From Candidatus Borkfalkia stercoripullorum (GTDB lineage: Bacteria > Bacillota > Clostridia > Christensenellales > Borkfalkiaceae), in NCBI GenBank assembly GCA_019119395.1, contig DWXC01000033.1, positions 1-64,000 on the forward strand: a DNA stretch of 64,000 nucleotides, read 5' to 3'. The notes under the pieces are model-generated. The model was not told the DNA's origin. It saw only the letters and a program-made list of their open reading frames with translations, and did not search any database. The position numbers were made by a program, and so were the translations under genes. Positions within the stretch are counted from its first letter, which is position 1; each line of letters opens with the position of its first letter. Below are positions 1-64,000 of the stretch, in pieces.

Positions 1-235
1 GGACCGGGATGAACGCACCTATTGTGCACCTGTTGTCGCGCCAGCGGCACGGCAGGGTAGCGAAGTGCGGATGAGATAAACGCTGAAAGCATCTAAGCGT
101 GAAACTCACCTCAAGATAAGATATCCCATATCGTAAGGTAGTAAGACCCCTTGCAGACGACAAGGTTGATAGGTCGGAGGTGGAAGCGCAGCAATGCGTG
201 CAGCTGACCGATACTAATAGGTCGAGGGCTTGATC
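1..235 (+). rRNA. 23S rRNA, 3' end (partial)
   Basis: The window opens inside a large-subunit rRNA gene. The stretch up to about 235 holds the conserved 3' end of bacterial 23S rRNA: the sarcin-ricin-distal region, the 'gaaagcatctaagcg' segment near 88-103 and the terminal 'gaccgatactaataggtcga' near 205-225. The 5' part lies outside the window. The exact mature 3' end is estimated from the conserved end, not measured. Confidence 0.95.
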
Positions 236-480
236 TCAATAAAATGAGATGAAGAAGCGGATACGAAATCCTTACAGAGAAAAGAAAAGAGACTATGATT
301 TCAACGAGCGAAAGGTATTGCGGCGTACGGAACGGAGTCTTCCGGATTGAAAGGCTATGCAGTTGTCAATCTTCTTGGCGGGGAGGGAAATCCCCGGGAG
401 GAGAGATATGATTTTTTCTTTTGATAAGGGGAAGAAATCATAAAGTATATGATCCGCGGCAGACGCGGTTATATAACCAT
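236..480 (+). other. 23S-5S spacer, no tRNA seen
   Basis: About 245 nt of rRNA operon spacer. I looked for a tRNA cloverleaf on both strands and found none. A purine-rich segment at 275-300 and an inverted GGGGA/TCCCC patch near 380-395 could be processing signals, but nothing definite can be assigned. Confidence 0.5.
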
Positions 481-595
481 TGCGGTGACGATGGCAGAGA
501 GGTCCCACCTGTTCTCATACCGAACACAGAAGTTAAGCTCTCTTACGCCGAAAGTACTTGAGGATTACCCTCCGGGAGGATAGGTAGTTGCCGCA
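481..595 (+). rRNA. rrf: 5S rRNA
   Basis: A 115-nt 5S rRNA. The ends pair as the helix I of 5S (tgcggtgac at 481-489 with gttgccgca at 587-595). Conserved internal segments are present, such as 'ccgaacacagaagttaagctc' around 520-540 and 'gaggattaccctccgggagg' around 560-579. A terminator follows directly, so this is the last gene of the rRNA operon. Confidence 0.95.
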
Positions 596-603
596 TCCAA
601 TTT

Positions 604-637
604 AAGGCATCCGTTCAACGGATGCCTTTTTTATTTT
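604..637 (+). terminator. Intrinsic terminator of the rRNA operon
   Basis: A perfect stem, aaggcatccg paired with cggatgcctt around a short loop, is followed at once by a T-rich run (ttttttatttttat). It lies 9 nt after the 5S gene. Confidence 0.9.
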
Positions 638-1080
638 TATATGCATACGGAGATCGTTTCATCCTTGTTATCGCGCCGAAGCCTTTTATAAAAGGGAGCG
701 CGGATTCCAACGGCCGAAATCGCCGAAACCCGCAAACTTGTTTCGCCGTAATTTTTACGGTCATAATGTATATAAAAGCGGCGGACGCTTTTACCGAACG
801 GGAAGAACGCCGGGCAAAAAATCGCCGAGATTTTCCGTTTACGGAGGGAGAAACGCAACTTTTGAGCGCCGCGTCGGGGGCGAAATCGGTTTGGCACAAA
901 TATTTTTTCCGCCGCGGGAATTTTCGCACGATTTCGGAAAATGTTTTTTCAAAATGTCAGAAATTGACAGTTCCGTTTGCTATACTGTAACCGAAACAGG
1001 CAAAAGGCACTCCGGCGGGATAACGCGCGGCGCACCGCGCGTCCCCGCCCCTGTTCATACCGCCAAAGCCTGAAAATAAA
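638..1080. other. Intergenic region with weak promoter near 978-986
   Basis: No convincing gene in these 440 nt; the overlapping ORFs on both strands are low-complexity shadows without Shine-Dalgarno sites. An extended -10 (TGC then TATACT, 978-986) is the best promoter candidate for the gene at 1099. A TTGACA at 964-969 lies only 11 nt upstream of this -10, so it is not its -35. Confidence 0.35.
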
Positions 1081-1098
1081 TCTATTACGGGGAGAGGT

Positions 1099-2166
1099 AT
1101 GAATAACGCAAGAAGTACCGTTTCAAAATTGTTTCCTTTTTTCATTGCGGCGATGTCGCTGATTGCATTGGCTTTCAGTCTGGTGATCGTTTCTGATCCC
1201 TTCGGGCTGTCCGGAAGTATTTATGGCTCTCCGACGGGCGTCGAGTGCGGCTTTCAGATTTTGGGCTTTTCCAGCGAATTCATCAGCGACAGTTACGAAT
1301 GGGGCACAATCATTATCGGCGTTCTCTGCTGGCTGCAGCTCCTTTCGGCTGTCGTCGGGCTGATCGTATTGACCGCGCTTGCCGTAAAGAAAAGCCCTCG
1401 GCAGTATCGCGTACAGATGTTCTTTTCCGTTTTCCTGACGGTCTGGTGCTTCCTGTACATGCTCGAAGGCATCGTCTACTCGTCCATTACGAAGGCGACC
1501 TATCCGGCCCTCTACGACGTGATCACGATCGCCTATATTCCCTTTATCCTCGAAGCGGGACTGTTTACCGTATACCTCATTTTCCGTTTTAGCGAGCGGG
1601 GCGCGGGCGCCGTGAAGGCCGCGGGCAACATCGTTCCCGGCGCGGCCGCAGAGAAAACGGACACTGCCGCCGCGGCTTCGGAAGAGGAGGCCGGCGTCAT
1701 CTATAAGCTCGACGGCGGCATGACCAAAATCCTTCGCGTATACGATGACCGAGTCACGTTGCAGGCAAAAAAGAATCTCCGTTCGTTTATGACCTCCAAC
1801 TTCTTCGGCGGGGTCAAAGAGATTTATTACGATTCCATGATCGGCTTGCAATTCAAAGAGGCGGGTTCCGTCGTTGCGGGCTATATCCAGTTCGAAACGG
1901 CAAATTCGCATTCCAAGGACAATTTCAACAGTGAAAACAGCTTTACTTTCGACGCTTCGTTCCTTGACAACGCGACGGCCAAGCAGGTAGCGGATTTTGT
2001 CCGCGGCAAGATGCGCGCCGCCCGCAGTGCACCTGCGGCGCAACCCGTACAGGTCGTGCAACAGCAGTCTGCGGCGGAAGAACTCACAAAACTGAAAGGG
2101 CTTTTGGACGCGGGCGTCATCACGCAGGAAGAGTTCGACGCGCAAAAGAAAAAATTATTGGGGTAG
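1099..2166 (+). CDS. Membrane protein with C-terminal SHOCT domain
   Basis: A 355-residue protein of unknown function. The first ~165 residues carry four predicted membrane segments (about 10-32, 70-95, 103-125, 135-160). An Ala-rich linker (~170-195) leads to a cytoplasmic beta-rich domain (~200-300) resembling PH-like or DUF4429-type domains. The protein ends in a SHOCT motif (AAEELTKLKGLLDAGVITQE... to KKKLLG), a short helical module typical of proteins that form oligomers at membranes. Start chosen at ATG 1099, after GGGGAGAGGT. It stands alone, between the rRNA operon and a strong terminator. Domain calls are from sequence pattern; the function is not known. Confidence 0.75.
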   Translation: MNNARSTVSKLFPFFIAAMSLIALAFSLVIVSDPFGLSGSIYGSPTGVECGFQILGFSSEFISDSYEWGTIIIGVLCWLQLLSAVVGLIVLTALAVKKSPRQYRVQMFFSVFLTVWCFLYMLEGIVYSSITKATYPALYDVITIAYIPFILEAGLFTVYLIFRFSERGAGAVKAAGNIVPGAAAEKTDTAAAASEEEAGVIYKLDGGMTKILRVYDDRVTLQAKKNLRSFMTSNFFGGVKEIYYDSMIGLQFKEAGSVVAGYIQFETANSHSKDNFNSENSFTFDASFLDNATAKQVADFVRGKMRAARSAPAAQPVQVVQQQSAAEELTKLKGLLDAGVITQEEFDAQKKKLLG

Positions 2167-2173
2167 AACCGTA

Positions 2174-2215
2174 AAAATGCGAGGCGGGCGGCTTTTGCCG
2201 CCCGCCTCGCATTTT
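2174..2215 (+). terminator. Intrinsic terminator
   Basis: Perfect 19-bp stem (2174-2192 with 2197-2215) around a TTTT loop. The A-rich 5' arm and T-rich 3' arm make it usable on either strand. It closes the gene ending at 2166. Confidence 0.85.
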
Positions 2216-2259
2216 CAATCAAAAAGGAGCGGAGAATTTCCGCGGTTCCCATAGAGAAG

Positions 2260-2307
2260 TTTTACCACAGTAAAAGAAGTATAGCGCACTATACCTTGCG
2301 AGCAAGG
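2260..2307. repeat. Three tandem short palindromes
   Basis: Three perfect 6-bp hairpins sit nearly head to tail: TTTTAC-CACA-GTAAAA (2260-2275), GTATAG-CGCA-CTATAC (2279-2294) and CCTTGC-GA-GCAAGG (2294-2307). A smaller GCA/TGC pair follows. They mark the left edge of the AT-rich segment that carries the DinB-like gene. Confidence 0.6.
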
Positions 2308-2323
2308 CAGTATGCTTATTTAT

Positions 2324-2352
2324 TTTACTTTACAAATTATTTATTATATAAT
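2324..2352 (+). promoter_or_regulatory. Promoter of the DinB-like gene
   Basis: TTTACT (2324-2329), 17-nt spacer, TATAAT (2347-2352), in an AT-rich stretch 36 nt upstream of the start codon at 2388. Confidence 0.55.
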
Positions 2353-2387
2353 AACAGGAAGATAAACAGCAATTCGGATGTTTTCCA

Positions 2388-3050
2388 ATGAATAAAAAGT
2401 GGGCAGAACTAAATAAAACCTTGCAGGACCAACTCAAAAAAGAAGAAACCTTTACCGATGGGGTACAAACGGTTTTCAGACTGCGACAAGAATTATTTGA
2501 TGTACTGTGTCAATTAAAGTCTGAATTGACGCGCGAAGAATTTAATGATAGTCCGTACTTGAATGCGGAAGGCTACCACAGTAAAACCATTGCATACTCA
2601 ATATGGCACATTTTTCGTATTGAAGATATTGTTGCACATACACTTATCAGGAATGATGAAGAATTATTTATGTTGGGCAATTTCGCTTACCGTATCAATA
2701 GTCCTATCATAACAACGGGAAATGAACTTGACAATAAACAGGTAGCAGAATTTTCCAAAGTGTTGGATTTAGATGAACTTTATAATTATGGGATAGCCGT
2801 TATGCGTAGTACAAATGAGATATTAAGCGATATTTGCTTTTCTGATTTGAAACGAAAAATGACGGATACGGAGAAAGCACGTTTGAAACAGTTGAACGTT
2901 GTTAGTGCAGACGAAAAAGCCTATTGGCTTATTGATTATTGGTGCGGAAAAGATATAAAGGGGCTTATTCAGATGCCTTTTACGCGCCATTGGATAATGC
3001 ATATTGAAGCAAGTTTACGAATAAGAAATAAGCTGCTGCGTATTGATTGA
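2388..3050 (+). CDS. DinB/YfiT-like four-helix protein, likely acquired
   Basis: A 220-residue, mostly helical protein that resembles the DinB/YfiT superfamily, a four-helix-bundle fold with a metal site made of histidines. Candidate ligands are the His in 'SIWHIFRIEDIVAHT' (~80-95) and those in 'TRHWIMHIEA' (~203-212). Members include thiol transferases and damage-inducible proteins; the actual role here is unknown. The DNA is clearly richer in A+T (near 38% G+C by eye) than all its neighbours and uses AT-ending codons. Together with flanking palindromes and its own promoter and terminator, this suggests horizontal transfer. The Shine-Dalgarno is weak. Confidence 0.7.
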   Translation: MNKKWAELNKTLQDQLKKEETFTDGVQTVFRLRQELFDVLCQLKSELTREEFNDSPYLNAEGYHSKTIAYSIWHIFRIEDIVAHTLIRNDEELFMLGNFAYRINSPIITTGNELDNKQVAEFSKVLDLDELYNYGIAVMRSTNEILSDICFSDLKRKMTDTEKARLKQLNVVSADEKAYWLIDYWCGKDIKGLIQMPFTRHWIMHIEASLRIRNKLLRID

Positions 3051-3082
3051 AATAGTAGTAGCTAAATTTCAATTTCTTCAAT

Positions 3083-3120
3083 AAAAAGAGCAAAGATTTT
3101 TGAAAATCTTCGCTCTTTTT
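3083..3120 (+). terminator. Intrinsic terminator
   Basis: AAAAAGAGC...GCTCTTTTT stem with an inner AAAGATTTT/AAAATCTT arm, ending in a T run. It closes the DinB-like gene and ends the AT-rich island. Confidence 0.85.
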
Positions 3121-3234
3121 GATTTTTATAGGAACTGTACTTTCTCCGCTCATTTTTCTTTTACGCGGTTAAACCTGACGCGCTGAAAATATGAAAATAT
3201 AAATTGCCAAACAACGGTCGGCAAAAAGCGGCTT

Positions 3235-4392
3235 TCAATCCAGATTCTGCCGTTCGATCGTCGCGACGACGCCCGCGTTTTCGTTCATGAGGGAAATGCG
3301 CTCTTCTATGCGCGCAAGCACTTGCTCGTCGCTTAAAGCGCAGCCGAAAGGGATCGCCACGTCGAAAATAAGGTTGGCGTGTTCTTTTCCTCCCACTACG
3401 CGGAAATCGTGGACTTGAAACGCCGCATCGATTTCGTGAACCGCGCGTTCCGTCTCTTCGCGTAGGCGGTTCACGGCGGGGTCGTCCAGCACGAGGGGGT
3501 CGATATGTACCGTCAGCGCGACGCCCGTTTTCTCCACGGCCTTTTCGATCTTGTCCGCAAGGTCGTGCGCCGCCGTGAGCGTCATATGCGAATCCACTTC
3601 CACGTGCGCCGTGGCATACAGCTTTCCTTCGCCGTAGTCGTGCAGGGCCATGTCGTGCACGCCGTGCACGCCTTCGAAGGCGCAGATGTCCGCTTCCAGT
3701 TTTTTTACGGTTTCACGGTCGACGGCATGCCCCAACAGGCGCGAGACCGTCTCTTTCAGGATCGAAGCGCCCGAAAACGCGATAAAGACCGCCACGGCCA
3801 TGCCCATATACCCGTCCAGCTCGATGCCCGTATAGCGGGAAACGAAGAGGGAAGCCAGCACGACGGCGGTGGCGATCGCGTCGCTCAGGCTGTCCGTTGC
3901 CGTCGCCTTGAACGTTTCCGCCGAAAATTCTTTGTAAAGAGAGCGGTTCATCAGAAACATAAAGAGTTTTACAAGAACCGAAACGCCCAGAACGATGACG
4001 AGCCCGCGGGAAAAATCCGTCTTTTCGGGCGAAAATATGCTCTCGACGGACTGTATCGCCAGTTCGGCGGCGACCGCGAGGATGACGACGGCGATGACCA
4101 GCGCGGAAACGCTCTCCGCCCGCCTGTGGCCGAAGGGATGTTCCTTGTCGGCGGGCTTGCCGCTCACCTTGAACCCGACGACGGAAACGACGTTGCTTCC
4201 GCAGTCGGTCAGGTTGTTCATGCCGTCCGCCAGCACGGATACCGCGCCCGAGACCGCGCCGAAGGCGATCTTGGCCGCGGCGAGCAGTATGTTGAGAAGA
4301 ATGCCCAGCAAACCCGCGCGTTTACCGCATTTTTCCCGCGCGGCGGGCGTATTCTTTTCGCTTTTTTTGAGGAATAAAAAGGACGCGCTCAT
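3235..4392 (-). CDS. Cation diffusion facilitator transporter
   Basis: A 385-residue cation/proton antiporter of the CDF family (CzcD/FieF/MntE type), exporting divalent metals such as Zn, Fe, Mn or Co. Six membrane segments precede a soluble ZT-dimer domain (~215-385). Metal-site motifs: 'LADGMNNLTD' in TM2, 'HPFGHRRAES' in the first loop, and 'TATDSLSDAIAT' in TM5. The long frame extends further upstream, but the start at 4392 (MSASFLF) is chosen because its ATG overlaps the stop of the upstream gene in ATGA, indicating translational coupling. The metal cannot be named from sequence. Confidence 0.9.
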   Translation of the reverse strand: MSASFLFLKKSEKNTPAAREKCGKRAGLLGILLNILLAAAKIAFGAVSGAVSVLADGMNNLTDCGSNVVSVVGFKVSGKPADKEHPFGHRRAESVSALVIAVVILAVAAELAIQSVESIFSPEKTDFSRGLVIVLGVSVLVKLFMFLMNRSLYKEFSAETFKATATDSLSDAIATAVVLASLFVSRYTGIELDGYMGMAVAVFIAFSGASILKETVSRLLGHAVDRETVKKLEADICAFEGVHGVHDMALHDYGEGKLYATAHVEVDSHMTLTAAHDLADKIEKAVEKTGVALTVHIDPLVLDDPAVNRLREETERAVHEIDAAFQVHDFRVVGGKEHANLIFDVAIPFGCALSDEQVLARIEERISLMNENAGVVATIERQNLD

Positions 4393-4736
4393 TCTTTTAC
4401 CGGTTCGTAGTCGATCTCCGCATCGATGTCCGTTGCTTCGAGTTTGAATATCACGGGGCGCAGGCCGTCGTTGCACGAACATATGGCAACGCCGGGTTTT
4501 TTGATCCAGTCACCGTAATAGAACGGCTCTTTCCCCGCCCCGTGCGCGAGCGCGAACACGTACTGATAGATCGCCTTCCACGCCTCGTCGCACAGGCCTT
4601 CGGGCTTGGCATAGTCGGCGTAAAACACCTGCCCTTCGCGCAGCATGGGGCAGGGGCCGAGGTTCTCCGCGCCGTATTCTTCGGCGAGGTCTTTGATCAG
4701 CGTTTTGCGCAAAATCGTTATTTTTACTTTTTTCAT
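4389..4736 (-). CDS. TIGR04076-like small protein
   Basis: A 115-residue protein starting MKKVKITILRKT and holding conserved cysteines in 'GPCPMLREGQ' (~28-37) and 'AICSCNDGLRP' (~88-98). This pattern matches the small family annotated as TIGR04076, found next to transport and redox genes in anaerobes; the function is unknown. The cysteines could bind a metal or form a disulfide. It is the first gene of a two-gene unit, with its TGA overlapping the ATG of the metal transporter at 4389-4392. A metal-related role is therefore plausible but is only inferred from context. Confidence 0.75.
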   Translation of the reverse strand: MKKVKITILRKTLIKDLAEEYGAENLGPCPMLREGQVFYADYAKPEGLCDEAWKAIYQYVFALAHGAGKEPFYYGDWIKKPGVAICSCNDGLRPVIFKLEATDIDAEIDYEPVKE

Positions 4737-4747
4737 GAAACCGCTCC

Positions 4748-5179
4748 TTACAGCAATTCTTTTAATTTGGAAATGTCCGTGACCCATTCGTGGCGGCTCC
4801 TTTCCGCATGGACGCGGTTGGCTTCGCCGAGGGCCGCGTGGTATTCGCTCTGCGTGCAGCCGTTCACCGCCATAAAATGCGCCTGCGCCTCTTTTTCTCT
4901 TCCGACGAGCGCAGTCCTGCCGATGTGTATCACTTCGTGGCATGCGGGGCATACGGCGATCACGTCGGCAAGTTTCTGTATATGTTTTTCGTCGTCGTAT
5001 TCCCACACTTCGTGCGCTTCCAGCCGCCCCGCCTTTCCGCAGATCATGCACCTGCCTCCCGCGCGGGCATACGCCTTTTTGCGCACCCTGTCCCACGTTT
5101 CTTTGGGGAGAGCGCTCCGAAGGTTCGTATACCAGCAGCCGTCGGGCACGAGCTGAAAATCGAGTTTATATTTTCCCAT
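4748..5179 (-). CDS. HNH-type zinc/nuclease-like protein
   Basis: A 143-residue protein with an HNH-like core: 'CMICGKAGRLEAHEVWEYDD' (~47-66) followed by 'VCPACHEVIHIGR' (~80-92). Two CxxC pairs bind structural zinc. HE in the first motif and the later His give an HNH-like arrangement, so a nuclease is possible; a non-catalytic zinc protein is also possible. The start at 5179 (MGKYKLDFQL) is preferred over the longer frame. A TACAAT -10 ends 6 nt upstream and there is no Shine-Dalgarno, so the mRNA is probably leaderless. It is followed after 11 nt by the TIGR04076-like gene. Confidence 0.75.
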   Translation of the reverse strand: MGKYKLDFQLVPDGCWYTNLRSALPKETWDRVRKKAYARAGGRCMICGKAGRLEAHEVWEYDDEKHIQKLADVIAVCPACHEVIHIGRTALVGREKEAQAHFMAVNGCTQSEYHAALGEANRVHAERSRHEWVTDISKLKELL

Positions 5180-5185
5180 GCGGAT

Positions 5186-5214
5186 ATTGTAACATATTTT
5201 TTTCGAACGCGCAA
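5186..5214 (-). promoter_or_regulatory. Promoter giving a leaderless HNH mRNA
   Basis: On the minus strand: TTGCGC (5214-5209), 17-nt spacer, TACAAT (5191-5186). The expected start of transcription, 6-7 nt further, falls on the A of the ATG at 5179. Confidence 0.55.
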
Positions 5215-5258
5215 TCCGCCGAAGAAAATTTTCGTTACAAAATATTGGGGCGCAACCC

Positions 5259-5287
5259 TTGAAAGGCGGCATATAATGTGTTATAAT
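5259..5287 (+). promoter_or_regulatory. Promoter of the CBS-domain gene
   Basis: TTGAAA (5259-5264), 17-nt spacer, TATAAT (5282-5287). The predicted transcription start is near 5294, which coincides with the Shine-Dalgarno AAGGAGG (5294-5300). The mRNA leader is therefore only about 11-17 nt. Confidence 0.7.
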
Positions 5288-5304
5288 ACGGGTAAGGAGG
5301 GAAA

Positions 5305-6048
5305 ATGCCAATGGAATATGCCAACGCGGAAAAATTTCTGAAAAGTTACAACCGCATCGAGAGCCAGCTGAAGATCCTCTACGGCGGAAGGGCGACGCAG
5401 AATTTTACCGACCTCGTCAAGCGCTGCACCGACCTGAACATGACGGTGCGCCGCTACGAAAACGAACTCATCGACTACGGCAAGCTGCGCAACGCGATCG
5501 TGCACCGCGCGACCGATTCGGAAGAGGTGTTCATCGCCAACCCCTGCGACAACGTCGTGGAAAACATCGCGTTCATCGAAAAGCAGCTCTGCCACCCGCC
5601 GCGCATCACGGAGGCGATCAAAGTAAAAAAAATCGCATCCGTTTTTGCGGACAAACCGCTCATCGCGGCGGTCAAAGAATTTGCCGAAACGTGGCAGAAA
5701 TCGCTCGTGGTGTACGACCACGGGAAAATGGTAGGCGTCATCAATTCTTACGGCCTGTACGCGGAACTCGCCGCCCGCGCGGAAAAAGGGGAAGACCTCA
5801 ACGAATTCCTTACCCGGACGCCCTGCGGCAGCATCGTCGGCGAGGAAATTCTCGCCAGGTATAAGATCGTGCCCGAGGACGCGACCGTGTTCGACGTGTT
5901 CAAATCGTTCGAAGAAAAGAAGGATCTTCTCGCCGTCATCGTCACGGAACACGGGGTGCAGGGCGAAAAGGCGCTCACGATCGTCACCCCCGCCGATTTC
6001 CCGCGCATCAACCGCTATCTGGAGACGTACAACGTAAAGCCTTTTTAA
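5305..6048 (+). CDS. CBS-domain protein with helical N-terminus
   Basis: A 247-residue soluble protein. The N-terminal ~95 residues form a helical domain with 'YGKLRNAIVHRAT' (~60-72). The R-N-x(3)-H pattern recalls HEPN/DUF86-like RNase or nucleotidyltransferase-partner domains, but this is weak. The rest holds a pair of CBS motifs (~105-165 and ~180-240; 'LVVYDHGKMVGVINSYGLY', 'AVIVTEHGVQGEKALTIVTP'), which usually bind adenine nucleotides. Start at 5305 or, two codons later, 5311; AAGGAGG lies 4 or 10 nt upstream. It has its own promoter and faces away from the HNH gene. Confidence 0.75.
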   Translation: MPMEYANAEKFLKSYNRIESQLKILYGGRATQNFTDLVKRCTDLNMTVRRYENELIDYGKLRNAIVHRATDSEEVFIANPCDNVVENIAFIEKQLCHPPRITEAIKVKKIASVFADKPLIAAVKEFAETWQKSLVVYDHGKMVGVINSYGLYAELAARAEKGEDLNEFLTRTPCGSIVGEEILARYKIVPEDATVFDVFKSFEEKKDLLAVIVTEHGVQGEKALTIVTPADFPRINRYLETYNVKPF

Positions 6049-6105
6049 GAATGAAAGAAATTCCCAAAAAATTAAAAATTTTTTCAAAAATTTTTTAAAA
6101 AGGTA

Positions 6106-6133
6106 TTGACAAGCCGAAAATATGTGATATAAT
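6106..6133 (+). promoter_or_regulatory. Strong promoter of the putative large ncRNA
   Basis: TTGACA (6106-6111), 16-nt spacer, TATAAT (6128-6133). Consensus hexamers with no Shine-Dalgarno or credible reading frame after them. Confidence 0.8.
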
Positions 6134-6139
6134 AAAGGT

Positions 6140-6776
6140 ACGAATAAGGGAACAGCCCCAGGGCGTTGACCGGACGGGGAGTCTTGAACGGCTCGGCGGG
6201 AGGTCTTTCCCGCAAACGATCGCGGAACAGATTTGTGCGGAGCGAATTCTCGAGGACGGCATCCTTAAAAAAGATGGCGGGCGCGAAACGCAAAAAAGAG
6301 AAGCGAGAGGGAGCGGCAAAGCCTTTCAAAGAAAAGGGAGAGGCAAACGGGTTCGGTAAACGGCAGACATCCGTCTGCAGACGTAAGGTTTCGTACGAAC
6401 TTACGGGAAAGAAGCCGTTGAACCGAAGGATTGTTCTTTTACGGAATGTGGGTTTATATCGCACAATATCTCGGAAATGCGGGGCATTTCCAAGCCGTAA
6501 AAATTTTGTTTGCGCGGGAAATCCAAACACGTTTATCCAAAAAAGTGCGGACGGGATTTTATAAGGCTTTCGGGTTGATAAGGGAGAAAATGGCATACCG
6601 TTAAAAGGGAAAGCAAAATTTTTTTCGGGACTGAAAATTTAACCGACAAGGATGTCGCAAAATGGTTAAAAAGCGTAAGTAACAGTCCGTGAAGAAAACT
6701 TTTCGGAATATACGGTTTGAGAATTTGTATAAACGCCACAGCGGGCGGTGCGCTTTATAAGCGCACCGCCTTGAAT
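6140..6776 (+). ncRNA. Putative large structured non-coding RNA
   Basis: About 640 nt between a consensus promoter and a GC-rich terminator hairpin, with no protein-like ORF. Local hairpins include 6196-6213, 6363-6378 (GCAGAC/GTCTGC with a tetraloop), 6382-6405, 6473-6491 (GGAAATGC/GCATTTCC) and 6643-6656. Long-range pairs also fit: AACGGCT (6187-6193) with AGCCGTT (6413-6419), and TTCGGT (6352-6357) with ACCGAA (6422-6427), which would enclose two of the hairpins in a multi-branch fold. Size and complexity are like the large ornate RNAs (OLE, ROOL, GOLLD), but I cannot match it to any of them by memory. It is not RNase P, tmRNA, SRP or 6S RNA as far as conserved segments show. Confidence 0.6.
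6744..6776 (+). terminator. Terminator of the putative ncRNA
   Basis: Perfect 10-bp stem GGCGGTGCGC/GCGCACCGCC (6744-6753, 6761-6770) followed by ttgaatttta. The U-tract is imperfect, so some read-through to the stronger hairpin at 6921 is possible. Confidence 0.55.
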
Positions 6777-6780
6777 TTTA

Positions 6781-6920
6781 AAAACCGCCGAAAAGAATTG
6801 CGGGGGAGTTTCCCCGCGCGGGCGCGTACCGTCCGAATACGGAAGGCGTTTCGGGCGAAATGCCGCTTGTAAAATTTCGGGAGAAGTTCGCGCACGAAGG
6901 AAAAAACATGGCATAATTAT
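6781..6920. other. Short intergenic stretch, no gene
   Basis: No supported gene. It may be the 3' part of the ncRNA if the hairpin at 6744 does not terminate. It contains a GGGGAG...TTCCCC hairpin near 6803-6815. Confidence 0.35.
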
Positions 6921-6947
6921 AAAAAACGCCGCAATGCGGCGTTTTTT
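6921..6947. terminator. Bidirectional intrinsic terminator
   Basis: AAAAAACGCCGC-AAT-GCGGCGTTTTTT, a symmetric hairpin with A and T runs on both sides, between the ncRNA and the convergent flavodoxin-like gene. Confidence 0.85.
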
Positions 6948-7033
6948 AAGGGCAGAAGAAGGGGGACGGCGCAAAAAAAACGGAGGGGCGCGTTTCACGG
7001 GAATCATGCGCCCCCTCGCGGCCGCCCGTGCGA

Positions 7034-7585
7034 TCACGGCTTTGCGCACGGCAAGCCCCGCGCCGCGGCGATAACGGGGTCTGCCGAGGTCAGGTCGATA
7101 AAATCGACCTTTCCGCCGTAAGTCGCCATAAGCTGCCTGTCCTCTTCGGACGGGTCTTTTTTGCTTTTTAAAAATTTCATCAGCATCGCCATCATCGCGC
7201 GGTGTTTCAGCCCGAGTTTCGCATAATCGATGCCGCCCCTCAGGCAGAACACGGGCAGACCGCGCATGTTTTCGGGCAGGCGCTTTTCGAACAGCATGCG
7301 CGCTTCCGCTCTCGTCTTTTCCTTGGCGGGGTCTGCAAGCCCGCAAACGAACAGCAAAATTCGGGAGGGGCTTTCTTTTACGATGAGCGGCGCGGCCTTT
7401 TTCCAGCCCGCGATGCTGCCCGCGTAAACGCCCCCGCCGAATACGACCGCGTCGCAATTTGCGAGCATGCCTTTTTTCAGGGTTTCGGCCGCAAGGCACG
7501 GACAGGAGAGTTTTTGCGCGATATATTCGGCGTAGGTTTTCGTGGCGCCGTAGTGCGAACCGTATACGACGAGCGTTTTATCCAT
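7034..7585 (-). CDS. Flavodoxin-domain protein
   Basis: A 183-residue protein with the flavodoxin_5/HemG-type fold. The N-terminus 'LVVYGSHYGATKTYAEYIA' (~4-22) is the FMN phosphate-binding loop, and 'AVVFGGGVYAGSIAGWKK' (~46-63) is the second FMN-contact region. Such proteins act as cytosolic one- or two-electron carriers, or, in HemG, as protoporphyrinogen oxidases. No haem genes are nearby, so an electron-transfer role is more likely. The start at 7585 (MDKTLVV) has AAGGA 7 nt upstream; a longer frame beginning 7 codons earlier has no good site. Confidence 0.8.
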   Translation of the reverse strand: MDKTLVVYGSHYGATKTYAEYIAQKLSCPCLAAETLKKGMLANCDAVVFGGGVYAGSIAGWKKAAPLIVKESPSRILLFVCGLADPAKEKTRAEARMLFEKRLPENMRGLPVFCLRGGIDYAKLGLKHRAMMAMLMKFLKSKKDPSEEDRQLMATYGGKVDFIDLTSADPVIAAARGLPCAKP

Positions 7586-7664
7586 GGCTTTTTCCTTGTC
7601 GGGCATAGCGTTTTTGCAACGACGGGCGCGAACCGCGTTTCGGTTCGGCCGCCTGTTCCCTTAC

Positions 7665-7693
7665 AGTATAGCAGACGCCGCGCCGCGAGTAAA
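7665..7693 (-). promoter_or_regulatory. Promoter of the flavodoxin-like gene
   Basis: On the minus strand: TTTACT (7693-7688), 17-nt spacer, TATACT (7670-7665). Confidence 0.5.
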
Positions 7694-7765
7694 GGCAAAA
7701 TTTGTCATAAATTTGTAATAAATCGCCGTACGGCTTCGCCAAAAACCGCCGTCCGCGCCAATCGC

Positions 7766-7795
7766 TTGCCAAGCCGCCGCCCGCAATGGTATAAT
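7766..7795 (+). promoter_or_regulatory. Promoter of the ABC exporter-cysK operon
   Basis: TTGCCA (7766-7771), 18-nt spacer, TATAAT (7790-7795), 25 nt before the start at 7820. Confidence 0.6.
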
Positions 7796-7819
7796 AAATA
7801 AAAAATCAAACGAGGGGTT

Positions 7820-8746
7820 ATGGCGGAAAACATCATCGAGGCGGAGGGCCTGAAAAAGTCTTACGGCGACGTGCAGGCGGTCTGCGGCATCGGTTTTGCG
7901 GTGGAAAAGGGCAGCCTTTTTTCGTTTTTGGGCGTGAACGGCGCGGGTAAAAGCACGACGATCAATATTTTATGTTCGATCTTAAAAAAGGACGAGGGGC
8001 GCGTAAAGATCGCCGGTTACGATCTGGACAAAGAACCCGAAAAGATCAAGCCCCTGCTCGGTATCGTGTTTCAGAACACGGTGCTGGACGATCTTCTCAC
8101 CGTCAGGGACAATCTGACCGTCCGCGCGAGTTTTTACGGGCTCAAAGGCGAGGCGTGGCGGCGCAGGCTCGAAGAGCTGTCACGCCTGTTGGATCTCGGC
8201 GAAATACTCCGCCGCCCCTTCGGCAAACTTTCGGGCGGGCAGAGGCGGCGCGCCGACATCGCGCGCGCCCTCATCCATCGCCCCGCCATCCTCGTGCTCG
8301 ACGAGCCGACGACAGGCCTCGACCCCAAAACGCGGCAGACGGTCTGGAACATCGTGCGCACCCTGCAAAAAGAGGAAGGCATGACGGTGTTCCTTACGAC
8401 GCATTATATGGAAGAGGCGGACGGGTCGGATCGGGTCATCGTCATCGACGGGGGCAGGATCGCCGCGTGCGGCACGCCCGTTTCGCTCAAAAACGAATAT
8501 TCGCGCAGCTGTCTCAAGCTGTACGGGGATGCGGAAGCGCTCTGCGCCGCGCTGCAAAACGCGGGGTATCCCGCCAAGGCGGCGGGCGGCGTATGTTGCG
8601 TGGAAACGGACGAAGCGGAAACCGCGCGCGGGATCCTCGTAAAATTTCCGGAGCTCTGCCGCGACTTCGAGTTCGTGAAGGGCAACATGGACGACGTGTT
8701 CCTCTCCGTTACGGGCAAAAAACTGCAGGGAGGGGACGCGCAATGA
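7820..8746 (+). CDS. ABC-2 exporter ATP-binding protein (DrrA-like)
   Basis: A 308-residue ATPase subunit of an ABC-2 export system. Walker A 'GVNGAGKSTT' (~38-47), Q-loop near 'GIVFQNT', signature 'LSGGQRRRADIA' (~138-149), Walker B 'ILVLDEPTTGLD' (~158-169) and the H-loop 'LTTHYMEEAD' are all present. A ~80-residue C-terminal extension as in DrrA/CcmA-type daunorubicin-resistance proteins follows. The partner permease overlaps by ATGA at 8743-8746. The substrate is unknown: drug, lipid or small peptide are typical for the family. Confidence 0.92.
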   Translation: MAENIIEAEGLKKSYGDVQAVCGIGFAVEKGSLFSFLGVNGAGKSTTINILCSILKKDEGRVKIAGYDLDKEPEKIKPLLGIVFQNTVLDDLLTVRDNLTVRASFYGLKGEAWRRRLEELSRLLDLGEILRRPFGKLSGGQRRRADIARALIHRPAILVLDEPTTGLDPKTRQTVWNIVRTLQKEEGMTVFLTTHYMEEADGSDRVIVIDGGRIAACGTPVSLKNEYSRSCLKLYGDAEALCAALQNAGYPAKAAGGVCCVETDEAETARGILVKFPELCRDFEFVKGNMDDVFLSVTGKKLQGGDAQ

Positions 8747-9648
8747 ATATGCTCCTCTGTATGGTTTCGCGCAATCTGAAAATTTTCCTCAAAGACAAGG
8801 CGAATATATTCTTTTCGCTCCTGTGCCCGCTCATCGTGCTGGCGCTGTACGTTCTCTTTCTGGGGAAGATACAGGTCGACAATCTCAACGCCGCGCTCGC
8901 GGAAACGGGCGTTTCGGGCGCGGAAAGCGCCGTGCAGGCGTTTTGCGACAGTTGGATGCTCGCGGGCGCGCTTTCGAGCGCCTGCATCACCGTGCCGCTG
9001 TGTGCCTGCGGCGTCATGGTTCAGGACAAAAAGAGGGGCATCGCAAACGATATCGCGGCGTCGCCCGTGCCCGCGTGGCTCGCGCCCGCGTCTTACTTTT
9101 TGTCCGTCGCGGCGGCGGGGCTTGTGCTCTGCACGGGCGTCATGCTGCTCGCGTTCGGCTGGCTCGCCGTTTCGGGCAGTTGGTGCCTTTCCGTATCCGA
9201 CGCGTTCGCGGCGGTCGGCGTCATGGTGCTGTCGGTCGTCAGTTCGTCCGCACTTCTGGTCTTTATCGTCGGCTTTTTGAAGTCGGAAGGCGCGTTTACA
9301 GGCGTAAACGTCATTTTGGGCACGGTCGTGGGCTTTCTCATCGGCGCGTACATGCCCCTTTCCATGTTTCCCGCGGGCGTGCAGTACTTTACGGCGTTCA
9401 TTCCCGGCACGCATTCGGCGGGGCTCATGCGCAACATCATCATGGGCGGCGCGCTCGACGAGATCGCCGCGCTCTCTTCTCCCGAGTTTGCCGCGGGGCT
9501 GGCGGAAGAATTTTCCTTCGACCTCAACTTTTTCGGGCGCGCCGTGCCGCCCGCCGTCATGGCGGCGGTGGTCGCGGGGGCGGCGGCGCTGTTTGCGGGG
9601 CTGTTCTTTCTTGTCCGTTTTCTTTCGGCAAAAAAAGGTGTAAAATAA
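8743..9648 (+). CDS. ABC-2 exporter permease
   Basis: A 301-residue membrane subunit with an N-terminal helix (~20-40), a large external loop, then five membrane segments (~85-105, 110-135, 145-170, 180-200, 270-295), the usual ABC2_membrane layout. It contains the 'PLSMFPAGVQYFTAFIPGTH' segment typical of this family. The start at 8743 (MNMLLCM) overlaps the ATPase stop codon and has GGAGGGG 8 nt upstream. It pairs with the ATPase at 7820-8746 as a DrrAB-like exporter. Confidence 0.9.
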   Translation: MNMLLCMVSRNLKIFLKDKANIFFSLLCPLIVLALYVLFLGKIQVDNLNAALAETGVSGAESAVQAFCDSWMLAGALSSACITVPLCACGVMVQDKKRGIANDIAASPVPAWLAPASYFLSVAAAGLVLCTGVMLLAFGWLAVSGSWCLSVSDAFAAVGVMVLSVVSSSALLVFIVGFLKSEGAFTGVNVILGTVVGFLIGAYMPLSMFPAGVQYFTAFIPGTHSAGLMRNIIMGGALDEIAALSSPEFAAGLAEEFSFDLNFFGRAVPPAVMAAVVAGAAALFAGLFFLVRFLSAKKGVK

Positions 9649-9678
9649 GCGTAACGAACCTGAACAAGGAGTAAATAT

Positions 9679-10611
9679 ATGACACACAAAAACATAGCGA
9701 AACTGATCGGCAAAACGCCGCTTCTGGAACTTTGCGGGTACGAAAGGTCGCACGCGGCGTCCGCGAAAATTCTCGCAAAGCTCGAATATTTCAATCCCAC
9801 GGGCAGCGTGAAAGACCGCGCCGCGCTCTACATCGTTGAGGAGGCGGAGCGTTCGGGCAAGCTCAAGGAGGGCACGCTCGTCATCGAACCGACCAGCGGC
9901 AACACGGGAATAGGCCTTGCCGCCATCTGCGCGGTCAAGGGGTATCCGCTCGTATTGACCATGCCCGAAACGATGAGCGTGGAGCGGCGCAAACTGCTCG
10001 CCGCCTTCGGCGCGAAGATCGTGCTCACCGACGGCAAAAAGGGCATGGCGGGCGCGATCGCGCGCGCGGAAGAACTGCACCGGGAAAATGAAAACAGCAT
10101 CATCGCGGGGCAGTTCGTCAACCCCGCAAACGTGCGCGCCCACTATGAAACGACCGGCCCCGAACTCTGGGCGGATACCTGCGGGAAGATCGACTTTCTC
10201 GTCGCGGGCGTCGGCACGGGCGGCACGATCGGCGGCACGGGCAAATTCTTAAAAGAAAAAAATCCCGGCCTCAAAGTCGTCGCGGTCGAGCCGGCCGGCT
10301 CTCCCGTCCTTTCGGGCGGCAAGGCGGGCCCGCACGGCCTGCAGGGCATCGGCGCGGGCTTCGTGCCCGAGATCCTCGACACTTCGCTGATCGACGAGGT
10401 GATCCGCGTGACGGAGGAAGAGGCGTTCGCCGCGTCGCGCGAGATCGCCGTTTCCGACGGTGTTTTCGCGGGCATATCGGCGGGTGCGGCGGTGCATGCG
10501 GCGCGGATGGTCGCTTCCCGCAGGGAAAACGCGGGCAAAACGGTCGCCGTGATCGTCCCCGATACGGGCATGCGCTACCTCTCCACCGACCTTTTCGGCG
10601 CGGGGCAATGA
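9679..10611 (+). CDS. cysK: Cysteine synthase A (O-acetylserine sulfhydrylase)
   Basis: A 310-residue PLP enzyme that makes cysteine from O-acetylserine and sulfide. The PLP lysine is K45 in 'NPTGSVKDRAA'. The substrate loop 'TSGNTG' lies at ~73-78 and the phosphate-binding 'GTGGTIGGTG' at ~176-185. Length and the C-terminal 'PDTGMRYLSTDLF' are normal for CysK. It is preceded by AAGGAG and lies 30 nt after the ABC permease, probably in the same transcript. Its partner cysE is at 16942-17760. Confidence 0.95.
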   Translation: MTHKNIAKLIGKTPLLELCGYERSHAASAKILAKLEYFNPTGSVKDRAALYIVEEAERSGKLKEGTLVIEPTSGNTGIGLAAICAVKGYPLVLTMPETMSVERRKLLAAFGAKIVLTDGKKGMAGAIARAEELHRENENSIIAGQFVNPANVRAHYETTGPELWADTCGKIDFLVAGVGTGGTIGGTGKFLKEKNPGLKVVAVEPAGSPVLSGGKAGPHGLQGIGAGFVPEILDTSLIDEVIRVTEEEAFAASREIAVSDGVFAGISAGAAVHAARMVASRRENAGKTVAVIVPDTGMRYLSTDLFGAGQ

Positions 10612-11243
10612 GCGCGAGGGGAGAAGCGCGCGCGGCCGCGCGCGCCGAAAAACAGGCGCAAAGGCTCGCCGCGTTCGAACAAAACTGCGCGGCGCTCTGC
10701 GGCGCGGGGTATGCAATGCGCGACAAAACGGTCTCCGTGCGGCGCGCGAATTGGCTGGGCTTTTTGTGCGGCGTGCCCCTTGCGGCGGCGTTTTTTGCCG
10801 CCATGTGGCTTCTTCCGTACAGGCGTTTTGCGCTCACGGGCGTCTTTTTGGCGGATATACCCCTGTTTTTCATTTTGTTTGCAGTCAGCATCCCCGTGCA
10901 CGAATGCCTGCACGCGCTCTTTTGGGCGGCGGCGAACAGGTCTTTTTCGGGCATTTCTTTCGGCGTTTCGAACGCCACGCCCTATTGTGCGTGCGGCTGT
11001 CCCATGGGCAGGGGCGCCTATCTTTTCGGCACGCTCGCGCCTTTGGTTTTTCTCGGCGTGCTTCCGTGCGTTTTGGGACTGTGCTTTTGCAATATGTTCG
11101 CGGCTCTGTTCGGGGTGTGCGGCATATTGTGCGCGGGCGGCGATATCCTCATATCGTGCAGGGCGGTTTTCTGCCGCGCGGTAAAACTGCTGGACCACCC
11201 CGAACGCTGCGGCTTTTTCGCCTTTTACAAGGCAAAGGAATGA
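10608..11243 (+). CDS. DUF3267-like membrane zinc peptidase-type protein
   Basis: A 211-residue integral membrane protein with about five membrane segments. The motif 'IPVHECLHALFW' (~98-109) is an HExxH-like zinc site (H-E-C-L-H), as in DUF3267 and related M50-like proteins. Whether it is a real protease is unknown. Its ATG overlaps the cysK stop (10608-10611), so the two are translationally coupled. The N-terminal 35 residues are a charged Ala/Arg/Lys helix. A very Cys-rich C-terminal half (for example 'PYCACGCPMG') is unusual. Confidence 0.7.
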   Translation: MSARGEARAAARAEKQAQRLAAFEQNCAALCGAGYAMRDKTVSVRRANWLGFLCGVPLAAAFFAAMWLLPYRRFALTGVFLADIPLFFILFAVSIPVHECLHALFWAAANRSFSGISFGVSNATPYCACGCPMGRGAYLFGTLAPLVFLGVLPCVLGLCFCNMFAALFGVCGILCAGGDILISCRAVFCRAVKLLDHPERCGFFAFYKAKE

Positions 11244-11337
11244 GTCCTGACGGGCGACGAACGGCGGGAGGATCTGGCGGGGCAGCCGCCGCGGCGGATA
11301 AATAAAGCGGATAGATAAAAACGAAATACATAAAAGA

Positions 11338-11371
11338 GCGCGCGGCGCGGGAATGTTCCCGCGCCGCGCGC
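11338..11371. terminator. Convergent terminator hairpin
   Basis: A 16-bp GC-rich stem (11338-11353 with 11356-11371) between the convergent genes ending at 11243 (+) and 11396 (-). The T-run after it is short. Confidence 0.65.
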
Positions 11372-11395
11372 GTTGCCGTTTTCAGTTTTGTACCG

Positions 11396-12154
11396 TCAGA
11401 TGACGACGATGTTTTTTTCTTCGAATTTTTCCTTCACGCTCAGGGGGAAATTGTCGTCCGTGATCAGAACGTCGATGTCCTCGGGCGTTGCGAAGGTATA
11501 GGGCATGATCTTGCCGATCTTGGATGTGTCCAGCATCATATAAACCATTTTCGCGCGGCCGAGAATAAATTTCAAAAGGTCGGACTCCACCTGCGAAATG
11601 CAGGAAAACCCCTGCTCGAAAGAAAAGGCCGATGCCGAAATGATGGCGAGCTCAAAGTTCGTGTTTTCCAAAAACACCTTGGTGTAAGGAGACGCCGTGG
11701 AGAGGTTCTCTTTGATGAGCGCCCCGCCCACGAGCACCACTTCGGGCTGTTTTTTGTGCGCAAGCTCTTCCGCCACGGCGATGCCGTTTGTAAAAATGTG
11801 GCAGGGCTGGTCGGGGATCTCCTTGGCAAGGTAGAGCGCCGTCGTGCCGCCGTCCAAAAACAGGCTCACCCCTTCGTCGATGAGGGAGACCGCCTTTTTC
11901 GCGATCACCTTTTTCGCGTCCGTGTTGATCGTAGACTTCTGCGCATACGCTTCGCCCGAACGCTTCTGCACTTCCAGTACGGACATGGCGCCGCCGCGCA
12001 CGCGGATGACTTTGTTCTGCTGTTCCAACTCCATGAGGTCGCGCCGAAGTGTCATTTCTGAAACGCCGGGGAATTGTTCGGTAAGCTCTTCCAGCGTCAT
12101 TTTTCCGTTTTTTTCGATGAGAAGCGCGATCTCTTCGATTCTTGTGCGTTTGAT
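11396..12154 (-). CDS. DeoR-family transcription regulator, ATC start likely
   Basis: A DeoR-type repressor of sugar metabolism: N-terminal winged helix (recognition part 'VSEMTLRRDLMELEQ') and a C-terminal DeoRC effector domain ('LFLDGGTTALYLA', 'VVLVGGALIKE'), which senses a phosphosugar. The first ATG (12100) would remove helix 1 of the HTH. In frame upstream, residues IKRTRIEEIALLIEKNGK fit the family start perfectly, but the only codons before an in-frame TGA (12163-12161) are GCG, GTT and ATC. ATC at 12154-12152 sits 6 nt after AGGAAGGTGA, so I take it as a non-canonical start (252 residues). The target genes are not obvious; DeoR proteins usually control adjacent sugar operons, absent here. 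Confidence 0.8.
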   Translation of the reverse strand: MKRTRIEEIALLIEKNGKMTLEELTEQFPGVSEMTLRRDLMELEQQNKVIRVRGGAMSVLEVQKRSGEAYAQKSTINTDAKKVIAKKAVSLIDEGVSLFLDGGTTALYLAKEIPDQPCHIFTNGIAVAEELAHKKQPEVVLVGGALIKENLSTASPYTKVFLENTNFELAIISASAFSFEQGFSCISQVESDLLKFILGRAKMVYMMLDTSKIGKIMPYTFATPEDIDVLITDDNFPLSVKEKFEEKNIVVI

Positions 12155-12194
12155 AACCGCTCACCTTCCTTTTTCATTACTTGTTTTCGGCAGA

Positions 12195-12223
12195 ATTATA
12201 ACATATTTTCAGGAATTAGGCAA
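12195..12223 (-). promoter_or_regulatory. Promoter of the DeoR gene
   Basis: On the minus strand: TTGCCT (12223-12218), 17-nt spacer, TATAAT (12200-12195). Confidence 0.6.
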
Positions 12224-12292
12224 CAAAATAAACAAATAATGTGAAAATTTTTCAAAAAATCAAAAAAATATTTTTTAGCGACAAAGAAAACT

Positions 12293-12320
12293 TTGCTATT
12301 TTTCCGAAATATAGTATAAT
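12293..12320 (+). promoter_or_regulatory. Promoter of the gene at 12342
   Basis: TTGCTA (12293-12298), 16-nt spacer, TATAAT (12315-12320). Divergent from the DeoR promoter, with about 70 nt between them. Confidence 0.6.
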
Positions 12321-12341
12321 AGGTGCAAACACTATAAAGGT

Positions 12342-12992
12342 ATGATTATGGAAGAAATGCAAACGAGCGGACAAGACAGCTTCATCCACGACCTCGACGA
12401 TTATTTTTCCAAAAAATTTTCCGATTTCGAGATGATCAGCGCCGTGCCTTCATACGAGTCGGTCACCGTCTCGATGATCTTAAAAAACAGGAACCGCATC
12501 GAAGAGGGGGAGTACGCCGCGAACGAAATGCGCAAGATCTCCTACCAGCCCGACCCCGCGAAAGTGCTTGCGGAAATCAAGGAAAGGTATGTTGACAATA
12601 CCTTTACGTTCAGTTTCCGCCCCGCGCCGTTCAAGGGGCGCATTGCCGCGCTGTTCGGCGGCGGCACTACGGGCAAATATATCGCAAAGCTCATCCGCAA
12701 CTACGGGGCGGAGCCCGAAACCATGTGGGAGAAACTCGGCCTTGCCCAAAAAGACTGGAAGGCGATCCTCCGCGGCTTTTTTATCCCCGAAAAGACGCTC
12801 GTCTATAAACTGACGCTTCTTCTGGGGCTTTCGCAGAGCGACAATTTCGAACTGATGAAGGAGTGCGGCTGTTATTACGATTTCGCCGACGCGCGCGACG
12901 TGGTCGTGCGTTACCTCGTCGATTACCGCATTTACAACCGCGACATGATAGACAAGGCCTTCGACGAATACCGCATCCGCAGGATACTGTAA
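12342..12992 (+). CDS. Hypothetical protein, HTH-like C-terminus
   Basis: A 216-residue soluble protein. The N-terminal ~110 residues are helical and charged. The C-terminal ~95 ('MWEKLGLAQKDWKAILRGFFIPEKTLVYKLTLLLGLSQ...' region) look like a Cro/XRE-like helical module seen in several Clostridia proteins of unknown role. It ends in a basic tail (YRIRRIL). The start could be 12342 or the ATG two codons later at 12348. It has its own promoter and precedes the Sel1 gene by 40 nt, so both may be co-transcribed. I do not recognise a named family. Confidence 0.6.
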   Translation: MIMEEMQTSGQDSFIHDLDDYFSKKFSDFEMISAVPSYESVTVSMILKNRNRIEEGEYAANEMRKISYQPDPAKVLAEIKERYVDNTFTFSFRPAPFKGRIAALFGGGTTGKYIAKLIRNYGAEPETMWEKLGLAQKDWKAILRGFFIPEKTLVYKLTLLLGLSQSDNFELMKECGCYYDFADARDVVVRYLVDYRIYNRDMIDKAFDEYRIRRIL

Positions 12993-13032
12993 CAAAATCC
13001 GCCCTTCGGGGCATACAATTCAGGGAGAGAAT

Positions 13033-16000
13033 ATGGGAAACAAGACTAATGAAAAGAGTTCGTCCGCCGAATTCCGCCTTATTTTGGAAAAGGCGGAAAA
13101 GGGCGACGCCGCCGCGCAAAACACGCTTGGCGAATATTATCGGTCGGGCAAGGGAGTGGATGCGGACTTGTCCAAGGCGGTCAAATGGTTTAAAAAGGCG
13201 GCAAAACAAGGTAACGCAGCGGCGCAGTATAACCTCGGGCATTATTACGATATAGGATATCCGGTTCGCAGGGATAATGCGAAGGCGGCCAAGTTGTATA
13301 AACTTGCCGCCGGGCAGGGACATCCGCGGGCACAAACCGAAACTGCAAAATGTTATTATTTCGGCAGAGGCGTTTCAAGGAACTACGAGGAAGCCGTAAA
13401 ATGGTATCTGAAAGCCGCTGCCGCGGAAGAAGTCGCGGCGCAGTTCAGCCTTGCCGAATGTTATGAATACGGCAAGGGCGTTGCCAAAGACCTCGTCGCG
13501 GCGATAAAATGGTATACGAGAGCGGCAGAAAACGGCGGGGTAATGGCGCGGGAGCACCTCGGTTACTGTTACGAATACGGCAGGGGCGTCGCCCAAGACA
13601 TTGCCGAGGCGGTAAAGTGGTATAAACTCGCCGCCGAGCAGGGCAGCGTTTTTGCGCAGGAAGGGCTTTCGCGGTGTCTCTCCCGTCAGACGGCGGAACA
13701 AGGGGCGGCGAAGGAAGCACGGCGCGCACAGGCGGATGGTACGAAAGCCGCGGCGCAGGCGGCGGGCGCGCGTAAAACGGGGCAAAAAACAGCCCCTGCG
13801 GCGCAATCGGCTTCTGTTCCCGCGCCGAAAACGCCCGCCCCCGCTCCGCGAACGGAAACACCCGCCGTAATCGAAAAGTCTGACCCTTCCGTTTCGCCTG
13901 CAAAGCCGGCGGAAAAAAAGCCCGTATCCGCAGAACTCCGCCTTATTTTGGAAAAGGCGGAAAAGGGCGACGTTTCCGCGCAGCGCGCGGCGGGGCTTGC
14001 CTACGACTTCGGCAACGGAACGGAGCAGGACTATGCCGAGGCTTTCAAATGGTACAAAGCCGCGGCGTGGCAGGGCGATGCGGAAGCCGCATGGCGGCTC
14101 GGGTATTTTTATGAGCACGGGCAGGGCGTCGAGGCCGATCTTTTCGAGGCGGCCGAGTGGTACCGCCTTTCCGCAAAGCGGGGCAACGAAACGGGCGCGC
14201 AAATGCTCTCCGCGGCGGAAGCGCTGCTCCCTTCGCAGAGTTACGCGCAGATCTTAAAAGCCGCGCAAAAGGGTATCGCTGCCGCCGAGCGCGCGGCGGG
14301 GCTTGCCTACGACTTCGGCAACGGAACGGAGCAGGACTATGCCGAGGCTTTCAAATGGTACAAAGCCGCGGCGTGGCAGGGCGATGCGGAAGCCGAGTGG
14401 CGGCTCGGGTATTTTTATCGTTACGGGCAGGGCGTCGAAAAGGACGTCGCAAAAGCCGCCGAATGGTTCGAACGCTCCGTTCGGAACGGGTGCGGATACG
14501 CGAAGGAACTTCTCGCCGAGGCGGAGAGCGCCCTTGCCGAAGAGACCGAGCAGCTCCTCATCAAGGCCTCCGCGGGCGATGGCGAGGCGCAATATAAATT
14601 GGGATGCCGTTATTCTTACGGGAAGGGCGCAGCGAAAAATCTCGCCGCCGCATTCCGTTGGTTCAAGGCGTCCGCCGAACAGGGCAACGCCTTCGGGCAG
14701 AATGCGCTTGGCGTTTGTTACAATATGGGCGAAGGCGTGCAAGAGGATAAAGCCGAGGCGGTCAAATGGTACAGGGCAGCCGCCGAACAGGGCTGTCCCC
14801 CGGCACAGCGCAATCTCGGTCTTTGCTATGAATACGGCGAAGGTGTTGCGCAAGACAGAACTCTGGGAGTCAGGTGGTATAAACGCGCCGCCGAACAGGG
14901 ATATCCATTGGCACAGCGCAATCTCGGCGTTTGCTATGAAAGGGGCGAAGGCGTTGCGCAAGACTATGCCGAAGCCGTAAAATGGTACAAACTCGCCGCC
15001 GAACAGGGAGATACCGTCGCGCAGTACAACCTCGGCAATTGTTACAACAACGGCCGGGGCGTAACGAAAAGCTATGCCGAAGCGTTCAAATGGTACAGGG
15101 CAGCTGCCGAACAGGGGAATGCGAACGCGCAACTTAACCTCGGGTATTGCTATTACAAGGGCGAAGGCGTTGCGCAAGACAAAACCGATGCCGTCAAATG
15201 GTTCAGGGTCGCTGCCGAACAGGGGAATGCGAACGCGCAATACAACCTCGGCATTTGCTATGACAACGGCTGGGGCGTAGTCAAAAGCCAAGCCGAAGCG
15301 TTCAAGTGGTACAGAAGATCCGCCGAACAAGGGGATGCAGACGCGCAATTCAATCTCGGCAACTGTTACAAAAATGGTTGGGGAGTTGTCAAAGACCTTG
15401 CCGAAGCGTTCAAATGGTACAAAGTCTCTGCCGAACAGGGCAATGCGGATGCGCAACTTAACCTCGGGTATTGCTATGAAAAGGGCGATGGCGTAGCGCA
15501 AAGTTGGGCGAATGCGGTCAAGTGGTATAAAGTCTCTGCCGAACAGGGCAATGCAATCGCGCAGTACAACCTCGGCAATTGTTACAACAACGGCTGGGGC
15601 GTAACGAAAAACTATGCCGAAGCGGTCAAATGGTACAAAAAATCCGCCGAACAAGGACATGCGAGCGCGCAAAACAACCTCGGGTATTGCTATAAAAAGG
15701 GCGAAGGCGTTGCGCAAGACAAAACCGAAGCCGTAAAATGGTACAAGGCAGCTGCCGAACAAGGGGATGCAGACGCGCAATTCAATCTCGGCAACTGTTA
15801 CAAAAACGGTTGGGGAGTTGCCAAAGACCTTGCCGAAGCTGTAAAATGGTACAAGGCTGCTGCCGAACAGGGGAATGCGAACGCGCAATACAACCTCGGC
15901 AATTGTTACAACAACGGCTGGGGCGTAGTCAAAAGCCAAGCCGAAGCGTTCAAGTGGTACAAGGCAGCTGCCGAACAAGGGGATGCAGACGCGCAACTTA

Positions 16001-16899
16001 ACCTCGGAATTTGCTATAAAAATGGAGAAGGCGTAGCGCAAAGCTGGGCGGAAGCGTTCAAGTGGTATAAAAAATCTGCCGAACAGGGAAATGCCGCCGC
16101 ACAGTGCAATCTCGGGTATTGCTATGACAAGGGCGAAGGCGTTGCGCAAGACAAAACCGAAGCCGTAAAATGGTACAAACTCGCTGCCGAACAGGGAGAT
16201 GCCGCCGCGCAATACAACCTTGGGCTTTGCTACGAAAAGGGCGAGGGTGTTGCGAAAAGCCATGTCGAAGCGTTTAAATGGTATAAAAAATCCGCCGAAC
16301 AGGGCAATGCGGTCGCGCAATACAACCTCGGGCTTTGCTATGACAACGGCTGGGGCGTAGTCAAAAGCCAAGCGGAAGCGGTCAAGTGGTATCAAAGATC
16401 CGCCGAACAGGGAAACGCCGCCGCACAGTGCAATCTCGGGTATTGCTATGAAAAGGGCGAAGGCGTAATCAAAAGCCAAACCGAAGCGGTCAAGTGGTAC
16501 AAAAGATCCGCCGAACAAGGGGATGCAGACGCGCAATTCAATCTCGGCGTTTGCTATGAAAAGGGCGAGGGTGTTGCGAAAAGCCATGTAGAGGCGTTCA
16601 AATGGTATAAAGCAGCCGCCGGGAAGGGGGTTGCGAACGCGCAATGTAAACTCGGCTATTTCTATGGTAAAGGTTTAGGCGTAATCAAGAACAACGCCGA
16701 AGCGGTCAAATGGTACAAAGCGGCTGCCGAACAGGGGTATGCGACGGCGCAGTATAACCTCGGCAGTTGTTACAACAACGGCTGGGGTGTAACGAAAAAC
16801 TATGCCGAAGCGGTCAAATGGTATCAGAAAGCAGCCCGCGGCGACGACGCGGAGATACGCCGCAAAGCGGAGGACGCGCTCAAAAGCCTGCGGCGCTGA
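13033..16899 (+). CDS. Giant Sel1-repeat (SLR/TPR-like) protein
   Basis: A 1288-residue protein made of about 30 Sel1-like repeats of ~36 residues (pattern A-x-Y-N-L-G-x-C-Y-x-x-G-x-G-V then A-x-K-W-Y-x-x-A-A-E-Q-G). Six repeats (~residues 15-215) are followed by an Ala/Pro-rich linker (~220-295), a diverged block (~300-510) and a long regular array (~520-1285). No signal peptide or membrane segment is seen, so it is probably cytoplasmic and scaffolds protein complexes. Start: ATG 13033 after AGGGAGAG. DNA-level units of 108 bp are nearly identical, so expansion by recombination is likely and copy number may vary. Confidence 0.85.
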   Translation: MGNKTNEKSSSAEFRLILEKAEKGDAAAQNTLGEYYRSGKGVDADLSKAVKWFKKAAKQGNAAAQYNLGHYYDIGYPVRRDNAKAAKLYKLAAGQGHPRAQTETAKCYYFGRGVSRNYEEAVKWYLKAAAAEEVAAQFSLAECYEYGKGVAKDLVAAIKWYTRAAENGGVMAREHLGYCYEYGRGVAQDIAEAVKWYKLAAEQGSVFAQEGLSRCLSRQTAEQGAAKEARRAQADGTKAAAQAAGARKTGQKTAPAAQSASVPAPKTPAPAPRTETPAVIEKSDPSVSPAKPAEKKPVSAELRLILEKAEKGDVSAQRAAGLAYDFGNGTEQDYAEAFKWYKAAAWQGDAEAAWRLGYFYEHGQGVEADLFEAAEWYRLSAKRGNETGAQMLSAAEALLPSQSYAQILKAAQKGIAAAERAAGLAYDFGNGTEQDYAEAFKWYKAAAWQGDAEAEWRLGYFYRYGQGVEKDVAKAAEWFERSVRNGCGYAKELLAEAESALAEETEQLLIKASAGDGEAQYKLGCRYSYGKGAAKNLAAAFRWFKASAEQGNAFGQNALGVCYNMGEGVQEDKAEAVKWYRAAAEQGCPPAQRNLGLCYEYGEGVAQDRTLGVRWYKRAAEQGYPLAQRNLGVCYERGEGVAQDYAEAVKWYKLAAEQGDTVAQYNLGNCYNNGRGVTKSYAEAFKWYRAAAEQGNANAQLNLGYCYYKGEGVAQDKTDAVKWFRVAAEQGNANAQYNLGICYDNGWGVVKSQAEAFKWYRRSAEQGDADAQFNLGNCYKNGWGVVKDLAEAFKWYKVSAEQGNADAQLNLGYCYEKGDGVAQSWANAVKWYKVSAEQGNAIAQYNLGNCYNNGWGVTKNYAEAVKWYKKSAEQGHASAQNNLGYCYKKGEGVAQDKTEAVKWYKAAAEQGDADAQFNLGNCYKNGWGVAKDLAEAVKWYKAAAEQGNANAQYNLGNCYNNGWGVVKSQAEAFKWYKAAAEQGDADAQLNLGICYKNGEGVAQSWAEAFKWYKKSAEQGNAAAQCNLGYCYDKGEGVAQDKTEAVKWYKLAAEQGDAAAQYNLGLCYEKGEGVAKSHVEAFKWYKKSAEQGNAVAQYNLGLCYDNGWGVVKSQAEAVKWYQRSAEQGNAAAQCNLGYCYEKGEGVIKSQTEAVKWYKRSAEQGDADAQFNLGVCYEKGEGVAKSHVEAFKWYKAAAGKGVANAQCKLGYFYGKGLGVIKNNAEAVKWYKAAAEQGYATAQYNLGSCYNNGWGVTKNYAEAVKWYQKAARGDDAEIRRKAEDALKSLRR
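14590..16845 (+). repeat. 108-bp coding tandem array within the Sel1 gene
   Basis: About 21 consecutive 108-bp units with high DNA identity, each containing variants of 'ctcggcaattgttacaacaa' and 'gccgaacagggcaatgc'. Two further identical ~100-bp segments occur earlier, around 13995-14090 and 14300-14395. Unit phase matches the 36-residue Sel1 period. Confidence 0.8.
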
Positions 16900-16941
16900 A
16901 AGGGCGCAAACGGGCGCTCGCGGCAAAATAAGGAGAATGAT

Positions 16942-17760
16942 ATGTTCAAAAGACTGCGCGCAGACATCGAGGCGGCAAAGCGCAACGACCCCGCCGCGCG
17001 AAACAAATTCGAAATATGGCTGACTTATTCGGGCGTGCACGCTTTATCGTGGCACCGCTGGGCCAACCGCCTGTACCGCATGCACTTAAAACTTCTGGCG
17101 CGCATTACGAGTCAGTTCGCCAAGTTCCTCACCGGCATCGAAATCCACCCCGCCGCGAAGATCGAGGGGGGCGTGTTCATCGACCACGGCGCGGGCGTGG
17201 TCATCGGCGAAACGGCGGAAGTCAAGTCGGGCGTGGTCATCTATCAGGGGGTCACGCTGGGCGGCACGGGCAAGGAAAAGGGCAAGCGCCACCCGACCAT
17301 CGAAAAGGACGTGGTGATAAGCTCCGGCGCGAAGGTCTTGGGCGGCTTCACCGTGGGCGAAGGCGCCAAAATCGGCGCGGGCGCGGTGGTTCTCAAAGAA
17401 GTGCCGCCGCACGCGACCGTCGTGGGCGTTCCCGCGCGCGTGGTGCGCATCAAAGGGGAAAAACCCGACCTGTTGCAGGAAAAGGTAGACCCGAACGCGG
17501 AAGAGATCCGCGCGCTCAAATGCCGCGTACATAAGCTCGAAGCCGCGCTCGAAAGGCTGACGGGCGAAAAGTTCGAATGCACCAAAGAGGAAGAGGAGCT
17601 CTTCCCCGCCGTGGAAACGGGCGAAACGGCGCAGGATATTGCGGAAACGGAAATTCCGGCGCCGGACGGAGCGGAGACGGACAAGGGAGAAAAGGACGAG
17701 AAGGCAAAGACGGAAAGAGAGGAAAAAAGCAATGATCACATCCAAGGAACTGAGAAATAA
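16942..17760 (+). CDS. cysE: Serine O-acetyltransferase with charged tail
   Basis: Makes O-acetylserine from serine and acetyl-CoA, the first step of cysteine synthesis; CysK at 9679 does the second. The first ~185 residues are a compact CysE with the left-handed beta-helix hexapeptide repeats ('GIEIHPAAKIEGGVFIDHG', 'VIGETAEVKSGVVIYQGVTLGG', 'GAKIGAGAVVLKEVPP'). The N-terminal helical part is short, as in many Firmicutes. A further ~85 residues, rich in Glu/Lys, form an unusual coiled or disordered tail ending in the overlap with the next gene. The C-terminal Ile that normally binds CysK is therefore absent at the end. The 29-nt overlap with alaS suggests coupling. Confidence 0.9.
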   Translation: MFKRLRADIEAAKRNDPAARNKFEIWLTYSGVHALSWHRWANRLYRMHLKLLARITSQFAKFLTGIEIHPAAKIEGGVFIDHGAGVVIGETAEVKSGVVIYQGVTLGGTGKEKGKRHPTIEKDVVISSGAKVLGGFTVGEGAKIGAGAVVLKEVPPHATVVGVPARVVRIKGEKPDLLQEKVDPNAEEIRALKCRVHKLEAALERLTGEKFECTKEEEELFPAVETGETAQDIAETEIPAPDGAETDKGEKDEKAKTEREEKSNDHIQGTEK

Positions 17761-19561
17761 GTGGCTTAAATTTTACGAAGGCAAGGGGCACGTCAACATC
17801 GGCGCGGTATCCCTCATCGGCGACGGCACCACGGGCGTCATGTTCAACGTGGCGGGCATGCAGCCGCTCATGCCCTATCTTTTGGGGCAGCCCCATCCCG
17901 CGGGCAAGCGCCTGTGCAACGTGCAGGGGTGCGTGCGCACGGTAGACATCGAATCCGTCGGCGACGCGACGCACTTCACCTTTTTCGAGATGATGGGAAA
18001 CTGGTCGCTCGGCGACTATTTCAAAAAGGAGAAAACGGCGTGGTCGTTCGAACTTCTGACCGAGGTTTTCGGGCTGGATAAGGACAAGATCTGCTCCACC
18101 GTGTTCGCGGGCAACGAATCCGCCCCGCGCGACGACGAGACCGCCGAACTTCTCGTGGGTCTCGGCATAAAGCGCGAAAACATTTTTTATCTGGACAAGT
18201 CCAACAACTGGTGGGAACTCGAAGGCACGGTCGGCACTCCCTGCGGGCCGGACAACGAGTGGTTCTACCCCCTCACCGATAAGGAATGCGGCAGGGAACA
18301 CTGCGACATCAACTGCCCCTGCGGCAGGTACGTCGAGATCGGCAACGACGTGTACATGCAGTACAAAAAGACGGAAAACGGCTACGTGCCCCTGGAAAAC
18401 AAGAACGTGGACACGGGCTTCGGGCTGGACAGGATGCTCGCATTCCTCAACGGGCTGACCGACGGTTACAAGACCGACCTTTTCAGCGGCGCGATCGCCT
18501 GCCTCGAAGGGCTTTCGGGCAAAAAATACGACGACGGCGGCGAAGCGCAGAAGGCGATGCGCATCATTGCCGACCATACCCGCACGACGGTCATGCTCAT
18601 CGGCGACGTGAACGGCATTCTTCCCTCCAACACGGGGGCGGGCTATATCCTGCGCCGCCTCATGCGCCGCGCCATCCGCTATTGCAGGGCGCTCGGCGTT
18701 GCGGGCAGCGCCATGCAGGACGTCGCGAAGGTGTTCATCGACGAGGTGTACGGCGAGGCGTACCCGCTCCTGCCCGAAAAGAGGGAGTATATCCTCGAAG
18801 AGATCGCGCGCGAGACCGAGCGGTTCGAGGCGACTTTGGAAAAGGGTACAAAGGAATTTGAAAAGACGCTTTCGGGCATCGAGCGCAAAAACGAATTCAT
18901 GTCCAAACAGAACCCGGGATACGTCAAAGAAACGAAGATCGGCGGCAAGGCGGCGTTCAAACTTTACGATACGTACGGATTCCCGCTCGAACTGACGGTG
19001 GAAATGGCTGCCGAGCGCGGCTATACGGTGGACGAGGCGGGGTTTGCCGAGGCGTTCAAGGAACATCAGGAAAAGAGCCACGCGCAGGTTTCCGCGGGCG
19101 AATTCAAGGGCGGCCTTGCGGACACGTCCGTCGCCACGACGCGGCTGCACACCGCAACGCACCTTCTCAACGCGGCGCTCAAACAGGTGCTTTCGCCCGA
19201 CGTCAATCAAAAGGGCAGCAACATCACGCCCGAGCGTCTGCGGTTCGACTTCAATTTCGCCCGCCCGATGACGCAGGAAGAGATCAGGACGGTGGAAGAC
19301 CTCGTCAACGAAAAGATCAGAGAGGATATCCCCGTGGTGTTCGAGGAGATGCCTTACGAAAGGGCGAGGGAAGAGGGCGTCGTCGGCGTGTTCGACAGCA
19401 AATACGGCGACGTTGTCAAAACCTATTCCATCGGCAATTTCTCGCGCGAAATGTGCGGCGGCCCGCACGCGGCGCGCACGGGAGAATTGGGGCGTTTTAA
19501 GATCGTCAAAGAGCAGTCCTCTTCGAGCGGCGTCAGAAGGATCAAGGCAATTCTGGAATAA
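17732..19561 (+). CDS. alaS: Alanyl-tRNA synthetase, short form
   Basis: A 609-residue class II synthetase charging tRNA-Ala. It has the catalytic domain, helical tRNA-recognition part and the editing domain, whose zinc ligands are H473, H477, C575 and H579 ('HTATH', 'CGGPH'). It stops right after 'SSSGVRRI', so the DHHA1/C-Ala domain (about 250-300 residues in the usual ~870-residue enzyme) is missing. Motif text such as 'NVAGMQPLMPYLLGQPHP' resembles the short AlaRS group common in Patescibacteria, so an exchange between lineages is possible. No stop-codon damage is seen. The start at 17732 overlaps cysE by 29 nt, with GAGAGGA upstream. Confidence 0.9.
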   Translation: MITSKELRNKWLKFYEGKGHVNIGAVSLIGDGTTGVMFNVAGMQPLMPYLLGQPHPAGKRLCNVQGCVRTVDIESVGDATHFTFFEMMGNWSLGDYFKKEKTAWSFELLTEVFGLDKDKICSTVFAGNESAPRDDETAELLVGLGIKRENIFYLDKSNNWWELEGTVGTPCGPDNEWFYPLTDKECGREHCDINCPCGRYVEIGNDVYMQYKKTENGYVPLENKNVDTGFGLDRMLAFLNGLTDGYKTDLFSGAIACLEGLSGKKYDDGGEAQKAMRIIADHTRTTVMLIGDVNGILPSNTGAGYILRRLMRRAIRYCRALGVAGSAMQDVAKVFIDEVYGEAYPLLPEKREYILEEIARETERFEATLEKGTKEFEKTLSGIERKNEFMSKQNPGYVKETKIGGKAAFKLYDTYGFPLELTVEMAAERGYTVDEAGFAEAFKEHQEKSHAQVSAGEFKGGLADTSVATTRLHTATHLLNAALKQVLSPDVNQKGSNITPERLRFDFNFARPMTQEEIRTVEDLVNEKIREDIPVVFEEMPYERAREEGVVGVFDSKYGDVVKTYSIGNFSREMCGGPHAARTGELGRFKIVKEQSSSSGVRRIKAILE

Positions 19562-19578
19562 ACGGCGGCATGGCTGCG

Positions 19579-19602
19579 AACGGGAGGGGCGCCCTCCCGT
19601 TT
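19579..19602 (+). terminator. Terminator after alaS
   Basis: AACGGGAGGG...CCCTCCCGTT stem followed by only a short T-rich tail; moderate. Confidence 0.5.
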
Positions 19603-19629
19603 AATATTGCGGCGTTTTTGCGAGAAGTG

Positions 19630-19658
19630 TTGACAAAACGGCCCGCGGGCGGTATAAT
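19630..19658 (+). promoter_or_regulatory. Promoter of the secB-like/fabZ unit
   Basis: Consensus TTGACA (19630-19635), 17-nt spacer, TATAAT (19653-19658). Confidence 0.85.
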
Positions 19659-19722
19659 AATATCGTTACAACCAAAAAAGCGTCCGTCCGCGCACGGCGG
19701 GACGGAACAGGGAGAAAAAATC

Positions 19723-20154
19723 ATGCAGAAAGTAAATTTTTCGCTCAAAGGAATCCGCGCGGAAGAGATGCGCTTCGCGCTCACCAACGTGCGCGTAACC
19801 AAAGATACGCGCTTCGATCTGAAACCCGCCTTTTCGCGGCAGGTGAGAAGGGTCGTCGATAACGAAAAAGTTTTTCTCGTCACCCTCGCGGTGAAGATCG
19901 AGAATACCGAGGAATCTCCCAAACCTTTTGACCTGACCGTCCGCATCACGGGCATATTCGAAACGGCAGCCTCTACCGACGAAGAACGCAAGGCTTTCAC
20001 CGTCGAGGCGACGGAGGTTCTGTATCCTTATCTGCGCGCGGCGGTCACCAACCTTACGACGGCGGCTTTTGCCGCTCCGATCGTTCTTCCCGTGGTCAAC
20101 GGCGCGATCTTCCCCGAGGACAGGGACGACCCTTCGTCCGAATACGCCAACTGA
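19723..20154 (+). CDS. SecB-like chaperone
   Basis: A 143-residue protein with the SecB fold pattern: an early 'KVNFSLKGIRAEEMRF' strand, a middle 'VFLVTLAVKIENTE' strand, and the C-terminal 'YLRAAVTNLTTAAFAAPIVLPVVNGAIF', which mirrors the SecB segment ending in 'PPINF'. SecB holds pre-proteins unfolded for SecA. In Gram-positive bacteria SecB-like proteins are uncommon and often belong to toxin-antitoxin-chaperone modules; no toxin is next to this gene. The start at 19723 has GGGAG upstream; the longer frame begins before the promoter. fabZ follows by 47 nt, probably in one transcript. Confidence 0.75.
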   Translation: MQKVNFSLKGIRAEEMRFALTNVRVTKDTRFDLKPAFSRQVRRVVDNEKVFLVTLAVKIENTEESPKPFDLTVRITGIFETAASTDEERKAFTVEATEVLYPYLRAAVTNLTTAAFAAPIVLPVVNGAIFPEDRDDPSSEYAN

Positions 20155-20201
20155 ACGCGAAACCGAAAACGTGCGGCGCACGGCCGCGTCATGAGGAAGT
20201 T

Positions 20202-20618
20202 ATGAACAAAGAAGAGATCAAGGAATTTCTGCCCCACCGCGAGCCGATGCTGCTTTTGGACGAAGTCGTCGTGGAAGAGGGGCGGGCGATCGGCAAATAT
20301 ACCGTAAAAGGAGACGAGTTTTTTTTGCAGGGGCATTTCCCCGGCAACCCGATCGTGCCGGGCGCCATCCATTGCGAAATGATCGCACAGACGGCCGTGG
20401 CGCTTTTGCCCGATTGTAAAGGCAAAACCCCGCTTTATACGGGGCTGAACAACGTAAAATTCAAAAATCCGCTTTTGCCCGGCGATACGGCGGTCATGAC
20501 CGTCGAACTCACGGCGAGAAGGGGCGTTTTCTGCTTTGCCAAAGGCAAGCTGGAAGCGAACGGAAAGCTGTGTACGAGCGCAGAATTTTCTTTCGCACTC
20601 CTTCCCAAACAGGCATAG
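20202..20618 (+). CDS. fabZ: 3-hydroxyacyl-ACP dehydratase
   Basis: A 138-residue hot-dog-fold enzyme that dehydrates 3-hydroxyacyl-ACP in each cycle of fatty acid elongation. The active-site His is in 'GHFPGNPIVPG' (~48-58), and the catalytic Glu in 'HCEMIAQ' (~61-67). The N-terminus 'FLPHREPMLLLDEV' is typical. GAGGAAG precedes the ATG. It lies with the SecB-like gene upstream of a terminator and is not in the fabH transcript, although it belongs to the same pathway. Confidence 0.92.
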   Translation: MNKEEIKEFLPHREPMLLLDEVVVEEGRAIGKYTVKGDEFFLQGHFPGNPIVPGAIHCEMIAQTAVALLPDCKGKTPLYTGLNNVKFKNPLLPGDTAVMTVELTARRGVFCFAKGKLEANGKLCTSAEFSFALLPKQA

Positions 20619-20640
20619 CGGCAGGCAAAACGAGCGCTTT

Positions 20641-20675
20641 TGCGTCCGCCGTATGCGGCGGGCGCACTTTTTTTG
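20641..20675 (+). terminator. Terminator between fabZ and fabH
   Basis: TGCGTCCGCC-GTATGC-GGCGGGCGCA type stem (one G-T pair) followed by CTTTTTTTG. Confidence 0.8.
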
Positions 20676-20727
20676 CCGGATTTACCTGTTAAAACCGCTT
20701 AACTTGCGCGGTTTTTCCGAATATGGC

Positions 20728-20756
20728 TTGACTTAAATGGCCAAATCCTCTATAAT
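20728..20756 (+). promoter_or_regulatory. Main fab operon promoter
   Basis: TTGACT (20728-20733), 17-nt spacer, TATAAT (20751-20756). I looked for FapR- or FabT-like palindromes over it. Only an imperfect TGGC...GCCA pair (about 20724-20743) flanks the -35, which is not enough to name a regulator. Confidence 0.8.
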
Positions 20757-20820
20757 TTAAGAAAGTGCGGGCTTGTGCGATCTGCGTTTTCCCGCAAAGC
20801 GCTGCATGAAAGAGGTTGCG

Positions 20821-21786
20821 ATGTCATTTTTCATAGCGGGTACGGGCAGCGCCCTTCCCGAGAAAGTTGTAACGAACGACGATTTAACGGAATTTCTGGA
20901 TACCTCCGACGAGTGGATACGCACCCGCACGGGCATTGAACGCCGCCACGTCCTTACAAGCGAACGGCTGGACGAACTGGCGATCCGTTCGGCAAAGACC
21001 GCATTGCTGGATGCGGGCGTTTCGGGCGGGGAGATCGACCTGATCATGTGCGCGACGATGCGCGCCGACACGTTCACGCCTTCGCTTGCGTGCACGGTCG
21101 CGGAGGCGATCGGCTCGACCGCCCCCGCGTTCGATCTCAACGCGGCGTGCGTGGGCGTGCTGTATGCCATGGAGATCGCCGATTCTTTCATCGCGGCGGG
21201 CAAGGCGAAAAACGTCTTAATCGTGTCGGCGGAGGCGATGAGCAAACTCGTGGACTGGACGGACAGGTCGACGTGCGTACTGTTCGGAGACGGCGCGGGC
21301 GCCATGGTCGTGCGCGCGGGCGAGGGCAGGCTTTCCGGCGTGCTTTCCACAAAACCCGATTCGCACGTCATCCGCATGCCCAACATCGAGGGCCTGAACA
21401 GCCCGTACAACAAGATCGCGCAGGAACCGCTCGCCATGCACATGGACGGCGGCGAAGTGTATAAATTCGCCGTAAACGCGATGGGAAGAAACATCGAAGA
21501 GGCGTGCGCGCGCGCGGGGATCTCCCCCGCGGAAGTGGACTGGTACTTGCCGCATCAGGCGAATTTGCGCATTATCGACGCCAGCCTGAAAAAATTCAAG
21601 ATAGACAAGAGCAAAGTGCTCACCAACATTGCGGACTGCGGAAACATGAGCGCGACGTCCGTCATGGTGCTTCTCGACCAGTTTGCCAAGAAAGGCACAT
21701 TTAAAAAGGGAGACAAGCTGCTGTTCGTGGCGTTCGGAGGCGGACTCACGAGCGGCGCGGTCATCATAATTTGGAATAAAGAGTAA
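20821..21786 (+). CDS. fabH: 3-oxoacyl-ACP synthase III
   Basis: A 321-residue thiolase-fold enzyme that starts fatty acid synthesis by condensing acetyl-CoA (or branched acyl-CoA) with malonyl-ACP. The catalytic triad is C110 ('LNAACVG'), H245 ('YLPHQAN') and N275 ('DCGNMSATS'). The usual GNTSAAS is GNMSATS here, a mild change. The start at 20821 (MSFFIAG) follows AGAGGT; an upstream in-frame ATG adds 16 non-conserved residues. It is the first gene of the ten-gene fab/acc block. Confidence 0.95.
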   Translation: MSFFIAGTGSALPEKVVTNDDLTEFLDTSDEWIRTRTGIERRHVLTSERLDELAIRSAKTALLDAGVSGGEIDLIMCATMRADTFTPSLACTVAEAIGSTAPAFDLNAACVGVLYAMEIADSFIAAGKAKNVLIVSAEAMSKLVDWTDRSTCVLFGDGAGAMVVRAGEGRLSGVLSTKPDSHVIRMPNIEGLNSPYNKIAQEPLAMHMDGGEVYKFAVNAMGRNIEEACARAGISPAEVDWYLPHQANLRIIDASLKKFKIDKSKVLTNIADCGNMSATSVMVLLDQFAKKGTFKKGDKLLFVAFGGGLTSGAVIIIWNKE

Positions 21787-21802
21787 AAAGGAGTAAATCA
21801 TT

Positions 21803-22030
21803 ATGGAAACGTTGGAAAAATTGAAGGAAATTCTGAGCGAATGCAAGGGCGAAGATCTCGACATCACGCCCGAAACCACTTTCGACGAACTCGATTTCGA
21901 TTCCCTCGACAAAGTGGACATCGTCATGCAGATCGAAGAGGCTTACGACATTTCTTTGGGCGACAACATGCAGCTTTCCACCGTCGGCGAACTCGTTGCA
22001 AAGATCGACGAGGCTGTCGCGAACAAGTAA
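21803..22030 (+). CDS. acpP: Acyl carrier protein
   Basis: A 75-residue acidic four-helix protein that carries growing acyl chains on phosphopantetheine attached to S34 in 'DFDSLDKVD'. Length, acidity and helix II sequence ('LDKVDIVMQIEEAYDI') are standard. It lies 16 nt after fabH with AAAGGAG upstream, and 9 nt before fabK. Confidence 0.97.
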   Translation: METLEKLKEILSECKGEDLDITPETTFDELDFDSLDKVDIVMQIEEAYDISLGDNMQLSTVGELVAKIDEAVANK

Positions 22031-22039
22031 GGCGATAAA

Positions 22040-22981
22040 ATGCAGACGAAACTTACGCGTCTTCTCAAAATTCAATACCCGATCATACAGGGAGGCATGG
22101 CGTGGATCGCCGATGCCTCTTTGGCGAGCGCTGTTTCCAACGCAGGCGGCCTCGGCATCATCTCCGCGATGAACGCGAACGCCGATTGGGTGAGGGAAGA
22201 GATCAGAAAGTGCCGCGCGGCAACGGATAAGCCGTTCGGCGTGAACATCATGCTCATGAGCCCCCACGTCGAAGAAGTCGCGAAGATGGTCGCCGAAGAA
22301 AAAGTTCCCGTCGTCACGACGGGTGCGGGCAATCCTTCGCGCTTCGTGAAGATGTGGAAGGAGGCGGGCATCGTCATCATCCCCGTCGTGGCGAGCACGG
22401 CGCTTGCCAAAATGGTCGAGCGCGCGGGCGTGGACGCGGTCATCGCCGAGGGCGGCGAAAGCGGCGGGCACGTCGGCGACCTCACGACGATGGCGCTCGT
22501 GCCGCAGGTCGTGGACGCGGTCAAGATCCCCGTCGTTGCGGCGGGCGGTATCGGCGACGGCAGGGGCATGGTCGCGGCGTTCGCTTTGGGCGCGTGCGGC
22601 GTGCAGATGGGAACGCGTTTCCTCGTCGCGGACGAGTGCACCGTTTCCGAAGAATATAAAAAGAAAGTATTGGCGGCGAAGGACATTTCCACGATGGTCA
22701 CGGGCAGGCGGCTCGGCCATCCCGTCCGCGCCATCAAAAATTCGTACATGAACAGCTATGCCAAGCTCGAGGCGGATTCCAACATCCCCGACGAGCAGCT
22801 CGAACAGTTCGGCGTCGGGTCTCTGCGCAAGGCGGCGAAAGACGGCAATGCCGACGAGGGCTGCTTCCTCGCGGGGCAGATCGCGGGCATGGTCAACAAG
22901 CGCCAGAGCGCGAAAGAGATCGTCGAAGAGGTCATGGCGCAGGCGGAAAAGATGATGGAGGGCGTCAAGTGGGAAATTTAG
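22040..22981 (+). CDS. fabK: Enoyl-ACP reductase II (FMN)
   Basis: A 313-residue TIM-barrel flavoenzyme that reduces enoyl-ACP with NAD(P)H in the last step of each elongation cycle, the triclosan-insensitive alternative to FabI. Typical segments: 'PIIQGGMAWIADASLASAVSNAGGLG' region (~14-40, FMN site), 'EGGESGGHVG' (~137-146) and 'VVAAGGIGDGRG' (~167-178). Similar nitronate monooxygenases lack the fab context. Its end overlaps fabD by 13 nt. Confidence 0.95.
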   Translation: MQTKLTRLLKIQYPIIQGGMAWIADASLASAVSNAGGLGIISAMNANADWVREEIRKCRAATDKPFGVNIMLMSPHVEEVAKMVAEEKVPVVTTGAGNPSRFVKMWKEAGIVIIPVVASTALAKMVERAGVDAVIAEGGESGGHVGDLTTMALVPQVVDAVKIPVVAAGGIGDGRGMVAAFALGACGVQMGTRFLVADECTVSEEYKKKVLAAKDISTMVTGRRLGHPVRAIKNSYMNSYAKLEADSNIPDEQLEQFGVGSLRKAAKDGNADEGCFLAGQIAGMVNKRQSAKEIVEEVMAQAEKMMEGVKWEI

Positions 22982-23805
22982 CCTTCCTGTTCGCCGGGCA
23001 GGGCGCGCAGGTGCCCGGCATGGCGGGCGACGTGAAAGACGCGCCCAAAGTCAAAAAACTGTTCGAACTTGCCGACGGCATCCGCCCCGGCATCGTCGAT
23101 AAAATGCTTTCGGGCACGCAGGAAGAACTGAACAGGACGCTCCTCACCCAGCCGGCCATGTTCCTTGCGGATCTCGCTTATGCGTACGTGAAGGAAGAAG
23201 AAACGGGCGCGCCCGACTGCGTGCTCGGTTTTTCCGTGGGAGAAGTGCCCGCCCTTTGCTTTGCGGGCGTACTGTCCGAAGAGGACGCGTTCCGCGCCAT
23301 CGTCAAGCGCGCGGAGCTTATGGAAGCGTATACCGAGCGCGTGAAGGGCTGCATGATCGCCGTCGTAAAACTTCCGCCCGAAAAGGCGGAAGCGCTGTGC
23401 GACGGGGTAAACACCCATCCCGCAAACTATAACGGCGCGTTGCAGACGGTCGTCGCCTGCCGTGCGGAGGCGGAAGAAGAATTTCTTGCCAAAGTCAAAG
23501 AGGCGGGCGGCAGGGCGATGAAACTGCGCGTTTCGGGCATGTTCCACTGCCCCGAACTCGCGCCCGAAGCGGAAGAATTCGAAAAGTTTTTGCGCACGCT
23601 CAGAATGAACGCGCCGCGCATGGACGTGTACGCCAACCTCACGGCAAAGCCGTACGAGGGCGACTTCGCGGCGACGCTCGCAAAGCAGATGTGTTCGCCC
23701 GTCCGCTTTACGGAAAGCATCGCGGCGATGAAGGCGCGCGGCGTCCAAGAATTTGCCGAAGTCGGGCCGGGCAAGGTTCTTACCGGTCTCGTGCAGCGGG
23801 GCTGA
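22969..23805 (+). CDS. fabD: Malonyl-CoA-ACP transacylase, GTG start
   Basis: A 278-residue acyltransferase moving malonyl from CoA to ACP. Nucleophile S89 in 'GFSVGEVPAL' and H193 in 'MFHCPEL'; 'FAGQGAQ' at 8-14 is the oxyanion-region signature. It begins with GTG inside the end of fabK (13-nt overlap), a start supported by the conserved MGNLAFLFAGQG. It is somewhat shorter than the ~310-residue norm, mostly in the ferredoxin-like lid. Confidence 0.95.
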   Translation: MGNLAFLFAGQGAQVPGMAGDVKDAPKVKKLFELADGIRPGIVDKMLSGTQEELNRTLLTQPAMFLADLAYAYVKEEETGAPDCVLGFSVGEVPALCFAGVLSEEDAFRAIVKRAELMEAYTERVKGCMIAVVKLPPEKAEALCDGVNTHPANYNGALQTVVACRAEAEEEFLAKVKEAGGRAMKLRVSGMFHCPELAPEAEEFEKFLRTLRMNAPRMDVYANLTAKPYEGDFAATLAKQMCSPVRFTESIAAMKARGVQEFAEVGPGKVLTGLVQRG

Positions 23806-23875
23806 TTTTTCCGTACGGAAAAATTCCGCTTTTCGTTGCGCATCCGTGCAACATAAATAAGGAAATCATAATCAT

Positions 23876-24616
23876 ATGTCAGAAAACAGAGTCGCGCTCA
23901 TCACGGGCGCGGGCAGGGGGATCGGCGCGACCATCGCGCGCACCCTCGCCGCAGAAAAAACGGACATCGCAGTCGTCGATTACAGCGACGAATCCGCGGC
24001 AAAAGAGACGCTCGACGCGCTGAAAGAGGCGGGCGTGGCGGCGCGCTATTATAAGTGCGACGTTTCCGACTTCTCCGCCACAAAGGAGACGGTCGACAAG
24101 ATCGTCAAGGATTTCGGCAAGATCGATATTCTCGTCAACAATGCCGGCATCACGGCGGACAAACTCATCATGCGCATGGAAGAAGCGGATTGGGACAGGG
24201 TGCTGTCCATCAACCTCAAAGGTTGCTTCAACATGATCAAGCACGTCACTCCGTATATGATGCGCAAGCGTTACGGCCGCATCGTATCCATCAGTTCGGT
24301 CGTAGGGCTGATGGGCAACGCGGGGCAGGCGAACTATGCCGCATCGAAGGCGGGCATCGTCGGGCTTACCAAAACGGTGGCGAAGGAATTCGGCGCAAGG
24401 AACATCACGGCGAACGCCGTCGCGCCCGGGTTCATCAAGACCGCCATGACCGACGCCTTGACGGAAGAGCAGAAACAGGCGATGTATAAGCTCATTCCTC
24501 TGGGTTGCCTCGGCGAAACGCAGGATATTGCCAATGCGGTCAAATTTCTCGTTTCCGACGACGCGCGCTACATCACGGGCGTCGTGCTGAAAGTGGACGG
24601 CGGGATGTATATTTAA
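23876..24616 (+). CDS. fabG: 3-oxoacyl-ACP reductase
   Basis: A 246-residue short-chain dehydrogenase reducing 3-oxoacyl-ACP with NADPH. Cofactor loop 'TGAGRGIGATIA' (~10-21), 'NNAGIT' (~85-90), and active-site Y154 and K158 in 'NYAASKAG'. The C-terminal 'ITGVVLKVDGGMYI' is FabG-like. AAGGA precedes the start with a rather long spacer. After it comes the 435-nt gap that holds two structured repeats, before fabF. Confidence 0.95.
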   Translation: MSENRVALITGAGRGIGATIARTLAAEKTDIAVVDYSDESAAKETLDALKEAGVAARYYKCDVSDFSATKETVDKIVKDFGKIDILVNNAGITADKLIMRMEEADWDRVLSINLKGCFNMIKHVTPYMMRKRYGRIVSISSVVGLMGNAGQANYAASKAGIVGLTKTVAKEFGARNITANAVAPGFIKTAMTDALTEEQKQAMYKLIPLGCLGETQDIANAVKFLVSDDARYITGVVLKVDGGMYI

Positions 24617-24619
24617 ATT

Positions 24620-24795
24620 TTCACGAAAAATGATTTGTGCTGACAAATCATTTTTCCGTGATTTTGAGGGCGCTGCCCTCTGCGGCGCGCTTTTTGAGTG
24701 CACGCCAAATGATGCGCGCCGCATTCACCCGTTGAGACCGCAAGTATGCGGCAAATTGTGTGCGCTTTTTGAAAAGCGTGGTTTTCAAACGCGCC
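24620..24795 (+). repeat. Structured repeat element, copy 1 (+)
   Basis: Five hairpins in fixed order. A: 24620-24661, stem AAAAATGATTTG/CAAATCATTTTT, loop TGCTGA, framed by TCACG and CGTGA. B: GAGGGC-GCT-GCCCTC (24666-24680). C: GCGGCGCGC/GCGCGCCGC (24682-24690, 24714-24722) around a loop with GCACGCC. Then linker ATTCACCC (24723-24730). D: CCGCA-AGTA-TGCGG (24738-24751). Then CAAATTG. E: 24762-24794. The same order and linkers recur at 24815-25036 (-) and 63729-63904 (+). Confidence 0.8.
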
Positions 24796-24814
24796 TTTAA
24801 TTATTTAAATAATC

Positions 24815-25036
24815 TTGCGAAAAAGCAAAAACGACGCTTTTTGCTTTTTCACTCAATTTGGCAACGCTTTGCCTTATGGGAAGAGGGTGAATTTGCGCCC
24901 TTGTATATTATGCGTGCCCCTATAAAAGGGCGCAAAGAGCGGAGAAACCGTTGCCGAGCCGAAATGATCGGCGAACAACGGTGTCGCCCTAAAACTCACG
25001 ACATTTTGTTTTGTCGGCACAAAACAAAATGTGTGA
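24815..25036 (-). repeat. Structured repeat element, copy 2 (-), diverged
   Basis: On the minus strand the same five-hairpin plan is present with different stems. A: 25036-24996, stem CATTTTGTTTTG/CAAAACAAAATG, loop TGCCGA, followed by CGTGAGTTTTAGGGC. B is larger: ACCGTTG/CAACGGT near 24982-24947. C: TTTGCGCCCTT/AAGGGCGCAAA (24936-24892) with loop AGGGGCACGC. Then ATTCACCC. D: GGCAA-AGCG-TTGCC (24873-24860). Then CAAATTGAGT. E: GAAAAAGCAAAAA/TTTTTGCTTTTTC (24850-24819). Stems differ from copy 1; loops and linkers are kept. Confidence 0.75.
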
Positions 25037-25051
25037 ACCGGGAGGATATTT

Positions 25052-26284
25052 ATGACAAAAAGAGTCGTGGTAACGGGGCTCGGGGCGGTCACGCCCTTGG
25101 GCAACGACGTGAAGACCACTTGGGAGAATATGAAAAAGGGTGTCAACGGCATCGACACGGTGACCAAGTTCGACGCTTCCGAATATAAATGCCGCCTCGC
25201 GGGGGAAGTCCGCGGGTTTGACGCGGCGCTGTATATGCCGAAGGGAGATCTGCGCAAAACAGACCTTTACACGCAGTACGCGGTCGCGGCGGCTACGCAG
25301 GCGTATGAAGATTCCGGCATGGCGGCGGAAAGCGTTTCGCCCGACCGTTTCGGCGTATACATCGGGTCGGGCATCGGCGGTATCCATACGCTCATTTCCG
25401 AACATGCGAAATTTATCGAAAAGGGCCCCGGCAGGGTTTCGCCCTTTTTCGTGCCGATGATGATCTCGAACATCGCGTCCGGCACGGTAGCGATCAAATA
25501 TAACGCGCAGGGGCCGAACATCGGCATCGTAACCGCCTGCGCAACTTCCACCAACAGCATCGGCGAGGCTTACCGCGTTATCAAACACGGCTATGCCGAC
25601 GCAATGCTTGCCGGCGGCAGCGAGGCGGCGATCGTCCCCATATGTTTTGCGGGCTTTATCAGTTGCCAGGCGCTTTCCCAGGCGGAGGACAAAGACCGCG
25701 CTTCCATTCCTTTCGATAAGGAACGCGGCGGCTTTATCATGGGCGAAGGCGGCGCCGTCGTCATGCTCGAAGAGTACGAACACGCAAAGGCGCGCGGCGC
25801 AAAAATTTATGCCGAAGTGGTCGGCTACGGCTGCACCAACGACGCCTATCACATGACCGCGCCCAATCCCGAAGCGGTCGCGTCCGCGCGTGCCATCGAG
25901 CTTGCGGCCAAGGAAGGCGGCGTTACGGCCGACGGGCATCTGTATATCAATGCGCACGGCACGGGCACGCCTCTCAACGACAAGACGGAAACGGCCGCGA
26001 TCAAGCGCGTTTTCGGGCAGGACGCCTATAAATTGCACGTCTCTTCCACGAAGTCGATGACGGGTCACATGCTGGGCGCGGCGGGCGGCGTCGAGGCGAT
26101 CGCTTCTGTCTTGGCGCTCGACGAAGGCGTCATACCGCCCACCATCAATTATAAAGTCAAAGACGAGGAATGCGACCTCGATATCACCCCGAACGCTGCG
26201 GCCGAAGCGGAATTGACTTTCGCCATGTCCACATCGCTCGGGTTCGGCGGGCACAACGGCTGCCTCGCGTTCAAAAAGATCTGA
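25052..26284 (+). CDS. fabF: 3-oxoacyl-ACP synthase II
   Basis: A 410-residue condensing enzyme that elongates acyl-ACP with malonyl-ACP. Catalytic C163 ('TACATSTNS'), H302 ('[11 protein letters not shown]') and H339 ('[12 protein letters not shown]') form the Cys-His-His site. Normal length. GGGAGG sits 8 nt before ATG. It is separated from fabG by the two repeat elements but keeps its place in the pathway order. Confidence 0.96.
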
Positions 26285-26290
26285 CCGAAG

Positions 26291-26328
26291 AGTATGCGTT
26301 TCTTTTGAATGAAGTAAACGCATATTTT
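26291..26328 (+). terminator. Attenuator-like hairpin between fabF and accB
   Basis: TATGCGTTT...AAACGCATA stem followed by TTTTTT, 8 nt after fabF and before the accB ribosome-binding site. It could reduce transcription of the acc genes relative to the fab genes. Confidence 0.6.
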
Positions 26329-26355
26329 TTCATGCGTCAAGAGGAGAGTTTCATA

Positions 26356-26823
26356 ATGGATAAGAAAAAACTGACAGAGATCATAGAAATATTCAAGGAA
26401 AGCGGGCTCGGCAAAATGGAGATCAGCGAAACGAGCGCAGACAAGACCTTTTCGCTCAAGCTGGAAAAAAACGCCGACATGGTAGCGGCGCTGCCCGTTC
26501 CCGCCGCAATGCCCGCGCCCGTGCCGGCTTCGGCAAAGGACGGGGCGGTCGCCGAGCCTTCGCCCGACGGCATCAAGGACTATAACAAGTACCGCGACAT
26601 CCGTTCGCCGATGGTCGGCATTTTTTACGCCGCGCCCTCGCCCGACGCCGAACCTTTCGTAAAGGTGGGGCAGAAGGTCAAAAAGGGAGACACTCTCTGC
26701 ATCATCGAGGCGATGAAACTGATGAACGACGTCGTCGCGGAAGAGGACGGCGAGATCGTGGAGATCTGTGCGGACAACGGCTCGCTCGTCGAATTCGGGC
26801 AGGTCTTGTTCAAGATCTTTTGA
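26356..26823 (+). CDS. accB: Biotin carboxyl carrier protein of acetyl-CoA carboxylase
   Basis: A 155-residue BCCP. The N-terminal ~45 residues are a helical docking part, followed by an Ala/Pro-rich linker (~46-75) and the biotinyl domain (~80-155). Biotin attaches to K121 in '[11 protein letters not shown]'. The start at 26356 has GAGGAGAG upstream. It begins the accBCDA run. Confidence 0.95.
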
Positions 26824-26837
26824 GGGGCAGAGGCGAA

Positions 26838-28184
26838 ATGTTCAGTAAAATTCTGATCGCAAACCGCGGCGAGATCGCCGTGCGAATCATCCGTGCCTGC
26901 AACGAAATGGGAATCCAGACGGTCGCCGTGTATTCCGAGGCGGACGCGGAGGCGTTGCACGTGAGCCTTGCGGACGAAAGTTACTGCATAGGCCCCGCCC
27001 TGTTAAAGGACAGTTACCTCAACATGACGGCGCTCATCGACGTCGCCATCGCGACGGGGTGTCAGGCGATCCACCCGGGGTACGGGCTTTTGAGCGAAAA
27101 CCCGCGCTTTGCCGAGCTTTGCGAAAAGTGCGGCATCAAATTTATCGGCCCCAACTGGTCGGTCATCGCAAAAATGGGTGATAAAGACGAGGCGCGCCGC
27201 ACCATGAAGGCGGCGGGCGTTCCCGTCGTGCCCGGGCTGGACGAGATCACAGACGTTGCCGAGGCGAAAAAGTTCGCTTCCGAGATCGGCTATCCCGTCA
27301 TCGTCAAGGCGAGCGCGGGCGGCGGCGGCAAGGGCATCCGCATCGTCTGGAAGGAAGAGGATTTCGAGAACGCCGTGCGCACCGCTTCGGCGGAAGCGCA
27401 GAGCGCTTTCGGCAACGGAAAATGCTATCTCGAAAAATATCTGACGGACGTAAAACACGTCGAAATGCAGATCGTTGCGGACGAGGCGGGCAACGTGGTA
27501 TGCCTGGGCGAGCGCGACTGCTCCATGCAGCGGCGCAACCAGAAACTCATTGAAGAGAGCCCCTGCGTCACTTTGAAGCCCGAAGTGCGCGAACAGATGA
27601 TGAAGGCGGCCGTGCTCGCCGCAAAAACGGTCAATTATACCAATCTCGGCACGATCGAATTCCTTCTCGCCAAAGACGATAAGTTTTATTTCATGGAAAT
27701 GAACACCCGTCTGCAGGTCGAGCATCCCGTCACGGAATACGTTACGGGCATCGATGTGGTAAAGTGGCAGATCCGCATCGCGGCGGGCATAGAATTCATC
27801 TACAGGCAGGAGGATATCCGCCTGCGCGGCTGCGCCATCGAGTGCCGCATCAATTCGGAGGACGCGCGCAGCAATTTCCGCCCGAGCTGCGGCAGGATCT
27901 CCCTTTTGCACATCCCCGGCGGGCCGTGGGTACGTTTCGACACGGCGATCTATCAGGATTACATGATCCCGCCCTATTACGACAGCATGATCGGCAAACT
28001 CATCGTGTACGCGCGCGACAGGACGGAGGCGATCCGCAAGATGCAGGCGGCGCTCGCGGAACTCGTCATAGAAGGCGTGCAGACGAACGCGGAGCTTTCC
28101 AGCGACATTCTCGCCCAGCCCGAGTTCAAAGACGGCAGTTACTGCACCAACTTTTTGGATAAATTTTTAAAAGATTATAAATAA
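26838..28184 (+). CDS. accC: Biotin carboxylase of acetyl-CoA carboxylase
   Basis: A 448-residue ATP-grasp enzyme that carboxylates the biotin on AccB with bicarbonate. N-terminal 'ILIANRGEIAVRI' (~5-17), glycine-rich ATP loop 'KASAGGGGKGIR' (~159-170), 'EMNTRLQVEHPVTE' (~287-300) and the C-terminal domain are intact. The start at 26838 (MFSKIL) follows GGCAGAGG; an in-frame ATG-like start 6 codons earlier is less likely. It lies 14 nt after accB. Confidence 0.96.
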   Translation: MFSKILIANRGEIAVRIIRACNEMGIQTVAVYSEADAEALHVSLADESYCIGPALLKDSYLNMTALIDVAIATGCQAIHPGYGLLSENPRFAELCEKCGIKFIGPNWSVIAKMGDKDEARRTMKAAGVPVVPGLDEITDVAEAKKFASEIGYPVIVKASAGGGGKGIRIVWKEEDFENAVRTASAEAQSAFGNGKCYLEKYLTDVKHVEMQIVADEAGNVVCLGERDCSMQRRNQKLIEESPCVTLKPEVREQMMKAAVLAAKTVNYTNLGTIEFLLAKDDKFYFMEMNTRLQVEHPVTEYVTGIDVVKWQIRIAAGIEFIYRQEDIRLRGCAIECRINSEDARSNFRPSCGRISLLHIPGGPWVRFDTAIYQDYMIPPYYDSMIGKLIVYARDRTEAIRKMQAALAELVIEGVQTNAELSSDILAQPEFKDGSYCTNFLDKFLKDYK

Positions 28185-28256
28185 ACGGCATATAAATAAA
28201 GAGCGCGCCGCAAGTCCGGCGCGGAGGCAGGTCATACAGACAGGGGTGATACAGGG

Positions 28257-29144
28257 TTGAAATTCGATTTTAAAAAATTCTTTTTCAGAAAGCCGAAAAA
28301 CGAACTGGAAGGTTCGGAAGGGCAACCGGCAAAGGAAGAGCCGCCTCAACAGGAAGCGGCGATCCCCGAAAAACTTGCGGAAAAATGCGAGGGGTGCGGG
28401 CAGATCGTCTTAAAGGACGAATTTGCCGCAAACCACGGCGTTTGTCCGAAATGCGGGCATTACCGTAAGATAGACGCGCGCGCGCGCATAGCCCTTTGTT
28501 TTGACGGCTTCGAAGAGCTGTTTGCGGAAGAGGAATCGGGGAACATCCTCGATTTTCCCGGATATACCGAAAAACTCGAACAACTGCGCGAAAAGACGGG
28601 GGAAAAGGACGGCGCCGTCTGCGGCGTCGGCACGATCGGCGGCGTAAAGGCGGCGGTGTTTTCCATGGATTACCGCTTTCAGATGGGCAGCATGGGCCAC
28701 ACCGTCGGGGAAAAGATCACAAAGACGTTCGAATACGCGACGGAGAACAAACTGCCCGTCGTCGGCTTCGTGTTGAGCGGGGGCGCTCGCATGCAGGAAG
28801 GCATCGTTTCCCTCATGCAGATGGCAAAAACGTCCGCGGCGGTCGCCAAGCACGGCGAGGCGGGGCTTCTGTACATTTCCGTGCTCACAGACCCTACCAC
28901 GGGCGGCGTTTCCGCTTCGTTCGCGTTCGAGGCGGACATCATTATGGCGGAAAAGGGCGCGCTCATCGGCTTTGCCGGGCCGCGCGTCATCGAGCAGACC
29001 ATCAGGCAGAAATTGCCCGAAGGTTTCCAGCGCGCCGAGTTCATCGAGCAGAAGGGCTTTGCAGACCTCATCGTCGAACGCAAGGAGATGAAAGAAAAAC
29101 TTTCCGCTCTCCTGAAGCTGCATTGCGGGGAGGGGATCGCATGA
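28257..29144 (+). CDS. accD: Acetyl-CoA carboxylase carboxyltransferase beta subunit, TTG start
   Basis: A 295-residue subunit that with AccA transfers CO2 from carboxybiotin to acetyl-CoA. The N-terminal zinc ribbon (four Cys in 'CEGCGQ' and 'CPKCGH', about residues 44-66) and the crotonase-like domain ('DYRFQMGSMGHTVGEK', 'SGGARMQEG', 'TTGGVSASFA') are present. No ATG fits; TTG at 28257 gives the expected MKFDFKKFFFRK start. Its TGA overlaps accA's ATG. Confidence 0.95.
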   Translation: MKFDFKKFFFRKPKNELEGSEGQPAKEEPPQQEAAIPEKLAEKCEGCGQIVLKDEFAANHGVCPKCGHYRKIDARARIALCFDGFEELFAEEESGNILDFPGYTEKLEQLREKTGEKDGAVCGVGTIGGVKAAVFSMDYRFQMGSMGHTVGEKITKTFEYATENKLPVVGFVLSGGARMQEGIVSLMQMAKTSAAVAKHGEAGLLYISVLTDPTTGGVSASFAFEADIIMAEKGALIGFAGPRVIEQTIRQKLPEGFQRAEFIEQKGFADLIVERKEMKEKLSALLKLHCGEGIA

Positions 29145-29905
29145 GCGCATACGACATCGTTTTGAAGAGCCGCGAAAAGGGCAGGCCCACCGCGGTCAAA
29201 TATATTTCCAACATCGTGGAGGGGTTCATCGAACTGCACGGCGACAGGCGCTTTGCCGACGACAAGGCGGTCGTTGCGGGCGTCGGTTATATCGAAGGGA
29301 AGCCCGTCACCGTCATCGGCATCGAAAAGGGCGAGGACACCAACGACAAGATCGCGCATAACTTCGGCTGCGCGCATCCCGAAGGTTACCGCAAAGCGGT
29401 GCGGCTGATGAAGGAGGCGGAAAAATTCCGCCGTCCCGTGCTTTGTTTTGTGGATACGTCGGGCGCGTATTGCGGCATCGGCGCGGAAGAACGCGGCCAG
29501 AGCGAGGCGATCGCCATGAGCATTCTCGACATGATCCGCTTAAAGACCCCGACCCTTTCCGTCATCATCGGCGAAGGCGGTTCGGGCGGCGCGCTCGGGC
29601 TTTGCGCGGCGGACGAGGTGTGGATCACCGAAACGTCCACCTATTCGGTCATATCCCCGGAAGGCTGCGCTTCCATTCTGTGGAAGGACAGTTCCCGCGT
29701 CGCGGACGCGTCCGAGTGCCTGAAAATGACGGCGGACGATCTCATTTCTCTCGGGGCGGTCGAGCGCGTGATCCCCGAAGAAGGGTTTTCCGACGAATTT
29801 TATTCCAAACTGAAAACAGATATCGCGCAGACATTTCAAAGGCTGAAGAAGATCCCCGCAGAAACGCTGGTGGAAAACAGATACCGCCGCTTCCGCAAAT
29901 TTTAA
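29141..29905 (+). CDS. accA: Acetyl-CoA carboxylase carboxyltransferase alpha subunit
   Basis: A 254-residue subunit, shorter than the ~320 residues of E. coli AccA because the N-terminal helical part is reduced, as in many Firmicutes. Core motifs: 'FIELHGDRRFADDKAVVAG' (~31-49), 'CFVDTSGAYCGIGAEERGQ' (~99-117) and 'VIIGEGGSGGALGL' (~138-151). The ATG overlaps the accD stop as ATGA (29141-29144), giving equal production of the two subunits. Confidence 0.95.
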   Translation: MSAYDIVLKSREKGRPTAVKYISNIVEGFIELHGDRRFADDKAVVAGVGYIEGKPVTVIGIEKGEDTNDKIAHNFGCAHPEGYRKAVRLMKEAEKFRRPVLCFVDTSGAYCGIGAEERGQSEAIAMSILDMIRLKTPTLSVIIGEGGSGGALGLCAADEVWITETSTYSVISPEGCASILWKDSSRVADASECLKMTADDLISLGAVERVIPEEGFSDEFYSKLKTDIAQTFQRLKKIPAETLVENRYRRFRKF

Positions 29906-29954
29906 GCGGGCGGAGCGGGCATGCGCCCGCACGGAAAAACAAGGAGGAGAGAAG

Positions 29955-30770
29955 ATGATAGCGATCGTGACAGACTCTTCCGTCGGGTATTCGACGGCGG
30001 AGATCGCAGACAGGGGTATTGTCAGCGTGGTGCCGCTCAATTACAACGTCGGCGGCAAAAATTTTGAGGAAAAGGCTTCGGACAAAAACGGCAATTTCAT
30101 GCCGCTCATCCGCGGCGTGCCCTGTAAAACGGCGCAGCCGGCCCTCAACAGCTTTATTCAGACTTTTTCTTCGCTCGTTGCCAAGGGCTGCGATATCATC
30201 TGCATCGTTTTGAGCTCTTCCCTTTCCGGAACGTATTCTTCCGCAAAATTCGCGGCCGGGCAGGTCGGCGGCAACATCAGGGTCATCGATTCCCGCACAA
30301 TCGGCGCGGGCATGCACCTTTTGGTGGACGAAGCGGTCAATCTCGTCAAGGCGGGCGTCGCTTTTGACCGTGCGGTCGAAATGCTAGAAGCGCTCAAAAG
30401 CAAGATCGGCGTCGTCTTTTCGGTGGAAACGCTGGAAAACCTGATCGCGGGAGGCCGCCTGAATACGGCAAAAGCAAAAACGACGCTCAACAACCGCCCC
30501 GTGTTCGAACTGAAAGCGAAAATTTTGTTCAAATGCAACGTGCGCGGCGCGCGCGAACGTTTGGAAGAAATGATCGCCTGCATTCCCGAAAACACGCGGC
30601 GCATCATCGTCTGCCGCTGCGGGGACGGGACGGACGTGTCCGCGCTTACCGAACTTTTAAAAGCGCGCCACCCGAACGTTTATATCCACCAGCGCGTCTT
30701 GGGGCCTGTTTTGAGCATCCACGTCGGCGACGGCGCGTTCGGCGTCGCGTATGTGACAAAAAACCAGTAA
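29955..30770 (+). CDS. DegV family fatty-acid-binding protein
   Basis: A 271-residue DegV protein. The N-terminal 'IAIVTDSSVGYSTAEI' and the 'LSSSLSGTYSSAKFAA' (~88-103) are family marks; the latter contacts the fatty acid head group. DegV/FakB proteins hold a fatty acid so that FakA can phosphorylate it for use in phospholipids. Location right after the fab/acc block fits use of exogenous or recycled fatty acids. No FakA is in the window. Strong AAGGAGG site; 49 nt after accA. Confidence 0.9.
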   Translation: MIAIVTDSSVGYSTAEIADRGIVSVVPLNYNVGGKNFEEKASDKNGNFMPLIRGVPCKTAQPALNSFIQTFSSLVAKGCDIICIVLSSSLSGTYSSAKFAAGQVGGNIRVIDSRTIGAGMHLLVDEAVNLVKAGVAFDRAVEMLEALKSKIGVVFSVETLENLIAGGRLNTAKAKTTLNNRPVFELKAKILFKCNVRGARERLEEMIACIPENTRRIIVCRCGDGTDVSALTELLKARHPNVYIHQRVLGPVLSIHVGDGAFGVAYVTKNQ

Positions 30771-30783
30771 ATTATGTACAAAA

Positions 30784-30829
30784 AAGCCTCCCGCAAGCAG
30801 ATCTTATCTGCTTGCGGGAGGCTCGTTTT
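30784..30829 (+). terminator. Intrinsic terminator after degV
   Basis: A 17-bp perfect stem (30784-30800 with 30806-30822) followed by CGTTTTTTATTTT. It ends the fab/acc/degV transcript. Confidence 0.92.
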
Positions 30830-30890
30830 TTATTTTGAAACGTATCGGATCATATCGACCGAACGGCCGCGGATTTTAACTTTCATATAT

Positions 30891-31011
30891 CCCCGCGCCG
30901 GGCTTTGCACCGCAGTCCGAAGGCTTCCCCGCGCCGGGCTTTGCACCGCCGCCCGGAGGCTTCCCCGCGCCGGGCTTTGCGCCGCCGTCAGGAGGCTTCC
31001 CCGTGCAGGGG
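30891..31011. repeat. 36-bp GC-rich tandem repeat, 3.3 copies
   Basis: Three consecutive 36-bp units begin 'ccccgcgccgggctttg' at 30891, 30927 and 30963, and a partial fourth starts at 30999. They differ at a few positions. On the minus strand one frame reads Gly-Lys-Pro-rich 12-mers, but no start codon or ribosome site supports a gene. Confidence 0.75.
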
Positions 31012-31041
31012 ACGATGACGGCGCAAAAAACGGAGAGAGAG

Positions 31042-31218
31042 TTATACAAACTTGTTTGTATTTTTATCGTAGGAATAGCCGATTTCGGCGAGGGTTTTTT
31101 GCAATTCTTCTTCGTTCGCGCCCGCATCCTCGCAAAATGCGGAAAGGGACGGGTAAAAATCCCGCAATTTCATGTTCACGAAGCTCAAAAGCATAAAAGG
31201 GTCTTTCGGCAGCTGCAC
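31042..31218 (-). CDS. DUF4250 small protein, GTG start
   Basis: A 58-residue protein: starts (M)QLPKDPFMLLSFVNMKLRD and ends GYSYDKNTNKFV. The P-x-D-P-x-M-L-L-S-x-V-N-x-K-L-R-D core and the 'IGYSYD' near the end match DUF4250, a small family of unknown function common in Clostridia. The GTG start at 31218 has AGAGG 8 nt upstream. It is encoded opposite the transporter gene with its own promoter and runs into the 36-bp repeats. Confidence 0.8.
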   Translation of the reverse strand: MQLPKDPFMLLSFVNMKLRDFYPSLSAFCEDAGANEEELQKTLAEIGYSYDKNTNKFV

Positions 31219-31244
31219 GGCATATACCTCTTTGATTTTCGATT

Positions 31245-31273
31245 ATTATACCATTCTTTGCGGCAAAGCGCAA
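31245..31273 (-). promoter_or_regulatory. Promoter of the DUF4250 gene
   Basis: On the minus strand: TTGCGC (31273-31268), 17-nt spacer, TATAAT (31250-31245). Confidence 0.55.
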
Positions 31274-31302
31274 ACGCTTTTTCATTTGCGGCGCTTTTTT
31301 TG

Positions 31303-31330
31303 TTGACTGACGCGCGCCGATGAGTATAAT
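31303..31330 (+). promoter_or_regulatory. Promoter of the ArsB/NhaD-like transporter
   Basis: TTGACT (31303-31308), 16-nt spacer, TATAAT (31325-31330). Because it overlaps the first codons of the longest frame (31320), translation must start downstream, at 31368. Confidence 0.7.
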
Positions 31331-31367
31331 AGAGATGTTTGATTTTTTGATGTACGGCGGTGGAGAT

Positions 31368-32675
31368 ATGGAAGAAAAAGGGAGCGCCCGTATGGATACA
31401 AACGGGAAAGAAGCGCCCGTTTCGGCAGGGGAAGAATACGCGGCGGGGGCGGCGTCCGCGCCCGTTTCGGAGGAGACGCCGTCCGTCCCCGACGAGGGCG
31501 GCGCATCGGAGCGGGAAAAAGAAAACGGCGCTTCGCCGCTTTCGAAAAGGCGTAAATTCGCGCTTGCCGTCGGTCATTTTTTCAAGAGCAGCGTCGTGCC
31601 GGTCGTCGCGCTCGCCGCGGCGGGCATAACCTGCTTTTTCGTCCCTTTCGACAGAGAATATCTGGGATATTTCGATCTGCAGACGCTTTCCTGCCTGTTC
31701 TGCACGCTGGCGGTCGTCGCGGCGTTCAAAAACATCCGCTTTTTCGTCTGGCTTGCGGACATCATCGTGCGCAGGTTCAAAAACATGCGCAACATCGTCC
31801 TCGCGCTCGTGTTCGTCACTTATTTCGGCTCGATGGTCATGGCGAACGACATGGCGCTCATCACTTTCCTGCCCCTCGGGTATTTCGTGCTCGATTCGTG
31901 CGGCAATAAAAAACTGACGGCGCTCACGTTCATCATGCAGAACATCGCCGCCAACCTCGGCGGGATGCTCACGCCCTTCGGCAACCCGCAGAATTTATAC
32001 CTGTATTCTTATTTCAACATTGCGGCGGGCGAATTTTTCAAGATCATGGCGCTGCCGTTCGCGGTCGCGTTTTTGCTGATTTTGGGCGTGTGCCTGTTCG
32101 TAAAGCCGGAAAAAGCGGAAGTGCTTTCCGCCCCCAAAAAAACGCCGCCGGTATGGCGCATAGCGCTCTACTCGGCGCTGTTCGTGCTGTCCGTGCTCAT
32201 CGTTTTCCGCGTCTTTCCCTATTATTGGGGGCTTCTTGCGGTCACGGCGCTACTACTGATCTTTGATTTCCGCGCGGTTTTGCGCGTGGATTACGGCCTG
32301 CTTTTCACGTTTTGCGCGTTTTTCGTCTTTTCGGGGAACATGGCGCGCATTCCCGCGGTAGAGGAGTTTTTGGGAGGGCTCGTCGCGCTCGACCCGCTCG
32401 CGTTCGGCGTTTTGTCCTGCCAGGTCATCTCCAACGTGCCTTCGGCGGTGCTTCTGTCTAAATTCACGTCCGATTATGCGAATCTCCTCGTCGCGGTCAA
32501 CATCGGGGGGCTCGGCACGCCGATCGCGTCCCTCGCAAGCCTCATAACCCTCAATACATACCGCCGCGTCTGCCCGGGGCAAACAAAAAAATACATAGCA
32601 AAGTTCCTGCTCCTCAATTTTTCTTTCCTTGCGGTACTCATCGGCGTCGGTTATCTGAACGTGCTCATTGTTTAA
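31368..32675 (+). CDS. ArsB/CitM-NhaD superfamily ion transporter
   Basis: A 435-residue integral membrane protein of the ion-transporter superfamily. The first ~60 residues are a hydrophilic, Glu/Ala-rich cytoplasmic tail. About ten membrane segments follow. The 'MANDMALITFLPLGYF' segment (~152-167) and 'NLGGMLTPFGNPQNLYLY' (~186-203) are characteristic of ArsB/CitMHS/SLC13-like anion permeases and NhaD antiporters; a second 'SNVPSAVLLSKF' repeat (~360-371) is also seen. The substrate (anion, dicarboxylate or Na+) is not decidable. The start at 31368 follows GGTGGAG and the promoter. Confidence 0.85.
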   Translation: MEEKGSARMDTNGKEAPVSAGEEYAAGAASAPVSEETPSVPDEGGASEREKENGASPLSKRRKFALAVGHFFKSSVVPVVALAAAGITCFFVPFDREYLGYFDLQTLSCLFCTLAVVAAFKNIRFFVWLADIIVRRFKNMRNIVLALVFVTYFGSMVMANDMALITFLPLGYFVLDSCGNKKLTALTFIMQNIAANLGGMLTPFGNPQNLYLYSYFNIAAGEFFKIMALPFAVAFLLILGVCLFVKPEKAEVLSAPKKTPPVWRIALYSALFVLSVLIVFRVFPYYWGLLAVTALLLIFDFRAVLRVDYGLLFTFCAFFVFSGNMARIPAVEEFLGGLVALDPLAFGVLSCQVISNVPSAVLLSKFTSDYANLLVAVNIGGLGTPIASLASLITLNTYRRVCPGQTKKYIAKFLLLNFSFLAVLIGVGYLNVLIV

Positions 32676-32687
32676 TATAAAATCGCA

Positions 32688-32713
32688 GGCCCGCCGCAAA
32701 ACTGCGGCGGGCC
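32688..32713. terminator. Convergent hairpin
   Basis: GGCCCGCCGC/GCGGCGGGCC stem between the ends of the genes at 32675 (+) and 32736 (-). No clear T-run, so termination strength is uncertain. Confidence 0.5.
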
Positions 32714-32735
32714 CAAGTCCGCGGTCAATGAAAGA

Positions 32736-33548
32736 TCAGTCTTTTTGACGGAATTCGCGTTTCAGCCGCACGATCGCAAGAAAGACGAACACGACCGCGA
32801 AAACCGCCAAAACGATCAGTCCGATTGCGGGGGACAGTGCGTACATATCTTTATAAAACCTTTCGTTCCACCCGTTGATGCCGCAAACGTTCCCGAAAAC
32901 GGAAATGCCCCAAGCCGCCGGCGTGATGTATTTGAGATTGCCCGCGCCGCCTTCCAGGGAAATGATGCAGTCTGAAAAAACGACCTGCATGATGATGACG
33001 AGCAAAACCGGCAAAATCGCGCTTTCCGATTTTTTGAGCAGGGCGGAGATGAACAGCCCGAGCGCGGTCACCGCGATATTGGCGAGCGCCATGGACAGGT
33101 ACGCCAGGAGATATCCCGTCGCGGGATGGGGGAAAGCGTAATCGATAAAGATCAGGCTTCCTCCGAACAGGAGCGCGCACTGCACCAGCCCGATCGCCGA
33201 CAAAACGACGATTTTTGAAAGCACGTAGGCGGTCACGTCCAGTCCGCCGTATATTTCGCGCGCGAGCACTTCCCTCTCTTTGCAGATCTCGCGGTAGCTG
33301 TTCAAAATCGCCATGAGCGTCGCCATGACGACCAGCACGAATGTGGCAATGTTTGCCTGCCCCACGTTTCTGGCCGTAAAAGCGTCCCCGTCCGCCACCA
33401 GGTACAAAATCACGAGCAAAACGGGCGCTTCCAGAAGCAGCGGCAGAAAAGTTCCTACATTCGTAAAGATCTGTTTGAAATACCGCGCCGTCAGCACGCG
33501 GAAATGTTCGAAATTTGCCTTTGCGGAATGGCGGCGGAATCGTTTCAT
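32736..33548 (-). CDS. ABC-2 permease, ABCG-like
   Basis: A 270-residue membrane protein with six predicted segments in the ABC2_membrane layout (~35-55, 70-90, 112-135, 145-170, 178-200, 240-265). The 'NSYREICKEREVLAREIYGGLDV' stretch (~82-104) is the coupling region shared with ABCG/White-type transporters. Its ATG overlaps the TGA of the FHA-ATPase gene (33545-33548), so the two make one transporter. The cargo is unknown. Confidence 0.88.
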   Translation of the reverse strand: MKRFRRHSAKANFEHFRVLTARYFKQIFTNVGTFLPLLLEAPVLLVILYLVADGDAFTARNVGQANIATFVLVVMATLMAILNSYREICKEREVLAREIYGGLDVTAYVLSKIVVLSAIGLVQCALLFGGSLIFIDYAFPHPATGYLLAYLSMALANIAVTALGLFISALLKKSESAILPVLLVIIMQVVFSDCIISLEGGAGNLKYITPAAWGISVFGNVCGINGWNERFYKDMYALSPAIGLIVLAVFAVVFVFLAIVRLKREFRQKD

Positions 33549-35224
33549 TGCCTGCCTCCTCTGCGCGCGTTTTCGGCGCTCTTTTTATCCGCCGCGGCGG
33601 TCCGGGCGGCGCGCTTTGCGGGCGCGTTTCCGCTTTCTGCAGCCGCGTCCGCCGCGGCGGTCTCGGGCAGGGCGGCGGGCGCGCCCGCCGACGGCAGGCT
33701 TTCGGGCGGCATTTCCCAGGGCCTGCGCCGTTCCCTCTTTTGCGCGTCCGCGGGCGGAAGGATGCAGCCTCTGCCGTATTCGTCGGTAAACTGTGCGTAA
33801 AGTTTTTTGTAATATTCTCCCGCGCGGTATTTCGCCGCGAAGGCTTCGCTCGTCTCTTCGTCCGAAAGGGATGCGAAAATGCGGGAATAACTCCGCCTGT
33901 TGAACCAAGCGCATCGCGCCCGCGGCTTCGCCGAAGTAGCACAGCCTGCCGCCCCTGCCCAAAAACGCGACCTTGTCGCATTTGTCGAGGTTTTCCATGG
34001 CGTGCGTGACGATCACGACGGTGCGCCCCTTTGCCGCGAGTTCTTTCAAAAGATCCATCATTTCCATGTCTAAATCGGGGGAAAGCCCGCTCGTCGGTTC
34101 GTCCAAAAGATGATCTTGGGGTCAGACAAAAGTTCCATGGCGATGGAAACGCGCTTTTTCTGCCCGCCCGACAGGCGGGAAATGCGCAGTTTTTCTTTTC
34201 CCTGAAGCCGCACGTCCGCAACGGCGGCGGCGACGCGCGCGTTCAGTTCTTCTTTCGGCAGGCGCGCGCGGATACGCAGGCGCGCCGTGTAGCGCAGCGC
34301 GTCGAAAACGGTGAGGTCGTCGTGCAGGATGTCTTTCTGCGGCACATACCCGATGACGCCCTTATAGCTGTTCATGTTTTCGTAATAGTCGTTGGAATCG
34401 TAATAGATCTTCCCGTCCGTCGCGGGGCGGAGGCCGTTGACGCAGTCCAAAAGGGTGGATTTTCCCGCGCCGCTCCCGCCGACGATCGCCACGAATTCAC
34501 CCGCCTCGATGCGGAAAGAAACGCCCGTCACCAGAGAAATTTTGCCGCGCGCGTTTCTGTCGGGGACTTTTTTGGACACGTTCACCGCGTCGATGCGTAT
34601 GCCGCCCGCCGCCGTCGAATAGAGCAGTTTGTTTCCGTAAAATATGTACGCCGCCGAAGGAATGGAAATGCGGTCGTAGTCGGAAAGTTTCTGCCTCTTG
34701 ATCTTTTTGTTGTTCACATACGTGCCGCCCACGCTGTGCGCGTCCTCGATAAAGCAGTTTTCGCCGTCGAACACGATGAAAAAATGCTTTTCCGAAACGA
34801 GCGGGTTGTCCACGCGGATGTCGCAGTTTTCCCCCTTGCCGACCGTCGTCACCGTTTTTGCGGTCAGATCGAAAGCGGACGCCTTTTTGCGCCGTATCTG
34901 CCTTACGGCGGTGATGCGCACCGCTTCGGGCTCTTTTTTTATGTCCGTGCGGCAGATCGAAAGCGTGCCGTCCATTTTAACGTCGGGGCGGCGGAAGGGT
35001 TTTCCGTTCAAAAGAGGGCGGTATTTCGAGTCCTCGCCCGCCGCGTCCTCCGCATACCACACGTCGTTTTTCCGCACGAACCGTACGGCGACGGGCGGGA
35101 AAAAAGGCTGGCGGATGCAGATGTCCGCCGTGCGTTTCGCGCCGAGGGTAAAACTGTCCTTGTCCTCGCTGTCAAAAAAGCGGAACAGGTCGCCTTCCTG
35201 TATTTTCAGTATGATCTTTTTCAT
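33545..35224 (-). pseudogene. FHA-domain ABC ATPase, broken by two 1-nt indels
   Basis: Parts in order: an N-terminal beta-rich domain (~1-110), an FHA domain (~120-195; 'VGKGENCDIRVDNPLVSEKH', which binds phosphothreonine), then an ABC ATPase with 'GGSGAGKST' and 'LSGGQKKRVSIA'. At about 34108 a T is missing from a T-run, so the expected 'IIFLDEPTSGL' shifts frame; the Walker B part reads on in another frame to ~33906. There one extra base (CTTGG for CTGG) restores the first frame, giving a C-terminal tail to 33545. The full reading (~560 residues) is sensible, so either assembly errors in homopolymers or a recent pseudogene. FHA plus ABC recalls Rv1747 with a separate permease. Confidence 0.75.
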
Positions 35225-35252
35225 GCCGCCGACTCCCGTATTGAGTGCATTT

Positions 35253-35281
35253 ATTATAGCATAAAAAGGGCCGCCGCGCAA
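35253..35281 (-). promoter_or_regulatory. Promoter of the FHA-ABC transporter
   Basis: On the minus strand: TTGCGC (35281-35276), 17-nt spacer, TATAAT (35258-35253), 29 nt before the ATG. Confidence 0.55.
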
Positions 35282-35383
35282 TCTTTATCGGCATTTTTAT
35301 GCGGCCGATCTTCGCTGCGTGCCGCCGCGCGTTTTTCGGCTTTCTCCGATAAGACGGCGCGCCGCTTTGCGGGGCGTTCCGAA

Positions 35384-35420
35384 CAAAAAAACCGCGCCCG
35401 AACGAAACGTTCGGGCGCGG
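35384..35420 (-). terminator. Terminator of the rpsF operon
   Basis: CCGCGCCCGAACG/CGTTCGGGCGCGG stem (35392-35404, 35408-35420), followed on the minus strand by seven Ts. Confidence 0.9.
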
Positions 35421-35433
35421 ATATGAATTTTGT

Positions 35434-35679
35434 TTATTCTCCGCGGAAGGGGAGAAGAGCGACGATGCGCGCTTTTTTGATCGCGTTCGAGAGTTCCCTC
35501 TGATGCATCGCGCAAGTGCCCGTCATGCGGCGGGGCAGAATTTTGCCGCCTTCGGTGATGTATTTTTTCAGGCGGTTTACGTCTTTATAGTCGATGACTT
35601 CGACCTTTTCCTGGCAGAAAGCGCAAACTTTTCTGCGGGAAGGGCGCTTCATAGGCTTTCTTACGGGTTTTTCTTCCAT
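35434..35679 (-). CDS. rpsR: Ribosomal protein S18
   Basis: An 81-residue 30S protein that pairs with S6. The core '[25 protein letters not shown]' and '[30 protein letters not shown]' are standard; two or more Cys may bind zinc. The start at 35679 follows AGGAGTGA. It is last in the rpsF-ssb-rpsR operon. Confidence 0.97.
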
Positions 35680-35814
35680 AATATTCACTCCTTTTTTAGT
35701 TCGCGGCACGGCTGCCGTCAGAATGCGGCGCCGCCGCGGGATTGAGGGCTTTACCCTCCCCGGCGCGCGTTACCGCGCCGTAAATGCCCCGGCTGCAACG
35801 CGGGGCGCGTGTTT

Positions 35815-36225
35815 TCAGAACGGAATATCCGAATCGTCGTCAAACGCTTCGAGTGCGGGCTTTTTCCTGGGTGCGGGCGCGTAATCGTCGTCCGAGGATG
35901 CCGCGCTGCCCTTCGGCGTCAAAAATTCCACGTCGTCCGCAACGACGTCCACGTAGGTGCGCCGCTGGCCCGAATTGTCCTCCACGTTGCGGATCTGCAC
36001 GCTGCCGACCACGGCGACTTTGTTTCCCTTCTTGCAGAACTTGGCAACGTTTTCCGCAAGCCCGCGCCATGCCGTCACGTTGAAAAAGTCGGTCTGGCGT
36101 TCCGCGTCCTGCGCGGAAAACCTGCGGTTGACCGCGATCGAGAAACGGCATACGGGCACGCCGCTGTTCGTTTCGGAAAGTTCGGGGTCGCGCGTTAAAT
36201 TGCCGATCAGAAAAATCTTGTTCAT
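35815..36225 (-). CDS. ssb: Single-stranded DNA-binding protein
   Basis: A 136-residue SSB with an OB fold (~1-105; starts MNKIFLIGNLTRDPEL, contains 'RQTDFFNVTAWRGLAENV') and a short acidic tail ending DDSDIPF, which recruits replication and repair partners. It lies between rpsF (20-nt gap) and rpsR (135-nt gap), the usual arrangement. The gap to rpsR holds GC-rich hairpins at about 35743-35800 that could tune S18 expression. Confidence 0.96.
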   Translation of the reverse strand: MNKIFLIGNLTRDPELSETNSGVPVCRFSIAVNRRFSAQDAERQTDFFNVTAWRGLAENVAKFCKKGNKVAVVGSVQIRNVEDNSGQRRTYVDVVADDVEFLTPKGSAASSDDDYAPAPRKKPALEAFDDDSDIPF

Positions 36226-36244
36226 GGCTTCATCCTCTCCGTTT

Positions 36245-36529
36245 TCAGTTCACCGCTTTCGAGATCATTCTTCTCAGAACGCCGTCGGTAATGCCCGCGA
36301 TACGGTCGAGTTCTTTGATCGCGCTTCCGTCCGCTTCGAACGTCATCAGAACGTAAAAAGCGTCGCTCTTGTTCCCGATAAGGTAGGCGAGTTTTTTCAC
36401 GCCCCACTTATCCGTGGAAAGCACCGTGCCGCCGAGGTTTTTCACGGTTTCCTCGAACCTGGCGATCAGCGCGTCTCTCGCCTCTTCCGCCATGGCGGAA
36501 TCGATCAGATAGAGCATTTCGTACTTCAT
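36245..36529 (-). CDS. rpsF: Ribosomal protein S6
   Basis: A 94-residue 30S protein. 'MKYEMLYLIDSAMAEEARDALIARF' and 'DKWGVKKLAYLIGNKSDAFYVLMTFEA' are typical. First gene of the operon, with GGGAGGTG upstream. In many bacteria the S6-S18 complex binds its own leader to repress translation; a candidate leader lies just upstream. Confidence 0.96.
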   Translation of the reverse strand: MKYEMLYLIDSAMAEEARDALIARFEETVKNLGGTVLSTDKWGVKKLAYLIGNKSDAFYVLMTFEADGSAIKELDRIAGITDGVLRRMISKAVN

Positions 36530-36532
36530 TTT

Positions 36533-36600
36533 TTACACCTCCCGGTCTTATTCGGCGTGCGGTTTGCGCACGCAAGGTCTCGCGCTTCAAAGCGCATTAT
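36533..36600 (-). promoter_or_regulatory. Possible S6:S18 leader RNA
   Basis: Between promoter and rpsF, the minus strand can form GCGTGCG/CGCACGC (36574-36552 region) below a longer arm in which ACCT pairs with AGGT of the Shine-Dalgarno. Two CCG triplets lie in the asymmetrical bulge. This resembles the S6:S18 motif, whose CCG bulge is the protein site. The match is from memory, not a search. Confidence 0.4.
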
Positions 36601-36602
36601 CA

Positions 36603-36631
36603 ATTATACCCTTTTTCCGCGCTTTCGTCAA
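36603..36631 (-). promoter_or_regulatory. Promoter of rpsF-ssb-rpsR
   Basis: On the minus strand: TTGACG (36631-36626), 17-nt spacer, TATAAT (36608-36603). Confidence 0.75.
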
Positions 36632-36674
36632 TGATTTTTTCCCGCGCAAAACAATTTTTATTCCCTTTTTTGGG

Positions 36675-36712
36675 CAAAAAAGAGCGGAAACGGAAAATTT
36701 TTCCGTTTCCGC
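36675..36712 (-). terminator. Terminator of the large exported protein gene
   Basis: GCGGAAACGGAAA/TTTCCGTTTCCGC stem (36684-36696 with 36700-36712), followed on the minus strand by CTTTTTTG. Confidence 0.85.
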
Positions 36713-36722
36713 CGCAAAAACT

Positions 36723-39632
36723 TTAAGGCTGCTGCGACGCGAGCAGCGAAAACACCGCCGAAATAAAGTCGCTGATCGTCATTTTGCCGAAAGTTTTGTC
36801 GTTCCCAGGGAAGGTGACGTTAAACATGTCGTCCATCGTGGGATAATCGTCCGGCTTGTTGATGTTGATCAGCCCGTCTTCGTACAGGTCTTTGATCGTC
36901 GCCGTGCGGATGTTCGCGGATACGTTGGTGACGAGCGAGCCGACGTTCTGCAAGGTGCAGGCCTGCTCTTCCCCGTCTTTGAGCATCAGGTATTTCCAGG
37001 TGCCGGTCACTTTTCCGTAGGTATACAGTTTTGCGGATGCATACGCTTCGTCCACGGTATAGGTCACGTTCCCTTCGCCGTCCTTTACGGCGGTCGTTGC
37101 GATCTGCTCCCACCGCCCTTTTTCGGCGCTGTACGCGAACAGGTTTCCGACCGTATAATGCCCGCTTCCGTCTTTGACGGCGAGTTCGAGTTTGGTAAAC
37201 ACCGTCTTGTCCGCGTTTTCGGGCAGCAGCCCGTATTCCGCGGGGACGAGGGAAATGCTCTTCATCATCTCCGCGCCTTTGTCCAGATACCAAAGAGTAT
37301 CCGTGCCGTAAACGCCGCCGTCCGCCTGTGCCTCGGCGTACTTGCCGCCGTCGTACACATAAAATTTCGTATCCGAAGTCACGCCGTCGGGAAGGGCGTC
37401 CTGCGCGGGCAGAGTCCAGCCCGTCACGCCCGTGGCGAGCGTCATCTGCGGCGTTTCGCCTTCCGAGTCGAGATAGTAGAGAGGCACGCCCGTATAATCG
37501 GACGTCATGTCGTCCGTCACGATCGTGTAAGGGGAATAGACGGGCGTCGCGTCGGTCAGTTCGGCAAGTTCTTCCTGCGTATAGTCGGTGTAGGGGATAT
37601 AGCCTCCGTTTCCTTTGAGATATAGGTTTTCCTCTCCGTAGACCGAGATCAGTTCGTCTATCCCCGCGAGCGTGCCCGCAAGGTTCTGTTCGTACATATT
37701 GTCGGAGAACAGCGTCTGCACGGAAAGATCCGCAATGTCGTCCGCGAGCGTTTGCAGCGTGGATTCGGACAGCGCCCCGAGGAGGGTATCCGCGTCGGAA
37801 AGGTCGAGGATCTCTCCCAGCGTGATTTTGTTGATCTCTTCCGAAATGTTCCCGATCGCCACGTCTTTGAGCGCGAGGAGGATCTTTGCCGAGCCGCCCT
37901 CGCCGTTTTCGTCCGGCTCTTGGATGTTGAGCAGGTCGCCGAGGGAAAGCGAATTGAGTTTATCGCCGTTCGAAAGGTCGCCGAGCGTCCAGTCTTTGAT
38001 GGCGATGAGCAGTTTTGCCGAGCCGCCCTGACCGCTCTCGTCCGGTTCTTCGATGTCCACGAAATCGGAAATGGTCAGGGCGTCCATGCTGCCCGTAAGC
38101 GTGCCGATCGTGTTGTAAGTGTCCGTCACGACGTTGCCGCTTTCGTCGAAATAAAAGTCGTCGCCGTAGGCGAGGCGCAGGAGGGCGTAGGGGGAATTTT
38201 CGTCGAGGGTGAGCACGTCGGAAATGCGGATGTTCTGCATCTCTTCGTTCAGTGCGTCCGCAAACCTTCCGAGCGGCACGTACAGCACTCTTTCGAGCGC
38301 CGCGTTGCCCGAAAGCTGTACGCCGAAATAACTTTCGAAATCGGCGAGCGTCAGTTCGTTCATGTTCAGGATCGCGGAAAGGGTGTCCAGCGCCTTGGTC
38401 ACGGGCAGTTCCGCAACGCCGTTCGACCTTACGTATACAGCCTGCGTTTTTGCCGCTTCCGCCGCCTGTTCGTAATCCATCGCTTCGCTGTAAGCATAGT
38501 CGAGGTAATACAGGGTCATGCCCGCATAATCCCCGTCGATGAGGTATCCGCCGTTTTCCGTGTCGATCACGTAATTTCCGCTCTCGTCCGTCACGGTCGC
38601 GGGAACGTATTGCCCGTTCACGTTCGCGTATAGCGGAACGTAGCGGTAGGGCAGGGCGATCTCGTACACGTACGCCGTGCCGTCCTCCGTCAGCCCGGGC
38701 GCGCGTTCGTATGCGAAGCTGCCGTCCTCGGCGCTTCCCGCCGTCCCCGTCGAAGGGCCGGAGATCACGTAAACGGACTCGTTTTTCTCGAGCGCGAACG
38801 AATAATATCCGTTGTCGTCCGAGGAAAGCACCGCGTCGTTGTTCGGCGTCATGCGGGTAAAGGCATAGGAGGCCGCGCCGCCGTCCTCCGTATATTCCCC
38901 GAGGTAGAGCGTGCTTCCGTTCAGCGTGAGGAAGCCGTTCTGCACCGTCACGTCCGCAAGCGTGTATTTCGTCTTTTGTACGGAAGAGACGATGTTTTGC
39001 TCCTCGCCCCCGTCCGTATAGGTGGAGCGGTAAACTTCTTCGCGGGTATAATAGGAGAAAGTTTCTCCCGCCGCGGAAAATTCTTTCGCGATCTCCGTAA
39101 AAGTCCCGTCCTCGTTCTGCGCGTTCGCCTGCGTGTAGAACCACACGGGGGGTTCCTGCGATCCGGAGATCAGCGGGATGTCGGGCAGGCCGAATCCGAA
39201 CGTTTCCGACATGCCGTTCAGCGTCGCCGTCACGATGAGCATGTCGCTCACGGAAGCGGAGATCTCGTTGAGCGGCGTCGCGTACAGCGTTTCCCTGTCT
39301 ATGGAAAAGAGCCCGATCTCTTCCACGTTGCCGATCACCGCGTCAAGCTTTTCGGTGATGGCGGGGGAGATCTCCGCGAGGTCGTTTATGCTCACGCTCC
39401 CGTCGCTCAACAGGGCGGAAACGTCTCCGATGAGGTCGGCGATCGTCCCCTCGTAGTCCTGCGATATCCAGTTTTCCGCACCGACGAGCCCCGCAATGTC
39501 TTTTACCTTTATGTTTTTATATGCGTAAAAGCCGATGCCGACGATGCCGCCCACCAGAACGACCGTATATATGACGATCGTCAGGACGATGAGCAGGATT
39601 TTCCCGCCGACGCTGATGTTTGCTTTGACCAT
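36723..39632 (-). CDS. Large exported, membrane-anchored protein of unknown family
   Basis: A 969-residue protein with one N-terminal membrane helix (~12-35, after MVKANISVGGK) and a ~930-residue exterior part rich in Asp, Glu, Thr and Tyr. The middle has two near-identical stretches ('DLLNIQEPDENGEGGSAKIL' around 628-647 and its relative 'DFVDIEEPDESGQGGSAKLL' about 45 residues earlier), each followed by a 'LKD-x-x-x-G-x-x-S' segment. The layout with long-range repeats of 'LSLGDLL..' recalls AsmA-like beta-rich surface proteins, but I see no firm family. It lies alone between a small cytosolic gene and the rpsF operon. Start: ATG 39632 with AAGGAG upstream. Confidence 0.75.
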   Translation of the reverse strand: MVKANISVGGKILLIVLTIVIYTVVLVGGIVGIGFYAYKNIKVKDIAGLVGAENWISQDYEGTIADLIGDVSALLSDGSVSINDLAEISPAITEKLDAVIGNVEEIGLFSIDRETLYATPLNEISASVSDMLIVTATLNGMSETFGFGLPDIPLISGSQEPPVWFYTQANAQNEDGTFTEIAKEFSAAGETFSYYTREEVYRSTYTDGGEEQNIVSSVQKTKYTLADVTVQNGFLTLNGSTLYLGEYTEDGGAASYAFTRMTPNNDAVLSSDDNGYYSFALEKNESVYVISGPSTGTAGSAEDGSFAYERAPGLTEDGTAYVYEIALPYRYVPLYANVNGQYVPATVTDESGNYVIDTENGGYLIDGDYAGMTLYYLDYAYSEAMDYEQAAEAAKTQAVYVRSNGVAELPVTKALDTLSAILNMNELTLADFESYFGVQLSGNAALERVLYVPLGRFADALNEEMQNIRISDVLTLDENSPYALLRLAYGDDFYFDESGNVVTDTYNTIGTLTGSMDALTISDFVDIEEPDESGQGGSAKLLIAIKDWTLGDLSNGDKLNSLSLGDLLNIQEPDENGEGGSAKILLALKDVAIGNISEEINKITLGEILDLSDADTLLGALSESTLQTLADDIADLSVQTLFSDNMYEQNLAGTLAGIDELISVYGEENLYLKGNGGYIPYTDYTQEELAELTDATPVYSPYTIVTDDMTSDYTGVPLYYLDSEGETPQMTLATGVTGWTLPAQDALPDGVTSDTKFYVYDGGKYAEAQADGGVYGTDTLWYLDKGAEMMKSISLVPAEYGLLPENADKTVFTKLELAVKDGSGHYTVGNLFAYSAEKGRWEQIATTAVKDGEGNVTYTVDEAYASAKLYTYGKVTGTWKYLMLKDGEEQACTLQNVGSLVTNVSANIRTATIKDLYEDGLININKPDDYPTMDDMFNVTFPGNDKTFGKMTISDFISAVFSLLASQQP

Positions 39633-39683
39633 GTTTCACTCCTTACAAAATACAAGAAACCCGGGCGGGCCGCGCCCGCTCCG

Positions 39684-39983
39684 CTATTTTTTTACGGTAA
39701 ACGTGCAATTTCCGTTCAATTCGTATTCGCCCGCGGCGTCCGTTTCGAAAGCGTCGCCCGCCGAAAAGGGGATCTCGCCGCGCTTCCACTTGATAAAACC
39801 TTCGCCTTCCAGCACGTCAACGCGCTCTTTCGTGTCCGAAAACAGTTTGAACCGCCTGGGGGATTCTATGTACATATCCGCGCCGCGCTTTCCGACTTTT
39901 GCGCCCTGAACGGTCTTTTCCGAAAAAATAAAGGCTTCTTTTTCTTCGCGGCATGCCCCGCCCGCGATCTTTCTGATATCCAT
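39684..39983 (-). CDS. Small hypothetical protein, leaderless mRNA
   Basis: A 99-residue soluble protein; the C-terminal half ('EGEGFIKWKRGEIPFSAGDAFETDAAGEYELNG' region) looks like the last strands of a cupin barrel, as in the C-terminal part of class I mannose-6-phosphate isomerases, but is too short for a complete domain. There is no Shine-Dalgarno before the ATG at 39983, and the promoter places transcription start on the ATG. It lies 51 nt before the large exported protein gene and may share its transcript. Confidence 0.6.
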   Translation of the reverse strand: MDIRKIAGGACREEKEAFIFSEKTVQGAKVGKRGADMYIESPRRFKLFSDTKERVDVLEGEGFIKWKRGEIPFSAGDAFETDAAGEYELNGNCTFTVKK

Positions 39984-39989
39984 GTTTTT

Positions 39990-40018
39990 ATTATACTATA
40001 AAACCTTCGGAAATGCAA
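39990..40018 (-). promoter_or_regulatory. Promoter giving a leaderless mRNA
   Basis: On the minus strand: TTGCAT (40018-40013), 17-nt spacer, TATAAT (39995-39990). The ATG begins at 39983, 6 nt after the -10. Confidence 0.65.
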
Positions 40019-40025
40019 TGAAAGA

Positions 40026-40048
40026 GGCGGAGGAAATTTTTCTCCGCC
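40026..40048 (-). terminator. Hairpin after rmuC
   Basis: GGCGGAG/CTCCGCC stem (40026-40032, 40042-40048) 8 nt beyond the rmuC stop; only a short T-rich tail on the minus strand. Confidence 0.45.
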
Positions 40049-40056
40049 CGCATTCT

Positions 40057-41295
40057 TCATTCCGTGCCCCGTTCCGTATCGTCCGCAAGCAGCATATCCG
40101 CACGTTCTCCCGAAATCTCCGAAACGTTCTTTAATTTTCTCTCGATGGTGCGCGTCTTTTTCGCCGCGCTTTCGATCGTGTCCTGCGCTTCCTGCAGCTT
40201 TTTCTGCGTCTTTTCGAGGATGAGCACAAAATTGCGGAATTCGTGCTTGAACGCCGCCAGCAGTTCCCAAAGTTCGCCCGAGCGCTTTTCGATCGCCGCC
40301 GTCTTGTACCCGATCTGCAAAGTCGTCAAAAGCGCGCCCAGGGTCGAAGGCCCGCACGCCATGACGCGCTTTTGCGCGAGGTATTCGGCAAGGCCCGGCA
40401 TTTTTATGCTCTCCGCGTACAGCCCCTCGAGGGGAAGGAACATGATCGCGAAATCCGAGGTCGTCGGCGGGCGGATGTATTTTTTTGCGATCGTCTCCGC
40501 CTGCACTTTCAGCGCCCGTTCCAGGTTTTTTTGCGCCTTGTCCGCGCCCTCTTTGTCCAGGGCGTCCGAGGCTTCGACCAGCCTCTGGTACTCCTCGACG
40601 GGAAATTTGCTGTCTATCGGCAAAAGCACCGTCTCGTCCGTGCGGGAGGGGAGCACCACGGCGTATTCCACGATCGAATTTTCGAGCGGGTCTATCTTCA
40701 CGTTCGCGCGGTACTGCGCGGGGGCAAGCATCTGTTCGAGCAGGGCGGAAAGCTGCACCTCGCCCCACGTGCCGCGCAGTTTCACATTGGAAAAAACTTT
40801 TTTGATGTCCGAAACGCTCCCCGCGAGCTGCTGCACTTCGCCTATGCCCTTGTATACCGCTTCCAGCCGCTCGTTGATGACGGAATAGCTCTTGCTCAGC
40901 CTGTTTTCGAGGGTGGATGTCAGCTTTTCGTCCACCGTCTGGCGGATGTTTTCGAGGTTTTTGGCGTTCTGTTCCGCCATATAGCGCATTTCCCCCGCGA
41001 GGGTGCGCTGCATGTCCGCGAGCCGCTTTTCGGTCGAGGCGTTCAGCGCTTCCATCTGCTCCTGCAATCCTTTCAGGCTGCCGCTCTGGTTCTTTGCGAG
41101 GAAGTCGAGGTAATTCTGCACGGCGCGCGCGTTGTTTTCGCTCAGATACAGCGAGCGGTCGGTCATCTGCGAAAGGCGCGAAAGTTCCGCCTGCACGCCG
41201 TCCCCGCCGGAAGGTTTTCTTTTGAGCAGTATGACGCACAGCGCCAGCGATACTGCGGAAAGCGCCGCGGCGATCGCCGCAAATACGGTTGCCAT
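40057..41295 (-). CDS. rmuC: DNA recombination protein RmuC
   Basis: A 412-residue protein: N-terminal membrane anchor (~5-25), a long coiled coil (~35-165), and the RmuC nuclease-like core (~170-350; 'FSNVKLRGTWGEVQLSALLEQML', 'LPIDSKFPVEEYQRL', 'FLPLEGLYAESI'). RmuC limits inversions at short inverted repeats by trimming DNA structures. It begins directly after the cca stop codon (TGA then ATG, 41298-41293), so it is co-translated with cca. Second coiled coil near the C-terminus. Confidence 0.93.
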   Translation of the reverse strand: MATVFAAIAAALSAVSLALCVILLKRKPSGGDGVQAELSRLSQMTDRSLYLSENNARAVQNYLDFLAKNQSGSLKGLQEQMEALNASTEKRLADMQRTLAGEMRYMAEQNAKNLENIRQTVDEKLTSTLENRLSKSYSVINERLEAVYKGIGEVQQLAGSVSDIKKVFSNVKLRGTWGEVQLSALLEQMLAPAQYRANVKIDPLENSIVEYAVVLPSRTDETVLLPIDSKFPVEEYQRLVEASDALDKEGADKAQKNLERALKVQAETIAKKYIRPPTTSDFAIMFLPLEGLYAESIKMPGLAEYLAQKRVMACGPSTLGALLTTLQIGYKTAAIEKRSGELWELLAAFKHEFRNFVLILEKTQKKLQEAQDTIESAAKKTRTIERKLKNVSEISGERADMLLADDTERGTE

Positions 41296-42639
41296 TCAGT
41301 TCTCCTTTGCGGCGAGCCTTTTTGCCGCTTCCAAAAGTTTTCCCCGCTCGTTTTTGCTTCCGTCGTATACGCATTCGCGCATGAGCGTTGCGAGCGCTTC
41401 GCCGATCTTTTCGGGCGGGAACATGCCTTTGAGGTCGTTTCCGCCGATCTTCAGGTCTTTCAGCGTAAAGGGCGCGCCCTCGGCGAGCATTTTTTTGCGG
41501 ATGTTTTCCCACTTGGTTATGGTGGGGCAAACGTTCAGATCGTCCTTGCACGCCGAATAGTCCGCCTGCTTGACCAGAAGCAGAAGATCGTAAATGTCGT
41601 GGTTTTTCGCGATGAAGGCGCGCACCTTGTTCTCCTTCGCCTTTCCGTCCAGATCGTACATGTGCGCCCCGATCAGCCGCACGCAGGTCTCCGTCAGTTT
41701 TTTGGGGGCTTTCAGCCTTTCCAGAATTTCCCTGCCGATGCGCGCGCCCTCGGCGTCGTGTCCGTGGAACCGCCCCGTCTTCAAAAAACAATAGGGTTTG
41801 CCCGCGTCGTGCAGGAGCGCGGCAAGGCGCACCCGTCCGTCCGCGTACTTCACGGCGCGCAGGGAGTGTTCCAGAACGTCGTGGTCGTGGAAGTCTCTGC
41901 GCTGCGCCATGCCGTCCCCCGCGGCGAGTTCGGGCAGGATATAGCGGAGCACGTCCGTGCCTTTCAAAAGTTCCAGCCCGTCGTAATGCCCGTACCGTAT
42001 GCCGTGTTTTTCGTCCGCGTGCAGGAGCATGGTCAGTTCCGCGTAAATGCGTTCGGGCGCGATCTTCTGAATGCGTTCCGCGTTGAACTTCGCCCCGAAA
42101 ATGCACGCGAGGGAGGGGGTGAACCCGTTTTCCCCGCATTGCCGCGCGAGCCGCATCAGCCGCAGCCCGTCCTCGGAGAACACTTCGTCCGCGTCGCGCG
42201 TGGTGTTCACCGTCCTGTCGCGCACGTCTTCGAGCCCGCCGAGCGGGTCGACGGTCTCGCCCTTTTTAATGTCGTAATACAGGGCGTTGCATTTGAAGTC
42301 CCGCCGCTTCGCGTCCTCTTCGATGTCGTCCGTAAAGGTCACGTTCGCGGGCGCGTGTTCCCCGCCGCGGTAAACGTCTTTGCGGAAAGACGTGAATTCG
42401 TATTTGTACCGCCCGTCCGTAAAGTTGACCGTCCCCGTGTTTTTGTAAGTGCAGTTCACCCGGAAGCCGCATTCCGAGGCGAGCGCGGCGAGCCTGTCCG
42501 CGGGTGCGGGCGCGGCGAGGTCGAAGTCGCTGTAGGGGAAGCCGCACAGCGCGTCGCGCACCGCGCCGCCCGCAACGTACAGCGGAAAATCCGCCTTTTC
42601 CGCCAGCGCGGCGAGTTTTTCGGGTATCGTCAAAAGCAT
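41296..42639 (-). CDS. cca: CCA tRNA nucleotidyltransferase with HD domain
   Basis: A 447-residue enzyme that adds or repairs the CCA end of tRNAs. 'YVAGGAVRDALCGFPYSDFDLA' (~20-41) carries the nucleotidyltransferase G-G and D-x-D motif; 'RRDFKCNALYYD' (~110-121) and 'EDGLRLMRLARQC' (~154-166) are the template-binding motifs. An HD domain lies at ~250-330 ('LEHSLRAV', 'LAALLHDAGK'). First gene of the cca-rmuC pair. Confidence 0.95.
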   Translation of the reverse strand: MLLTIPEKLAALAEKADFPLYVAGGAVRDALCGFPYSDFDLAAPAPADRLAALASECGFRVNCTYKNTGTVNFTDGRYKYEFTSFRKDVYRGGEHAPANVTFTDDIEEDAKRRDFKCNALYYDIKKGETVDPLGGLEDVRDRTVNTTRDADEVFSEDGLRLMRLARQCGENGFTPSLACIFGAKFNAERIQKIAPERIYAELTMLLHADEKHGIRYGHYDGLELLKGTDVLRYILPELAAGDGMAQRRDFHDHDVLEHSLRAVKYADGRVRLAALLHDAGKPYCFLKTGRFHGHDAEGARIGREILERLKAPKKLTETCVRLIGAHMYDLDGKAKENKVRAFIAKNHDIYDLLLLVKQADYSACKDDLNVCPTITKWENIRKKMLAEGAPFTLKDLKIGGNDLKGMFPPEKIGEALATLMRECVYDGSKNERGKLLEAAKRLAAKEN

Positions 42640-42682
42640 AAGCGCTCCTTATCGGAAGAATAGAAAAATTTTTTGTTCTTTT

Positions 42683-42734
42683 ATTATATCAATTTCCCGA
42701 AAAAATTGCAATCTCCCGCGATTTATTGTATAAT
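42683..42734. promoter_or_regulatory. Divergent promoters sharing one palindromic -35
   Basis: TTGCAA at 42706-42711 is its own reverse complement. On +, TATAAT (42729-42734) follows after 17 nt and drives the lipid kinase. On -, TATAAT (42688-42683) follows after 17 nt and drives cca-rmuC. The two promoters use the same hexamer and cannot be occupied together. Confidence 0.65.
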
Positions 42735-42791
42735 AGATTATATTTTTTTCGCCCGATGCAACGAGGGGGAAAGGGGAGTCGTGCCAAATCC

Positions 42792-43661
42792 ATGTATAAC
42801 GTGATCGTCAATCCGCTGTCGGGCGGCGGCAAAAGGAAAAAACTCATCGCGCGGGTCGAGGAACTGTTCCGCAGGAGCGGCAGGGATTTCCGCATATTCG
42901 AAACCGAAAAGCGCGGGCAGGCTTCTTTTCTCGCGCACGAGCTCACCAAAGAGGGCGCGTGCGACCTGATCGTCGTCGGCGGAGACGGCACCCTTCACGA
43001 GGCGCTCAACGGCTTTGCCGATTTCGAAAACTGCAATCTCGGATTGATCCCCGCGGGCATGGGCAACGATTTCGCCGCGGCGGCAAAGATCCCCGCCGAC
43101 CCCGAACGCGCGGTCGGGCTCATCCTGAACACGCGGCCGAAGCCGACCGATTTCATGCAGATGGAGGGGGTTCGCGGCATAAACGTCATCGGTACGGGCA
43201 TCGACGTGGAAATACTCAAGCGCTGCCGCGCTTCCGGATGGCTGCGCGGAAAGCTGCAATACGTGATCAGCCTCGTCATTTCCCTTTTCAAATATAAAAA
43301 TTATAAGATGCGCACCGTCTGCAACGGCAAGGAAAAAAATTACAGCGCGCTCATCGCGTGCATCGGCAACGGCAGGCAGATCGGCGGCGGCATCAGGATG
43401 TGCCCCGAAGCCGTGCTCGACGACGGGCTTTTGGATTTCGTCGTCTGCGACGACGTGAAAAAGACGCATATTCCGGCAGCGTTCATAAAACTGATGAAAG
43501 GCAAGATCCTGCAGGAAAGTTTTACCGACTTCGCGCGGTGCGAAAGCGTGGAGGTGTTTCCCGAAAAAAAACTCACCGTTCAGGCGGACGGGGAGCTGTA
43601 CGACGATTTGCCTTTTAAGGTCGAAGTGGTCAAAGGGAAACTGAAAATGTACCGCGGCTGA
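42792..43661 (+). CDS. Diacylglycerol kinase-type lipid kinase
   Basis: A 289-residue DagK/YegS-family protein. 'VNPLSGGGKRKK' (~6-17), 'VVGGDGTLHEALNGF' (~63-77, ATP site) and 'LGLIPAGMGNDFA' (~86-98) are the catalytic-core marks; the C-terminal domain has 'NGRQIGGGIRMCPEAVLDDGLLD'. In Firmicutes DgkB recycles diacylglycerol from lipoteichoic acid synthesis; other family members act on sphingoid or unknown lipids. Start at 42792 (MYNVIVNP); AAGGGGAG lies 11 nt upstream, a long spacer. Confidence 0.9.
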   Translation: MYNVIVNPLSGGGKRKKLIARVEELFRRSGRDFRIFETEKRGQASFLAHELTKEGACDLIVVGGDGTLHEALNGFADFENCNLGLIPAGMGNDFAAAAKIPADPERAVGLILNTRPKPTDFMQMEGVRGINVIGTGIDVEILKRCRASGWLRGKLQYVISLVISLFKYKNYKMRTVCNGKEKNYSALIACIGNGRQIGGGIRMCPEAVLDDGLLDFVVCDDVKKTHIPAAFIKLMKGKILQESFTDFARCESVEVFPEKKLTVQADGELYDDLPFKVEVVKGKLKMYRG

Positions 43662-43708
43662 TTGCCGCAAAGCCGCTTTCGGGCGGGAACGGCAACAAAA
43701 GGCATAAA

Positions 43709-45442
43709 ATGGAATACGTTTATCTTCTGATGCTCGTCGGGCTGGTCATCGCCCTCTGCATCTTCATCAACCGCATCACGGACAAACTCAAAGTCCCCTC
43801 CCTGCTGCTCTTTATCGGGCTGGGCATGGTGTTCGGCGTCATATTCCGCGTCGCGGGGCTGGGCAATTTTACCGATTACGACCTCGGCAACGTGGTCTGT
43901 TCCGTCTGCCTGGTGTTCGTCATCTTTTACGGCGGCTTCGGCACCAATTTCAAGGAAGCGAAACCCGTCGCGGGCAGGGCGCTCCTCTTGTCCTTTGCGG
44001 GCACTGCGCTCACGGCGGGCATCGTCGGCGTGTTCGTGCGCTACCTTTCCGTGCTGCTTCCCTTTTTCCCGTCGCTCGGGTGGGTGGAAAGCATGCTTAT
44101 CGGTTCGGTCATTTCTTCTACCGACGCGGCTTCCGTCTTTAACATCCTGCGCTCGCGCAGGCTGAACCTCAAATACGGCACTTCGTCCCTCCTGGAAATG
44201 GAATCCGGCTCGAACGACCCGACTTCGTACATGCTCACCGTCGTGTTCACGGCGATCCTCGCCGCCCAAAACGGAATTGCGGGCGCGGAAGCGATGGGGG
44301 CGGGCGAAATCGCCGGCATGCTCTTTTCGCAGGTCGGTTTCGGCGCGCTGTTCGGCGCGGCGTTCGGGTTTTTGTCTATTTTCATTCTGAAAAGGTTTTC
44401 GTTCAACGTGGGGCAGGGCGGCACGATCTTTATCCTGGCCGTCGCGCTCATCACCTATGCGCTGCCCACGATGCTCGGCGAACTTACGGGCGTTTCCGCG
44501 CTCGCGGGCAACGGGTACCTCGCCGTGTATATCTGCGGCATCATGATCGGCAACGCCCGCATCCCGCAAAAGCGCGACTGTGTGCGGTTTTTCGACGCGC
44601 TCACGAACGTAGCGCAGATGATGATCTTTTTCCTTTTGGGGCTTCTCGCAACGCCCGAAGATCTCATCAAGCCCGACGTGCTCGTCCCCGCGCTCGTCAT
44701 TTTCGTCTTTATGACGCTGATCGCCCGTCCCGCCGCGGTCGCGGGGCTGCTCGCGCCTTTCCGCGCGAAGATCAATCAGATCGGCGTGGTCAGCTGGGCG
44801 GGGCTTCGCGGCGTCGCGTCCATCGTGTTCGCCGTGTATGCGATGACGGAGCTCGGCGGCACGCTTCCGTACGACCTGTTCAGCATCGTGTTCGTCATCG
44901 TCATCGTGTCCATCGCGCTGCAGGGGTCGCTTCTGCCGATTATGTCCAGGAAGATGAATATGCTGGGGGACAACGACAACGTCCTGCGCACGTTTACCGA
45001 CTACCAGGAGGAGAGCGACGTGTGTTTCGTGCGCGTGCGCGTCGGGGAAAACCATCCCTGGTACGGCAAAAAACTGCGCGAAGTGGTCATGCCGAAAGAG
45101 TTTTTGGCCGTGCTCATCATCCGCGGGGATGAGACCATCGTTCCCGGGGGCGATACGGTCATCCTCGGCGGCGACGTCATCGTGACCGCCGCTCCCGAAT
45201 TCGAAAACCGCGACGAATTCGGCATGTACGAGGAATATATCGGCAAAAACCACGGATGGGCGGGCAAAACGGTGAGAGAACTCTCCCTGCCGCGCGGTAC
45301 GCTCATCGTCATGATCAAAAGAAAGAAAGAGACGGTCGTGCCCAACGGCAACGCCGTCGTCGAAGAGGGCGACGTCCTCGCCATGATCAAGCTCAAAGAA
45401 AAGGAAGAACCCGCGCCCGCCGCGCCTGCGGAAGGCGGTTAG
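43709..45442 (+). CDS. Potassium/proton antiporter, CPA1 type with RCK_C domains
   Basis: A 577-residue monovalent cation/proton antiporter resembling NhaP2/CvrA. About 13 membrane segments (~1-390). The 'SVISSTDAASVFNIL' (~132-146) and 'ESGSNDPTSYML' (~165-176) carry the conserved S/T-D-A and N-D transport residues. Two TrkA_C (RCK_C) domains at ~425-490 and ~500-565 probably sense ligands or ions. It exports K+ or Na+ in exchange for protons, aiding pH or volume control. It lies 47 nt after the lipid kinase. Confidence 0.92.
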   Translation: MEYVYLLMLVGLVIALCIFINRITDKLKVPSLLLFIGLGMVFGVIFRVAGLGNFTDYDLGNVVCSVCLVFVIFYGGFGTNFKEAKPVAGRALLLSFAGTALTAGIVGVFVRYLSVLLPFFPSLGWVESMLIGSVISSTDAASVFNILRSRRLNLKYGTSSLLEMESGSNDPTSYMLTVVFTAILAAQNGIAGAEAMGAGEIAGMLFSQVGFGALFGAAFGFLSIFILKRFSFNVGQGGTIFILAVALITYALPTMLGELTGVSALAGNGYLAVYICGIMIGNARIPQKRDCVRFFDALTNVAQMMIFFLLGLLATPEDLIKPDVLVPALVIFVFMTLIARPAAVAGLLAPFRAKINQIGVVSWAGLRGVASIVFAVYAMTELGGTLPYDLFSIVFVIVIVSIALQGSLLPIMSRKMNMLGDNDNVLRTFTDYQEESDVCFVRVRVGENHPWYGKKLREVVMPKEFLAVLIIRGDETIVPGGDTVILGGDVIVTAAPEFENRDEFGMYEEYIGKNHGWAGKTVRELSLPRGTLIVMIKRKKETVVPNGNAVVEEGDVLAMIKLKEKEEPAPAAPAEGG

Positions 45443-45467
45443 GCCGTGCGTAAAAGGGGAAGGCGAA

Positions 45468-46166
45468 ATGATATTTACGGGTGTGCATTGGGCGGCGGGC
45501 GTCTTTCAGGCGCTTCTCGCGGCGGCGGAAGTCCTGTTTGCTTTCGGGCCGGCAAAAAAGAACCGGTTCGTTTCCCGTTCGGCGGTTTTGCTCGTCGGTA
45601 TCTATTTCCTTGTCTATAAAACGAGCGAATACGTCATATTCGAAAAGCCGCCCGTCGATTTTTCCGCCCTTTCCTATTTTTTGTTCGGCCTCGCCGCGGT
45701 TCTTCCGCTGCGGCCGCTCAAAGGCGCCGCGGCGTATTCGGGGCTTTTGGCGGGCAGCCTGTTCGTTCTTACCTTTACGCTCGCGCCCGAAACGCATTTT
45801 GACAACATGGCGACGCCTTTCCTGCTTGCGATGGCGTTCGTAAACCACAACTTTTTGTTTGCCGGCGCACTGTGCGTCTTATGCTCCGTGCGGCTGCGCC
45901 CGCGCGATCTTTTTGCGGTCGGGGCATTCGTCGCGTTCGTCGTCGTTTATTCCGAGATCATGGTGCAGGTTTACGGATTCACCGAAGGGGAGGTCGTCAC
46001 CGAAATCATCGACGCGTCCGTCATTTTGTACATCCTGCCCGGGTTTTCTTTCCCGTGGTGGTACTATGCCGTCTATTACGTTTGCGCCGTTTCGATCCTT
46101 GCGGGCGCGGGGGTCGCGGTATATAAACTCAACGCGCGCCTGTGCGCGCAAAAAGAACCGTGCTGA
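45468..46166 (+). CDS. Integral membrane protein, unknown
   Basis: A 232-residue protein of about seven membrane segments with a short C-terminal basic tail. Layout and segments such as 'HFDNMATPFLLAMAFVNHNFLFAG' (~108-131) recall the YwaF/TIGR02206 membrane family, but the match is loose. It follows the antiporter after 25 nt with GGGGAAGG upstream, probably the last gene of the transcript. Confidence 0.6.
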   Translation: MIFTGVHWAAGVFQALLAAAEVLFAFGPAKKNRFVSRSAVLLVGIYFLVYKTSEYVIFEKPPVDFSALSYFLFGLAAVLPLRPLKGAAAYSGLLAGSLFVLTFTLAPETHFDNMATPFLLAMAFVNHNFLFAGALCVLCSVRLRPRDLFAVGAFVAFVVVYSEIMVQVYGFTEGEVVTEIIDASVILYILPGFSFPWWYYAVYYVCAVSILAGAGVAVYKLNARLCAQKEPC

Positions 46167-46187
46167 CTGCCGTCGGCACGGTTCTTT
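46152..46187. terminator. Convergent terminator
   Basis: AAAGAACCGTGC/GCACGGTTCTTT stem (46152-46163, 46176-46187) overlapping the stop of the + gene, with T-rich 3' side, between the convergent genes. Confidence 0.75.
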
Positions 46188-46199
46188 GCCTGTATTTTC

Positions 46200-47192
46200 T
46201 TATTTTTGCGAAAGGCGCACGTTTTTCCCCGTCTCCGCGTCCTGATACATCATCCAGTAGCCTTTGCCGTCCAAATCGAACAGCGAGGCGGGCAAAAACG
46301 AGCAGAAGCCCTTCAGCGCGTCGGGCGGCTCTCCGCGCTTTTCGGCCGGGACGCCGTAACAGATGTAACGCGGTTTTTTGTCGTTTCTGATCAGTCCGAC
46401 GACGTAAAATTTATCTTTTCCGAAGCCGATGCGTACCCACGCCGACCCGGGCAAAAGCCTGCAAAGGGCCTCTTCCTCGGGATATTTTTCAAAGAGCGCG
46501 TCGAGTTCTTTTTTTACTTTTTCGTAATAGCAAGCTCTCTCATCCTCTCCGAGGTTTTCTGCGCCTGCGAAGCGGAATAGGCTTTGAGCATCCGCATCTT
46601 TTCCAGCGTTTTGCCCGTCCTTTCCGTCGCTTTTCGCCGCGTTTTTTCCTTTTCCGCCATTGTCCTCTCCTCTTATGGTCAGATTTTCCGTGTCCGCGTC
46701 GGGGAATTCGTAATAATTTTCGCTCGCGACGATCTCGTCGTCGTACGCCTGCCCGATCTCCTCTTTTTTTGCCGCGGCGCTTTCCTCTCCGCCGCTTTGC
46801 GGCGGCTCTTCGTCTTTGCCGATGAGCGCGGCGATCTTTTTTACGTCGTACACCTTTTCGCCGCATTTGCCGAAGGCCACGGGCTTTGCTTTCCCCGCCG
46901 CGAACGCCACCGTGCAGGAAAAACCTTCCGAAATGTCCAGCGCGCTCATTTTTTTGACCGTGCAGCCGCTCTCGCTTTCCACGTCGAAGATCTCCGCCGT
47001 GCCGTGTTCGTCGACGATCGCCGCGCGGTATCTTCCTTCCGAAAGGGGCGCGAAGTTGATGAGCGAAAGGTTCGCCGTCAGTTTCCCCGCATACGTTTCG
47101 CACGTCATGAGCGCGGACACTTTTTTTCCGTCCGCCGCAAATCCCGACGAGATCTGTTTGAGCACACAGAGTTTTTTCACATAAAAATTCAT
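46200..47192 (-). CDS. Hypothetical two-domain cytosolic protein
   Basis: A 330-residue protein. The N-terminal ~95 residues ('MNFYVKKLCVLKQISSGF...') form a beta-rich domain recurring in Clostridia; a low-complexity Lys/Glu/Gly/Asp linker spans ~100-205; the C-terminal ~120 residues ('YYEKVKKELDALFEKYPEEEALCRLLPGSAWVRIGFGKDKFYVVGLI' region) form a second compact domain. The N-terminal domain resembles DUF6465-like segments, without certainty. Start set at 47192, where the conserved-looking sequence begins; upstream translation is low-complexity. Confidence 0.65.
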   Translation of the reverse strand: MNFYVKKLCVLKQISSGFAADGKKVSALMTCETYAGKLTANLSLINFAPLSEGRYRAAIVDEHGTAEIFDVESESGCTVKKMSALDISEGFSCTVAFAAGKAKPVAFGKCGEKVYDVKKIAALIGKDEEPPQSGGEESAAAKKEEIGQAYDDEIVASENYYEFPDADTENLTIRGEDNGGKGKNAAKSDGKDGQNAGKDADAQSLFRFAGAENLGEDERACYYEKVKKELDALFEKYPEEEALCRLLPGSAWVRIGFGKDKFYVVGLIRNDKKPRYICYGVPAEKRGEPPDALKGFCSFLPASLFDLDGKGYWMMYQDAETGKNVRLSQK

Positions 47193-47322
47193 ACAAAACT
47201 CCCGAAGGGCAGTGCGCCCTATGCGTATATATGTATGTATTATAAGATATATTCCTTCAAAAAAATTGCGCGCCGCTGTCGAAAAGCCCCTTTTTTTGGC
47301 GAAAACAAGTACGGCCAAAAAG

Positions 47323-47351
47323 TTTACTTTTTTGAAAATTTGTTTTATAAT
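47323..47351 (+). promoter_or_regulatory. Promoter of pckG
   Basis: TTTACT (47323-47328), 17-nt spacer, TATAAT (47346-47351), 66 nt before the start. Confidence 0.55.
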
Positions 47352-47416
47352 AATAAGGCATACGGAATATGCCGTAAAAATCAAACAGTAAAATATCTCA
47401 GAAGGAGAAAAAAGAT

Positions 47417-49198
47417 ATGACCGAAAACATGACTGCAAACGCAAAAGTGCTCCGTTTCGTAGACGAGAGCGCCGCTCTGTGCAACCCCGACAGGATCGTC
47501 TGGATCGACGGCAGCAAAGAGCAGCGCGACGCGCTCCGCGCCGAAGCATGCGCATCGGGCGAAATGATCAAACTCAACGAAGATCTTCTCCCCGAATGTT
47601 ATCTCCACAGGACGGCGGTCAACGACGTCGCGCGCGTCGAGGACAGGACGTTCATCTGCTGCCGCGACGAAAAGGATGCGGGCCCGATCAACAACTGGAT
47701 GGATCCGAAGAAAGCGTATAAAATGGCTTCCGATATTTTCAAAGGTTCGATGAAGGGCAGGACGATGTACGTCATCCCTTATTCCATGGGCATCGTCGGC
47801 AGCGAATTCGCGAAGATCGGCATCGAACTTACGGACAGCATCTACGTCGTTCTCAATATGCAGATCATGACGCGCGTCGGCAAAGAAGTGCTCGACACGC
47901 TCGGCAAGGACGGCGATTTCGTCAAAGGCCTGCACTCCAAGTGCGAGCTCGACGAGAGCAAACGCTATATCCTGCACTTCCCCGAAGACAACACCATCTG
48001 GTCGTGCAACTCCGGCTACGGCGGCAACGTGCTGCTCGGCAAAAAGTGCTTTGCGCTCCGCATCGCTTCCTATCTCGGCAAAAACGAGGGCTGGATGGCC
48101 GAGCACATGCTCATTCTGGGCTTTGAAAAGCCGGACGGAGAAGTCAAGTACATCGCGGCGGCGTTCCCTTCCGCGTGCGGCAAGACCAACCTTGCCATGC
48201 TCATCCCGCCCGAAAGCTACCGCAAAAAGGGCTATAAGATCTGGTGCGTCGGCGACGACATCGCGTGGATCCGCGTGGGCGCGGACGGCAGGCTTTGGGC
48301 GATGAACCCCGAAAACGGATTCTTCGGCGTCGCTCCCGGCACGAACGAAAAATCCAATCCCAACGCGTTGCACACCACGCAGCGCGGCACGATCTTCACC
48401 AACGTCGTGCACAACCTCGACAACAACACCGTCTGGTGGGAAGGGCTGGACAAGAACCCTCCGAAAAACGCGATCGACTGGAAGGGCAACCCTTGGGACG
48501 ACGCCGCGAAGGCGGCGGGCGTAAAGGGCGCGCATCCGAACAGCCGTTTCACCGCCCCCGCAAAGAACTGCCCCTGCATCAGCAAGGAATTCGACAACCC
48601 GAAGGGCGTGCCCCTGTCCGCGATCGTGTTCGGCGGCAGAAGGGCAAAGACCGCTCCGCTGGTATATCAGAGCAAGAGCTGGAACAACGGCGTGTTCGTC
48701 GGTTCCATCATGGCGAGCGAAACGACCGCCGCGGCTACGGGCGCGGTCGGCGTTGTGCGCCGCGACCCGATGGCGATGCGCCCGTTCTGCGGCTATCATA
48801 TGGGCGATTACTTCAAACATTGGATCGAAATGGGCACGAAGGTGAAAAATCAGCCCAAGATCTTCAACGTCAACTGGTTCCGTCTGGACGATGAGGGCAA
48901 CTTCCTCTGGCCCGGCTTCGGCGAGAACATGCGCGTGCTCGAATGGATCGTCAAGCGCTGCGAAGACAAGGTGGGCGCGGTGGAAACGCCCATCGGCTAT
49001 GTGCCCGATCCGAAGGACATCAACCTCGAAGGCACCGATGTTTCCGAGGAAACGCTCAAAGAGCTTCTGACCGTCGACAAAGAGACCTGGAAGCAGGAAG
49101 CCGACGGCATCGAAGAGTTCTACAAGCAGTTCGGCGACAGGCTTCCGAAAGAGCTTTCCGACGAGCTTGCGACGCTCAAAGCAAATCTGAACAAGTAA
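47417..49198 (+). CDS. pckG: Phosphoenolpyruvate carboxykinase (GTP)
   Basis: A 593-residue enzyme interconverting oxaloacetate + GTP and PEP + CO2 + GDP. The P-loop 'FPSACGKTNLAM' includes the active-site C254 typical of GTP-type enzymes. 'SMGIVGSEFAKIGIELTDS' (~123-141) and 'NWFRLDDEGNFLWPGFGENMRVLEWI' (~485-510, guanine pocket) are also GTP-class. In fermenting anaerobes it often runs toward oxaloacetate, feeding succinate or propionate. Strong AGAAGGAG site; single-gene unit with its own terminator. Confidence 0.96.
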   Translation: MTENMTANAKVLRFVDESAALCNPDRIVWIDGSKEQRDALRAEACASGEMIKLNEDLLPECYLHRTAVNDVARVEDRTFICCRDEKDAGPINNWMDPKKAYKMASDIFKGSMKGRTMYVIPYSMGIVGSEFAKIGIELTDSIYVVLNMQIMTRVGKEVLDTLGKDGDFVKGLHSKCELDESKRYILHFPEDNTIWSCNSGYGGNVLLGKKCFALRIASYLGKNEGWMAEHMLILGFEKPDGEVKYIAAAFPSACGKTNLAMLIPPESYRKKGYKIWCVGDDIAWIRVGADGRLWAMNPENGFFGVAPGTNEKSNPNALHTTQRGTIFTNVVHNLDNNTVWWEGLDKNPPKNAIDWKGNPWDDAAKAAGVKGAHPNSRFTAPAKNCPCISKEFDNPKGVPLSAIVFGGRRAKTAPLVYQSKSWNNGVFVGSIMASETTAAATGAVGVVRRDPMAMRPFCGYHMGDYFKHWIEMGTKVKNQPKIFNVNWFRLDDEGNFLWPGFGENMRVLEWIVKRCEDKVGAVETPIGYVPDPKDINLEGTDVSEETLKELLTVDKETWKQEADGIEEFYKQFGDRLPKELSDELATLKANLNK

Positions 49199-49234
49199 GC
49201 GCGTCTTGGCGCCGCCGATCATAGGAAAACAGGG

Positions 49235-49277
49235 CGCGGGGAGCTACCGCAGAGGGAAGCTCCCCGCGTTTTTTTTC
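49235..49277 (+). terminator. Terminator of pckG
   Basis: CGCGGGGAGCT/AGCTCCCCGCG stem (49235-49245, 49258-49268) followed by nine Ts. Confidence 0.92.
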
Positions 49278-49382
49278 TGAAAACAGGGATTTTTCGGAAA
49301 AAGAAAGGGCGGACACGCGAAAATCGGGCTGAGAAAAATAAAAAAAATTTAAAAAAATCCGCAAAAGCGCAACCAAAACCGC

Positions 49383-49411
49383 TTGACAGTATTTTGTATA
49401 TAAGATAAAAT
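49383..49411 (+). promoter_or_regulatory. Promoter of rplM-rpsI
   Basis: TTGACA (49383-49388), 17-nt spacer, TAAAAT (49406-49411). Confidence 0.75.
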
Positions 49412-49417
49412 TTATTG

Positions 49418-49480
49418 AGTAAACAGGCGAGGCGTCTATGGTACGCCCGATCATTTCATAAAATCAACAAGGAGAACAAC
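49418..49480 (+). promoter_or_regulatory. Possible L13 leader RNA
   Basis: The rplM leader has a hairpin GGCGT-ctatggt-ACGCC (about 49430-49447) in the position and size of the Firmicutes L13 ribosomal leader, which allows autogenous control. Identification by position and a single hairpin only. Confidence 0.35.
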
Positions 49481-49483
49481 ATC

Positions 49484-49915
49484 ATGAAGACCTACATGGC
49501 AAACGCCCAGACTGTAGAGAGAAAATGGTATGTTGTAGACGCCGCAGGCGTACCTTTGGGCAGGCTTGCTTCCAAGGTCGCGGCCGTTCTTCGCGGCAAA
49601 AACAAACCCACGTATACTCCCAACGTCGATGCGGGCGATTTCGTCATCGTCATCAACAGCGATAAGGCGGTTCTGACGGGGAAGAAACTCGACGACAAAT
49701 TTTACAGGTACCACACCGGCTACATCGGCGGGCTCAAAGAGGTCGCTTACCGCAAAATGATGGCGGAAAAGAGCGACGTCGCCGTCTACGAGGCGGTGCG
49801 CGGCATGCTTCCCAAAAATTCTCTGGGCAGAAAAATGATCAAAAAGCTCAGGGTCTACAAGGGCGGCGAGCACAACCACGAGGCGCAGAAGCCCGAAGTG
49901 CTGAAATTATTTTAA
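49484..49915 (+). CDS. rplM: Ribosomal protein L13
   Basis: A 143-residue 50S protein: '[30 protein letters not shown]' and '[18 protein letters not shown]' are diagnostic; the end '[16 protein letters not shown]' is also normal. The start at 49484 follows AAGGAG. Upstream of rpsI by 12 nt, as in most bacteria. Confidence 0.97.
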
Positions 49916-49927
49916 TGAGGTGAGACT

Positions 49928-50341
49928 ATGGCAAAAGCGAATTTGAAAAAGAAGTTGCAGTTCTGGGGAACGGGCAGAAGGAAAAAAGCGATCGCCCGCG
50001 TCCGCCTCATTCCCGCAGGTTCGGGCACCATCGTCATCAACGACCGCGCGCTCGAAGATTACTTCCCGCAGGGCACTTTGCAGTACATCGTCAAACAGCC
50101 CGTCGTGCTCACGGGCACGGAAGCCGCTTACGACATCGTCGTAAACGTCTGCGGCGGCGGTTATACGGGCCAGGCGGGCGCGATCCGTCACGGCATCGCC
50201 CGCGCGCTCATCCAGGCGCAGCCCGAACTTCGCCCCGCGCTCAAAAAAGAGGGCTTCCTTACGAGAGACCCGAGAAGCAAGGAAAGAAAGAAGTACGGCT
50301 TGAAGAAAGCCCGTCGCGCTCCTCAGTTCTCGAAGAGGTAA
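49928..50341 (+). CDS. rpsI: Ribosomal protein S9
   Basis: A 137-residue 30S protein: '[20 protein letters not shown]' (~14-33) and the C-terminal '[25 protein letters not shown]', whose last Lys-Arg contacts P-site tRNA. GAGGTGAG precedes the ATG. Last gene of rplM-rpsI. Confidence 0.97.
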
Positions 50342-50373
50342 TCTTTCCGCCGGGCGGAACATCAAAACACAGA

Positions 50374-50404
50374 AAAACGCCGCGCAGTCCGTGCGCGGCG
50401 TTTT
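50374..50404 (+). terminator. Terminator of rplM-rpsI
   Basis: AAAACGCCGCGCA/TGCGCGGCGTTTT stem with a 5-nt loop; bidirectional look. Confidence 0.85.
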
Positions 50405-50489
50405 GAATAAGTCCGGCTTGTCCGTTCGTGCGGGGATCCCCGTGCGCGGCCGAGCCCGAAAGAGGAGCGGCGCAAACCGGGAACGGGTT

Positions 50490-50723
50490 TTACGTTTTGT
50501 TTTTCCGGTCGATCCCGCGGGAAATGCGCTCGTGCCGCTCCAGGATCTGCGTGCAGCGGGCGGCGCGCTGTTCGGCGGTAAAGATGCCGTTCGGCCGCTG
50601 CGGTGTTTCGGGCCTTTGTTCTGAGGAAAGTTCGGCCGCGCCGCCGTTTTCGCCCGGTTGTTTTTGCTCCCCCGCGAAAGAGGTGAGCGCGGAGATCAGG
50701 TTAAAGATACCGAATTTTTCCAT
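50490..50723 (-). CDS. Small hypothetical protein
   Basis: A 77-residue protein starting MEKFGIFNLISALTSFAGE, with an amphipathic N-terminal helix, a Gln/Glu/Gly/Pro-rich middle and a charged C-terminus. An AGAGG lies 13 nt upstream of the ATG. Small Clostridia proteins with a similar 'FNLISAL' start exist, but I cannot name a family. Codon use matches the neighbours. It stands alone facing the lipoprotein gene. Confidence 0.45.
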   Translation of the reverse strand: MEKFGIFNLISALTSFAGEQKQPGENGGAAELSSEQRPETPQRPNGIFTAEQRAARCTQILERHERISRGIDRKNKT

Positions 50724-50848
50724 ACTCTGATACCTCTGCAACAGTTACGGATTTTCCGCGCCGTACGGCGCGCTGCCCGTTTTCTTTAAAAAACGGGCAA
50801 AAGTCGGGCTGTATGTCAAAATTTTCACGTGAATTTAATTTTTTTTGT

Positions 50849-50877
50849 TTGCTTATACGGCTTTTTTGGTGTATAAT
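50849..50877 (+). promoter_or_regulatory. Promoter of the lipoprotein gene
   Basis: TTGCTT (50849-50854), 17-nt spacer, TATAAT (50872-50877). The ~100-nt leader that follows contains GGCGGCC...GGGGGCCGC and GCGCGC...GCGCGC hairpins. Confidence 0.6.
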
Positions 50878-50982
50878 GAAAAAGTATCGTATATACGGCG
50901 GCCGATGATAGGGGGCCGCGCGCTTATGCGCGCTCTTGTGCGGCACGCTTTTCAAAAGGCTTAAAAAGGAGTCATTGCTTTT

Positions 50983-53079
50983 ATGCTGAAAAAAGGCAGA
51001 AAAATTTTGATCGTACTCATGGCGCTCGTCATGGCGGTCGCGGTGTTCGCCGCTTGCGGCAGGGACTATTCTTCCGATCCGCTCACGCCCGATGCGACGA
51101 CGGGCCGGGTTTCGTCCAACGGCGGGTTCGTCGTGGAAACGGGAGACTATATCTACTTCGTCAACGGCGTGGAAGAATATACCGCGGACAATACGTACGG
51201 CACGCCCGTCAAGGGATCGCTGATGCGCATCTCCAAGAGCGACCTTGCCGCGGGGGAATATGATTCCGCGGAGATCGTCGTTCCGCAGCTGCTCGTTTCG
51301 CAGGATTACACTTCGGGCTTCTACATTTACGGCGACAGGGTGTATTACGCTTCGCCTACGACCGCCCGCAACCCCGACGGCGACGTGGAGAATTCGTATA
51401 TCGATTTCAAGAGCTCCGCGCTGGACGGCTCTTCCACGATGAGCGGTTACTACGTCCGCATGAGCGACAACTCCACCGTTTACCGCTATGTGCAGGATGA
51501 AAAAGGGGTCGTTTATCTGCTCTATGTGGACTCTTCCAATACCGAGATCCACGCGTACAACACTTCCACGGACGAGAATATCACGCTCGTGAAAGGGTAT
51601 CAGAGCTATCTCTTCAATTCCGACGACCCGACCGACCCCGAATTCTATTATACGATGTCGGTCTATTCCAACTACGGTTATAACGAATCCAATCCTTCTA
51701 CCGAGCCTTATCAGCAGGTTTACAGGGCGAGCGCGTTCGCCACGGGCACGCAGTACCCCGATATGGATCTTTCCGAAAACTATACCGACAAGGATACGGG
51801 GGAAGTGCTGGAATACATCAACTGCGGCACGCTCATCCTCGACGGTATCGGCAGGGCGAACCAGGCCACACCGTTCAACCACGACGTGGAAGGCACGCAG
51901 GCAACGGATTCCTATTATGCGAACGCGAACGGCGTGACCTACACCCTCGTCAAGTATACGGAGGACGGGCTCTATTACACCAACAGCGAAAGCAAGTCTA
52001 CGTTTTTGTATCTGCTTCCGGGCGAAGACCTGAACGCCGCGATTTCCGCAGGCACGTGGAATTCCGTCACCGGCAACGCGAACGGCGGCGCGGGCGACGT
52101 CAACGAGCGGGTCGCGATCGGAACGGGCGAAGCGAGCGCGTCCGCGCTCTTCTATAAGGAAGGGGATACCCTGTACTATATTTATGCGAGCGGTACGAAT
52201 ATCGTGCGCGTGGCGGTAGACGCAAGCGCCGCGTCTTATAAGGGCGAAGAGGTCTACATCGCGCGCAACCTCTCTTCCTCATCTTCTTCCGACGACAGCA
52301 GCTCCGACTCGTCTTCGACGAGCGCGACCCTTCTGTTCATCGACGGCGACTATCTCTATTTCACCCAGTCCGACAACGGTATTTACAGGGTCAACTGCAA
52401 GGGCGATCGGGAAGATTACCTCAATATCGGAAGGAGCGAAGAGTATACGGTCACCCGCTACCTTGAGATCGCGTATTCTTCGGGCTGGTACACGCCCGAG
52501 ATCGTAGGGGGGTATCTGTTCTTCCCCAACGGCGGAAGCTATGCGGAAAATTACGTTTACGTCATGGCAAACCCCGCGACCAACGCGGAGCTGAAAGCCC
52601 TCAACGAAAAGTATACGGACGTGCAGGACGTTCTTGCCGATATTTCCGAAACGTATGCCGACGCGGGCAACGCGGCAACCTATTATTATTACACGCAGGA
52701 CGCCGATATCCTCGCCGATGCGGATTATACCGAAAATTATACGGCGGAAGAGAAAGAAGTGTTCGACGCTTTCGTGAAATGCGAAGCATACGCCAACGCG
52801 TTCGACGCGTCCGTCCTCAAAGACGGCGAAGACGCATGGAATTATCAGAGCTACTTCTTCAACGCGGTCGGCAAAGTGTCCGACGACGATGCGGAAACCA
52901 TTGCGGACAGCCTGAAAACCGATCTTCTCGTCGCGGACGAAGAGGATACTTCCGAAGGCGGCTGGACGTGGCAGTGGGCGGCGCTGTTCGTTCCGATCGG
53001 CGTTGTGGTCGTCGCGGGTGTCGTCGTTGCGGTCGTGCTTGTCAAGAAGAAAAAAGCAAAGCGCGGCTTTACAAAATAA
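50983..53079 (+). CDS. Lipoprotein with C-terminal membrane anchor
   Basis: A 698-residue secreted protein. Signal peptide MLKKGRKILIVLMALVMAVA with lipobox 'VFAAC' gives a lipid-modified C25. The bulk (~30-640) is Tyr/Ser/Asp-rich beta sequence with repeated 'DYIYFVN', 'RVYYAS', 'LYYIYAS', 'DYLYFTQSDNGIYRVN' motifs, like DUF5050/beta-propeller proteins. A Ser/Asp-rich spacer lies at ~430-448. A second hydrophobic helix (~663-688) and Lys-rich tail end the protein, so it would be anchored at both ends. Strong AAGGAG site. Function unknown. Confidence 0.75.
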   Translation: MLKKGRKILIVLMALVMAVAVFAACGRDYSSDPLTPDATTGRVSSNGGFVVETGDYIYFVNGVEEYTADNTYGTPVKGSLMRISKSDLAAGEYDSAEIVVPQLLVSQDYTSGFYIYGDRVYYASPTTARNPDGDVENSYIDFKSSALDGSSTMSGYYVRMSDNSTVYRYVQDEKGVVYLLYVDSSNTEIHAYNTSTDENITLVKGYQSYLFNSDDPTDPEFYYTMSVYSNYGYNESNPSTEPYQQVYRASAFATGTQYPDMDLSENYTDKDTGEVLEYINCGTLILDGIGRANQATPFNHDVEGTQATDSYYANANGVTYTLVKYTEDGLYYTNSESKSTFLYLLPGEDLNAAISAGTWNSVTGNANGGAGDVNERVAIGTGEASASALFYKEGDTLYYIYASGTNIVRVAVDASAASYKGEEVYIARNLSSSSSSDDSSSDSSSTSATLLFIDGDYLYFTQSDNGIYRVNCKGDREDYLNIGRSEEYTVTRYLEIAYSSGWYTPEIVGGYLFFPNGGSYAENYVYVMANPATNAELKALNEKYTDVQDVLADISETYADAGNAATYYYYTQDADILADADYTENYTAEEKEVFDAFVKCEAYANAFDASVLKDGEDAWNYQSYFFNAVGKVSDDDAETIADSLKTDLLVADEEDTSEGGWTWQWAALFVPIGVVVVAGVVVAVVLVKKKKAKRGFTK

Positions 53080-53095
53080 AAAAGCCGAAAGGGCG

Positions 53096-53118
53096 GGACG
53101 ATTTCCCGTCCTTTTTGT
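53096..53118 (+). terminator. Terminator
   Basis: GGGACG/CGTCC-type stem followed by TTTTTG, 17 nt after the lipoprotein gene. Confidence 0.7.
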
Positions 53119-53187
53119 TTTGTCCGCGGGAAATTATAAAAAATCGGAGAAAAGCATAAAAAAGCCAAAAAAATCCGCTGAAAATCC

Positions 53188-53216
53188 TTTACAAACATGA
53201 AAAAACTATGTATAAT
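53188..53216 (+). promoter_or_regulatory. Promoter of the acidic zinc-ribbon gene
   Basis: TTTACA (53188-53193), 17-nt spacer, TATAAT (53211-53216). A second weaker candidate is TTGCAC (53262-53267) with TAATAT (53284-53289). Confidence 0.55.
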
Positions 53217-53325
53217 CTATCGATGAAAAAATGCGGGAAAACGGCGGTATTTTTTCGGAAATTGCACATAGTATTCCCCGTGATAATATTATTGTAATGT
53301 GCGGGATAGGGAGGGAAATTCCTGT

Positions 53326-53826
<501 letters not shown>

Positions 53827-53846
53827 TTCGGTTGCCGCAAGGACAG

Positions 53847-53879
53847 GGAAGCCCTTATTTTTAAGGGCTTCCTTTTTTT
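53847..53879 (+). terminator. Intrinsic terminator
   Basis: GGAAGCCCTTA/TAAGGGCTTCC stem (53847-53857, 53862-53872) then seven Ts. Confidence 0.9.
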
Positions 53880-53970
53880 CGATATTTCCGTTTTTTACCG
53901 GCTGCGTCCCGTGAAAAGGGCGTTCCCCATGCTCGGCGTTCCGCGCCCGCAAACGCACGCGTAAAGCGAA

Positions 53971-54001
53971 AAGCTCCCCGCGGAGAATCCGCGGGGAGCT
54001 T
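53971..54001 (-). terminator. Terminator of veg
   Basis: AAGCTCCCCGCGGA/TCCGCGGGGAGCTT perfect stem with a GAA loop, 9 nt beyond the veg stop on the minus strand, followed there by TTCGCTTT. Confidence 0.7.
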
Positions 54002-54009
54002 GCCTTATG

Positions 54010-54261
54010 TCACGCTTTTTTAGCCAGTTCCCTGACTTTTACGCTGCCGCAAAGCACCTCTGCGTAGGCATACGCCGTTTTGCCGCGGTAATCGGCGTCG
54101 TAGGGCTGTACGGTGAAGAGCGCGGGATACACGCCCGAAAGCCTGCCCGTAAAGCTGACGATCTTGTTTCGCCCCAGGTTCACGCGCACGGCAACGTCCT
54201 TTTCGTAATATTTTTTGATTTCGTCTTTTATCGCCTGTATGTTCTGCGTCGGTCTGATCAT
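54010..54261 (-). CDS. veg: Veg family protein
   Basis: An 83-residue protein of the Veg family (formerly DUF1021): 'IKKYYEKDVAVRVNLGRNKIVSFTGRLSGVYPALFTVQ' is diagnostic. In Bacillus subtilis Veg promotes biofilm matrix genes by affecting SinR and is made during growth and spore outgrowth. Start ATG 54261 with a moderate AGGGG site. Divergent from the DUF3794 gene. Confidence 0.92.
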   Translation of the reverse strand: MIRPTQNIQAIKDEIKKYYEKDVAVRVNLGRNKIVSFTGRLSGVYPALFTVQPYDADYRGKTAYAYAEVLCGSVKVRELAKKA

Positions 54262-54384
54262 GCCCCTATTATTCCCCGAACGGCAAAAAATATACCGGGC
54301 CGCAAAATGCGACGTTTTTCGCAGGCATACCGCTCCTTTGCCGCGCATACAATAAGAGAGAACAAAAAAGCAAGGAGCAAAAAA

Positions 54385-55896
54385 ATGTCTGTTTCGGGAA
54401 ATTACGATAAAGTCAGCTATATCGCTTCGGGCAAAAGCGTCCGCGCGCAGTCCATTGTAGAGTGCCGCCTGAACGATTGGGGGGAGAACAGGGTGCTCGC
54501 GGTCAGCGCGCGCGCCGTGTCCGTCGGGGCGGAGACGCTTTCGGGCGAAGTGCGTTACGGGGGAAGGCTGTATTTCACCGTGCTCGCCTGCACGCCCGAC
54601 GGCAGTATCGTCAGCGGCGAGAGGGGTGCGGAATTTTCTCACCGGGCGGAATGCGAGAGCGCCGCGCCCGCGCAGACGGCGGACGTAACGCTCACCGTCG
54701 AAAAGGTGGAAATGCGGCGGGACGGCAGGGCGCTCGTTCTTTCCGCGATCGTTTCGGCCGACGTCTCGCTTTTCGTTCCCGCGGAGATCTCGTATCTTTC
54801 GGGCGGAGACGGCGTCGTGTGCGATTTCCGCCCCGTCCGTCTCCTGCAGGTCGCCGCCTGCCGCGGCGAGGCGGAGATCGAGGAGGAGTTCGATACCGAT
54901 TACGTGGGAGACGTGCTCGCGCACAGCGAAACGGCTTTCGTCAACCGCGTCACCGCGTCCGCGGGGTCTGTCGAAGTTTCGGGAGAGATCAACCTCGGCA
55001 TTTTGGCCAAGCGCGAGGGGGAAAGCGACACGGTGTCTTTCGAGCGGCTCATCCCGTTCCGCGCCGAGATCCCCTGCGACGAAGCGTTTTCGGGCTGCGG
55101 GTGTACGGCGGAAGCGTGCGTGCGCGAGGTGAATATTTCCGCCGCTTGCGACGAAGATAAAAACCGCTGCCGCGTTGCGGCGGAATTCACGCTGGCGCTT
55201 ACGGGCAGGGTCTACCGCGGAGAGAGCGTCCACATGAGCGCAGACGCGTTCTGCCCCGGGTTTGAAAGCAGTCTCGAACGCGCGGAGATCGTGTCCCGCG
55301 AGCCCGTCGCGGCGTTTTCGGCAACGGAGCGCGTTTCGGGCACGGCGGCGATCTCCGAGCCGGTCGATTTTGCCTGTACCCTGCAATCGGTCGCGTTCGG
55401 CGGATGCCTGGCGGCGGCGGCCGTTTCCGACGGCGAAGTGAACGTCGAGGGCGTCGTTTCCGCTTACATACTCATGAAGGACGGCGAAGGCAACCCGAAA
55501 AGCTGCGAGGCCAGCCTGCCGTTTTCCTTCCCCGTCAAGTGCGACCGCGCCAAAAAGGGGCAGTCCGCAAACGTTTCCGCGCTCGCCTGCGGCATTTCCG
55601 CAAGGCAGAAAAAGGAGGGGGAGCTGGAAGCGGAATGCGCGTTGAAACTGTACATAACGCTGTTCGAATGCCAGAGTTCCTCCGCGGTCACCCGCATCGA
55701 GGCGGGCGACGCCGTGCCCGAATGCGACGCTGCGGTCAGCGTATACATCCCCTGCGCGGGAGACGGCCTTTGGGATATCGCCAAAAGGCTGAAGCGCTCG
55801 CCCGAAGAGGTGCGCCGCACGAACGCATCCCTCGAATTCCCTCTGGGCGGCGGCGAGCGCATCGTCGTATACCGGAGAAAAGAGATCGGATTCTGA
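54385..55896 (+). CDS. DUF3794 (SPOCS) and LysM protein, SipL-like
   Basis: A 503-residue protein. It contains about three DUF3794/SPOCS-like beta domains (~20-150, ~165-290, ~310-440) and ends with a LysM motif (~452-498; 'VYIPCAGDGLWDIAKRLKRSPEEVRRTN'). In Clostridioides difficile, SipL has this layout and joins the coat protein SpoIVA on the forespore. That suggests the organism has, or once had, sporulation genes; no other spore gene is in the window. Veg, divergent from it, is often found near sporulation or peptidoglycan genes. AAGGAG precedes the start. Confidence 0.85.
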   Translation: MSVSGNYDKVSYIASGKSVRAQSIVECRLNDWGENRVLAVSARAVSVGAETLSGEVRYGGRLYFTVLACTPDGSIVSGERGAEFSHRAECESAAPAQTADVTLTVEKVEMRRDGRALVLSAIVSADVSLFVPAEISYLSGGDGVVCDFRPVRLLQVAACRGEAEIEEEFDTDYVGDVLAHSETAFVNRVTASAGSVEVSGEINLGILAKREGESDTVSFERLIPFRAEIPCDEAFSGCGCTAEACVREVNISAACDEDKNRCRVAAEFTLALTGRVYRGESVHMSADAFCPGFESSLERAEIVSREPVAAFSATERVSGTAAISEPVDFACTLQSVAFGGCLAAAAVSDGEVNVEGVVSAYILMKDGEGNPKSCEASLPFSFPVKCDRAKKGQSANVSALACGISARQKKEGELEAECALKLYITLFECQSSSAVTRIEAGDAVPECDAAVSVYIPCAGDGLWDIAKRLKRSPEEVRRTNASLEFPLGGGERIVVYRRKEIGF

Positions 55897-55950
55897 TTTT
55901 ACGTTGTTTTCTGCCGCCGCGCTTTTTTAAACGCGCGGCGCATGGCAAAC

Positions 55951-55976
55951 GCCGCATCCGTGCGGCGTTTTTTCTT
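55951..55976 (+). terminator. Intrinsic terminator
   Basis: AACGCCGCA/TGCGGCGTT stem followed by TTTTTT, after the DUF3794 gene. Confidence 0.85.
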
Positions 55977-56016
55977 TCCGAAATATGAGCATTTGGCGAA
56001 ATTTACGTTTGCAATG

Positions 56017-56045
56017 TTTACATTCCGTTGCGGTTATGATATAAT
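56017..56045 (+). promoter_or_regulatory. Promoter of ispE
   Basis: TTTACA (56017-56022), 17-nt spacer, TATAAT (56040-56045). Confidence 0.75.
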
Positions 56046-56078
56046 ATTAAGGAATATTTGCGTGCAGAGGGGAAGGGC

Positions 56079-57011
56079 GTGTTCGCAACCAAGGTCAGAA
56101 GTTACGCAAAAGTCAATCTTTCGCTGAACATCCTCGGCGTTTCGGGCGGCTATCATATGATCGACAGCGTCGCCGCGAGCGTGGATATCTGGGACACGGT
56201 ATGCGCGAAACCCCGTTCGGACGGGCTTATAAACGTCTATATGCACGGGCTGGGCAGCGAAAGCATCCCGCCGGAAAAGAACAACGCCGTCAAGGCGGGC
56301 GAGGCGTTCGTCTCCGCGTTCGGCACGAAGGGCGCGGATATCGAAATTTATAAGGACATCCCGATCGGCGCGGGGCTGGGCGGTTCGTCCGCGGACGCGG
56401 CGGGCGTGCTCAACGCCCTCGCAAAGCTGTACAAGGTCAAAGACCGCGCCGCAATCAAAGCGCTCGCCGATACGCTCGGCAGCGATACGGCTTATATGCT
56501 CGCAGGCGGGTTTGCCCGCATGCAGGGCAGGGGCGATAAGGTCACCCCGCTCATATGCCCGCGGACGCTGCACATGCTGTTGTTCGCCCCGAGCGAAGGC
56601 GTTTCGTCGGGGGAGTGTTACCGCGAATACGACCGATGCCCCGACGCGCCGCGCTCCGACAGCCAAAACATGGCCGAGGCGCTCGCTTCGGGCGATTTTC
56701 CCGCGGTCGCGAGGAACGTTTACAACGCGCTGGGCGCGCCCGCCGCACGGCTTTCGGGCGCGGTCGGGGAAGCGCTGGAAGCGGCAAAATCTTTCAGCCC
56801 TTCCGCCTGCGCGGTGACGGGTTCGGGCAGCGGCGTTTTCGCCCTGTTCGAGAGCGAAGAACTCTGCCGCTGGGCAAAGAGCCGTTATAAAGGAAAGATC
56901 CGTACCCGCATTATAAAAACGGTTCTGCCCAAAGAAGCAAAAATCAGCCGCCTTTCGAGCCCCTTCGCCCTTACCGAAGAGGAGATCGAAAACGCAGAGG
57001 GCGAACGATAA
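56079..57011 (+). CDS. ispE: 4-diphosphocytidyl-2-C-methyl-D-erythritol kinase, GTG start
   Basis: A 310-residue GHMP kinase of the MEP route to isoprenoids, phosphorylating CDP-ME. 'SYAKVNLSLNILG' (~8-20) and the ATP loop 'PIGAGLGGSSADAAGVLNAL' (~97-116) are typical; 'VTGSGSGVFALF' (~248-259) is the third GHMP motif. The GTG start at 56079 follows GAGGGGA; a TTG seven codons upstream is less likely. The His of the substrate loop is at 'GGYHMIDSV' (~23-31). Confidence 0.93.
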   Translation: MFATKVRSYAKVNLSLNILGVSGGYHMIDSVAASVDIWDTVCAKPRSDGLINVYMHGLGSESIPPEKNNAVKAGEAFVSAFGTKGADIEIYKDIPIGAGLGGSSADAAGVLNALAKLYKVKDRAAIKALADTLGSDTAYMLAGGFARMQGRGDKVTPLICPRTLHMLLFAPSEGVSSGECYREYDRCPDAPRSDSQNMAEALASGDFPAVARNVYNALGAPAARLSGAVGEALEAAKSFSPSACAVTGSGSGVFALFESEELCRWAKSRYKGKIRTRIIKTVLPKEAKISRLSSPFALTEEEIENAEGER

Positions 57012-57026
57012 AGGAGACATTCATTT

Positions 57027-57923
57027 ATGGAAGAAAGGAATCTCGAACTGGACGACGACGGGAAGATCAAACTGAAAAAGAACGGCGAAGATTTTCTCTC
57101 CGATGCCGCCGTGCCGGAAGATGCGGACGACATCGTCATCGAAGTGCCCGACTTCGAGGGCTTCCGCGAAGAGAACGGCAGGGTCGGGCTTTCAGACGAA
57201 GAACTGGCAGCCAAGGCGCAGGAGCGCGAAGAGCGCACCGCCGCGCGCAAGGGAACGGCGGAAAAACTGCTCGAAGAGGCGGACTCTCTGTTTGAAGCGG
57301 GCGACCTGATCGGCGCGGGGGAAAAATATCTCGACAGCGCCGCCGAATACGCGGCGGATTGGCGGCCTTGGTTCGGCGTCGTGCGGGTGCAGACCAAAGA
57401 TTTTACCGATTTTTCCGAAATATACGACTGTCAGAACGCATACGACCGCGCACTGCGCCGCATGGGCGAAAAAGAGCGCGCTTCCCTTGCCGAAAAATAC
57501 GTGCCTTCTATGGAAAGCATCGTATCGGAAAGCGAGGAAAAAGCGGACGCGTTGGAACAAGAGGATGCGGCGATTCGCGAGGCGAAGCTGCCTGCGGCAC
57601 ATGCGGAATTTAAGGCGCTCGGCGTCAGGCTCATCGTGTTTGCGGCTCTCTTTGCTGTATTTACGGTCGTCTGTGCCGTCACCGCGACGCTGATCGGCAG
57701 GGTGCGCAGCGCCCTGATCCTGATCCCGCCGATCGCATGCGGGGTCATCGCCGTCGCCTGCCTGTTTATTGCGGCGGTATACCTGAAAAAATTTCTGGCG
57801 GCGCGGTCGGCATACCGCGCGGCGCAGCTCCCGCTTACCAGTCCCGCGGGCAGGGAATGCGCCAAATTGAGAGAATATGCCGAGCTCGTGCAGTCGGTCA
57901 TAGACGACTTTCAAAAGGCATGA
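57027..57923 (+). CDS. Membrane protein with TPR-like N-terminal region
   Basis: A 298-residue protein. The N-terminal ~65 residues are acidic and probably disordered; ~70-190 is helical with a TPR-like pair ('EKLLEEADSLFEAGDLIGAGEKYLDSA', 'WRPWFGVVRVQTKDF'). Two membrane segments lie at ~198-222 and ~232-255, then a short helical tail. It follows ispE by 15 nt with AAGGAG, so they share a transcript. I recognise no named family. Confidence 0.65.
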   Translation: MEERNLELDDDGKIKLKKNGEDFLSDAAVPEDADDIVIEVPDFEGFREENGRVGLSDEELAAKAQEREERTAARKGTAEKLLEEADSLFEAGDLIGAGEKYLDSAAEYAADWRPWFGVVRVQTKDFTDFSEIYDCQNAYDRALRRMGEKERASLAEKYVPSMESIVSESEEKADALEQEDAAIREAKLPAAHAEFKALGVRLIVFAALFAVFTVVCAVTATLIGRVRSALILIPPIACGVIAVACLFIAAVYLKKFLAARSAYRAAQLPLTSPAGRECAKLREYAELVQSVIDDFQKA

Positions 57924-57925
57924 TT

Positions 57926-57961
57926 TTTGGGCGTCCTTATTTGCGGACGCCCGTTTTTTTT
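57926..57961 (+). terminator. Intrinsic terminator
   Basis: GGGCGTCC/GGACGCCC stem with TTATTTGC loop, followed by GTTTTTTTT. Confidence 0.92.
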
Positions 57962-58005
57962 GGAAAGCATCGTAAAACTTCGGGGGACGGGATGCCGCTT
58001 TTTGG

Positions 58006-58034
58006 TTGCATTATAACTTTCCGCATAGTATAAT
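58006..58034 (+). promoter_or_regulatory. Promoter of the glycosyltransferase gene
   Basis: TTGCAT (58006-58011), 17-nt spacer, TATAAT (58029-58034). Confidence 0.65.
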
Positions 58035-58069
58035 AAATTCGGGACTGTTTTTACGGAAGAGGAGAGAAT

Positions 58070-59404
58070 ATGGAATTGGTTTTGAAAATTTTTCAAACAA
58101 TCCTGTCCGTAGTGGCGATACTCATTTTGTACCGCTACGTATATATGGCGATCGGCTTTTTCGGTAAGGCGAAAAAATTCAAGGAAGCGGAAACGGAGCA
58201 CAAATTCGCCGTCGTCATCTGTGCGAAAAATGAGGAGAAAGTCATCGGAAACCTGCTGGACAGCATAAAAGCGCAAAATTATCCGCAGGATAAACTGCAC
58301 GTTTTTGTCATTGCGGACAACTGCGATGACAATACCGCGTCCATTGCGGCGGAAAAAGGCGCGACCGTATATGAAAGGCACGATGCGAAGCATGCCCGCA
58401 AGGGATGGGCGCTTGAATTCGGGTTTCATAAAATACGAGAAGAATTCGGTATCGACGGCTTTGAAGGGTATTGTATTTTCGATGCGGACAATCTTCTGCA
58501 TCCCGATTACATGCGCGAAATGAACAAGGCGTTCGACGAAGGGAAACTGGACGTCATCCAGGGCTACCGAAACACAAAAAATTTTGATACGAATTGGATA
58601 TCCGCCTCTTACGGGCTGTTTTTTTACCGCCAGTCGGCGGCGTATCACCGCCCGAGGCAAATTTTACATACGTCTACCAACCTTTCGGGCACAGGTTATC
58701 TGATCAGGAGCCGCGCGCTCGAAGAAGGCTGGCGTTGGGCGAGCCTTACGGAAGACACGCAGTTTACCATGCACCTCGTTTCTTCGGGGATGAAAGTCGG
58801 CTATTGCGAGGCCGCAGAGTTTTTTGACGAACAGCCTACCGATCTGCGGACGACTTTGCGTCAGCGTTTGCGCTGGAGCAAGGGGCGCATATATGCCTTT
58901 TTCGCTTACGGGTATAAACTTGTTGCCGGGCTTTTCCGGAAAAAAACGAACAAGTGGTCGTGCTACGATATGTTTTTTTCTTTTTTCCCGTACGGTTTGG
59001 GTACGGCGCTTTTGGCGATCGCGTCTTTTCTCATTTCGTTTATCACCATGGCGGTAAACGGAGGGTTTTCCGCGGCGGTCGCGGAATATACGACCGTTAC
59101 CGTTCTGAAAACCGCGCTTATTGCGCTCGGCATTGCTTGGGGTAGCGGTATGCTTGTTTCCGCGCTGGTCGCGATACGCGAACGAAAAAAAATACGTTGC
59201 GGAAAAGCAAAACTTGTCTGGTATATCGTTATTTCTCCCTGGTTCGATCTTATCGGCACGCCGCTTTCGGTCGTTTCCCTCTTTATGCACGTGACATGGA
59301 AAAAGATCAAGCACGTCGACGATAAAAAGATTGAAGACGTCATTTCTGTTCCCGCTCTTACGGAAAAAAGCGCAGCGGCATCGGAAAAGACGGAATCAGA
59401 ATAA
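58070..59404 (+). CDS. Family 2 glycosyltransferase, membrane-bound
   Basis: A 444-residue GT-A fold enzyme with one N-terminal helix (~5-28) and three or four C-terminal membrane segments (~290-395). Catalytic motifs: 'VVICAKNEEKVIGNLLDSI' (nucleotide site, ~48-66), 'FDADN' (~142-146, metal-binding DXD), 'TEDTQFTMH' (~225-233) and 'LRQRLRWSKG' (~262-271). The Q-x-x-R-W motif and membrane layout mark processive or lipid-linked enzymes, related to N-acetylglucosaminyltransferases such as IcaA. The product is not known. Single-gene unit. Confidence 0.88.
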   Translation: MELVLKIFQTILSVVAILILYRYVYMAIGFFGKAKKFKEAETEHKFAVVICAKNEEKVIGNLLDSIKAQNYPQDKLHVFVIADNCDDNTASIAAEKGATVYERHDAKHARKGWALEFGFHKIREEFGIDGFEGYCIFDADNLLHPDYMREMNKAFDEGKLDVIQGYRNTKNFDTNWISASYGLFFYRQSAAYHRPRQILHTSTNLSGTGYLIRSRALEEGWRWASLTEDTQFTMHLVSSGMKVGYCEAAEFFDEQPTDLRTTLRQRLRWSKGRIYAFFAYGYKLVAGLFRKKTNKWSCYDMFFSFFPYGLGTALLAIASFLISFITMAVNGGFSAAVAEYTTVTVLKTALIALGIAWGSGMLVSALVAIRERKKIRCGKAKLVWYIVISPWFDLIGTPLSVVSLFMHVTWKKIKHVDDKKIEDVISVPALTEKSAAASEKTESE

Positions 59405-59432
59405 AAAAGCCGCCCGTACGGGCGGCTTTTTT
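59403..59432 (+). terminator. Intrinsic terminator
   Basis: AAAAAAGCCGCCCG/CGGGCGGCTTTTTT stem overlapping the stop codon of the glycosyltransferase. Confidence 0.92.
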
Positions 59433-59590
59433 ATAAGAATTTTTGCAAATCTGTTGCATCGCGACAAAAAAGGTGTTAATATAAAAATGCGGCGCGGGCG
59501 GCGTTTTTTGCCTGCCGCTTTGAAAAAAAATAACAAACTTCGTTCGCTCCTATAAAATTTCCGCCTTTGCAAATTTTTGATTTCATACGT

Positions 59591-59619
59591 TTGACAGAGA
59601 ACCGTTCTTTTGATAAAAT
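59591..59619 (+). promoter_or_regulatory. Promoter of rex-adhE
   Basis: TTGACA (59591-59596), 17-nt spacer, TAAAAT (59614-59619). The -10 lies inside the palindrome of the putative Rex operator. Confidence 0.7.
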
Positions 59620-59627
59620 TTTATCGA
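59610..59627. promoter_or_regulatory. Putative Rex operator
   Basis: TTGATAAAATTTTATCGA is a nearly perfect 18-bp palindrome (one mismatch), close to the Rex consensus TTGTTAANNNNTTAACAA in length and ends. A further pair CGATAAAAA/TTTTTATCG lies at about 59625-59654. Overlap with the -10 means bound Rex would block its own transcription when NADH is low. Confidence 0.6.
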
Positions 59628-59681
59628 TAAAAAAATATCAATATATTTTTATCGGTTTTCGGCCGGGTAAGAAAAAAGGCA

Positions 59682-60338
59682 ATGGGGAACAACAAAGAGA
59701 TTACAAACGTCTCGAAAGCGACCATAGGCAGGATGCCGGCGTATCTTCGCTACCTGAAAGAAAAGGAGCTGGCAGGGGAGCGCACCATTTCGTCCACCGC
59801 CATCGCGGAAGACTTGAAGCTGAACGCCGTGCAGGTGCGCAAAGACCTTGCCGTCATCAGTTCGGTCGCGGGCAAGCCCAAACTGGGCTTCGAGATCGCA
59901 GACCTCATTGCGGACATCAACCGGTTTTTGGGTTACGACAACGTGACCGACGCGGTGCTCGTCGGCGCGGGCGGTTTGGGCCGCGCGCTCGCGGGCTACG
60001 GCGGCTTCCGCAATTACGGGCTGAACATCGTCGCCGCGTTCGATACGAACCCCGAACTTGTCGGTAAAAAGATCAACGGCGTGCCCGTGTTCGACGCGAA
60101 GGAAATTTCGCACATGGTAAAGCGGCTGAACGTGCTTATCGGCATCATCGCCGTGCCCAAGGCGTCGGCGCAGCAGGCGGCGGACGCGCTCGTATCGGGC
60201 GGCGTGCGCGCGATCTGGAACTTTGCTTCCGCGCACCTGAATCTTCCCGACGACATAGCGGTTAAAAACGAGGATATGGCGGCATCGCTCGCGATCCTGT
60301 CCAAACGCCTCGCGGAAATTTTATACAACGAGAAATAA
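59682..60338 (+). CDS. rex: Redox-sensing repressor Rex
   Basis: A 218-residue repressor that senses NADH/NAD+. The N-terminal winged helix (~10-80; 'TISSTAIAEDLKLNAVQVRKDLA') binds DNA; the Rossmann domain (~85-215) has 'VGAGGLGRALAGY' (~93-105). High NADH releases Rex from DNA and turns on fermentation genes. It is directly upstream of adhE (18-nt gap), a typical target. Start ATG 59682 with AAAGG upstream. Confidence 0.95.
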   Translation: MGNNKEITNVSKATIGRMPAYLRYLKEKELAGERTISSTAIAEDLKLNAVQVRKDLAVISSVAGKPKLGFEIADLIADINRFLGYDNVTDAVLVGAGGLGRALAGYGGFRNYGLNIVAAFDTNPELVGKKINGVPVFDAKEISHMVKRLNVLIGIIAVPKASAQQAADALVSGGVRAIWNFASAHLNLPDDIAVKNEDMAASLAILSKRLAEILYNEK

Positions 60339-60356
60339 TTTTTAAGGAGAGGTCTC

Positions 60357-62957
60357 ATGGAGAACGAAAAAATCGTCGACACTGTCGAAGCCTTGATGGC
60401 GAAAATCGAACAGGTCAGGAAAGCGCAGGAAATTTTCGCGACCTACAGCCAGGAGCAGGTGGACAAAATTTTTGCCGCCGCGGCTCTCGCTGCCAACAGC
60501 CAGCGTATCCCGCTCGCGAAAATGGCGGTTGCCGAAACGGGCATGGGTATCGTGGAGGATAAGGTCATCAAAAACCATTATGCCGCCGAGTATATCTACA
60601 ACAAGTACAAGCATACCAAAACGGTGGGCGTGATCGAAGAGGACGCTTCTTTCGGCGTGAAAAAGATCGCGGAACCGATCGGCGTCGTCGCGGCGGTCAT
60701 CCCGACCACCAACCCGACTTCCACGGCGATCTTCAAAACGCTCATCTGCCTGAAAACGCGCAACGGCATCATCATCTCGCCGCACCCCCGCGCAAAGGCC
60801 TGCACCATCGCGGCGGCGAAAGTCGTTCTCGACGCAGCCGTCAAAGCGGGCGCACCCGAGGGCATCGTCGGCTGGATCGACGTCCCTTCGCTGGAGCTTA
60901 CCAACACGCTCATGAAAACGGCGGACATCATCCTTGCAACGGGCGGCCCCGGCATGGTCAGGAGCGCGTACAGCTCGGGCAAACCGGCGCTCGGCGTCGG
61001 CGCGGGCAACACTCCCGCCATCATCGACGAGACGGCAAACATTCAGGTCGCCGTCAACTCCATCATTCACTCCAAAACGTTCGATAACGGCCTTATCTGC
61101 GCGTCCGAACAGTCGGTCATCGCCGAGGACGCGGTTTACGACGCCGTTAAGGAAGAGTTCGTAAAGCGCGGCTGCTATATCCTCAACGACGAAGAGAAGG
61201 ATAAAGTGCGCAGCACCATGATCATCAACGGCGCGCTGAACGCGAAGATCGTCGGCCAGCGTGCGCCCAGGATCGCCGAGATCTGCGGCTTTACCGTTCC
61301 CGATACGGCGAAGATCCTCATCGGCGAAGTGGAAAGCGTTGAGCTGGAAGAGGCGTTCGCGCACGAAAAACTTTCCCCCGTTCTCGCGCTGTACCGCGCC
61401 AAAGATTTCGACGAAGCGGTCGCCAAGGCCGAGCGCCTCATCGCGGACGGCGGTTACGGCCACACGGCTTCCCTCCACATCGACGTGGTGAGGGGCAAAG
61501 AAAAGATCGCAAAATGGCAGGAAGCGATGAAGACCTGCCGCATGATCATCAACATGCCTTCTTCGCAGGGCGCGATCGGCGACATTTACAACTTCAAACT
61601 CAACCCTTCGCTCACCCTCGGCTGCGGCACGTGGGGCGGTAACTCGGTTTCCGAGAACGTAGGCGTAAAACACCTTCTGAACATCAAGACATTAGCGGAG
61701 AGGAAAGAAAATATGCTTTGGCTCAGGCTTCCTGAAAAAGTTTACCACAAGAGGGGCTGCCTGCCCGTTGCCCTCGACGAACTCAAAAACGTCATGGACA
61801 AAAAGAGGGCGTTCATCGTCACCGACGAGTTCCTGTATAAAAACAACTACATCAAACCCATCACCGACAAACTGGACGAGATGGGCATCCGTTACACCTG
61901 CTTCTACAACGTCGCGCCCGATCCGAACCTCGCTTGCGCGAAGGAAGGCGCAAAACTCATGACCGAATTCCAGCCCGACGTGATCATCGCCCTCGGCGGC
62001 GGCTCCGCGATGGACGCCGGCAAGATCATGTGGGTGCTCTACGAACATCCCGAGGTGGACTTCCTCGACATGGCGATGCGCTTTATGGATATCCGCAAGA
62101 GGGTATACACTTTCCCGAAGATGGGCGAAAAGGCTTACTTCATCGCCATCCCTACCTCCGCAGGTACGGGTTCGGAAGTGACTCCGTTCGCGGTCATCAC
62201 CGACGAAACGACGGGCATCAAGTATCCTTTGGCCGATTATGAGCTGTTGCCGAAGATGGCGATCGTGGATGCAGACTTTATGATGTCCATGCCGAAGGGG
62301 CTTACTTCCGCTTCCGGTATCGACGCTCTTACCCACGCGCTCGAAGCGTATGCGTCCGTCATGGCGACGCCGTATACGGACGGTCAGGCGCTCGTCGCGG
62401 CAAAACTGATCTTCGAATATCTGCCCCGTGCTTATGCAAACGGAGCGAACGATCCCGAAGCGCGCGAAAAGATGGCGGACGCTTCCTGCATGGCGGGTAT
62501 CGCGTTTGCGAACGCATTCCTCGGCGTATGCCATTCCATGGCGCACAAGCTGGGCGCGTTCCATCATCTGCCGCACGGCATTGCGAACGCTCTGATGATC
62601 GACGAGGTCATCCGCTTCAACAGCGCCGAAGTTCCCACGAAGATGGGCACCTTCCCGCAGTATGCATATCCTCACACCAAGAGAAGGTATGCCGAAGTCG
62701 CGGAGTTTTTGGGCATCGGCGGCAAAGACGACGACGCCAAGGTCAAAAACCTGATCAAGGCGATCGACGAGCTGAAAGAAAAGGTCGGCATCAAAAAGAC
62801 GATCAAAGATTACGGCGTGGACGAAAAGAACTTCCTCGACAGGCTCGACGAAATGTGCGAACAGGCGTTCGACGACCAGTGCACGGGCGCGAACCCCCGC
62901 TATCCGCTCATCTCCGAGATCAAGGAAATGTATCTTAAATGCTATTACGGTAAATAA
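60357..62957 (+). CDS. adhE: Bifunctional aldehyde/alcohol dehydrogenase
   Basis: An 866-residue fusion making ethanol from acetyl-CoA with two NADH. N-terminal CoA-acylating aldehyde dehydrogenase (~1-440) with active-site C248 in 'GLICASEQS'. A C-terminal iron-dependent alcohol dehydrogenase (~455-866) has 'LGGGSAMDAGK' and the metal-binding 'DALTHALEAY', 'HSMAHKLGAFHHLPHG'. Standard length; it may form spirosome filaments as other AdhE do. Regulated with rex from one promoter. Confidence 0.97.
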   Translation: MENEKIVDTVEALMAKIEQVRKAQEIFATYSQEQVDKIFAAAALAANSQRIPLAKMAVAETGMGIVEDKVIKNHYAAEYIYNKYKHTKTVGVIEEDASFGVKKIAEPIGVVAAVIPTTNPTSTAIFKTLICLKTRNGIIISPHPRAKACTIAAAKVVLDAAVKAGAPEGIVGWIDVPSLELTNTLMKTADIILATGGPGMVRSAYSSGKPALGVGAGNTPAIIDETANIQVAVNSIIHSKTFDNGLICASEQSVIAEDAVYDAVKEEFVKRGCYILNDEEKDKVRSTMIINGALNAKIVGQRAPRIAEICGFTVPDTAKILIGEVESVELEEAFAHEKLSPVLALYRAKDFDEAVAKAERLIADGGYGHTASLHIDVVRGKEKIAKWQEAMKTCRMIINMPSSQGAIGDIYNFKLNPSLTLGCGTWGGNSVSENVGVKHLLNIKTLAERKENMLWLRLPEKVYHKRGCLPVALDELKNVMDKKRAFIVTDEFLYKNNYIKPITDKLDEMGIRYTCFYNVAPDPNLACAKEGAKLMTEFQPDVIIALGGGSAMDAGKIMWVLYEHPEVDFLDMAMRFMDIRKRVYTFPKMGEKAYFIAIPTSAGTGSEVTPFAVITDETTGIKYPLADYELLPKMAIVDADFMMSMPKGLTSASGIDALTHALEAYASVMATPYTDGQALVAAKLIFEYLPRAYANGANDPEAREKMADASCMAGIAFANAFLGVCHSMAHKLGAFHHLPHGIANALMIDEVIRFNSAEVPTKMGTFPQYAYPHTKRRYAEVAEFLGIGGKDDDAKVKNLIKAIDELKEKVGIKKTIKDYGVDEKNFLDRLDEMCEQAFDDQCTGANPRYPLISEIKEMYLKCYYGK

Positions 62958-62972
62958 GGAGGGGAAATTACC

Positions 62973-63719
62973 ATGGCAGAAATCATTCAGAAAACAGACA
63001 AAAAAACCATTTACAGAGAGGGCAAAACGCTCGTCAAGCTGTTCAACAGCTCTTATCCGAAGTCTGACGTTTTGAACGAAGCGCTCAACACGGCGCGCGT
63101 GGAGGAAGGGACTTCTCTCAACGTGCCCGCCGTGCACGAGGTCACCAAAGTGAACGGGGAGTGGGCGATCGTCCTCGATTTCGTCGAGGGAAAGACCATG
63201 CAGCAGCTCATGGACGAGAATCCGGACAAAATGCAGCAGTATCTCGAAGAGTTTGTCGATCTGCAGGTCGAAGTTCTCACGCAGAAAGTGCCGCTCCTCA
63301 CGAAGCTGAAGGACAAAATGCACCGCAAGATCTCTTCGACCAAGTTCGACAAGACGACGCGTTACGACCTGCACATTCTTTTGGACTCTCTCCCGCAGCA
63401 CGATAAGCTCTGCCACGGCGACTTCAACCCCGGCAACATCATCGTCAGCCCCGACGGCAGAAAGTTCATCATCGACTGGGCGCACGCCACGCAGGGCAAC
63501 GCCCGCTGCGACGCGGCGCGCACCTATCTCCTTTTCAAACTGGAGAAAAAGGACGAGATCGCCGAAGAATACCTCAAACTTTTCTGCGAAAAAACGGGCA
63601 TCGCAAAACAGCTCGTGCAGAAAGCGCTCCCCATCGTTGCCGCCAGCCAGACGACGAAAGCCGTTCCCGAAGAGCAGGAATTCCTTGCCAAATGGGTCAA
63701 CGTGGTGGACTACGAGTAA
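62973..63719 (+). CDS. APH-fold phosphotransferase, TIGR02172-like
   Basis: A 248-residue kinase-like protein of the aminoglycoside phosphotransferase/choline kinase fold. The Brenner motif 'LCHGDFNPGNIIV' (~145-157) and the metal-binding 'IIDWAHAT' (~166-173) are present, as is the nucleotide-site 'AIVLDFVEGKTM' hinge. Family members phosphorylate small metabolites; the substrate is not known and resistance function should not be assumed. It lies 15 nt after adhE with AAGGAGGGG, in the same transcript. Confidence 0.8.
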   Translation: MAEIIQKTDKKTIYREGKTLVKLFNSSYPKSDVLNEALNTARVEEGTSLNVPAVHEVTKVNGEWAIVLDFVEGKTMQQLMDENPDKMQQYLEEFVDLQVEVLTQKVPLLTKLKDKMHRKISSTKFDKTTRYDLHILLDSLPQHDKLCHGDFNPGNIIVSPDGRKFIIDWAHATQGNARCDAARTYLLFKLEKKDEIAEEYLKLFCEKTGIAKQLVQKALPIVAASQTTKAVPEEQEFLAKWVNVVDYE

Positions 63720-63728
63720 TTTAAGCAA

Positions 63729-63904
63729 TTCACAAAAAAGCGCCGAGCTGTCGGCGCTTTTTTTCGTGAGTTTGAGGGCTCTGCCCTCTGCGGCGCGCTT
63801 TTTGAGGGGCACGCCATATAATGCGCGCCGCATTCACCCGCCGAGGTCGCAAAAATGCGACAAATTGAGTGCGCTTATTGAAAAGCGCGGTTTTCAAACG
63901 CGCC
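63729..63904 (+). repeat. Structured repeat element, copy 3 (+)
   Basis: Same five-hairpin plan as at 24620. A: TTCAC then AAAAAAGCGCCGA/TCGGCGCTTTTTT (63734-63764) then CGTGAG; this hairpin with its T run probably also terminates adhE-kinase mRNA. B: GAGGGC-TCT-GCCCTC (63774-63788). C: GCGGCGCGC/GCGCGCCGC (63790-63831), loop GAGGGGCACGCC. ATTCACCC. D: GTCGCA-AAAA-TGCGAC (63846-63861). CAAATTGAGT. E: 63871-63904. B to E are about 85-90% identical to copy 1. Confidence 0.8.
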
Positions 63905-63918
63905 AAAAAATATTTTAG

Positions 63919-63960
63919 TTCACGAAAAATGATTTGTGCCGACAAATCATTTTTCCGTGA
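63919..63960 (+). repeat. Hairpin A of a possible fourth repeat copy
   Basis: TTCACG, stem AAAAATGATTTG/CAAATCATTTTT, loop TGCCGA, then CCGTGA, nearly identical to hairpin A of copy 1 (one loop change). The sequence after 63961 does not continue into hairpins B-E before the window ends, so it may be a solitary hairpin or a truncated copy. Confidence 0.65.
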
Positions 63961-64000
63961 TGTGAAAGACAACCCGCCGCCCCCATTGCGCCGTGCGGGG

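Follow-up and report, generated by a model that had tools for sequence, protein, structure and literature searches.

The window analysed here is a 64,000-nt stretch of Candidatus Borkfalkia stercoripullorum (Borkfalkiaceae, Christensenellales), namely positions 1-64,000 of contig DWXC01000033.1 (GCA_019119395.1). The 3' end of a 23S rRNA gene and a 5S rRNA gene occupy positions 1-596, and a 1288-aa protein that by eye contains many Sel1-like repeats is encoded at 13033-16899 (+). The features considered below lie between these genes (Table 1). An initial annotation, made from the letters alone, had described a strong promoter and a large non-coding RNA at 6106-6776. We find there an RNA of about 640 nt that is almost certainly a real family, conserved and structured. 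The most informative feature lies outside those coordinates and had been missed: the gene at 5305-6048, which encodes the probable partner of the RNA.

Table 1. Features of the RNA locus, in window coordinates
Feature	Position	Strand	Basis
Partner gene, predicted HEPN-CBS protein, 247 aa	5305-6048	+	Pfam, motif, AlphaFold2, PDB matches, co-occurrence with the RNA
A+T-rich spacer, UP-element-like	6049-6105	+	Composition, phased tracts, relatives
Promoter, TTGACA-N16-TATAAT	6106-6133	+	Consensus match, conservation in homologs
Structured non-coding RNA, about 637 nt up to the GC hairpin	6140-6776	+	Homologs; no ORF or Rfam family
Site 1, self-complementary CTCGAG	6249-6254	+	Palindrome in 30/30 genus members examined
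Site 2, CGTCTGCAGACG	6372-6383	+	g10 equivalent pairs with site 1
Long-range stem, 5' strand GTGGGTTTATA, closing the 3' domain	6448-6458	+	g10 covariation; partner strands visible in g1
3' core, highly conserved, with nested helices and TTAACC hairpin	6598-6719	+	Basis of both covariance models (R1, R2)
Long-range stem, 3' strand TATAAACGCCAC	6728-6739	+	As for the 5' strand
GC-rich hairpin closing the RNA, weak U tract after it	6743-6771	+	Conserved, covarying
Terminator hairpin, symmetrical, standard	6920-6948	+	Sequence; matches terminator-like hairpins in BLASTN and Rfam searches

Promoter and transcript ends

The promoter bears out its description as near-consensus: it matches at 12 of 12 positions, carries an extended -10 TG, and is conserved in homologs. 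No other promoter-like site is present in the 1.2 kb around it, and shuffled sequences yield 0.7 sites even at the much looser threshold of 9/12. Its position is kept in every complete RNA locus, about 430-660 nt 5' of the RNA core. A second Christensenellales family, f32, retains it in three of four loci with the -10 one base off; the fourth locus is cut by a contig end. The 57 nt preceding the promoter are 84% A+T with phased A/T tracts, and this spacer, which is A+T-rich in relatives too, resembles an UP element in its sequence. From the promoter, we predict that transcription starts near 6140.

The 3' end is less certain. The GC-rich hairpin that the initial annotation took to close the RNA is present, with 13 pairs followed by TTGAATTTT. 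Because this U tract is imperfect, transcription may run on to the standard terminator downstream, which is a possible alternative 3' end and could act for the oppositely oriented flavodoxin gene as well. Weak Rfam matches to terminator hairpins at 6898-6948 (e.g. SpF10, 33 bits against a cut-off of 60) were judged to be chance.

Coding potential and identity of the RNA

Reading frames of 132 aa (+) and 170 aa (-), the longest across the region, could suggest that it codes for a protein or is the leader of an mRNA. No frame of the RNA region matches Pfam, the longest ORF varies in strand and position among RNA homologs, and the genes downstream of the RNA vary and often face the opposite way, as the flavodoxin gene does in the window. 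We regard a coding or leader function as scarcely tenable. The original judgement that no credible ORF is present stands; a protein hit to one of the frames, which would have refuted the RNA, was looked for and none was found.

Bacteria have few large structured RNAs, and even for the best studied, such as OLE, ROOL and GOLLD, the function is still being established. On size and complexity, the initial annotation had proposed either a divergent member of one of these three families or a new class, and had suggested an Rfam search. That search returned no family match for the RNA region or the 14 homologs included; in the region, no Rfam 15 family reached its gathering score. Even at loose thresholds, the OLE, ROOL, GOLLD and raiA models gave no match, either in the window region (E<=10) or in 14 homologs (E<=2). 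Size and complexity are thus all that remains to suggest a divergent member of these families, raiA included, and we consider this very improbable; it is the new-class option that gains support. As far as these comparisons reach, the RNA matches no known Rfam family, neither OLE nor any other. The OLE model and the raiA model (RF03072) also gave no match in this genome, though control genomes gave none either. The raiA motif (ModT RNA), likewise a conserved structured RNA of Bacillota, differs further in being about 200 nt long. ROOL and GOLLD resemble the window RNA as large, ornate RNAs with possible self-association; unlike them, it lacks an Rfam match and is not found in viral contigs save for chance matches. 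Phage records contain no match. Two pattern hits in IMG/VR were not confirmed by the covariance model, and one of them lies in apparently coding sequence. RNase P was also considered and rejected, since a separate match to the class B model, itself below the cut-off, sits on contig C19.

A literature search with the genus name and structured-RNA terms found no report of such an RNA, but did not cover the candidate lists in survey supplements. The RNA may therefore figure as an unnamed motif in the supplements of large surveys, e.g. of the human microbiome.

Structure and covariation

Folded as a single sequence, the RNA has a minimum free energy of -205.3, against -182.9 +/- 8.0 for shuffled sequences. 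This z of -2.8, from only 20 shuffles, is suggestive on its own. The single sequence folds only moderately better than its shuffles, and the case for structure therefore rests on comparison with relatives, in which covariation provides what we consider decisive, if wholly sequence-based, evidence. In an alignment of 38 core sequences, 95.5% of cells are paired, compared to 78.0% in shuffled and 39-51% in slid controls. Both-sided changes occur in 32 of 43 pairs (22.8 when shuffled), with a covariation score of 0.497 compared to 0.184. This alignment was fitted to a covariance model and is biased towards structure. Sixteen sequences from a second genus, g10, were aligned without structure, and here 29 of 69 pairs show both-sided changes versus 16.2 when shuffled and 3-15 when slid; the structure itself was written from one of the aligned sequences. 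The terminal hairpin is misaligned in the g10 set (46.5% paired) and is to be ignored there; it is well supported in the 38-sequence alignment. Together, the homologs and the covariation uphold the proposal of a structured RNA.

The initial annotation had also drawn long-range pairings by eye. Conserved long-range pairing does exist, in the stem that g10 covariation places between 6448-6458 and 6728-6739 and in the nested helices of the core, but these are not necessarily the pairs originally drawn. The g10 covariation further supports a helix between sites 1 and 2 (UCUGYRGG/CCYRCAGA) as well as a crossing helix, so that a pseudoknot is probable. No tandem or direct repeats were found inside the RNA.

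Site 1, about 95-135 nt into the RNA, is self-complementary in all 30 genus members examined, whatever its sequence: CTGCGCAG in 14, CTGCAG in six, CTGTACAG in six, CTCGAG in three and CCTAGG in one. Such a pattern is what an intermolecular contact (a dimer or kissing loop) would leave, and this reading fits the genus. Self-complementarity is not kept in g10. Since site 1 pairs with site 2 there instead, the dimer reading remains open.

Distribution of the RNA

The RNA is single copy in its own genome, and BLASTN finds homologs in other members of Candidatus Borkfalkia. In genus g3, what BLAST matches (e.g. in L018) is the promoter alone and not the RNA. A first covariance model, built on the 176-nt 3' core, was used to search 398 genomes of the family and detected the RNA in all 40 sampled Candidatus Borkfalkia members, in 27 g10 genomes and in one g8 genome. 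With a broader second model, used for the order and class searches, four f32 genomes were recovered among 396 genomes of the order; these hits, absent from model training, have E values between 1e-13 and 1e-16 when the extracted loci are scored. The same model found no credible RNA in 291 genomes of the class, where the sole hit (E 3.6e-4) was judged to be chance. Absence of conservation in close relatives would have spoken against the initial annotation; the RNA is conserved there and beyond.

The partner protein

The product of the upstream gene is predicted, from its sequence, to be a HEPN-CBS protein. Pfam CBS is matched above the cut-off (6.3e-7), with a CBS pair at about residues 97-241. 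The HEPN assignment is sub-threshold in Pfam: RiboL-PSP-HEPN falls below the cut-off (best member 3.5e-4), and the N-terminal part gives weak matches to several different HEPN models. A motif, RNAIVH, is found at residues 62-67, and R62, N63 and H67, as all positions of RN-x-I-x-H, are invariant in 45 aligned homologs. The protein thus carries the motif of the HEPN superfamily, Rx4-6H with a polar residue after R, a pattern described in Anantharaman et al. (2013; PMC3710099). Invariance of the active-site positions argues for a working nuclease, though activity has not been shown.

An AlphaFold2 model of the protein has a pLDDT of 90 (51 for an 8-sequence model). Fold searches of the PDB return CBS pairs, with a VIA-align Z of up to 14.3 (2.9 A over 126 residues), and the pair in this protein resembles binders of AMP, ADP, ATP or c-di-AMP. 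The C-terminal CBS pair is predicted to be of a nucleotide-binding type; the ligand itself is inferred. No HEPN structure was found for the N-terminal part by sequence-profile search, and the fold lists were filled with CBS proteins, so the fold searches say nothing about the HEPN half. A second HEPN-CBS paralog, 43% identical, is encoded elsewhere in the genome (contig C21:16321-17040), without the RNA downstream.

Association of the RNA with the HEPN-CBS gene

Among the 398 family genomes, all 67 with an ortholog of the HEPN-CBS gene have the RNA and 330 have neither; in G162 alone, a genome of 75% completeness, the RNA occurs with no ortholog detected. The RNA is found in none of 21 genomes that carry only a paralog. 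It thus goes with one HEPN-CBS clade and not with its paralogs. Fisher's test gives 6e-76 without correction for kinship. As the genomes are related, 67 of 67 does not represent 67 independent events, and this value cannot be taken at face value as a probability.

In 59 of the 67 genomes, gene and RNA share a strand and the RNA follows immediately, its core starting 489-878 nt past the gene end. The two are 5.0-6.3 kb apart in four genomes, with ABC transporter genes between them in the one such locus examined, and on different contigs in another four. In nearly all of the loci that were compared, those of f32 included, the first same-strand gene upstream of the RNA belongs to the HEPN-CBS family; in one locus this gene is 5 kb away. 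No other neighbour recurs across lineages, and the flanks change on both sides of the pair. In the protein tree, HEPN-CBS proteins with an alignable RNA cluster together, with support of only 0.43. The protein of the g8 genome (L147, G198) nests inside the g10 clade and is accompanied by the RNA; this suggests that gene and RNA travelled as a pair, by a probable joint transfer unless the contig is misbinned.

One could envision that the RNA has a regulatory or housekeeping role of its own, and that shared ancestry, not function, ties it to the HEPN-CBS gene. Its own promoter, its core-like distribution and its retention when distant from the gene, or on another contig, are consistent with this idea. 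It does not account for a pair that recurs in two families while its flanks do not, for the absence of the RNA from paralog-only genomes, or for the apparent transfer of the two together. We consider independence improbable and a functional partnership between the RNA and the HEPN-CBS protein highly likely.

Discussion

Our best reading, to which we assign a probability of roughly 45%, is that RNA and protein form a ribonucleoprotein of two components, the RNA binding a nucleotide-sensing HEPN RNase and keeping it restrained; expression, binding, inhibition and ligand are all inferred. The strong promoter looks constitutive, which argues for an abundant RNA, and abundance is what a restraining partner would need. 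The RNA would bind the HEPN-CBS protein and hold its RNase site in check; HEPN RNases usually work as dimers. The CBS pair would serve as the sensor of an adenine nucleotide or a similar ligand. Ligand binding, or loss of the RNA, could then alter RNase activity and couple RNA turnover to the energy or stress state of the cell. Taken separately, direct binding between RNA and protein seems rather more probable than its absence, and restraint of the RNase as the main role of the RNA is a tentative proposal, at somewhat less than even odds. We hold more loosely still the idea of a novel ribonucleoprotein class, in which a large, possibly homo-oligomeric RNA gates the nuclease and RNA decay is switched by nucleotide state. 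HEPN-CBS fusions have the same domain pair and were proposed to regulate RNA stability upon ligand sensing; an RNA partner is not mentioned in the accessible portion of that source (Anantharaman et al., 2013).

AbiF offers a precedent: there, a neighbouring RNA keeps a HEPN-like toxin in check (PMC12373285). AbiF/RCd22, a type III-like toxin-antitoxin system, resembles our locus in placing a structured RNA beside a HEPN-type protein gene. It differs in that its RNA is upstream, short and built of two repeated motifs, in a phage-borne system, whereas the window RNA is downstream, about 640 nt long, non-repetitive and core to the genus. The RNA thus lacks the upstream, tandem-repeat layout of a type III antitoxin. 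In 59 of 67 genomes it adjoins a predicted HEPN protein gene, for whose product RNase activity and toxicity are both unproven. Several points weigh against our best reading: there are no direct data on binding, expression or nuclease activity, the HEPN assignment is sub-threshold, the module looks like part of the core genome of the genus, unlike most toxin-antitoxin loci, and the RNA, 3' of the gene and without repeats, lies kilobases away in four genomes.

Alternatively, the RNA itself could do the work, or act as the scaffold, in a stress ribonucleoprotein of the OLE type, with the HEPN-CBS protein maturing, anchoring or tuning the RNA. In its size, its large fold of several domains and its near-exclusive link to a single neighbouring protein, the RNA recalls OLE with OapA (PMC11332333), where an RNA of about 600 nt adjoins a dedicated protein gene. 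The core-genome distribution also fits, as does the palindrome at site 1, given the homo-oligomers described for OLE, ROOL and GOLLD (PMC12286853). Unlike OLE, the window RNA shows no sequence or Rfam (RF01071) similarity to that family and has no OapA gene beside it, its neighbours being the HEPN-CBS and flavodoxin genes; OapA is a membrane protein, whereas the partner here is predicted to be soluble. The invariance of the HEPN active-site positions, which extends to RNA-less paralogs, suggests that catalysis is selected and makes a working RNA the less likely account, but sequence cannot separate it from the inhibition model.

Another possibility is that the RNA guides the nuclease to other RNAs or activates it against them, in the manner of crRNA and Cas13. 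An RNA beside the gene of a predicted HEPN nuclease invites this comparison, and it has been suggested that Cas13 descends from AbiD/F proteins (cited in PMC12373285). Against it, the locus has no repeat-spacer layout, and conservation lies in paired core helices with no evident exchangeable guide. We consider a guide function quite unlikely.

If restraint of the HEPN RNase by the RNA is borne out, the RNAs that control HEPN nucleases would include, besides short antitoxins, a large RNA belonging to the core genome of a gut genus, and HEPN-CBS proteins, predicted in 2013, would gain a concrete biological setting. The pair suggests an undescribed two-part RNA-protein machine in Candidatus Borkfalkia and some relatives. 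The function of this RNA is unusually accessible because the likely activities of its conserved partner, RNA cleavage and nucleotide sensing, are directly testable.

Related proteins outside the RNA-bearing clade have other surroundings. The genes of the sister proteins in g5 and g12 (L180/G012 and L181/G061) are followed by the same promoter and a similar 5' end, and then by different, purine-rich sequence that cannot be aligned, at least 800 nt of it after the gene in G012; these sequences are possibly fast-evolving relatives of the RNA. The g11 proteins (L178, L179) adjoin a cca-like gene and no such RNA. More distant homologs (L153-L169) neighbour, by eye, T-box-like leaders or ileS-like genes, which, with the cca-like gene, hints at a tie to translation.
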